The notes beneath the pieces are model-generated. The model was not told where the DNA came from. It saw only the letters and a list, made by a program, of their open reading frames with translations, and did no database searches. From positions 1-34,453 of the forward strand of contig JAAUUB010000017.1 in the NCBI GenBank assembly GCA_012031215.1: 34,453 nucleotides of DNA, given 5' to 3'. Source of the stretch: Microscillaceae bacterium (GTDB lineage: Bacteria; Bacteroidota; Bacteroidia; Cytophagales; Microscillaceae). This document shows positions 1 through 34,453 of the stretch, piece by piece (position 1 is the stretch's first letter; every line of letters starts with the position of its first letter). The translations under genes and the position numbers were made by a program.

Positions 1-79
1 TGCTCGCTGAATCGGGGATTTACTATACTTTCCCGCTTGCTTTCTTAATCCCTCTTTCCTCCCCCTCAAATTCGGACTG

Positions 80-111
80 CAAAACTAAAACATCCCTACA
101 CAATCACCAAA
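80..111 (-). promoter_or_regulatory. Leftward promoter P3 (TTTG-N20-TAGTTTTG)
   Basis: On the minus strand TTTG (111-108) is followed by 20 bases and TAGTTTTG (87-80), an exact consensus match, with the tail CAGTCCGAATT. It is the promoter closest to the unseen gene to the left, and its -7 element lies 90 bp from the next copy. Transcription should start near position 73. Confidence 0.75.
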
Positions 112-169
112 TAATCTTGGAAGTTTTTTTTGCTTTCTTGTCCTGTTTTCTTTCTCTTAATTCGGGATG

Positions 170-200
170 CAAATATGAAAAGGTTTTTTCTTGTTTGCAA
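170..200 (-). promoter_or_regulatory. Leftward promoter P2 (TTG-N20-CATATTTG)
   Basis: On the minus strand TTG (200-198) is followed by 20 bases and CATATTTG (177-170), one base off the TAnnTTTG consensus. The downstream tail CATCCCGAATT resembles the CAGTCCGAATT tail of the copy at 80-111. Its -7 element lies 93 bp downstream of that of the copy at 263-294. Confidence 0.6.
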
Positions 201-262
201 GGGCCTGAGAAAAAATTTTGAGAAATAATTGCGCTTTTGCAACTGCTTTCAAAATTGGACTG

Positions 263-294
263 CAAACATAATGGCGCGCGGGGAGATATGCAAA
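263..294 (-). promoter_or_regulatory. Leftward promoter P1 (TTTG-N20-TATGTTTG)
   Basis: Read on the minus strand, TTTG (294-291) is followed by 20 bases and then TATGTTTG (270-263), an exact match to the Bacteroidota -33/-7 consensus TTTG...TAnnTTTG. The -7 element continues as CAGTCC, a tail shared with the copy at 80-111. It is the most upstream of three tandem copies reading out of the window. Confidence 0.75.
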
Positions 295-481
295 CAATTT
301 TCAAAAGAAAGTTATTTACTTTGTGGGTGTAGATTTTTCCTGAAAAGTCTGTCTGAGATTCAGCTACATAGAAACCTGATTAATTAAATAAGGACATATA
401 ATTGTTTGGAGAGGAGAAAGAAACGGCATTAAATATTTTTTTTGGCTGTTTGAATCTGTCCCTATATTTCAGAAATTGGGA

Positions 482-512
482 TTGGAAGCTCTCTGTCTGC
501 GCTTTACTTTTA
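482..512 (+). promoter_or_regulatory. Candidate hisH promoter
   Basis: TTG (482-484), 20 bases, TACTTTTA (505-512). The -7 element differs from TAnnTTTG only at the last base. Transcription would start near 519, leaving about 20 bases before the hisH ATG. Weak, because AT-rich sequence easily gives such matches. Confidence 0.3.
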
Positions 513-539
513 CAGGCATTTAAAAAAGTACATTAAGAT

Positions 540-1145
540 ATGCGAGTTGCGGTTATCAAGTATAATGCAGGTAATATTCAGTCATTGCTGTTCACCCTTG
601 CCAGGATAGAAGGGCTGGAAGTGCTTGTGAGCGACCGGGCAGAGGTTATACAAGGGGCAGACAAGGTCATTTTCCCCGGCGTGGGCGAGGCGAGTTCGGC
701 GATGGAGAGCCTGAGAGCAGCTCAATTAGACCGAATTATCAGAGATCTGCGGCAACCATTTTTAGGGATTTGCTTGGGTATGCAACTCATGAGCCGAAAA
801 TCTGAAGAAAATGAGACAACTTGTTTGGATATTTTTGAGGGCGAAGTCAAAAAATTTGAGGCGGTATCTGCTGCGGAAGGCCTGGCTTTGAAGGTGCCTC
901 ACATGGGCTGGAATAAGCTGACAAATTTGCGGGGTGATTTATTTGCCAAAGTGGCGGAGGGTTCTTTTGCTTATTTTGTGCATAGTTATTATGCGGCCCT
1001 CACGGTCGATACCATTGCCACCTGCTCGCACGGAGAGGCCTTTAGTGCCGCCCTGCAAAAAGGAAATTATTATGGTGTGCAATTCCACCCCGAGAAAAGC
1101 GCGGAAACAGGTTTGCAGATTTTAAAAAATTTTTTGGCTTTGTGA
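540..1145 (+). CDS. hisH: Imidazole glycerol phosphate synthase glutaminase subunit HisH
   Basis: HisH hydrolyses glutamine and channels ammonia to HisF, which makes imidazole glycerol phosphate and AICAR in histidine biosynthesis; it acts in the cytoplasm. The 201-residue product has the class I glutamine amidotransferase triad: Cys78 in the nucleophile elbow GICLGMQ, and His183 and Glu185 in QFHPEKS. PGVGEASSAM (46-55) and the VPHMGWN segment (119-125) are typical of HisH rather than of other amidotransferases. Length is normal for the family. The ATG at 540 opens directly on the expected N-terminal strand. hisA follows after 30 bases in the same direction, so the two are probably co-transcribed. 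The partner hisF is not in the window. Confidence 0.95.
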   Translation: MRVAVIKYNAGNIQSLLFTLARIEGLEVLVSDRAEVIQGADKVIFPGVGEASSAMESLRAAQLDRIIRDLRQPFLGICLGMQLMSRKSEENETTCLDIFEGEVKKFEAVSAAEGLALKVPHMGWNKLTNLRGDLFAKVAEGSFAYFVHSYYAALTVDTIATCSHGEAFSAALQKGNYYGVQFHPEKSAETGLQILKNFLAL

Positions 1146-1175
1146 TTTACCAAAAAGGATTTGACAACGCTTTAT

Positions 1176-1907
1176 ATGAAAAAAAGCTACCGCATCATCC
1201 CCGCCCTAGACTTAATAGAAGGGCAATGTGTTCGGCTCACGGAGGGAGACTATCAAACCAAAAAGGTATATTCTGAGGACCCCCTTGCTGTGGCGCAGGA
1301 ATTTGAGGCCTTGGGGCTGGAATATCTACACTTGGTGGACCTAGATGGGGCCAAAGCGGGTAAGATTGTGAATTGGCAGGTCTTGGAAAAAATATGCCAG
1401 CATACCCAGCTAAAAGTTGATTTTGGGGGTGGGCTTAAAACAAGTGAAGACCTAAAAATAGCTTTTGAAGCAGGGGCTAGCCAGGTTACGATTGGCAGTG
1501 TAGCGGTGCAGAAGCCAGATTTATTTTGCGAATGGCTTGAAAATTATGGTCCCCAAAGCATCATACTGGGAGCCGATGTGCGAGAAGGCAAAATTGCGGT
1601 TTCGGGCTGGCAAATGCTTACTTCTATAGACTTACTTGATTTCTTAGAAGCGTATCAGCAAAAAGGGATTCAATATGTCATTTGTACGGATATTAGCAAA
1701 GATGGCCGCCTGGCTGGGCCGGCTTTTTCGCTGTATGCCACCCTAAAAAGCCGCTTTCCGGCTTTACATATCATTGCCAGCGGTGGGGTGAGCCAGGTAG
1801 AGGATGTGATACGGTTAGGTCAAATTGGCTTGGAAGGCGTAATCATTGGAAAAGCGCTTTATGAAGGACGAATCACTTATGCGCAATTGCAAGCCCTTAT
1901 TTCCTAA
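1176..1907 (+). CDS. hisA: Phosphoribosylformimino-5-aminoimidazole carboxamide ribotide isomerase HisA
   Basis: HisA is the (beta-alpha)8-barrel Amadori isomerase that converts ProFAR to PRFAR, the step just before HisH/HisF. Counting from the ATG at 1176 the protein has 243 residues, normal for the family. The two general acid/base aspartates are Asp12 (IPALDL) and Asp134 (GADVREGK). The CTDISKDG loop and the two phosphate-binding segments DFGGGLK and ASGGV are present. The frame is also open from a TTG at 1161, but ATG is preferred because it places the IIPALDL strand at the usual distance. It sits 30 bases after hisH. What follows is not hisF or hisIE, so the usual his cluster order is broken here. 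Confidence 0.93.
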   Translation: MKKSYRIIPALDLIEGQCVRLTEGDYQTKKVYSEDPLAVAQEFEALGLEYLHLVDLDGAKAGKIVNWQVLEKICQHTQLKVDFGGGLKTSEDLKIAFEAGASQVTIGSVAVQKPDLFCEWLENYGPQSIILGADVREGKIAVSGWQMLTSIDLLDFLEAYQQKGIQYVICTDISKDGRLAGPAFSLYATLKSRFPALHIIASGGVSQVEDVIRLGQIGLEGVIIGKALYEGRITYAQLQALIS

Positions 1908-1982
1908 GGTTTTATTATTTTATTGTGGACAATTAGTATATTTGGTAAATATTTTTGACAAGCGGGCAAAACACCCAAATCA

Positions 1983-2519
1983 ATGGATATTTCTGAACAA
2001 GCAAGCGATTCTCAAGAAACGGGCGGACTGGTGTATGACCAGGCCAAAAATCACTTTTTAGGGGAGTTTCCCAGCATATTGCCTATTGAGCAAGCTTACG
2101 TCCATATCGGGATGTTTCTGGGCTGGATGCTGGAAAAGGGTCTTTATGGCGATGTGTTTGAAGATGAAGAGGCCCATCAAGTCATTCGGTTTCAAAATCG
2201 GGAAATCACTTGCTCTATCCTGAGTGCGTTGTGGGATGGTTTTTTGGGAGAAGAGCTTTTTAATGAGGAAGGCAACGCTTTCTCGGTGTATTATTATCAA
2301 GGCGGTTTGTATCGGCAGGATTATGCTGAGGTATTGGCACAAGGCTTACCTTCCATCTATCACGTGGAGGATAACTGGGAAAATTTTGAAAAGATTTCGG
2401 AGCAAATTGAGCTTCGTTATCAGGCGTGGATAGCCCAAGAACAACCGGAAGCTAGCAAAGAGAATACGGTAGCTTCAGCACCTGAACCTCCCCCCCCACC
2501 AGCCAAGGAAACGGAGTAA
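1983..2519 (+). CDS. Conserved hypothetical protein (DUF7832-like)
   Basis: The 178-residue protein has no signal peptide or membrane segment, so it should be cytoplasmic. Residues 18-130 carry a pattern I recognise from uncharacterised bacterial proteins: YDQAKNHFLGEFP, then EQAYVHIGMFLGWML, then NEEGNAFSVYYYQ and a DY pair. I believe this matches the family called DUF7832, but I could not check the accession. The last 25 residues are a low-complexity tail with a run of six prolines. It follows hisA by 75 bases in the same direction and ends 25 bases from the convergent SiaC-like gene, with no obvious terminator between them. Function unknown; a role in histidine synthesis is not implied. 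Confidence 0.75.
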   Translation: MDISEQASDSQETGGLVYDQAKNHFLGEFPSILPIEQAYVHIGMFLGWMLEKGLYGDVFEDEEAHQVIRFQNREITCSILSALWDGFLGEELFNEEGNAFSVYYYQGGLYRQDYAEVLAQGLPSIYHVEDNWENFEKISEQIELRYQAWIAQEQPEASKENTVASAPEPPPPPAKETE

Positions 2520-2544
2520 ATCCGGGAAAGGGGCCGCCTCTCGC

Positions 2545-2937
2545 TTATATTATCTCTTCGCAAGGAAACATCTCAAAATTTAGCTTTGAGAAGGAATTAA
2601 AATCTTCGCCCAAATCTTTCATATCCTCATCTTCCATTTCGTAATACCAGTGAATATTGACGATGCGCTCTTCGCCCTCGATGGGCTCAAGCATTTTGAT
2701 GATTTTTCCCAAGACGGCAGAAGTACTGGTATTGACATAAATCAATTTAAAAACTACAGTAATTTCTTTGGGGGAATACATTTTCAAGTATTCTTCCAGG
2801 GCTTCCAAGATGGGTAAGTAAAATTCCTCTGTATCTTCTGGGATTGAAACGCCCTTGATCTCCAGATGCCCTTTCTGAAAAAAGAACTTCACCTCAGGGG
2901 TGGTAGGTGCTTCTTTGATAAAAATGTCTTCCATCAT
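2545..2937 (-). CDS. SiaC-like regulatory phosphoprotein (DUF1987), copy 2
   Basis: This 130-residue acidic protein belongs to the DUF1987/SiaC family. In Pseudomonas aeruginosa SiaC is phosphorylated on a threonine by SiaB and dephosphorylated by SiaA, and its unphosphorylated form binds and activates the diguanylate cyclase SiaD. The diagnostic strand-turn FKLIYVNTSTSAVL (63-76) is present, with Thr70, Ser71, Thr72 and Ser73 as candidate phospho-acceptors. The EDTEEFY segment (34-40) is also family-typical. It is the last gene of the five-gene minus-strand operon, 126 bases after the TPR-SpoIIE phosphatase. That gap carries an inverted repeat and a -7 element, so it may have extra promoter control. 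The sequence differs clearly from the other copy at 5051-5446. The family call is firm; partner and output are inferred. Confidence 0.85.
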   Translation of the reverse strand: MMEDIFIKEAPTTPEVKFFFQKGHLEIKGVSIPEDTEEFYLPILEALEEYLKMYSPKEITVVFKLIYVNTSTSAVLGKIIKMLEPIEGEERIVNIHWYYEMEDEDMKDLGEDFNSFSKLNFEMFPCEEII

Positions 2938-2976
2938 ACGTTTTTCATTTCATTTGAAGATATAGAGAGATAGAAA

Positions 2977-3024
2977 CAAAAATAATGATAATCTTGGCAG
3001 GAAACGGAATATTTTATCATTATT
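2977..3024 (-). promoter_or_regulatory. Inverted repeat with -7 element before second SiaC-like gene
   Basis: AATAATGATAA (2981-2991) is the exact reverse complement of TTATCATTATT (3014-3024), with a 22-base spacer. On the minus strand TATTTTTG (2984-2977) matches TAnnTTTG exactly and overlaps the downstream arm, about 40 bases before the gene start at 2937. No good -33 element is seen. It could be an operator or an mRNA hairpin in the intercistronic gap. Confidence 0.4.
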
Positions 3025-3063
3025 GGACAAAGCTTATATTTTTGGAGGTCTTCAAAACTCATT

Positions 3064-5013
3064 TCAGCCCAGTTTTACCCCTACCACCATAATATCGTCC
3101 ATTTGTCGGTTTTGCCCCATCCAGTCAATGAGTGTTCGCTCCAATAATTCATTTTGTTCAGCCATAGACTTTTTATAGTTGGCATACAAGGTTTTATAAA
3201 GCCGACTCTTGGCAAATTTTCGCCCGCGAGGCCCTCCAAACTGGTCTTGAAAGCCGTCTGAATAAATATAGAACCAGGTGGGCTTGCTAATATCAAAGGT
3301 TTGGGTGGTAAACTCGCGCGGCCTTTCTTTCTGAAAACCGCCAATCGGCAGTTTATTAGATTCTATGACCTCATAAATACCATCTTGGATAATGAATAAT
3401 TCCCGACTGGCTCCCGAAAACTCAAGCACCTTTCTTTCCTGGTCAATCAGGCAGAGGGCGATGTCCATACCATCCTGATTATTGTTCTGTTCCTGGTTGA
3501 GTGCCAGTTGGATGCTTCGGTGCAGCTCCGTAAGAACCCGGTCAGGCTTGGTAATATTTTGCAAATTAATAATTTGATTGAGGTAAGAATCGCCCAGCAT
3601 AGACATGATGGCCCCCGGAACACCATGCCCGGTGCAATCGACTGCGGCCATCAGGATAAGATGCTCTAACTTGGTAAACCAGTAAAAATCTCCACTCACA
3701 ATATCTCTTGGCCGGTAGAGCACAAAATGCTCGGGCAGGGCTTCGGCAATTCGACGGTCGCGGTTGAGCATTGATTCCTGAATTCGCTTGGCATAATTGA
3801 TACTGGCCGTGATGTCTTTGTTTTTGCGCTCTATTTCTTGAAAAGTGGCCTCGAGCGTGATGTTTTTTCTTTGAATAGAGCGATTTTGGCTTTCAATTTT
3901 TTGCTTTTGGTTCTCGAGTTCCTGTTTTTTGTCCTCGATTATTTTTTGCTGTTCGCGTAGTTTGGCATTGGCCCGTTTGCTTTGCACATTGCTTCGATAG
4001 AAAACCAGGGTGATGGCCAGTATCAACACTATGGCCACGACAAAAGTGAAGGTACGCTGCTGTAGTTTTTCTTCCTGAAGCCGAAGCTTTTCTTCCTGTA
4101 AGTCTTTGATACGGCGCGTTTCATCTAATACAACCCGGGTGCTGTCAATGCTTTTGGAAGCCTCCTTTTGCAGTTTTTGAAAGATAGATTCTTTGGCCCG
4201 GGTATATTCTTTATAATATTCGTACGCTTTTTTAAAATCGGATTGGGAAGCAAAAACCTGGGCCAGCCCTTCCAGCGCCCGCAAGCGCGGCCCAACTTCC
4301 AGGCTTTTGCTCAGCTCGAGTAGCTGTTGAAAGCAACGCAGGGCTTCTTTGTTTCGGTTTGTCAGGAGATAATCCTTGCCGAGGCGCTCCAGGTTATAGG
4401 CAATAAGCGATTTGTCTTCCAAAGAATCGGCCAGTTGCAAAGCCCGCAGATGATAATCAATGGCCAATTCGTGGGCATTGGTTTCAGAATAAGCCACCCC
4501 CAGATTGGTAAGATTGCGGCTGATGCCTGGGGCGTTTTTCAATTCCTGGTGGAGGATTAAGGATTGGCGATAATGTTGAATGGCTTGGAGGTACTCGTCT
4601 TGTAAGGCATAATTTGTACCCATTTGATTGAGGACCTCGGCTTGTCCATCTTTATCCTGGATGCCTTGATAAGACCTCAATACCAGTTGGTAATATTCCA
4701 GGGCCTTGCCATAAGCCCCTTGCTGATGATAGATTTGGGCAATCCGATTGCCACTCAGAATGATGCCTTCCGTGTATTGATTTTTTTCGGAAAGTGCCAG
4801 GGCCTCCTCAGCCAGACGTTTGGCTTTGAGGGGCGAGGCACTTTCGTATTCCTCATAGAGCAGGTGCAGATAGCGAACCTTGCTGGAATCTACTTTGCTG
4901 AGGCGCAATAGATTTTCTAGGCGCTCAATCCGGCTTCCGGTTTGGGAAAAAGCGAGATTTTGAGTTCCTGGCCATAAAAAAATAAAAAGCAAAAGCCCAA
5001 AGTATTTCATCAC
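3064..5013 (-). CDS. TPR-containing membrane SpoIIE-type protein phosphatase
   Basis: This is a predicted serine/threonine phosphatase of the SpoIIE/PP2C type, SiaA-like in function. The 649-residue protein starts with a signal-like hydrophobic segment (4-23) and then about six TPR helical repeats (30-285) that should lie in the periplasm. A charged coiled coil (290-320), one membrane segment (322-340) and a second coiled coil (345-410) lead to the catalytic domain (about 425-649). Metal-binding aspartates are seen at Asp442 (SGDFYWF), Asp459 (VDCTGHG), Asp586 (YSDG) and Asp639/640 (MDD). It lies 37 bases after one SiaC-like gene and 126 bases before the other, so a SiaC-like protein is the likely substrate. 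The TPR sensor suggests input by protein contact. The frame is intact, unlike many neighbours. Confidence 0.88.
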   Translation of the reverse strand: MMKYFGLLLFIFLWPGTQNLAFSQTGSRIERLENLLRLSKVDSSKVRYLHLLYEEYESASPLKAKRLAEEALALSEKNQYTEGIILSGNRIAQIYHQQGAYGKALEYYQLVLRSYQGIQDKDGQAEVLNQMGTNYALQDEYLQAIQHYRQSLILHQELKNAPGISRNLTNLGVAYSETNAHELAIDYHLRALQLADSLEDKSLIAYNLERLGKDYLLTNRNKEALRCFQQLLELSKSLEVGPRLRALEGLAQVFASQSDFKKAYEYYKEYTRAKESIFQKLQKEASKSIDSTRVVLDETRRIKDLQEEKLRLQEEKLQQRTFTFVVAIVLILAITLVFYRSNVQSKRANAKLREQQKIIEDKKQELENQKQKIESQNRSIQRKNITLEATFQEIERKNKDITASINYAKRIQESMLNRDRRIAEALPEHFVLYRPRDIVSGDFYWFTKLEHLILMAAVDCTGHGVPGAIMSMLGDSYLNQIINLQNITKPDRVLTELHRSIQLALNQEQNNNQDGMDIALCLIDQERKVLEFSGASRELFIIQDGIYEVIESNKLPIGGFQKERPREFTTQTFDISKPTWFYIYSDGFQDQFGGPRGRKFAKSRLYKTLYANYKKSMAEQNELLERTLIDWMGQNRQMDDIMVVGVKLG

Positions 5014-5024
5014 AAATGGTTAAA

Positions 5025-5050
5025 CGGGGCCAAGGCTACCCCGTCTTGGC
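5025..5050 (-). other. Interleaved stems in intercistronic spacer (possible pseudoknot)
   Basis: The 37-base spacer before the TPR-SpoIIE start is nearly filled by two interleaved pairings: CGGGG 5025-5029 with CCCCG 5039-5043, and GCCAAG 5029-5034 with CTTGGC 5045-5050. The order of the four arms is that of an H-type pseudoknot, or of two competing hairpins. It ends directly at the stop codon of the upstream SiaC-like gene and may influence translation of the phosphatase. Confidence 0.3.
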
Positions 5051-5446
5051 TTAGTCTTCTGGCTCAAATTCAAACATATTGATTTGAAGTCCGGTATCTT
5101 TCATATAATCCTCGGCTTCTTCGGCAATACTGTCATCATCTTCGGGATAATACCAGTTTACGGTTACTTGTCCGCCTTGTTCCTGGTATTTTTTTAATAC
5201 CCTCAAGACATTGAGAATACTGCGCGAAGAGCTGGTATTAAAGTAGGTAAGCTTAAAATTAAAGGTCAGGGGCTTGTTCACTTCTTGGGTGAAATTTTCT
5301 AACCAGTTGATGATTTGGTTATAAAATTCATCAGTGTCTTCGAGATAGGACTCCCCCGAAATCTCGCAAACACCCGAGGAGGCATTTAGTTTTACTTCGG
5401 GAATAAAATAAACGCCACTTTCGCCTTTGATTTCTAAATTTTCCAT
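5051..5446 (-). CDS. SiaC-like regulatory phosphoprotein (DUF1987), copy 1
   Basis: This 131-residue acidic protein is of the DUF1987/SiaC family, the substrate of SiaB-type kinases and SiaA-type phosphatases. The signature FKLTYFNTSSSRSIL (64-78) is textbook for the family, with Thr71 and Ser72-74 as possible phosphorylation sites. The EDTDEFYNQI segment (36-45) and the C-terminal acidic stretch (WYYPEDDDS onward) are also typical. It lies 32 bases after the SiaB-like kinase gene and 37 bases before the TPR-SpoIIE gene, all on the same strand, so kinase, substrate and phosphatase are almost certainly one transcript. It is a paralogue of the gene at 2545-2937, sharing the motif and length but diverged elsewhere. 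The physiological output is unknown here. Confidence 0.88.
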   Translation of the reverse strand: MENLEIKGESGVYFIPEVKLNASSGVCEISGESYLEDTDEFYNQIINWLENFTQEVNKPLTFNFKLTYFNTSSSRSILNVLRVLKKYQEQGGQVTVNWYYPEDDDSIAEEAEDYMKDTGLQINMFEFEPED

Positions 5447-5478
5447 AATCAGACTTGGGAATAATGAATTAAAAAAAA

Positions 5479-6048
5479 TTATGATTCAGGATAAGACTTG
5501 TTTTTCTTTGTAATCTTGACCAACACAAAAAAGAAAGCAAAATCATCATTGAGTTCTTTTATCTTGCACTCAATCTGATTATCAGAAGTCAAGGCCGCTT
5601 GCACTAGCCCGATGCCTGCCCCCCGACTTTCTTGCTCATTGGGGTTATTACGTAAGGCCCTCTTGTATTCACGGAGTGCCTCTCGGTCCAAGTTTTTAAT
5701 AGTTTCAAATTTATCCATCAAACGGGAAACATCCTCACAATAAATCAAATTACCTGTGATAACCCGATAAAAAGGGTCATCGTGCAAAATCACCAAGGTG
5801 CCTACTTTGTCGTGATTGCCAAAATGGTTGACCTCTTTTGAGTAGAAAAGCACGTTCTGGGCCAGTTCCATAAAGATAGAAAAGACTTTTTTCCCAGCCC
5901 CGGGGTCTTCTAGCAACTTTTTGCGGATGTCTCGGCTAAATTCGGAAAGTAAGACATCGGTGAGTGGCCCTTTGTAAGAAAGCAGAATGTTCTCACGGCT
6001 AATCTGGCTGTGATATTCAAAAAAATTAAATTCCTGACTCTGCGGCAT
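5479..6048 (-). CDS. SiaB-like protein kinase (DUF6272, HATPase-like fold)
   Basis: This 189-residue cytoplasmic protein belongs to the SiaB family. SiaB phosphorylates SiaC using an ATP-binding fold related to GHKL kinases and anti-sigma kinases. The N-box-like helix MELAQNVLFYSKEVN (60-74) supplies Glu61 and Asn65. A glycine-rich box SRGAGIGL (141-148) corresponds to the G-box. The family-typical stretch GTLVILHDD (83-91) lies between them. It is the second gene of the operon, 51 bases after the large phosphatase gene and 32 bases before the SiaC-like copy 1. It is the only kinase in the operon, so it may serve both SiaC-like proteins. No GGDEF output enzyme is nearby. Confidence 0.87.
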   Translation of the reverse strand: MPQSQEFNFFEYHSQISRENILLSYKGPLTDVLLSEFSRDIRKKLLEDPGAGKKVFSIFMELAQNVLFYSKEVNHFGNHDKVGTLVILHDDPFYRVITGNLIYCEDVSRLMDKFETIKNLDREALREYKRALRNNPNEQESRGAGIGLVQAALTSDNQIECKIKELNDDFAFFFVLVKITKKNKSYPES

Positions 6049-6099
6049 CTTAAAAAAAATTATCTGGCAACCGGTATTTTGGTTTCTTATTTTCTTGGT

Positions 6100-8720
6100 T
6101 CAAATACGCAAACCCAGAAGGGTAATATCATCTCTTTGCTCTGCCCCAAGCTGATGCTCACGGATGGCTTTTTCAAAAATAGCTCCTTGTTCGGAGAGCG
6201 GTTGATGAATATGTTTCAGTATGATGTCTCTAAATTTTTTGACCCCAAACTTCTTACGACGAGCATTGGGATTATCCGCCAGGCCGTCAGTGCTCAGGTA
6301 GAGATAATCCCCTTGTGGCAGAAATAATTCCTGGGTAGCAAAAGTACGATACACTTCCTGCTGCCAACCTCCGATGGATTTACGGTCGCCCTTTACCTCG
6401 TGCAATTCTTGCTGATGATAATAATATAAAGGCCGCTTGGCCCCAGCATAAAGGACCCGAACCTTTTTCGGGTCATTTGGGCTGCGCTCAAGCACACAAA
6501 GGGCAATATCCATTCCATCCTGATTGGAGGATTCGGCCTGGCGCAATTTTGTGCGCACGCCCAGATGGAGGTTTTCAAGAATTTTGCCGGGGTCGTAGAT
6601 ATGCTGGACATTCACAATTTCGTTGAGCAGCGTGTTGCCAATGATGGACATAAAAGCGCCAGGAACACCGTGGCCTGTGCAATCTACGGCCGCAATAAAG
6701 GTTTTTTCCTGAAGATGGCTAAACCAGTAAAAATCACCCGATACAATGTCTTTGGGCAAATAAACCACAAAATGCTCTTGAAAATGCGCCTCGAGGACTG
6801 AATCGGGAGGTAAAATTGCAGACTGTATATTTTGGGCATACTGGATGCTGGAGGTGATGAGTTGGTTTTTATTTTCTATCTCCCGGGCGCGAAGCCGGGC
6901 ATTACGAGCTTCTTCTTCTTTAAGTTGAATCATGGCTTCCGACTGGCGATTAAGTTCGGCTTGAGTAAGCTTGAGTTCCTCCATATTTTGGCGAAGCTCG
7001 GCTTCCTGGTAGCGCAATGTTTGGGCCTGGGTTTGGGTTTCGCGGAGCAGTTTTTTGGATTCTGAAATATCAAAAGCCAGTTGAATCACTTTGTGAGGCA
7101 GCCCTTTTTCGTCAAAAACTGGGGAATAAATGGCATTTACCCAGACAGGCTGCGCCATTTTGTTAAAGATTTTGAACTCACCCGATTGCGAGAGGCCCTG
7201 CCGGAGTTGGTTCCAGAAATCTTCGTAAGCCTGCGTAAGGGCATAGCTTCGGTCGGTAAAAGCACGATGGTTCAGCTTTTGCATTTCGGCAAGGGTGTAG
7301 CCAAGCAAGACACAAAAACTCTCATTAAAGGACACAAAATTGCCCTCCATATCGTATTCGGCCTTAGAAATCTGGCTTTGGTTGATGGCATTGAGCTGTC
7401 CGTCTAACTCGGCCTGAGTAATGAGCATGCGCTCCTGGGTAGCCACCAGTTCTTCCATGTTCTGGCGCATCATTTCTTCCTGGGCCTCGAGCATCTCGCT
7501 TTTTTCGGTTTGCTCCGCCAGGGCTTTTTCTATTTCTGTTTTTTGTTGGGCTATCAACTGGTTTTGACGGCCCACTTCTTCCTGGGTGGTCTTAAGTTCC
7601 TCATAGTTTTGGCGCAGTTCTTTTTCTTGAGTTTGTAGCTTGTGGGTAAGTTCTTGCGATGCCTGCAAGAGGCGGCGGGTGTTTTCGCCTACTTTGATGG
7701 AAAGAATGGCCGAGGCTATATTTTCGGACAGGCGATTCACCAGCTCGAGGGCGGGTTCGGCAAATGGCTTTAAGGCCGCCAGTTCAATCACCCCTTCTAC
7801 CTTGTCATTGAGCAAAAGGGGCACCACCAAAATACTACGGGCTTTGCTTTGGCCCAAGGCCGAACTAACTTCAAAATAGTCCGCTTTTACATTTTTGAAA
7901 TAAATAGGCTCTTTCTCGAGGTAAACCTGGCCAATGAGCCCCTCGGCAAAATCATCCTGGACAAGGGCTTTGAAAGATTCGTATTGGGCAGAATCATACC
8001 CATAAGTAGCTACCAACTCCAGGTAAATCTGCTCAGGATGGGCATCGTTGAGCACAAAAAGCCCTCCGTGGTGGGCTTCTATATAGTTGGCCAGGCGGTT
8101 CAAAACTCGCTGGGCTAACTTATGGATGTCGGTTTCGTCGGCACGCAAAACCTTGCCAAATTCGGCCAGGCCCTGAGAGACCCAATTGCGCTTTTCATCG
8201 GCTTCGGCTATCTGCCGGAGTTGATTTTGGAGATTGACCAAAGAAGCAAATATTCCTTCTCCGCTCAAATCGACTTGCCCGGCCAGTCCATTCAATTCAT
8301 AGTCGCCCTGGCCGATTTTTTGCAAAAGGTTTCGGGCAATTTTGATATTTTCGGCGGTGCGTAAGGTTTCTTGGGCCAACTTACCAAGCTCATCCTGAGA
8401 ATCAATCTGGATATGCCCCGTGTTTTCTCCTTTGGCAATGGCCCTGGAGGCCTCCACCAAACCTGGGTAGGAATTAGAAAAAAATGCTTTATAATAAGCC
8501 ATACAAGCCCCAGCCCCAGCAATATCAGAGCCGCCAAAACCACATTCAGCAATGAGATATACCACCGGGTGTAGTAGGCAAGCAAATTGAGGATTTGCAT
8601 CAGCAAAAGGAGAGCGGCCAATAGTGAAAGCGGCAAGCCAATTTTAAGCCGAAGCGGCCAGTCTTGAAACGAACGGAATTTGGTAGAAGGCTCACTCATA
8701 GATTGCTGACGCTTGTCCAA
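6100..8720 (-). CDS. Membrane HAMP-GAF-PAS-SpoIIE protein phosphatase (one frame break)
   Basis: Predicted SpoIIE/PP2C-type phosphatase and first gene of the Sia-like operon. The reconstructed protein has about 873 residues. Two membrane segments (28-49 and 54-76) are joined by a very short loop. Then follow a HAMP-like helix pair (about 88-140), a GAF domain (about 190-345), a long coiled coil (350-450) with repeated RQN.EEL motifs, a PAS domain (about 455-555), a second coiled coil and the phosphatase domain (about 645-873). The aspartates in VSGDFYWF, VDCTGHG, STDG and QRDDIT are kept. The frame is broken in the A7 run at 8478-8484: restoring one base joins the membrane part to the rest, otherwise the large frame would begin with unrelated residues. 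The HAMP and two-helix layout matches Pseudomonas SiaA in outline, but the GAF and PAS domains are extra sensors. Confidence 0.85.
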
Positions 8721-8981
8721 TGCATGTATAGAGTTCTGATGGCTAAGAAGAGCAGGTAAATTTTTGACCTGGCCTGTAAGCGATGCTCATTGTCCTAAAA
8801 ATGAATCAATTACTATGCGTAAATTAGCAATTAAATATTTAAAATACTGGTAAATATTACACCTGCTTCCCCTAATGCCAGGGGCGGGATTTTTTTCTTG
8901 TCTTTTGTCAATAAAAAAGCCGTGAGTAAGACCTCTGTTGGGCACTCTCAAGGCTTCCGATATTTACAATAAAATCAGGGG
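8721..8981. other. Intergenic region upstream of the Sia-like operon
   Basis: No gene is seen. It should contain the operon promoter for the minus-strand signalling genes, but I find no exact TAnnTTTG element. An AT-rich stretch lies at about 8821-8860. The right part holds the terminator of the next minus-strand gene (8913-8956). Confidence 0.5.
8913..8956 (-). terminator. Rho-independent terminator of the TPR gene
   Basis: Read on the minus strand, AAGCC-T-TGAG (8956-8947) pairs with CTCA-C-GGCTT (8926-8917) across a 20-base loop with one mismatch, followed by a run of T. It lies 26 bases after the stop of the gene at 8982-9446. Confidence 0.7.
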
Positions 8982-9446
8982 CTAGTTAATTTCCTGAAAT
9001 TGAATGGCTTTCAGTTTTTGTTCCAAACCTTCTTGGATGAGTTGTTTTTCAGCCTCCGTATTGTTGCGGGCAAAGGGCAACATCCCTAAATGCTGGTAAA
9101 CATTGAGCAATATCTCTTTGATTCTTCGCTCATTACTATTGAGGGCATAGGCATTCTCGAGATATGGCAGGGCCTTGCGCAATGATTTTTTCTTTTCTTC
9201 CTCAAGCGGATTGCCTTCGTCCAGATACTGGGTAAGGGTCATGGTAGTGGTCTGAAGATGAGGCGGAATAGCCTGATTGAAATAATACGCACCCACCACA
9301 TAGTTGGCCGCAAAATTTCGTGGGTCTTCTTTTAATACCTCTTCCTGTTCGTTTTTGATTTTTTCGGTGATTTGCTGAGCCTGTATTTGCCCGGCGAGTA
9401 TAACCATACCCAGCAATAACATCGTGCGAATAAATAAGATTGACAT
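8982..9446 (-). CDS. Small periplasmic TPR-like protein
   Basis: The 154-residue product has an N-terminal signal peptide (hydrophobic 4-18, likely cleavage after GQIQAQ near residue 24), so it should be periplasmic. The rest is helical and resembles degenerate tetratricopeptide repeats: a helix pair around 35-60 (DPRNFAANYVVGAYYFNQ) and another around 85-150 (KALPYLENAYALNSNERRIK, then a YQHLGML segment). I do not recognise a specific family. It lies 75 bases after bioB on the same strand and is closed by a clear terminator, so it may share the bioB transcript, though nothing ties it to biotin. Real gene likely; function unknown. Confidence 0.7.
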   Translation of the reverse strand: MSILFIRTMLLLGMVILAGQIQAQQITEKIKNEQEEVLKEDPRNFAANYVVGAYYFNQAIPPHLQTTTMTLTQYLDEGNPLEEEKKKSLRKALPYLENAYALNSNERRIKEILLNVYQHLGMLPFARNNTEAEKQLIQEGLEQKLKAIQFQEIN

Positions 9447-9521
9447 ATCAGAAAAAGTTTAGTGAAAGAGACAATACGAAACACAGGGCGAATTAAACAA
9501 AAAAATATTGGAAATTAATAT

Positions 9522-10501
9522 TTACACCCATATTTTATCTTTAAAGGCAGCTCTGGGCTTCAAAGAGAGCACCTGAAACATCTGCGTATCCTGGTCTTTT
9601 TCGGGGTTGGGGGTGGTCAGCAATTTATCTCCGGCAAAATAGAATTGGCCCCGGCCAAAAAGCAAAGGGCTTGCTGTTCTATGCGCATCGCCAGCCGCCC
9701 GGCTGAGAGGCGCACCATGGCTTTTGGCATTGTGATACGGGCCGTAGCAATCATCCGCACCATCTCCCAAACCTCCACCGGGCTTTGTTGGGCCAGGGGC
9801 GTGCCCTCGATAGGCACGAGGGCATTGACAGGCACAGACTCGGGGTGGATGGGCATCGTGGCCAGTGTATGCAACAAATCGATACGGTCTTCGGCACTCT
9901 CGCCCAAACCGATAATACCTCCACAGCAGGCCGAAATACCCGCTTCCTGCACCCTGGCCACCGTGTCGAGGCGGTCCTGATAGGTCCGGGTCGTAACCAC
10001 CTGCTCATAATAATTTTCGCCCGTATCCAGGTTGTGATTATAGGCATACAAGCCCGCTTCTTTGAGCTTTTGCGCTTGTTGGCTTGTGAGCATGCCCAGG
10101 GTGCAACAAACCTCCATCCCCAGGGTGCTTACCCCTTTTATCATCTCGAGTACTTTTTCAAAATCTCGGTTATCGCGCACCTCGCGCCAGGCTGCCCCCA
10201 TACAAAAGCGAGTGCTGCCCTGAGCCTGGGCCTGGCGGGCTTTGTCCAGCACTTCTTCCACGGCTAATAATTTGTGTACTCCTAGGCCCGTTTGGTAGCG
10301 CACTGATTGAGAACAATAAGCACAATCTTCTGGACAGCCGCCAGTTTTGATGGAGAGTAGGGTGCAAACCTGCACCTCGCCATTTTCATGGTATTGGCGG
10401 TGTACGGTGGCCGCCTGATAAATCAGCTCAAGGATGGGTGAATGATAGAGCTGCGAAATTTCGGCACGAGTCCAGTCTTGTCGGAGTGGGGATTGCGTCA
10501 T
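9522..10501 (-). CDS. bioB: Biotin synthase BioB (one frame break near the C-terminus)
   Basis: BioB is the radical SAM enzyme that inserts sulfur into dethiobiotin, the last step of biotin synthesis. The CxxxCxxC cluster for the SAM-binding [4Fe-4S] centre is Cys56-Cys60-Cys63 (GGCPEDCAYCSQS). Candidate ligands of the second cluster are Cys100 (RFCMGAAW), Cys132 or 133 (EVCCTLGM) and Cys193 (ACCGGIIGLGE), with the arginine in VRLSAGR. The frame runs into a premature stop after CFLAGANSI. Restoring one base in the A4 run at 9636-9639 continues it as FAGDKLLTTPNPE and on to a stop at 9522, the expected BioB ending, giving about 326 residues. Because the C-terminal tail is well conserved, sequencing error is more likely than a true mutation. 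It is transcribed divergently from folK. Confidence 0.93.
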
Positions 10502-10569
10502 TTTTAAAAAAATTTGAAATCAAGGGCCTTAAGCTTGCCCTTAAAAAAGCCTTTTTTGTTTTACTTGCT

Positions 10570-10577
10570 TAAATTTG
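10570..10577 (+). promoter_or_regulatory. -7 promoter element before folK
   Basis: TAAATTTG matches TAnnTTTG exactly and is followed by GGGCGC. Transcription would start near 10584, about 30 bases before the folK ATG. No good -33 element is found at the right distance. The bioB-folK gap also holds an inverted repeat AAGGGC/GCCCTT at 10522-10542 and a 15-base palindrome centred on AAAAAAGCCTTTTTT. Confidence 0.45.
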
Positions 10578-10614
10578 GGCGCAAAATCAGAATACTCCAA
10601 GTTTTTTTCACAAA

Positions 10615-11103
10615 ATGGCCAGTGTTTTTTTTCTATTGGGCGCAAATCTTGGCAATCGGCGTGAACAACTGGCCGAAGCCGAAAGACAATTGGAAAGGCA
10701 AATTGGGCCGCTCCTGAGAAAATCAAGGCTATACGAAAGCGAAGCCTGGGGCACCACGGACCAGCCTGCGTATTACAACCAGGTTTTATATCACCAAACC
10801 GCACTACTCCCCGAAGTGATATTGACCACCGCCCTGGCAATAGAGGCAAGAATGGGCCGGGTACGTCAACAAAAATGGGAAGCCCGGCAGATAGATATTG
10901 ATGTATTGTATTATGACCAGTGGGTATATGAATCTGCCCGTCTCAGTCTTCCCCATCCGCTCATTGCCCTGCGGCGCTTTGCCTTGATGCCCCTGGCGGA
11001 GGTAGCCCCGGATTTTGTGCATCCTGTCTTGGGGCAAACCCAAACCCAACTACTGGAGCAATGCCCCGATATTTTGCCTGTGCAGGCACTTCCCTCTTGC
11101 TAA
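10615..11103 (+). CDS. folK: 6-hydroxymethyl-7,8-dihydropterin pyrophosphokinase FolK
   Basis: FolK transfers pyrophosphate from ATP to hydroxymethyl-dihydropterin in folate synthesis. The 162-residue product begins with the family strand and GANLGNR (9-15), a slight variant of the usual GSNLG. The pterin-binding segment ESEAWGTTDQPAYYNQVL (41-58) and the signature KWEARQIDIDVLYYD (87-101) follow, with Asp94 and Asp96 as the magnesium ligands. PHPLIALRRFAL continues the conserved C-terminal half. Length is normal and the frame intact. The gene starts 113 bases from the divergent bioB and ends only four bases from the convergent fabD stop codon, with no room for a terminator between them. Confidence 0.93.
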   Translation: MASVFFLLGANLGNRREQLAEAERQLERQIGPLLRKSRLYESEAWGTTDQPAYYNQVLYHQTALLPEVILTTALAIEARMGRVRQQKWEARQIDIDVLYYDQWVYESARLSLPHPLIALRRFALMPLAEVAPDFVHPVLGQTQTQLLEQCPDILPVQALPSC

Positions 11104-11107
11104 CTCT

Positions 11108-11982
11108 TTATGCCAGGGAGTAGGCATTGAGTTTTCGGTCCACTTTTTTTACCAGTCCTTGCAAAACCTGGCCGGGCCCCACCTCGATAAATTCCTGGGC
11201 TCCATCACGCCAGAGGGCTTGCACCGTTTGGGTCCAGCGCACTGGCCCGGTGAGTTGGGCCATCAGATTGGCTTTGATTTTTTCCACCTCTCGGGCGGGT
11301 TCGGCGGTAAAGTTTTGGTAAATAGGGGCTTGGGGGGCTTCAAAGTGGGTTTGCTCAATGGCGGCGGCCAGTTCGGCGCGGGCAGGTTCCATCAGGGGGG
11401 AGTGAAAAGCCCCTCCTACGGCCAGTTTAACAGCCCGCTTGGCTCCCGCCGCCTTTAGTTGCTCGATGGCCTGGTCAATGGCTTCTTCGGTGCCCGAAAT
11501 CACCAATTGCCCTGGGCAGTTATAATTAGCAGGGACAACCACGCCTTGAACTTGTGCGGTGATGGTTTCTACCAGGGCATCCTCGAGGCCCAATACAGCT
11601 GCCATTGTTGAGGCTTGGGCTTCGCAAGCTTTTTGCATAGCTTGAGCACGTTGGGCCACCAGCCGGAGACCATCCTCGAAAGAAAGACTTCTTGCGGCCG
11701 TGAGGGCCGAAAACTCCCCCAACGAATGACCGGCCACCATATCAGGATGAAAAGCCTCGTGGGTAAGGGCCAGGATGACCGAGTGCAAAAAAATGGCGGG
11801 CTGGGTTACGTTCGTCTGGCGAAGGTCTTCCTCAGTGCCGCCAAACATAAAGTCGGTAATGCGGAATCCCAGTATTTCGTTGGCCTGCTCAAAAAGCTGT
11901 TGGGCTTTTTCGGAAGATTGGTAAAGATGTTGGCCCATGCCGACAAACTGCGCACCTGGCCAGGAAAGAGGTAAGCTTTCAT
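11108..11982 (-). CDS. fabD: Malonyl-CoA:ACP transacylase FabD (one frame break near the start)
   Basis: FabD loads malonate from CoA onto acyl carrier protein for fatty acid synthesis. The active-site serine lies in the GHSLGEFSAL elbow (Ser87 of the reconstructed protein) and the catalytic histidine in GAFHSPLM (His194). The C-terminal EVGPGQVL segment is also typical. The true start is the ATG at 11982, giving MKAYLFPGQ. The frame breaks right after this, at the CC pair 11955-11956. Restoring one base gives PGQGAQFVGMGQ, the family N-terminus, and a 291-residue protein. Without this the oxyanion-hole glutamine segment would be lost. It follows the GbsR-like regulator by 77 bases on the same strand. 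Confidence 0.92.
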
Positions 11983-12059
11983 GCTCTTTGGTTTAAATTT
12001 ACACGATGCAAAAGGAAAATTGCGGTAAACCAAACCAAAACCGGGCGAAATTCCCAGTT

Positions 12060-12566
12060 TTAGGTAAACATTTTAAGCACTTTCTTCAAAAACCAGGTCT
12101 GTTCCATCACCATAAACTTGCTCAGTACCTTGTCGGCTATCTCGGCGATGCCTTTGATTTCCTCCACTACTTCCAGGTAGGCTTTCAGTTTGGGGTCGTT
12201 GCGGTCGCCATCTACCCGGCTCAGGTTTTCAATGCCCTTGCGCATAGGGTCAAGTTCGCGGCGTTTTCGCTCCCGGATAATGCACTGGGCTACTTCCCAG
12301 ATGTTTTTTTCCGCCACAAAAAATTCTTTGCGTTCGCCGGGCTTCAACTCTTTATGCACCAAGCCCCAGGATATAAGCTCGCGAATATTCATATTGGTAT
12401 TACCCCGCGAAATATTGAGTTGCTCCATGATTTCTTCTGTACTTTGGGCTTCGGGCGAAATCATCAGCAGGGCATGAATTTGGGCCATCGTGCGATTTAC
12501 GCCCCAGTTTGAGCCAAGAGTGCCCCAGGTCTGAATAAATTGTTCTTTTGCTTCGTCTAAATTCAT
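12060..12566 (-). CDS. GbsR/MarR-family transcriptional regulator
   Basis: This 168-residue protein matches the GbsR branch of the MarR-type winged-helix regulators. The recognisable part is FIQTWGTLGSNWGVNRTMAQIHALL (10-34), followed by the helix-turn-helix (44-70: EEIMEQLNISRGNTNMNIRELI, then WGLV). The wing is LKPGERKEFFVAE (74-86). In other bacteria GbsR-type proteins control osmoprotectant or envelope genes, but the ligand and targets here are unknown. fabD lies 77 bases downstream on the same strand, so it may be co-transcribed; that does not prove regulation of lipid synthesis. A -7 element at 12600-12607 could be its own promoter. Confidence 0.88.
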   Translation of the reverse strand: MNLDEAKEQFIQTWGTLGSNWGVNRTMAQIHALLMISPEAQSTEEIMEQLNISRGNTNMNIRELISWGLVHKELKPGERKEFFVAEKNIWEVAQCIIRERKRRELDPMRKGIENLSRVDGDRNDPKLKAYLEVVEEIKGIAEIADKVLSKFMVMEQTWFLKKVLKMFT

Positions 12567-12599
12567 ACTATATTATTGGCAGGCAGTGGCATCAGTTTT

Positions 12600-12607
12600 C
12601 AAAAATA
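12600..12607 (-). promoter_or_regulatory. -7 promoter element before the GbsR-like gene
   Basis: On the minus strand TATTTTTG matches TAnnTTTG exactly. The start would fall near 12593, about 27 bases before the ATG at 12566. No -33 TTG is seen at 19-21 bases. Confidence 0.4.
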
Positions 12608-12650
12608 GCGTATTTTCAGAAAATCAGGAGAGTGGCCCAAAACAATGCCA

Positions 12651-12881
12651 CTAAAAATTGAGAAATAAATAACGTCCTGATTCCCGGCGGGGAAGTTGGA
12701 TGGGCTGCCATAGGTAAAGACTAAGACCTGTGTTGAGCAAACAACCCCCTCCCAATACTAGCCACCAAGAAGCTGCTGATGCTGAAAACGACCAGGAAAA
12801 AAAAGCAATCAGCAATACGGTGAGTAGATTGGGGAAGATAATACCAATATATAAATAAAACTCCTTTGGCTTCAAACCCAA
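12651..12881 (-). CDS. Small two-helix membrane protein (hypothetical)
   Basis: The open frame encodes 76 residues with two hydrophobic stretches (about 9-33 and 38-57) separated by a short loop, and a charged C-terminus with QLPRRESGRYLF. No family is recognised. The only usable start is a TTG at 12881, which is unusual for this group, so the start or the whole gene is uncertain. A good promoter (12912-12941) fires about 24 bases before that start, which supports transcription. It precedes the GbsR-like gene on the same strand with an 84-base gap. Confidence 0.4.
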   Translation of the reverse strand: MGLKPKEFYLYIGIIFPNLLTVLLIAFFSWSFSASAASWWLVLGGGCLLNTGLSLYLWQPIQLPRRESGRYLFLNF

Positions 12882-12911
12882 TTATTTTCAAATAAGTATA
12901 GCTTTACCTTA

Positions 12912-12941
12912 CAAAGCTACACTATATTTTTGAATTTTCAA
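12912..12941 (-). promoter_or_regulatory. Promoter TTG-N19-TAGCTTTG
   Basis: On the minus strand TTG (12941-12939) is followed by 19 bases and TAGCTTTG (12919-12912), an exact -7 consensus. Transcription should start near 12905, toward the small membrane protein and possibly the GbsR-like gene. Confidence 0.55.
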
Positions 12942-12967
12942 TAAAGTATGAAAGCTGTGGCCCCGCC

Positions 12968-13690
12968 TTAGGGTTTTTGCTCAATGGTCGGGGCAGAAGA
13001 TTGTTTTTCCCGTAAGTTGAAAAAAGCCCCCAAACCGAAGGTGAGCACAGTAGCCGCTGCTTTTTCGTCTGGCACATAAATTCCGTGGGCCGTGATGTTT
13101 AAATCCAGGCTGAACAAATCCGAGAAATGATAAGCACAGCCCAGCGAAGGAGCCAGTCCAAAATTGGCATCGCTGGCATTGAGTTCTATCACGCCCAATT
13201 CAACCCCGGGAGGCAAGTTGACAAGTTGGTCCAGTGGGCGCAAATCCAATATGATGGTTTCGGTATCGGTCATATAAAGACCCACTGATAGCCCTACATA
13301 AGGCCGGATTTTTTTCCGTAAAATATAATATTCAAAGCCAAGTGTAAGTGGATAAAAATTGGTGCGAGGGATTTCTACTTGCAGCCCCACAAGCTCGAGC
13401 AAATTAATGGTGTTGGGACTGAGGCCAAAAATCGTAGCCAAATCGCCCAGATCATCCCCGGCACGCCCAAAAGCCAGAAAACTCAGTTGACCTGTCAGGG
13501 CAAAACGACGGGAAAGCGCAAATTTGGCCGAAGCACTGGCTCCATAACCGTTTTTGTTAATAGCCCCAAAATCTCCTGTGGGCAAACCATAAACCGGCGA
13601 AAGCCCGAGGCGTAATTGACCAAAAACATCCGAAAGGCTCAAACTGTAAACCAGTAGGGAAAGAAGCACAATTTTTTTTTGCATATCCAA
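12968..13690 (-). CDS. Outer-membrane beta-barrel protein (hypothetical)
   Basis: The 240-residue product has a signal peptide (charged MDMQKK, hydrophobic 7-20, likely cleavage near FGQ at 25). After it come alternating strands rich in Gly, Tyr and aromatic residues, as in small OmpA/OmpW-like barrels: LRLGLSPVYGLPTGDF (26-41), FYPLTLGFEYYILRKKIRPYVGLSVGLYM and FGLAPSLGCAYHFSDLFSLDLNI. The last strand, VLTFGLGAFFNLR, is followed by a short polar tail, so the C-terminus is not a bare aromatic residue. Ligand or function cannot be told. It is divergent from the DUF4835 gene. Confidence 0.75.
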   Translation of the reverse strand: MDMQKKIVLLSLLVYSLSLSDVFGQLRLGLSPVYGLPTGDFGAINKNGYGASASAKFALSRRFALTGQLSFLAFGRAGDDLGDLATIFGLSPNTINLLELVGLQVEIPRTNFYPLTLGFEYYILRKKIRPYVGLSVGLYMTDTETIILDLRPLDQLVNLPPGVELGVIELNASDANFGLAPSLGCAYHFSDLFSLDLNITAHGIYVPDEKAAATVLTFGLGAFFNLREKQSSAPTIEQKP

Positions 13691-13754
13691 AAAAATGAAG
13701 TTGAATTTAGGTTATCAAGTGGATACAAATCAAGGCAAACCACCAGGGCTTGGG

Positions 13755-13762
13755 CAAAGATA
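13755..13762 (-). promoter_or_regulatory. -7 promoter element before the barrel gene
   Basis: On the minus strand TATCTTTG, followed by CCC, matches TAnnTTTG exactly. The start would be near 13748, giving a leader of about 58 bases. A -33 element is not evident. Confidence 0.45.
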
Positions 13763-13808
13763 GCATTTTGTTGGGCTACCTCTATTCGAGAATTTTGGGT
13801 TTTTTGCC

Positions 13809-13816
13809 TAGATTTG
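13809..13816 (+). promoter_or_regulatory. -7 promoter element before the DUF4835 gene
   Basis: TAGATTTG matches TAnnTTTG exactly. The start would be near 13823, about 20 bases before the ATG at 13844. No -33 element is seen at the expected distance. Confidence 0.45.
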
Positions 13817-13843
13817 AATAATCTTTGATTAATAGGGTCTAAT

Positions 13844-14779
13844 ATGCCTTTTTTTTCTTGTATGCCGATGCAGTGGTTGCGATGTTGTCTGTTCTTTATT
13901 TTTCTTTCCGCTGAGGCCCTGCCTGCTCAGGAGTTGATTTGCAATGTGATTGTGGATTCTAAGCAACTCATTACCGACCAGACCGCCGAGCGCAGTCTTT
14001 TCGACGAATTACAAAAAGCCATCAATGGCTTCTTGAATAATCAGAAATGGACCAATGCCGAGTTCAAAAAAGGAGAGCAAATCAACTGTAATCTGGTGAT
14101 TACCCTGACTGAATCGCCCGCCCAAAATGTGTTCCGGGCTACGGCCCAGATCCAGTCCACAAGGCCCATTTACAATACCAACTATGAATCAAACCTGCTC
14201 AGTTTTATTGACCGGGATTTTAATTTTCGCTATACGCCGGGCCAGCCCTTGATTTTTAGTCCCACTTCTTTTACCAATAACCTGACCTCGATGCTGGCTT
14301 TTTATGCCTATGTGGTTTTGGCAATGGACTTTGACAGTTTTTCCGAAACAGGTGGCAATCCATACATAGAACAAGCTTTTAACATTGTCAATATTGCCGA
14401 ATCATCAGGGGAAACGGGCTGGCGGCGCAACCAAGGCAACCGAAACCGATACTGGCTGGCCGAAAACCTCAACAGCCAGCAAATGCTGCCCTTCCGCAAG
14501 GGCATTTACCAATATCATCGCCTGGGGATGGATTACTTTTTGACCGACCCCGGCAAAGCCCGGCAGGAGATTCTCAAAGCCCTGGAGGGGATTCTCGAGA
14601 CCAATAAGCTTAAGCCTTCGGCCGTGCTGACCAACATTTTTTTTGATGCCAAAAACCAGGAACTGGTCAATATCTTTAGGGAAGCCCCCGAAGAGGCCCG
14701 CCAGCAAATGCACCGCATTGCCACACAATTAGACCCTACCAACACCGAAAAGTACAATCAAATCCTATTGCCGCGCTAA
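13844..14779 (+). CDS. DUF4835 family protein (PorD-like, possible T9SS-associated)
   Basis: The 311-residue product has a signal peptide (hydrophobic core about 10-27, cleavage near PAQ at 30) and should be periplasmic or outer-membrane associated. The mature part matches DUF4835, a family conserved almost only in Bacteroidota. Recognisable blocks are ELICNVIVDS near the start, QIQSTRPIYNTNYES, DRDFNFRYTPGQPL, LAFYAYVVLAMDFDSF and NRYWLAENL. Some annotation pipelines call this family PorD and link it to type IX secretion or gliding; I recall the name but have not verified the biochemistry. The giant T9SS-tailed protein in the window would be a plausible client of that pathway. Other starts at Met7 or Met9 are possible. 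Confidence 0.8.
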   Translation: MPFFSCMPMQWLRCCLFFIFLSAEALPAQELICNVIVDSKQLITDQTAERSLFDELQKAINGFLNNQKWTNAEFKKGEQINCNLVITLTESPAQNVFRATAQIQSTRPIYNTNYESNLLSFIDRDFNFRYTPGQPLIFSPTSFTNNLTSMLAFYAYVVLAMDFDSFSETGGNPYIEQAFNIVNIAESSGETGWRRNQGNRNRYWLAENLNSQQMLPFRKGIYQYHRLGMDYFLTDPGKARQEILKALEGILETNKLKPSAVLTNIFFDAKNQELVNIFREAPEEARQQMHRIATQLDPTNTEKYNQILLPR

Positions 14780-14806
14780 GCATCCATTTCTCACAGACAA
14801 GTTGCT

Positions 14807-14842
14807 TTTGGCTTGGTCAAATTTTTGTATATATTTGACCAA
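14807..14842 (+). promoter_or_regulatory. Promoter TTTG-N19-TATATTTG inside a 10-bp inverted repeat
   Basis: TTTG (14807-14810), 19 bases, TATATTTG (14830-14837): an excellent Bacteroidota promoter, about 125 bases upstream of the FKBP gene. A perfect inverted repeat, TTGGTCAAAT (14813-14822) and ATTTGACCAA (14833-14842), fills the spacer and overlaps the -7 element. It is not followed by a T-run, so it reads as an operator rather than a terminator of the upstream gene. Confidence 0.65.
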
Positions 14843-14968
14843 CTAAGGAAGTAAATCTTCCACTTTCACTATTCCAAGCTTTTTTTAAAAATAATGTGAG
14901 AAATATCTCACAAACCAATAAGCAATTCTGGGGATTTTCCCACAAAGCCTCTATTACGCAGTAAAATT

Positions 14969-15436
14969 ATGCTAACAGCAAAAAACGGCGACTTTGTAAA
15001 AGTGCATTACACCGGAAAATACCCTGACGGAACTGTTTTTGATACCTCGGAAAATCGTGAACCACTTGAATTTTCGCTGGGCCAGGGGCAAATGATTGCT
15101 GGCTTCGAGAAGGCCATCCTTGGTATGGAAGTAGGACAGCAAAAGACCGTGAACCTCGGGCCCGAAGAAGCCTATGGCCCCTTAAACCCGGAAATGGTCT
15201 TTACGATGAATCGCCAGGAATTACCCGATCACATTGATGCACAACCAGGCCTCCCCTTGCAGGCCCATACTGATTCGGGACAGGTAGTGCAGGTAATGGT
15301 TACTCAGGTGCAGGGAGAAATCATCACCCTGGATGCCAATCATCCCCTGGCGGGCAAAGACCTCGTTTTTGACATCCAGCTTGTGGAAATCACGCCCGCA
15401 GCGGATGCCCAAAACAAGCCGCTTTTGTTTGACTGA
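14969..15436 (+). CDS. FKBP-type peptidyl-prolyl isomerase, SlyD-like
   Basis: Catalyses cis-trans isomerisation of prolyl bonds and acts as a folding helper. The 155-residue protein lacks a signal peptide, so it should be cytoplasmic. The FKBP core is split: residues 1-70 (VHYTGKYPDGTVFDTS, FSLGQGQMIAGFEKAI, GMEVGQ) and about 125-142 (NHPLAGKDLVFDIQLVEI). Between them lies the insert-in-flap chaperone domain (about 71-124). This is the SlyD arrangement. The histidine- and cysteine-rich metal-binding tail of E. coli SlyD is missing and the C-terminus is short and plain. It stands alone, with its own strong promoter candidate and a long 5' leader. Confidence 0.92.
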   Translation: MLTAKNGDFVKVHYTGKYPDGTVFDTSENREPLEFSLGQGQMIAGFEKAILGMEVGQQKTVNLGPEEAYGPLNPEMVFTMNRQELPDHIDAQPGLPLQAHTDSGQVVQVMVTQVQGEIITLDANHPLAGKDLVFDIQLVEITPAADAQNKPLLFD

Positions 15437-15519
15437 TGAAACGTACAGGCAGGGACGAAGTTAAACAAAACAAACTTCCTCTCTTTGCAAGGACGAACTT
15501 TTTCGGCTTTGGCTTGTTT

Positions 15520-15527
15520 TAGATTTG
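15520..15527 (+). promoter_or_regulatory. -7 promoter element of the export operon
   Basis: TAGATTTG matches TAnnTTTG exactly. The start would be near 15534, giving a leader of about 33 bases before the ABC exporter ATG at 15567. No clear -33 element is found. Confidence 0.45.
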
Positions 15528-15566
15528 CTGCTTACTTTGCTTAAAAATAGCAATACTATTTAAATC

Positions 15567-17789
15567 ATGAATACAAGCACCATTGATAAAATTATTGCCA
15601 AACTGGCGGAACTCTGCCAGCATGAGTTCAATTTTTTGACCTCAAAAATGACTATGTCGACAATCTCAACTTCCCGGCCGACAAGGTGGGGGATTTCATA
15701 GGACAGCTAACCCAAAAGGCTCAAAAAATCAACCTGGCTTTTTTGGAAAACCACGTTAAAAAAAATCAGTTGCCTGAGCTGATTCGCGTCTCAAATTTTC
15801 CAATTGTAGTCTTTCAGGAAACCCTTAATCGGGAAATCACGCCGATTGTGGTGTATAAAGATGGGCAAGAAAGGCTGCATTATTTCCAGTTTGAAGACGA
15901 AACGGAAATAAGGATTCAGGATATTTCGCAGTTTTATGATTCCTTGCTCACGTATCAAAATGCGGCCGACAAAGACAAAGAGGGGGATGTCATTTTCCTC
16001 ACCGTAGCCCCGCTCAAATATATCGTCAGTGATTATTTTCATCGCGAAAGCGGGGATGCCAAAAACCTCACGCCGCTCAATCGCCTTTTTCGGCTTCTAC
16101 GCAGTGAGCGCCGCGATATTGCCTACATTTATATCTATGCCGTGATTGTTGGTCTGATTAGCCTTACCCTTCCGTTGGGCATTCAGGCCACCATCAGCTT
16201 GATTTCGGGGGGGATGGTCTTTAGCTCGGTGATTGTACTCATCACCCTGGTCATTGTTGGAATATTGGTGGGTGGGGCCTTGCAGGTAGTGCAAATTTCG
16301 CTGGTAGAGATTTTGCAGCAAAGAGTATTTGCAAAGGCGGCTTTTGAGCTGGCCTTCCGGGTTACCAAAATCAAAGCCGAGGCAATGGAGAAATACTATC
16401 CTCCGGAGTTGATGAACCGCTTTTTTGATGTAGTAACCATTCAAAAGGGTCTTCCCAAGTTGTTTGTCGACATCACGGGGTCGGTTATCCAAATCTTGTT
16501 TGGCCTCATCCTGCTTTCGCTCTATCACCCTTTCTTTCTTATTTTCAGCATTGGTCTGATTACCTTCGTTACCTTCATTTTTTACTTCACCAGCCCCAAA
16601 GGTTTGAGTACCTCCATTATGGAGTCAAAATATAAGTACAAGATTGCGTATTGGCTGGAAGAACTGGCGCGGGTCATCTTTGCTTTCAAGCAGGCGGGCA
16701 ATACCAATCTGCCTTTGCAAAAAAATGGATGAACTGGTCAACAGCTACCTCTATTACCGCAAATCGCACTTCCGGGTGCTCATTACCCAGTTTTTGAATA
16801 TTGTCGCTTTCAAAACCCTGGTTACGGGCGGCCTCTTGATTATCGGTACCCTCCTAGTGGTAGATCGGCAGATTACACTGGGGCAATTTGTAGCCTCCGA
16901 GGTTATCATCATCCTGGTGGTGGGTTCGGTAGAAAAACTCATCATCAGTCTTGATACCATTTATGACCTGCTGACCGGGGTAGATAAAGTAGCCAATATC
17001 ACCGACTTGCCGCTTGAGCGTAACGACGGCTTGCGCATTGGCCTGGCCGACAACCCCAAAGGCCTGCACATTCGGGCCAAACATCTTAAATACCGCTACC
17101 CAGGCAGCAGTTCCTATGCCCTTAAAGATGTAAATTTTGAAATCACGGAGGGCGAAAGTGTTTGCATTGCTGGCCCAAGTAATTCAGGCAAACATACCCT
17201 GGTCAAAGTCTTAACGGGCGTACTGGAGCAATACGAAGGGCAAATTTCACTCAATTATCTTTCTCTCCGAGACCTCAACCTGGCCTCAGTGCGGGATGTA
17301 GTAAATAAACACCTGACTTTTGACGAAGTTTTTGATGGCAGCATTCTGGACAATATCACCATGGGGCGAAGCAACATCACCCACCAGGACGTAATCTGGG
17401 CCATTGAGAATGTAGGGCTAAGTGATTACATTGCTGAATTGTCCGAAGGACTAGCCACCAAAATTGGGCCATCGGGCAAGAAGCTCTCCAGCGGCCTGAT
17501 TGCCAAGCTTTTGCTGGCCCGCTCCGTTGCCTCTCGGCCCAAGCTTCTGATTGTCAATGATTTCTCGGAGCACCTTTCTAAAAATGAAAAGCTTAAAATC
17601 TTGTCTTTCTTGCAAGAAAAACAAAATGGCTGGACCCTAATCATCATGAGTGTGAGCGATGACCCAGTGCTGCTTTCATCCTGTGATAGAATTTTATTGA
17701 TGCGTGATGGCGAGGTAATTGCCCAGGGAGGCTACGAGCAGTTGTTGAGCGATCGTAATTTTCAGAAGTTAATTTTCAAAAGCCGCTAA
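15567..17789 (+). CDS. ABC exporter (membrane + ATPase domains) with altered ATPase motifs; two frame breaks
   Basis: This type I exporter half-transporter should work with the HlyD-type and TolC-type proteins that follow, like a type I secretion ATPase. The reconstructed protein has 740 residues. About 180 N-terminal residues lack a C39 peptidase signature; then come about six membrane helices (about 190-440) and an ATPase domain (about 500-740). Frame breaks lie in the T6 run 15632-15637 (one base missing) and the A7 run 16719-16725 (one base too many); correcting them gives EFNFFDLKNDYV and LPLQKMDELV. The ATPase motifs deviate: Walker A is GPSNSGKHT (His543 after Lys542), the signature is LSSGL (640-644), Walker B ends in VND rather than LDE (Asn664, Asp665), and SVSDDP stands where SHDP is usual. 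Related Bacteroidota exporters share part of this pattern. Confidence 0.85.
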
Positions 17790-17802
17790 ATTTAATTCAA
17801 AT

Positions 17803-19201
17803 ATGCTGGAAATATCGGATAAAAACTTTGATAGCGAAATGATTGAAAAAAAGGTCTATGCCTTGCGCACCATCCATACCCCGCGTACGGGCAAAGTGCT
17901 GGCTTATTGGCTGCTAGGCATTTTGCTTTTTATGCTAGTGTGTTTGTTCTTGCCCTGGCAGCAAAATGTAGAAGGAACGGGCAAGGTAACGGCCCTTAGC
18001 CCGCAAGACCGCCCCCAGGAGGTGAATACCGCCATTGCCGGAAGAATCAAAGAATGGCGTATTCAGGAAGGGCAATTTGTCAAAAAGGAGATACCCTGGT
18101 GGTGCTGGAAGAAATTAAAGCCGATTATTTTGACCCAGAACTATTGAAACGCCTGGAGGAACAACTCCAAGCCAAAACACAGGGTATCGGTGCCAATCAA
18201 CAAAAAATTCAGGCTTTGAACGCCCTGATTCAGGCCCGGCAGAGCGGACTACAGCTCAGCCTGCAAAAAGCCCGCAATAAATACCAGCAAGCCACCCTGA
18301 AAGTACGCATTGACAGTGCCGATTTTGAGGCCGAAAATTGGCCCTGCAAATTGCCGAACGCCAATATGGAAGTTATAATGATTTGTTTCAGGCCAATAAT
18401 AATGGGGATATTCCGCTTATTTCGCGCACCGAATGGGAAAAACGCCGCCAAAAGCTTCAGGAAGTGCAGGCCAAGCTGATAGGCAAAGAAAACAAACTGC
18501 TGGTCTCACGCAATGAACTCATCAATGCCCGTATTGAACTTAACTCACTGGAAGCCGAGTATGCCGATAAAATTTCCAAAGCCCAATCAGACCTGAGCAG
18601 CTCGCTGGCTACCCTGGCCGACAAAGAAGGCGACCTCTCAAAACTGCGAAATTATTATGCCAATATGAGCATCCGTAACCAGCAGTATTGTGTGGTGGCT
18701 CCCCAAGACGGCTATGTGGTCAGGGCCCTAAAATCGGGGGTGGGCGAAACCGTGAAGGAAACCAGCGCCATCTGCACCATCCAACCATCTGAACCTCGTG
18801 TGGCGGTGGAACTGTATGTCAAGGCCATGGATGTGCCCTTGATTTCAAAAGGCCGCACGGTACGCTTAGAGTTTGACGGCTGGCCCGCGCTTCAGGTGAG
18901 TGGCTGGCCCAGTGTAGCAGTTGGTACGTTTGGCGGTATTATCCAGGTGATTGACCTGGTAGATAGCAAAGAAGGCAAATACCGAATCCTGGTTACACCC
19001 GACCCACTCGAGCCCTGGCCCAAGCAAGTGCGAGTAGGCTCGGGGGTATATGGCTGGGTGATGCTGGACGATGTGCCCGTATGGTACGAAATCTGGCGAC
19101 AGCTCAATGGCTTTCCGCCCAGTCTGTATGAAGAGCCTTCCGAAGAGGACAGCAAGGAAAAGAAGAGCGACAAAAAAATTAAAATCAAAGTAAAAAGCTA
19201 A
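17803..19201 (+). CDS. HlyD-family membrane fusion protein (two frame breaks)
   Basis: Periplasmic adaptor that links the ABC exporter to the TolC-type channel. The reconstructed protein has 466 residues. A cytoplasmic N-terminus (1-33) and one membrane segment (35-51) come first. The first half of the lipoyl domain follows (about 56-107, with AGRIKEWRIQEGQFVKKGDTL-like sequence), then a long coiled coil (about 108-285). The second lipoyl half is VVAPQDGYVVRAL, and the end is a beta-barrel and a lysine-rich tail. Frame breaks lie at the GG pair 18087-18088 and the A4 run 18334-18337; restoring one base each gives VKKGDTLVVLEE and EAEKLALQIAE. It starts 13 bases after the exporter gene, so the two are tightly coupled. 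Confidence 0.87.
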
Positions 19202-19246
19202 ACGACTCAACAAGTATTTTGCTCCCCTGCCCCTCCCGGGCTTTTC

Positions 19247-19293
19247 CCCCGGGCTAAGCCGGGGAGTTGAAAAGTATGCTTTAAAAGTATGCG
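19247..19293 (+). repeat. GC-rich hairpin and direct repeat before the TolC-type gene
   Basis: The 87-base gap between the adaptor and TolC-type genes holds CCCCGG (19247-19252) pairing with CCGGGG (19259-19264) over a 6-base loop. After it AAAAGTATGC occurs twice (19271-19280 and 19284-19293). The second copy contains the TolC start codon; the first contains an upstream ATG in a different frame. It may tune translation of the third gene in the operon. Confidence 0.4.
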
Positions 19294-20731
19294 CCATACT
19301 ACATTTTTTAATCTGTTAATTATCTGCTTTTTCATCGGGTATCTTAGCCAAACGGCCATTGCGCAAACCAATACAAGGGTGCGGGATTTATCCCTGGAAG
19401 AATTCTATCGACAAATCCTGGCCTATCACCCCGTCGTGAGGCAAGCCAATCTGATGACCGAAATGGGCCGCCAGGAACTTCGAGTGGCTCGGGGTGGCTT
19501 TGACCCCAAAATCTCTTTTGATTACAGCCGAAAAGAGTTCAAAGGCACCACCTACTACAACCTGGTGGATAGCAAGCTGAAAGTGCCCACCTGGATTGGC
19601 GATTTGGAAATTGGTTACAACCAGTACCACGGCGATTTTCTCAACCCAGAACGCTCGCAGCCCGATGCCGCCGGCCAGGGCTTTCTCGGTATCACCGTTC
19701 CGCTGGGTCAGGAGCTAATCATGGATGCCCGCCGGGCAGTTTTGCGCCAGGCCCAATTCTTTCAGGAAATCGCCCGGGCCGACCGGATTAAAGAAATCAA
19801 TAAAATTTTGCTCAGCGCGGCCAAAGATTACTGGGAATGGTACTTTGCCTATCACCAATACGAATACCTGGACTCCGCCTATACCCTGGCCCGCCAACGC
19901 TATGAAGGGGTTGTGATATCGATACGGCTTGGCGAAACGGCACCCATTGATTCGGTAGATGCCCAAAGTGTGGTTCAAAGCCGCAATATTGAACGCCGAC
20001 AGGCGGAGGTAGAATTACAAAACGCCCGGATTCGGGTGTCTAATTACCTCTGGGGCGATAATGAAACCCCGCTTGTATTGGCCGATGACCTTGCCCCGGA
20101 AGACTTTTTGGGCCTGAGCGGGCGCCCCACCCTGCCCAACCGGGAAGATTTGCTCAATTTTGCCGCCCAAAACCATCCCGAAATTATCAAACTTGTCAAT
20201 AAGCTTAAACAATTGGCCGTAGAAGAACGCCTCCAACAGGCCAATCTTCTGCCCCGCCTCGACCTGAAATACAACCTCCTGCGTAATATCCAGAATGTTG
20301 ATGAGCAAACCAATCTGAATTTTCAAAACAATTATCAGTTTGGGGTCAATTTTGAAATGCCCCTCTTTCTACGCAAAGAGCGGGGCAAGCTCAATCAGGT
20401 GCGCATCAAACTATCCCAGGCCGATTTTGAACTGCTTCAATTGCGACGCGAAATTCTCAATGAAGTGGAAGCCGCTTATAATGAATTGCTCAACAGCCAG
20501 GCTCTGATACAATTGCTGGACGAGATTACGGAAAACTTTCGCATCCTGCGCGATGCCGAAGTACGTAAATACGTCAACGGGGAAAGCTCTCTTTTCCTGA
20601 TAAATGCCCGCGAAGCCAAGCTCATCGAGTCGCAGATAAAGCTGGAAAAGCAAAAAGCCAATTATGAAAAAGCCCGCGCAACCCTGCTCTGGACCTCCGG
20701 ACAGCCCTTCTGGGAGAACTTGCTGCCTTAA
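19289..20731 (+). CDS. TolC-family outer-membrane efflux protein
   Basis: Outer-membrane channel of the export operon. The 480-residue protein has a signal peptide (cleavage near AIAQ at 26). It then shows the two-fold TolC pattern: first helical half about 35-240 (LSLEEFYRQILAYHPVVRQA at the start, ERRQAEVELQNARIRV at the end) and second half about 270-475 (LPNREDLLNFAAQNHPEIIKL, YNELLNSQALIQLL, REAKLIESQIKLE). The repeated NHPE/YHPV motif at the start of each half is typical of the family. The frame is intact. It is third in the operon, after the exporter and the adaptor, completing a tripartite inner-to-outer membrane exporter. The substrate is unknown. Confidence 0.9.
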   Translation: MRHTTFFNLLIICFFIGYLSQTAIAQTNTRVRDLSLEEFYRQILAYHPVVRQANLMTEMGRQELRVARGGFDPKISFDYSRKEFKGTTYYNLVDSKLKVPTWIGDLEIGYNQYHGDFLNPERSQPDAAGQGFLGITVPLGQELIMDARRAVLRQAQFFQEIARADRIKEINKILLSAAKDYWEWYFAYHQYEYLDSAYTLARQRYEGVVISIRLGETAPIDSVDAQSVVQSRNIERRQAEVELQNARIRVSNYLWGDNETPLVLADDLAPEDFLGLSGRPTLPNREDLLNFAAQNHPEIIKLVNKLKQLAVEERLQQANLLPRLDLKYNLLRNIQNVDEQTNLNFQNNYQFGVNFEMPLFLRKERGKLNQVRIKLSQADFELLQLRREILNEVEAAYNELLNSQALIQLLDEITENFRILRDAEVRKYVNGESSLFLINAREAKLIESQIKLEKQKANYEKARATLLWTSGQPFWENLLP

Positions 20732-21013
20732 TCGGGCTTTGGAAAGTGTTTGCCCAAGACCTTTAGAGAAAAAAAAACAGGTGAATATCTTCCAAAGAAA
20801 ATAGCCCTTTGACAATGAAATACCGGCAGTGGCTTTCCTTTTCGGGCATCTCTGCCTTGATTAGAGTAGATATAAAAGTCTTTTCCAGGCCGGCTGATTG
20901 CTTGTGATTCTAGCATTCACTTGGTCTTCTCCCGCGCATTTTCCGCTCCGCGCAGGTCCCAAAAAATAAAAATGTGGCGGTTTATTGAGGCCGGGATTTC
21001 AATGTATCGAAAT
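20732..21013. other. Intergenic region downstream of the export operon
   Basis: I see no gene here. The short leftward frame at 20728-20916 has no recognisable features. A shared terminator follows at 21014-21050. Confidence 0.5.
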
Positions 21014-21050
21014 AAAAAAGGCCGTTTGTGCATTACAAACGACCTTTTTT
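21014..21050. terminator. Bidirectional terminator between the export operon and the giant gene
   Basis: AAAAAAGG-C-CGTTTGT (21014-21029) pairs with ACAAACG-A-CCTTTTTT (21035-21050) with one mismatch and a 5-base loop. The arms begin with A-runs and end with T-runs, so it can work on both strands. It lies 20 bases after the stop of the giant minus-strand gene and about 280 bases after the TolC-type gene. Confidence 0.8.
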
Positions 21051-21069
21051 TTATCGCTTTCTTTTGGCT

Positions 21070-24000
21070 TTACTGCTTCACAAACTTAAGCACATGGCGG
21101 CGGCCATCGTGTTGAATGTGCAGGAAATAATTACCTGCCGCCAAATTTGCCACATCCAGTTTCAGCTCCACTTGTCGGGGGGCCAGGCGCTGGGCACTGA
21201 TTTCCCGTCCCCAGGCATCCAATATCCGCAGCCCCCCTGGCCGTGTTGCCGGGTAAGGGAGCACAATAGTAAGCCATTCGGTACTAGGATTGGGATAGGC
21301 CCGGAGGGTGGCCGTTTCATTCAAGTATTGTAGCACCACTATTTCCGAAAATTCCACCGTTCCGTCGCCATCTATTTGTTTCAGACGGTAATAGTTTTGG
21401 CCCACGGCCGGGTTGGTGTGCAAATGGGTATAAGCGGCCAGAACGGGTCCAAGATTGCGGGCTTCTATGGCCGCGATGCTTTCAAAAACCAGGGCATCGG
21501 CGCTATGTTCCAGCTCAAAATGGCTCACTTCCACTTCGTTGTAAGTCAGCCAGCGCAGAATAGCCTGGCCATTCTCCATTTCTCCCGTAAAGCTGAGCAG
21601 CTCCAGCGGCAGCAATCCAGTATCCCCAAAATCTCCAAAACCAAAGTCGTCGCCATCAGCCGCATCTTTGATGCCATCGCCATCATTATCGCTGCCATCT
21701 ACCCGGCCATCGTTGTTTTCATCCAGGGTCGAGCAGCCAATAGAGCCGCAGTTTTCATCAATATCGTTGAGACCATCCCCATCCCGGTCTAAGTCTAAGT
21801 AATCTGGTATTGAATCCGCGTCTTCATCCGGTTGGGCATCGGTATCTCCTGTGCCGGTTACTTCGCCAAAATTACCTGGGTCTTGATCTACGACATCAGG
21901 AATACCGTCATTGTCGGCATCCGGGCCGTCAATCAGGCCATTGCCATCTCCGTCTAAAATTGTGGCGTGGCCCTCAATCACATCATTGAATCCATCGTCA
22001 TCCGAATCTAAGTCGCGGTAATTTGGCACGCCATCGCCATCAGCATCATTGGGATTGGGGTCGCCACTGTCGCCAAAAACAGAAGGATTGCCGTCCACCA
22101 AATCGCGGATACCGTCCCCATCCGCATCGGGGGCATCTACCAGGCCATCTCCCAGGCCATCTCCATCGGTATCAAGCGTAGCGAAGGTGGTGGGATAATT
22201 TTCTTTAAGGTCGTTGATGCCGTCATTGTCCGAATCCAGGTCTAGGTAATCGGGTACTCCGTCGCCGTCGGTATTGCGGGTGCTGCTGGTGGCATTTGGC
22301 CGGACTCCGTTGGCATTGGATACGCCATTGAGGATACCATCGCTATCCGCAATGACAATACCCGCCTCAACCAGGTCGTTGATGCCATCATTGTCGGAAT
22401 CGAGGTCGCGGAAGTTGGGGACATTGTCTCCGTCTTTGTCAAAGCCAGTGTAGGTACTGGGGGCTTGCCCAAGGGTGCCTTGGCTGGTGATGGGCGAAGT
22501 GCCGCCTTCATTGCCATCGCGGCTGCTCAGCCAGCCATTGTTGTTGGGGTCATTGCTGGCAAAAGTACCCCCGAAATCCAGGCGGCCATCATTGTTGGCA
22601 TCCGTGCCTCCGCTTTCGGCCACGTCAAAAATCCCATCATTGTCGGCATCTATATCCAAATAATCCGGGATGCCATCGCCATCCGTATCGAGGGCGCGGG
22701 CATTGCCCGTGTTGTAATAGAAGCCGTTGTTGGCAATCAAGGCGGTGAGTTTTGAAAAGCCACTGGCGGTTTCACCTCCGTCAATCAAGCCATTATCGTC
22801 AGTATCGCCTGTATCGATATTATCAATCAAGCCATCATTATTGGCATCAGCGGCATTGGCATCGGCCTGGGCAAAATCCAGTCGACCATTTCCATCGTTG
22901 TCAATGCCTCCGGCTTCAATCACATCGGGCAGGCCGTCATTATCGCTGTCCAGGTCCAGGTGGTTGGCAATGCCGTCGCGATCGCGGTCAAAATAATCCA
23001 GAATGCCGTCATTATTGCTGTCGGTAGTCGGAATGCCGCCACCGGGTGTGGTATCTACATAATTGGGCGTTCCGTCGCCGTCGGCATCGCCATCCGGGTC
23101 AAAACCAGCCTGGCCAGTAGCTTCAAAAATATCCAGAATACCGTCATTGTCATCGTCAATATCCTCACTGTTGGCAATGCCATCGCCGTCGGAGTCATTT
23201 CCACCCCCAAAGCTGGCCGGTTGGCCATCCGCCTCTCCCACGATGCCATCGCCATCTGGGTCAGAGGGATTGTCGATGATGCCGTCAAATAATGGATTGG
23301 TATCCAGTGGATTACAACCATTTGAGCCGCAGGCCTCATGAATATCAAATATACCATCCCCATCACTGTCAAGGTTACGGTAATCGGGAAGCCCGGCAGC
23401 CCCTCCGGCTGTATCATCGGGGTTCGGGTCGCCGCTATCCCCAAAAGTTCCGGGGGTATCATTGCCATCCACACTGTCGCGAATGCCATCGCCATCCGTG
23501 TCAATTCCATCTATAATGCCATCTCCATTCAGGTCAAATGCGCCATTGCCCCCTTCTACCACATCCAGAATGCTGTCATTGTCGCTGTCCAGGTCCTGGT
23601 AATCGGGTACACCATCGCCATCGGTATCCACCGGACCCGGGTCATTGTTATCGCCAAAGGTTCCGGGGGTATCATTACCATCCACACTATCGCGAATGCC
23701 ATCACCATCCGCATCGCCACCGTCCACCAGGCCATCGCCATTGGTATCCAGGTCGGGCGTATTGGGGTGGCCTTCAATCACATCATTGATACCATCGTTG
23801 TCGCTGTCCAGGTCGCGATAATCGGGGGCTCCGTCGTTGTCTGTATCCTGGAGAGTGCTGTTAGCATCGCCAAAGACCAAGTCATTGTCATCTACGTTAT
23901 CCAAGATACCGTCCCGGTCGGCATCAGAGCCATCCACAAGTCCATCGCCATTTCCATCCAGGTTGCCATTACCCCCCTCAATGACATCGTTGATGCCGTC

Positions 24001-27000
24001 ATTGTCGCTGTCAAGGTCGCGATAATCGGGGGCTCCATCGCCATCTGTATCCTGCGGTGGGGTGTCGCCTGTGTCGCCAAAAGTGTTGGGGGAAGCATCT
24101 ACCAGGTTCAGGATACCATCTCCGTCATCATCGGCTCCATCCACGAGCCCATCGCCATTGGCATCGGCAGTAAAGTTATTGGGGAAGGCTTCGTTGACAT
24201 CGTTGATGCCGTCATTATCGCTGTCCAGGTCGCGGAAGTCAGGAATGCCATCGCCGTCGCGGTCATTGGGAGCAATATTGGCATCGTCCCCAAAGGCACC
24301 CGCGTTACCATCGGCGGTTCCCCGGATACCGTCGCCGTAAGGGGTTTCAATATCGCCCGCGCCAACATCTACCAGGCCATCATTATCCGCATCTGTTCCG
24401 CCACTTTCGCGCACGTCGTTGATGCCGTCATTGTCGCTGTCCAGGTCGAGGTAGTCAGGCACAGTATCGCCGTCAGTATTGGCGGGGCTGTTAAATGCCC
24501 CGGAGCGGATACCATCGGTATTGGAAGTGCCACCCAAGATGCCATCCGTATCATTGGCCACCAGCCCGGCCTCGATGATGTCATTGATGCCGTCATTGTC
24601 GCTGTCCAGGTCGCGGAAATTGGGCACACCGTCGCCGTCCTTGTCAAAGCCTACATAGGCCGCGGGTGCATTGCCAATAGTGCCGGTAGTGGTGATGGGG
24701 GAAACACCGCCCACATTCCCATCGCGGGTATCAATCCAGCCATTGCGGTTGGTATCATTGGAAACAAAAGAACCGGCAAAATCCAGGCGGCCATTGTTGT
24801 CGGCATCGTTTCCGCCCGATTCTATCACGTCAAAAATGCCATCATTGTCGCTGTCCAGGTCCAGGAAATCGGGCACCCCGTCTCCATCGGTATCGAGGGC
24901 GCGGGCGGGTGCGGTGGTATAGTAAAATCCGCCGTTTCCGGTCAGGGAAGTTAGTTGAGAAGTAGAAGCAATGTTTGCCTCGATGTTGTCAATCAGACCA
25001 TCATCATCTAAATCGGCCTCATCGGCGGTCGGCTCGGCAAAATCCAGGAGACCATCGCCATTGGCATCAATGCCCCCCGCTTCCACTACATCGGGCAGCC
25101 CGTCGTTGTCGCTATCCAGGTCAAGGTGATTGGCAATGCCATCGCGGTCACGGTCAAAAAAATCGACCACGCCATCATTGTTTAGGTCGGCCACACTCCA
25201 GGCAGGGGCTAGGGCATAGGATTTATCCAGGTAATTTGGAATGCCATCGCCATCCTGGTCGGCACTGGGGTCGGTTCCAGCCTGACCGGTGGTTTCAAAA
25301 ACATCCGGGATGCCATCATTGTCATCGTCAATGTCTAGGTTATCGGCAATGCCATCCCCGTCCGAATCACTGCCATCGCCAAATTGCCCGGCATTGCCAT
25401 CGGCACCGCCCACGATGCCATCGCCGTCGGGGTCGGTGAGGTTGTCCACCCGGCCATCATTATTGGTATCCAGGGCGGTTTGTCCGGCGGGTTCGTCAAT
25501 GTCGTCCGTGCCATCGCCGTCGCTGTCTAAGTCACGGAAGTTAGGCGTGTTAGGAGCTGTGCCACTGTCGCTGTCGGTAGCCCCGGGTACACCTGCGTCG
25601 CCCCGGCTGGAAGGGTTGCCATCGGCTATACCCACAATGCCATCGCCATCGGGGTCGGTGCCATCTACTTGCCCATCGCCATTGAGGTCAAGATTGACTT
25701 CTGCGCCATCAATCACCCCGTTGCCATCCGTATCGGCATTTTCGAAGACATCATTCAGACTGTCGTTGTCGCTGTCCAGGTCGCGGTAATCAGGCACGCC
25801 ATCACCATCGGTATCCGTAGCTTCTGGGTCGCTGGCATCGCCAAAAGCCCCATTATTGCCATCTACCCCATCACGAATGCCATCATTATCGCTATCGCCC
25901 CCATCTACCAGGCCATCGCCATCACCATCCGGACTGCTCCCCGAAGGAAAACCCTCCACTACATCATTGATACCGTCATTATCACTGTCGAGGTCGCGGA
26001 AATCCAGCACGCCATCGCCATCTGTATCAAGGGTATTGTCGTTGGCATCGCCAAAGGCATTGTCATTGCCATCGGCGGCATCGCGAATGCCATCCCCGTC
26101 CACGTCGGTTCCATCGATGAGGCCATCGCCATTGTCATCCTGGCCGGCAAAGCCACCTTCTATCACATCATTCAGACCATCGTTATCACTGTCAAGGTCT
26201 CGGTAATCGGCCACGCCGTCGCCGTCGGTATTGGCGGGCCCGGGTCATTGTTGTCGCCAAAGCTGTTGGGCGCGGCATCTACATTGTCTTTAATACCATC
26301 ATTATCGGTGTCGGGTCCATCTACAATCCCATCGCGGTTGGTGTCGGGGCATTATTGCCCGCTTCGGTCAGGTCATTGATGCCGTCATTGTCGCTGTCCA
26401 GGTCGCGATAGTCAGCCACGCCATCGCCATCGGTATCGGTGGGGGCTGCATCTCCCTGGTCGCCAAAGGTACCATTATTGCCATCTACCAAATCTCGAAT
26501 CCCATCGCCATCGCTGTCAGTGCCATCCACAATACCATTGTTATTGGTATCAAAAGCCTCGAGGTTGGCTTCGCGAATGTCATTGATACCATCATTGTCG
26601 GAATCTAAATCAAGGTAATCGGGCGCCCCGTCGCCGTCGGTATTGCGGGGGTTATTGCCATTGATAACGGCAGTGGGCTTGCCATCGGCATCCACAGCCC
26701 CATCCACAATGCCATTGTCATCATCGGGATCAATGCCTGCCTCAACAATGTCGTTGATGCCGTCATTGTCGCTGTCCAGGTCGCGGAAATTGGGCACATT
26801 ATCCCCGTCTTTGTCAAAGCCGTTATAGCCTGCGGGGGCCGAACCAAGGGTTCCCGTAGTAATGATGGGCGAAGTGCCCCCATTGCCGCCGTCGCGGCTG
26901 TCAATCCAGCCATTGCCATCCGTATCATTGCTGGCGAAGGTGCCGCTAAAGTCTATCCGGCCATTGTTATTGGTGTCGGTGCCGCCACTCTCTACCACAT

Positions 27001-30000
27001 CATAGATACCGTCATTATCGGAGTCAATATCCAGGAAGTCGGGCACGCCATCGCTGTCGGTATCCAGGGCACGATTCACGCCAGTAGTGTAATAGAAGCC
27101 CCCGTTGGCGGCGACCGTGCCATCGATTAAAGTGGTGAGTTTGGAATCGGAGGCCACATCGGCGGTTTGGATATTATCTATCAGGCCATTATTGTCCGCA
27201 TCGGCGAGGTCGGCATTGGCTTGGGCAAAATCGAGGATTCCGTCGCCATTGGCATCAATGCCGCCTGCCTCCACTACATCGGCAATGCCATCATTGTCGC
27301 TATCGAGGTCCAGGTGATTGGGAATGCCGTCATTGTCTTTGTCAAGCGAGGCTACTACCCCAAAACTATTGAGTTGGCCAAAGTCGGCCTCCACATAATT
27401 GGGTACTCCATCGCCATCCGCATCGGCACTGGGGTCCACGCCGGCCAAATCGCTTGCCTCAAAAATATCAGGAATACCATCGTTGTCGTCGTCCAGGTCG
27501 ACGGCATCGGCCACGCCATCGCCGTCGGCATCGCCGCCATCCCCAAACTGGGTCGGGCGACCATCGGCTCCGCCCACGATGCCATCGCCATCCGGGTCGG
27601 TGAGGTTGTCTATCCGACCGTCATTGTTCGTGTCCAGGCTGCCATTTCCGGCTTCATTAATGTCATTAGAGCCATTGTTATTGCTGTCCAGGTCGCGGTA
27701 GTCAGGTTCGTCTGTGCCATCACTGTTTTGCACAGAAGAAGGCAAGGAGCCCGAGTCCCCAAAAACACCCACATTGCCATCGGCACTGTCGGGAATGCCA
27801 TCACCGTCATTATCACTGCCGCCCGCATCCTGGCTGTTGATGAGGCCATCGCCATTGGTATCGAGGCCGCCATTGCCGCTTTCTACCACATCATTGATGC
27901 TGTCGTTGTCGCTGTCGAGGTCCAGGTAATCAGGGGCTGTATCGCCGTCAGTGTTGACAGGGGTGGGGTCGGAAGCATCGCCAAATCCGGAGTTATTTCC
28001 ATCGACAAGATTCATAATGCCATCGCCATCCGTTTCTGCGACAAAGCCAGTATCGCCAGCTCCTATCACCCCATCGCCATTGGTATCAGGACTTGTCCCG
28101 GAGGCAAAGCCTTCAATGACATCATTGAGGCCATCATTATCGGAATCTAAATCACGGAAATTAAGCACTCCATCGCCGTCGGTATCCCGGACTTCTCCTA
28201 TGCCGATGGCCAGGGCATCCCCAAAAACAGTCGGCGTGCCATCCACAAAATCGGCAATGCCGTCGCCATCGGCATCGGTGGCGGCGTCCCCGATGTCAAA
28301 AAAGCCATTGTTATTGGTATCGAGGGCATCATTACCGCCTTCGACCAGGTCATTTATTCCGTCATTATCGCTGTCGAGGTCGCGGAAGTCATAAACGCCG
28401 TCGCCGTCTGTATCAAAAGGCGTCGCATCATTTTGATCGCCAAAGTCGAGGTTATTGCCGTCGGTCAGGTCGGGTAGGCCGTCATCGTCGGCATCGCCCC
28501 CATCCACAATGCCATCGTCATTGGCATCAAAAAGGTCAGGATTGAGGCCATATTCTATCAGGTCATTGATGCCGTCATTGTCGCTGTCGAGGTCGAGGAA
28601 ATCGGGCTGATTGTCATTATCGGTGTCTACGGGGTCGCCGTTAGGGTCATTGTCCACAAAGGCGGCCGGGTCATCATAGAGAATGGCTCCCCCGTCAGTG
28701 CCGCTTTCAATAAAATTGGCCAGGCCATTGGCTCCATAAGGGCCATCGGCAATGCCGTTGTTATCAGCATCGGCAGAGGCAATTTGGGTGGCGGTCAGGC
28801 CACTTTCACGCAGGTCATTGATGCCGTCATTATCCGAATCCAGGTCAAAGTGGTTGGGAATGCCATCGAGGTCTTTGTCAAAAACATCCAATACACCATC
28901 CGCATTCACATCGGCGGTTGAAATACCTCCCCCCGGGCTAGGGTCTAAGAAGTTGGCTACTCCGTCTCCGTCGGCATCATCTGCGGGGTCCACACCCAAG
29001 CCTTCTTCTACATCGGTGATGCCATCATTGTCATCATCAATATCCCCCAGTTCGGGGCCGGCTCCATCGGGGTCTGTGTCTGGAATACCATCCCCGTCGC
29101 GGTCGCCGATGACGGCAAAGTCGATGTTGTTGCTATAATCGCATTCGGGCTGGCCGTAGTTCTCAATGGCAATAGGGGTTTCTGCGCCATCATTATTAAT
29201 GACGGCATAGAGAGTAAAAGCGCTGGTAAAGGTAAAAGGGAAGTCATGATTGACACTCAGCGTTTGCCCCGGATTGACAAACTCGGCCAGGGTAAAGTTT
29301 GCATTGGGAATAATCGTGCCCCCTGTTGCCGGATTGCCATTGAAAAAGGAAACCTGCATCCCCGGCGCCAGGGCCGTTGCCGCCGCACTGGTATTGATGA
29401 TTTCCATGTTAAGGGTGATACGAGCATTGCTTACATTGATGGCCGAAGCATCAATGTCGATAGAAGCATCGGCGGCAGGGAAGATAAAGGAACCGTCTTT
29501 GTCAAAAAGGGTGGCCTGCACCAGGAAGTTATTGAGCGGAATCCCGGCGGAGAAGGCAATGGCGTGGTTTTGCTGCTGACGGGGTATGGTGAGGTCATCA
29601 TTGATGTTGACCACAAAATAAGCGTGTTGATTCCAAATCTTGCGAGCTGGTGCCCAGGGGCGAGAAGGGGACTGATAAAGTCTTACATTACCGCTTTGGT
29701 TGGTAGCCACTCCGCAAGTAACGCAGATTTCTGCAGCACCATCTCCGTCAGCATCCACAATAATTGGAGCTTCATTCCCTGTACCAGAAGTGCAAGCAAA
29801 AGTAGCTACATTACTTGGCGCAACCCCATCTGCACTACCATCCAATATTCTAATATCAGTTTCATCCCGATACACAATTTCATAATTTCCATCCTGGTTA
29901 AAGTCAAAAAGAGTTAAGCCTGTCTCTCCTGAATCATCACTTGTATTTAATTGCCATTTAAGTTCAAGTGTCGTGGTGCCATTAAAACGGTAAGCAAATA

Positions 30001-31265
30001 CACGATTACTGCGGCAAACCCCAATTTCAGGAGTACCATTGTTATCCATATCGCCAATGAAGGGGGCTCCTGTTTTGTTAACCAGTCCAACCCCATCACT
30101 TCCAAGTGTTGTCTGCGCAATCAGGGCTCGGGTGCGAGGATCCCAAACAAATAATAATCCGGGATTCCCTTGTCGAGAAACGACAATATCCAGTTGATTA
30201 TCTTCATTCATATCTGCTATGGAAGTAAACCCATCACCAAAACCTGGACCTAATCCTCCTCCGCTTAGCAAACTGTGGGAAGTAATAGTATTTCCTGCTA
30301 AACCACCTGTATTGGTGATGTGCACTTCATAAACAGTAGTTCCTGCGATTAACTCTAAATTACGATTATCATTCCGATTATAGTTGCATCTCGGACATCA
30401 GCAGCGGTTACTATGCTTACACTTCCCAATAAAGGAGAGGCTTCGCTTATAATGCCAACATTACCCGCGCCTCCTGCACCTAATAATTTAACCCCAGTTT
30501 GAGCATTGAATATTTCATCATAAATATACACCTCTGGAATTCCATCTCTATTAAAATCTGCCAAGCCAAGACTGCCGCCATACCTATTCGTACGACCTGT
30601 CCCAAACTGTACATCTGAAATCCATTTTTCTGTACCATCGTGTTCATAGCATACTAGCCGACCTGCATAAACAGCTGTGTTTATTCCATTTGCAGTCGCA
30701 TCTGTTCCTGGCCCAAGTGCTGCGATGATTATTCGCCTTCTGGGTCGGCATCTATGTTACCAACAACAATAGCCATTGGAGCAGACCAAGCCATGAACGG
30801 GGTCGGAATAAGCAGTTCCTCTTGCCCAGATTGTCCATTAAGGATTCGAATGCCAGATGTGCGACGTACTGTTAACGTGCTATAGCCCGTCCCCCCCATT
30901 GTAATTACCTCAGGAATGCCATCGTTGTCTATATCGGCAACTAAGGGTGTGTTATAAGTTGGAATAACATTTCCATTGCTACTAATCCATTGAGGCTCAA
31001 TGGAAAAATCAGAAAAACCCGCCGTATAAAGACATTCTGGGGTGCAAATTCCGAAGAAATTGTCGTTTTCGCAGGCACAGTCGGGGTCAAAAAAATCGAC
31101 GAATCCGTCCAGGTCGTCGTCTAGGCCATTGTTGCAGATTTCCTGGGCCTGCAAGGCCAATAAGGAGGAGGAACAAAAAATAAAAACAAGGCCAGCCAGG
31201 AAATCCGCCCCCCGGATTGCCCACAGAACAGATAAGAAGAATGGGTAAATGTCATCTTTGGTCAA
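21070..31265 (-). CDS. Giant T9SS-secreted protein with FG-GAP-like and thrombospondin type 3 repeats (at least four frame breaks)
   Basis: Predicted cell-surface or secreted, calcium-binding protein of about 3,400 residues. A signal peptide ends near LQAQ (about 41) and is followed by [12 protein letters not shown], a short Asp-rich motif. FG-GAP/VCBS-like blades follow to about residue 500 ([38 protein letters not shown]), then a CARDB-like beta domain (to about 700). The Asp-rich array of 34 type 3 units covers about 720-3215. A beta-sandwich-like segment starts [11 protein letters not shown], and the last 82 residues are a T9SS type A sorting domain (AYPNPSTEW to LKFVKQ). Frame breaks are near 30730, near 30389, in the G4 run 26346-26349 and in the G3 run 26236-26238. 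One restored base at each gives a continuous frame. The start is a TTG at 31265; an ATG at 31255 becomes usable if one more base is restored in the A6 run 31175-31180. Confidence 0.88.
21073..21318 (-). other. T9SS type A C-terminal sorting domain (Por secretion tail)
   Basis: The last 82 residues of the giant protein begin [20 protein letters not shown] and include [25 protein letters not shown] and the closing HVLKFVKQ. This is the pattern of the Por_Secre_tail family, which directs export through the type IX system and is removed or anchored at the cell surface. Confidence 0.9.
21626..23157 (-). repeat. Type 3 repeat super-module 4 (7 units, ~510 residues)
   Basis: Opens with [15 protein letters not shown] and keeps units 1-5 and the unit 3 insert ([26 protein letters not shown]). 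One middle unit follows and then the closing unit ([15 protein letters not shown]) with a CGSIGC cysteine pair. It runs directly into the C-terminal LLPLELL segment. Confidence 0.75.
23158..25329 (-). repeat. Type 3 repeat super-module 3 (10 units, ~724 residues)
   Basis: Same unit order as super-module 2: [12 protein letters not shown] opener, [19 protein letters not shown], the insert with [12 protein letters not shown] and [14 protein letters not shown] after unit 3, an NDS ninth unit ([14 protein letters not shown]) and a DSDGDG tenth unit ([10 protein letters not shown]). A CGSNGC cysteine pair occurs in the closing unit. The frame is intact. Confidence 0.8.
25330..27493 (-). repeat. Type 3 repeat super-module 2 (10 units, ~722 residues)
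   Basis: Opens with [13 protein letters not shown] and the [16 protein letters not shown] linker. Unit 2 is [19 protein letters not shown], unit 3 is followed by a long insert ([14 protein letters not shown], then [14 protein letters not shown]), unit 9 is the NDS unit and unit 10 has [12 protein letters not shown]. Two of the gene's frame breaks (26236-26238 and 26346-26349) fall here; the length assumes one base restored at each. Confidence 0.8.
27494..29038 (-). repeat. Type 3 repeat super-module 1 (7 units, ~515 residues)
   Basis: It begins with the [13 protein letters not shown] unit and ends with an NDS unit ([16 protein letters not shown]) and a degenerate closing unit ([15 protein letters not shown]). 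Closing sequence [13 protein letters not shown] leads into the next module. Compared with modules 2 and 3 it lacks three middle units. Confidence 0.75.
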
Positions 31266-31514
31266 CTTGGTTTATCGGAGGTAAAACTAAAACTTTTTTT
31301 TGCAAGCAGATGAAAAAGTGTAATAAAATAGGCTAGATTGTAAGAAAACTAGGCAAAAAAAGAGAAGGCATTATTAACAAATTTTCAGAATAGTTACTCA
31401 TTATCAATGCTTTACTTGTGAATTAAGCGAAAAAGGGGATTCAAGCCAGGGGTGCTTTTTTATTTTTTGCTTGTCTAGGGCCAAAAATCCCGGGCAAGTT
31501 TTGCTACATCCACG
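31266..31514. other. Upstream region of the giant gene
   Basis: No gene is visible. The promoter of the giant minus-strand gene should lie here, but I find no exact TAnnTTTG element on that strand; the nearest are TAGTTTTA at 31289-31282 and TAGTTTTC at 31351-31344, both without a well-placed -33. The peroxiredoxin terminator borders it on the right. Confidence 0.5.
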
Positions 31515-31550
31515 AAAAAAAAAGCCCGAAATTTCGTGAATTTCAGGCTT
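31515..31550 (-). terminator. Terminator of the peroxiredoxin gene
   Basis: Read on the minus strand, AAGCC-T-GAAATT (31550-31539) pairs with AATTTC-G-GGCTT (31533-31522) with one mismatch and a 5-base loop, followed by seven or more T. It lies 22 bases after the peroxiredoxin stop. Confidence 0.8.
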
Positions 31551-31571
31551 TTAAAAGGCTTATCATCCCAT

Positions 31572-32207
31572 CTATTTATTCGGTTGCGGGGTCAGGCGCA
31601 GGTAAGGCTTGACCGGGGTATGGCCTTTGGGGAATTTTTCGGGAATTTGCGCATCCGAAATGGATGTAGAAATTACCACCTCTTCGCCATCTTTCCAGTT
31701 GGCTGGAGTGGCTACGCTATAGTTGGCTGTCAGTTGCAAAGAATCAATGACCCGAATGATTTCATCAAAGTTACGTCCGGTTGAGGCCGGATAGGTCAAC
31801 ATTAATTTGATTTTTTTATCTGGCCCAATGATAAAGACCGAACGCACGGTAAGGTTCTCGAGCGAATTAGGGTGTATCATATCGTACATTTCGGCAATCT
31901 TGCGGTCGGCATCGGCAATGATAGGATAATCTACGGTCGTACGCTGGGTTTCGTTAATGTCTTTAATCCACTCGTGGTGCGAGGCCAGGGGGTCCACGCT
32001 CAGGGCAATAGTTTTGACATTACGTTTTTCAAATTCTTCCCGGTATTTGGCCACCGTGCCCAGTTCGGTGGTGCAAACCGGAGTAAAATCAGCCGGATGC
32101 GAGAAAAACACGCCCCAGCCATCGCCCAGCCATTCGTGAAATTGAATAGTGCCTTGCGTGGTTTCGGCAGTAAAATCAGGGGCCAGGTCGCCTAGTCTAA
32201 GTGCCAT
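31572..32207 (-). CDS. 1-Cys peroxiredoxin (Prx6 type)
   Basis: Reduces hydrogen peroxide and organic peroxides. The 211-residue protein has the thioredoxin-like N-terminus (LGDLAPDFTAETTQG) and the peroxidatic motif HPADFTPVCTTELG with Cys45. Arg122 (TVRSVFIIGPDKK) is the conserved partner. No other cysteine occurs, so there is no resolving cysteine, and the C-terminal extension (about 165-211, with PVKPYLRLTPQP) is that of the Prx6/1-Cys class. An external reductant is expected. No signal peptide, so cytoplasmic. It stands as its own unit with a strong terminator, and a 16-base palindrome lies 37 bases upstream of the start. Confidence 0.93.
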   Translation of the reverse strand: MALRLGDLAPDFTAETTQGTIQFHEWLGDGWGVFFSHPADFTPVCTTELGTVAKYREEFEKRNVKTIALSVDPLASHHEWIKDINETQRTTVDYPIIADADRKIAEMYDMIHPNSLENLTVRSVFIIGPDKKIKLMLTYPASTGRNFDEIIRVIDSLQLTANYSVATPANWKDGEEVVISTSISDAQIPEKFPKGHTPVKPYLRLTPQPNK

Positions 32208-32243
32208 ACATTTTTGGGTTTAGTGAATGAAGTGTTTGAATTA

Positions 32244-32259
32244 ATTCATACATATGAAT
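32244..32259. promoter_or_regulatory. Palindrome upstream of the peroxiredoxin gene
   Basis: ATTCATA (32244-32250) and TATGAAT (32253-32259) are exact reverse complements separated by two bases. It lies 37-52 bases before the peroxiredoxin ATG, a usual place for an operator. It does not match the PerR box I know. Confidence 0.4.
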
Positions 32260-32292
32260 ATGAAATGAAGGCAAAAGGGTTCAAACAAAGGC

Positions 32293-32716
32293 CTATTTTT
32301 TGGCTTCGGGGCCAAAATAATAAAAAAAAATGCCCCTGATGCGCAATCAAAACCTGGTAAAGCCGAGCGGGAAACCGGGTGAGGGTTATCTGAATCGTAT
32401 CGCTTGAATTTTGGGCGGTGATGACCTGCACCAAATGGCCCGCCTGTTTTTGGGCAAATTGCGTGTGTACATTCGGGAATACCCGCACCGGCTGCTTTGC
32501 TTCTGGTCGGAAGCGGACTTCTTTTTCGGAGAAATCCAAGCGCCACTTATCCGGCTTATTTTCAAAAAGAAGAGAAGCCTTCAGCTGCGGGTTCATGTTG
32601 GAAGCCTCCGCTCCTTTGACCGTGGTGATAAGGTATAACAAAGCCCAGGCAAATAAAATAAAAAAGATACTGGGAATGAGGGGGTGTTTTTTGAAAAAGC
32701 TTTGCTTTTTACTCAT
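32293..32716 (-). CDS. Small membrane-anchored hypothetical protein (possible frame break at C-terminus)
   Basis: The start is taken as the ATG at 32716 (MSKKQSFFKKHPLIP), because the longer open frame would run into the divergent Sua5/TsaC gene. One membrane segment (about 14-32) anchors a polar domain of about 100 residues with strands such as KWRLDFSEKEVRFRP and PVRVFPNVHTQF. No family is recognised. The uncorrected frame ends at 32246 with an unlikely hydrophobic tail. Removing one base from the A9 run 32322-32330 instead gives HQGHFFYYFGPEAKK and a stop at 32293, about 141 residues in total, which looks more natural. This choice is an inference. Confidence 0.5.
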
Positions 32717-32734
32717 ATAAAAAAATTTGTTGCC

Positions 32735-32767
32735 TTGCAAAATTAAGACGCTTTGCCTTAATTTTGC
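32735..32767. promoter_or_regulatory. Divergent promoter region with 10-bp inverted repeat
   Basis: GCAAAATTAA (32737-32746) and TTAATTTTGC (32758-32767) are perfect reverse complements with an 11-base spacer. Each arm contains TAATTTTG, an exact -7 consensus: the right arm (32759-32766) faces the Sua5/TsaC gene and the left arm (32745-32738) faces the hypothetical gene. A TTG at 32735-32737 lies 21 bases before the rightward -7. A leftward -33 is not evident. Confidence 0.55.
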
Positions 32768-32812
32768 TTTTTTTCCTAAGATAAACGCAATTTTTGCCAA
32801 ACCCTTTCCTGC

Positions 32813-33799
32813 ATGCCTCCCCTTCCCACTGCCCATTCCACCGAAATTCACCATGCCGCCCACCTTTTAGAAGCCGGCAAACTGGTGGCCATTCCTACCG
32901 AAACGGTCTATGGGCTGGCGGCCAATGCTTTGTCCTCCTCGGCCGTGGCGGAGATTTTTCGGGTTAAAAACCGGCCGACTTTTGACCCACTCATTGTCCA
33001 TCTGGCCGAGACCCAAGATTTGGAGAAATATGTGCAGCAAGTGCCCCCACTGGCCTATGTGCTGGCCCGGGCCTTTTGGCCGGGCCCTTTGACGCTGGTA
33101 CTTCCGCGGCGCGCGCTGATTCCTGATTTGGTAACGGCGGGCCTGCCTACGGTGGGTATTCGGGTGCCCCGCCACCCCCTCACCCGGGCACTTTTGCAAA
33201 GGCTGGATTTTCCATTGGCGGCGCCCAGTGCCAATCCTTTTGGCTATGTGAGCCCTACAACCGCCGACCATGTTCGGCAGCAACTGGGCGATAAAATTGA
33301 TTTTATCCTGGATGGGGGCCCTTGTGAAGTGGGGCTTGAATCCACTATTATCGCCTTTGAAAAGGAAAAGCCCCGGGTTTTAAGGCTGGGAGGCATTGCT
33401 TTGGAAGCCCTTCAGGAGGTAGTTGGGATGGTGGAGGTACAAAGCCATTCTTCTTCCCAACCCCAGGCCCCCGGGATGTTGAGCAGCCACTATGCCCCCG
33501 GGCCGCCCGTTGTTTTGATTGAAAGCCGGGACGAAATTGCGCTTTATCAGGAAAAAACACCGCCCTCTCAGATAGGTTTCATTGGCTTTCAGGCCTCCTC
33601 GCCCTTGCTTCCCGCCCTTCATCAGCACATTTTGTCTCCTTCGGGCCATCTTTCCGAAGCGGCCGCCCGTTTATTTGCCGCTTTGCGTGCCTTAGACCAG
33701 CCCGACATCCGGCTCATTCTGGCGGAAGTCTTTCCCGAAGTGGGGCTGGGCCGGGCCATTAATGACCGCCTCCGCCGGGCCGCCGCCAAAAGAACTTAG
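32813..33799 (+). CDS. Threonylcarbamoyl-AMP synthase (Sua5/TsaC, long form)
   Basis: Makes threonylcarbamoyl-AMP from threonine, bicarbonate and ATP for the t6A37 modification of tRNA. The 328-residue protein has the YrdC domain (about 10-200): PTETVYGLAANA (28-39), the nucleotide-binding Lys52 and Arg54 (VKNRPTFDPL), FWPGPLTLVL, GIRVPRHP, APSAN (137-141), ESTII and RLGGI. The linker APGMLSSHYAPGPP (219-232) and a C-terminal Sua5 domain (about 232-328) make it the long Sua5 form, not the short TsaC. The Sua5 linker is known to gate the active site. Length and start are normal; it overlaps nothing once the divergent gene begins at 32716. Confidence 0.93.
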   Translation: MPPLPTAHSTEIHHAAHLLEAGKLVAIPTETVYGLAANALSSSAVAEIFRVKNRPTFDPLIVHLAETQDLEKYVQQVPPLAYVLARAFWPGPLTLVLPRRALIPDLVTAGLPTVGIRVPRHPLTRALLQRLDFPLAAPSANPFGYVSPTTADHVRQQLGDKIDFILDGGPCEVGLESTIIAFEKEKPRVLRLGGIALEALQEVVGMVEVQSHSSSQPQAPGMLSSHYAPGPPVVLIESRDEIALYQEKTPPSQIGFIGFQASSPLLPALHQHILSPSGHLSEAAARLFAALRALDQPDIRLILAEVFPEVGLGRAINDRLRRAAAKRT

Positions 33800-33895
33800 C
33801 CCGCCTCCCTATTTCTTGTCTGGTCATTTTTTTTACTGACATATATCATTGGATGAAGCCGCCCGGCTTCCTACTTTTGAAGAAAAGGAGGGAAT

Positions 33896-34336
33896 ATGCC
33901 TGGAATCTATCCATCTGTCGCCCGTCCGTACCTGCCTGATGCAGGTCGCTACCGTGATTTTTTTGACGAAATTGCTTTTCAGCGCGATGGGGTCTTCCCC
34001 GCCGGGCAAGAGCGCAAGATTGCGCTGGCCCCGGGAACCTTGCCGACGGAAATACCCTCCACTGATTTGAAAATTGGGATAGATGCGTATGGATTTGACC
34101 CGGAAGACATCCGAATCTTCCTGAGAGGTCGGATGCTTCGGGTACAGGCTTTTCAAACGGGCCACTACAAAGTGAATCATCCTGGCCTGGTGCAGGAAGA
34201 AATACATAAATGGGGACTCTTGCACGCTTTTAAAATTCAGCCTCCTTTTGAGATAAATGAAATAAAAGCATTTTGGCACAAAAACCAAATCTGGATTTGG
34301 GTGCCTTTGTGTCCGCCTCAGGTTTTGCCTGCTTAA
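33896..34336 (+). CDS. Small heat-shock-like protein (alpha-crystallin fold, divergent)
   Basis: The 146-residue protein resembles Hsp20 proteins over its second half. LKIGIDAYGFDPEDIRIFLRG (58-78) fits the alpha-crystallin start (in Hsp20: a strand, then PGF.kEDI.v.v), and PPFEINEIKAFWHKNQIWIWVPL (about 116-138) fits the closing strands, where Hsp20 has A.y.nGvL.i.lP. The usual GVL is replaced by QIWIWV, so it is a divergent member and may not be a classical chaperone. The first 55 residues are not recognised. The ATG at 33896 is preceded by AGGAGG a few bases upstream, a Shine-Dalgarno site unusual for this phylum that supports this start. It follows Sua5/TsaC by about 95 bases. Confidence 0.65.
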   Translation: MPGIYPSVARPYLPDAGRYRDFFDEIAFQRDGVFPAGQERKIALAPGTLPTEIPSTDLKIGIDAYGFDPEDIRIFLRGRMLRVQAFQTGHYKVNHPGLVQEEIHKWGLLHAFKIQPPFEINEIKAFWHKNQIWIWVPLCPPQVLPA

Positions 34337-34354
34337 AATTTAGTTGTAAAAGAG

Positions 34355-34374
34355 TAATCTACCTGAGTAGATTA
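34355..34374. repeat. Perfect 8-bp hairpin
   Basis: TAATCTAC (34355-34362) and GTAGATTA (34367-34374) pair around a 4-base loop, 18 bases after the Hsp20-like stop. No T-run follows, so it is probably a 3'-end stabilising hairpin or an operator rather than a terminator. Confidence 0.5.
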
Positions 34375-34388
34375 GTGTAAATCCTGGT

Positions 34389-34429
34389 GTAAGTTGGTGC
34401 CTTTGGTGCCAATTTTACATTTTTTTTTT
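34389..34429 (+). terminator. Possible terminator of the Hsp20-like gene
   Basis: GTAA-G-TTGG (34389-34397) can pair with CCAA-TT-TTAC (34409-34418) with a small internal loop, followed by a run of ten T (34420-34429). The apical loop contains a direct GGTGCC repeat. The stem is imperfect, so this is moderate evidence. Confidence 0.45.
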
Positions 34430-34453
34430 CATTCTTGCTAAATAATCATCCCG

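Follow-up and report, generated by a model that had tools for sequence, protein, structure and literature searches.

A putative giant surface protein in a Microscillaceae genome with a TSP3-like stalk of four ordered modules

The window, by which we mean the whole stretch of 34,453 nucleotides analysed here, carries on its minus strand (31265-21070) a gene for a giant protein of about 3,400 aa. We consider it likely that this is a very large surface protein secreted by the type IX system (T9SS), in which a head of FG-GAP propeller type precedes a stalk of four modules, with 34 thrombospondin type 3 (TSP3)-like units in all, and a sorting tail closes the C-terminus; and that modules 2-4 were duplicated and have stayed similar in each lineage, module 1 having preserved its identity across families. 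Proteins of this kind are already known; giant TSP3 proteins are widespread in Bacteroidota and beyond, but have been treated as plain repeats. The nested, lineage-homogenised architecture is apparently new, and we have found no description of it in the searchable literature. The protein is laid out as follows.

29078..31265, minus strand: N-terminal part, with a signal-peptide-like start, a motif of 16 residues (letters not shown), an FG-GAP-like propeller head and then a beta-type domain
27533..29077, minus strand: module 1, seven TSP3-like units, 515 aa (an opener and a diverged unit 2, then generic units and an NDS unit before the closer)
25369..27532, minus strand: module 2, ten units, 720 aa
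23197..25368, minus strand: module 3, ten units, 724 aa, in a single open frame
21604..23196, minus strand: module 4, seven units, 531 aa (an opener and units 2-4, then two generic units and a closer that has a Cys pair)
21070..21603, minus strand: C-terminal region, type IX secretion type A sorting domain

The array lies in two long frames, 30325-26321 (1334 aa) and 26214-21070 (1714 aa), and was translated piecewise, each piece in its own frame and with no base restored. At least four frame breaks were seen in the gene. Two of them, one-base breaks at about 26346 and 26244, fall within units 6-7 of module 2 and affect this module by a residue or two at most. Two more, likewise of one base (near 30732 and 30360), interrupt the N-terminal part, where a hydrophobic, signal-peptide-like start is legible at about 31265-31140, with its frame and exact start codon uncertain. 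Adjoining the giant gene on the plus strand (window positions 15686-20731) is a type I-like exporter row, also with probable assembly frame breaks, that includes an ABC exporter whose ABC_membrane and ABC_tran halves lie in two frames that overlap, a TolC-like OEP and a membrane-fusion protein split over three frames.

The units are about 70 aa long and each has an Asp-rich core of the type DxDSDNDG. Aspartate makes up 23.8% of the array, which contains 80 strict and 124 looser DxDxDG motifs in 2502 aa. The core count and the openers both bear out the arrangement of 34 units in modules of 7-10-10-7 that had been proposed in the first-pass annotation, and the DDDNDG openers were found exactly where it had placed them (29038, 27493, 25329 and 23157), the first D of each opener lying 6 nt upstream (29044, 27499, 25335 and 23163). 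Its module lengths stand with small changes, the 510 residues given for the last module (now 531) differing by where the end was drawn. Each module is an ordered set made of an opener (u1), the specialised units u2-u4, generic units that are interchangeable, an NDS unit and a closing unit. Unit 2 carries the HLDL that had been noted, replaced by HFDL in module 1; the linker GFDKDGD..PNFRD that had been read before unit 4 in modules 2 and 3 appears in module 4 too, and in modules 2 and 3 unit 9 has NDS and unit 10 has DSDGDG (DSDGDGT and DSDGDGI), as reported. The NDS variant is confined to the penultimate unit of modules 1-3, both in the window and in the relative G022 described below. The only cysteines of the array, four in total, form C-x4-C pairs in the closers of module 3 (23316-23331) and module 4 (21735-21750), and the closers of a second relative, G011, carry the same pair. 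An intra-repeat disulphide needed for calcium binding has been described for the TSP3 structure of OmpA (according to the title of Dai et al., 2017, as cited in PMC12045341), and for this reason the C-x4-C pairs may be locking points of the stalk.

The order of the units is also reflected in their similarity. Mean identity between units is 0.585 at a lag of 10 and 0.562 at a lag of 20, against about 0.39-0.46 at other lags and 0.44 overall; a signal as strong as that at lag 10 (z 10.2) did not arise in 2000 random reorderings of the units. The ten-position diagonal between modules 2 and 3 was unreached in 200,000 permutations, and for the generic units 5-9 of these two modules the true order was the single best of the 120 possible. 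In the maximum likelihood tree of the 34 units, clades by position were recovered for u1 in all four modules (100/96), for u2 (99/98) and u3 (100/99) in modules 2-4 and for the closer in modules 1-3 (97/96), so that the predicted clustering by position rather than by neighbourhood holds for these four kinds of unit. In the same tree M1u05 pairs with M2u08 and M1u03 with M2u05, and the remaining generic units show no resolved grouping. Identity of u3 between modules reaches 73%, and the module copies are about 70-75% identical in DNA.

Higher-order periodicity of this sort is frequent in TSP3 arrays. Among 50 arrays of at least 12 units each, namely that of the window and fetched loci sampled non-randomly with a query from the window protein, 22 were significantly periodic (p < 0.01) at lags of at least 3, where about 0.5 would be expected; their best lags span 3-10, the longest being common to the window and G022. 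The grammar of the array, from opener through specialised units, generic run and NDS unit to closer, is machine-readable and common to different families, and shows up as higher-order periodicity in many arrays. Giant TSP3 proteins of Zobellia, Cellulophaga and Polaribacter (L055, L086, L066 and L078) are likewise built of periodic units, with best lags of 3, 3, 4 and 6, but their module length and unit order differ from those of the window. Strong periods were also seen in further giant arrays, of 6 units in L073 and L050, 4 in L088 and 9 in L101, besides the 4 of L066 and 6 of L078.

Direct Pfam scans missed the array: TSP_3 did not match the window's own (first) two-unit query, no TSP3 was detected in the two long frames of the window, and a TSP_3 search of the own genome gave none in the array and two short matches elsewhere. 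Kinship was therefore drawn from a profile of many units. Taking unit pairs of the window and its relatives together, TSP_3 was found in 28 of 88 and TSP3_bac in 27 of 88, and the profile of unit pairs matches the TSP3 chains of COMP, Capnocytophaga OmpA and BamM. A two-unit model (pLDDT 93) gave six top Foldseek matches that are all TSP3 proteins (thrombospondin-1, OmpA, COMP, BamM), the best with an E value of 2.7e-5; the TM-scores are low (about 0.2), as could be expected if a rod has another curvature, and back the local fold only. The prediction for a full module (seven rows) was uninformative (pLDDT 41), and the rod form of the stalk is plausible as a prediction.

Animal TSP3 stretches are short and disulphide-rich. 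The array resembles those of thrombospondin-1 and COMP in its Asp-rich DxDxDG loops and little regular secondary structure, and differs from them in its 34 units of about 70 aa, its ordered modules and its mere four cysteines. The same kind of repeat forms linkers in outer-membrane proteins such as Capnocytophaga OmpA, F. johnsoniae BamM and Myxococcus TraB; unlike the array, these linkers are short, with few repeats and without modules. The TSP3 of OmpA is reported to bind calcium (Dai et al., 2017, as cited in PMC12045341); for the window protein, its TSP3 kinship and its motifs suggest that calcium may bind and stiffen it. There is local repeat similarity to the Myxococcus cohesion proteins MtsC and MtsD (NF047638, NF047639), amounting to 62.7 bits over 10 stretches for MtsC, while the window protein differs from both in having a T9SS tail. 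Membership in these families was rejected, with 62.7 bits against a cut-off of 350 for MtsC and 17.5 against 800 for MtsD.

Among the 57 relatives examined, the long form of the protein was found in G022, from another family of the same order, and in G011, of the same family; it is thus known from three genomes, one of them as a fragment, and its lineage history rests on few sequences. The search of the own genome returned no second array of this kind. The G022 copy lies on a 913-kb contig as one intact open frame (3533 aa). It has the FG-GAP head of the window protein and modules of 7-10-10-9, and its unit types read P1 Q2 g g g S E / P1 P2 P3 P4 g g g g S E / P1 P2 P3 P4 g g g g S E / P1 P2 P3 P4 g g g g g. 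The G011 fragment reads S E / P1 P2 P3 P4 g s S E / P1 P2 P3 P4 g g g S E (partial, ..-8-9). The profiles behind these types were trained on the arrays of the same three genomes, and serve to display the order, not as an independent test of it. Module 4 varies in length, with 7 units in the window, 9 in G022 and 9 in G011. Unit 2 of module 1, recognisable by a stretch of 11 residues (letters not shown), pairs between the window and G022 with 100/100 in a reduced tree and 99/92 in the full one; it adjoins the u2 group in the reduced tree with modest support (89/85) and may be a diverged u2.

The outer modules had been taken for shortened versions of the inner ones, which is at most half right: it fails for module 1, since G022 also has a first module of 7 units, and only module 4 varies in length. 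Module 1 is an old, separate module without u3 and u4, and no recent truncation. For modules 2-4, the trees point to a more complicated history. When u1-u4 of these modules were concatenated, the modules grouped by genome (window 97/96, G011 100/99, G022 more weakly at 92/88), and AU tests rejected a union of same-numbered modules from the window and G022, with p-AU values of 0.0055 (module 2), 8e-5 (module 3) and 3e-5 (module 4). Within-genome pairs of modules uniquely share 10-14 columns versus 1-9 across genomes, and genome-specific indels recur at equal positions of u1, u2 and u4 in all three modules. Because modules 2-4 cluster by genome and not by number, they have been re-duplicated or homogenised in each lineage. 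That the array grew by duplicating module-sized blocks is upheld for modules 2-4, but not as one event simply inherited since.

None of this is recent. Where residues are identical, codons agree 1.10-1.20 times as often as expected between modules, against 1.10 at unrelated positions, so that silent sites are near saturation, and the idea of a recent duplication of the modules was rejected on these data. Any homogenisation must also be slow, since in two Zobellia species the best match of 24 of 30 units is still the unit of the same number (mean identity 0.92).

The history may have been that of an inherited array homogenised per lineage or of one re-expanded per lineage, and we make no firm choice between the two. 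One reading, at somewhat under an even chance, is module-by-module concerted evolution in a single bacterial surface gene. A four-module stalk would have been inherited, modules 2-4 would have been homogenised in each lineage, and module 1, the unit order and the rough total length would have been conserved, so that recombination and mechanical function alike would act by whole modules. A quite possible alternative, although we would not bet on it, is that the common ancestor had only module 1 and one ten-unit module, which each lineage separately copied to three. Independent copying would account for the grouping of modules 2-4 by genome and for the lengths of module 4 (7, 9 and 9), but both lineages would have had to reach the same 7-10-10-x plan. 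Moreover, unit M2u07 has retained its pairing by module between genomes (97/91), suggesting an identity of module 2 from before the split, which a single ancestral module could also give.

The frame breaks, at least four across the gene, raise the question of whether the array is a relic in a pseudogene. We regard this as improbable though conceivable. The breaks are probably sequencing or assembly errors, since the neighbouring genes (ABC exporter and membrane fusion protein, 15686-19201) are split alike and the G022 copy is intact, and between the breaks the frame stays open for 1334 and 1714 codons. Still less credible is a functional convergence, with position-specific residues imposed by selection on the rod and no duplication of modules; the silent sites, almost without excess similarity between modules, would agree with it, but the shared linkers, the genome-specific indels in u1, u2 and u4 and the identity of u3 would be hard to reach in this way. 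That the module pattern comes from a repeat collapsed or expanded in the draft assembly (306 contigs) is the least credible of all, as the module copies are too different in DNA to confuse reads and the same plan stands on the 913-kb contig of G022.

In the reading that we favour overall, T9SS would export the protein and the sorting tail would be removed during its anchoring to the cell. The stalk, probably stiffened by calcium, would then hold the propeller head away from the surface, with a putative role in adhesion or cell-cell contact. Modules 2-4 would have arisen by module-sized duplication and been held alike per lineage by re-duplication or, as the candidate mechanism, intragenic recombination, and module 1 would have kept its own identity across families. 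A parallel is the aciniform spidroin AcSp1, an unrelated protein in which large coding repeats are also kept alike in one gene, a likeness attributed to intragenic concerted evolution, although its repeats are >98% identical in DNA (PMC3933166) against the much lower figure for the window modules. The array would parallel, in a bacterium, both higher-order repeats and the homogenisation of silk genes, and offers a route to asking if selection acts on the length of the stalk or on the identity of its modules.

The C-terminus of the protein is a T9SS type A sorting domain (PF18962 Por_Secre_tail, E 1e-7, 32.6 bits against a cut-off of 27; TIGR04183, E 7e-8, 32.3 bits against a cut-off of 23), one of 45 such tails in the genome. 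The head matches PF13517 FG-GAP_3 (E 1e-11), and its residues 124-253 also match the solved chain 6mlt_A, deposited under the name hemolysin-related protein; this match concerns one domain of the head only, and we see nothing that points to a toxin function. Within the order, a search with the head found it in 38 of 390 genomes. We inspected ten more of its frames, full or partial and in some cases running off their contigs, and saw no comparable TSP3 array in them (one has three cores); head and stalk therefore look like separable parts. In the locus L173 of G006, of the same family, a related head (48%) is followed by cadherin-like sequence in place of TSP3. The G006 head is less similar to that of the window than is the G022 head (54%), from another family, which may hint at transfer or paralogy.
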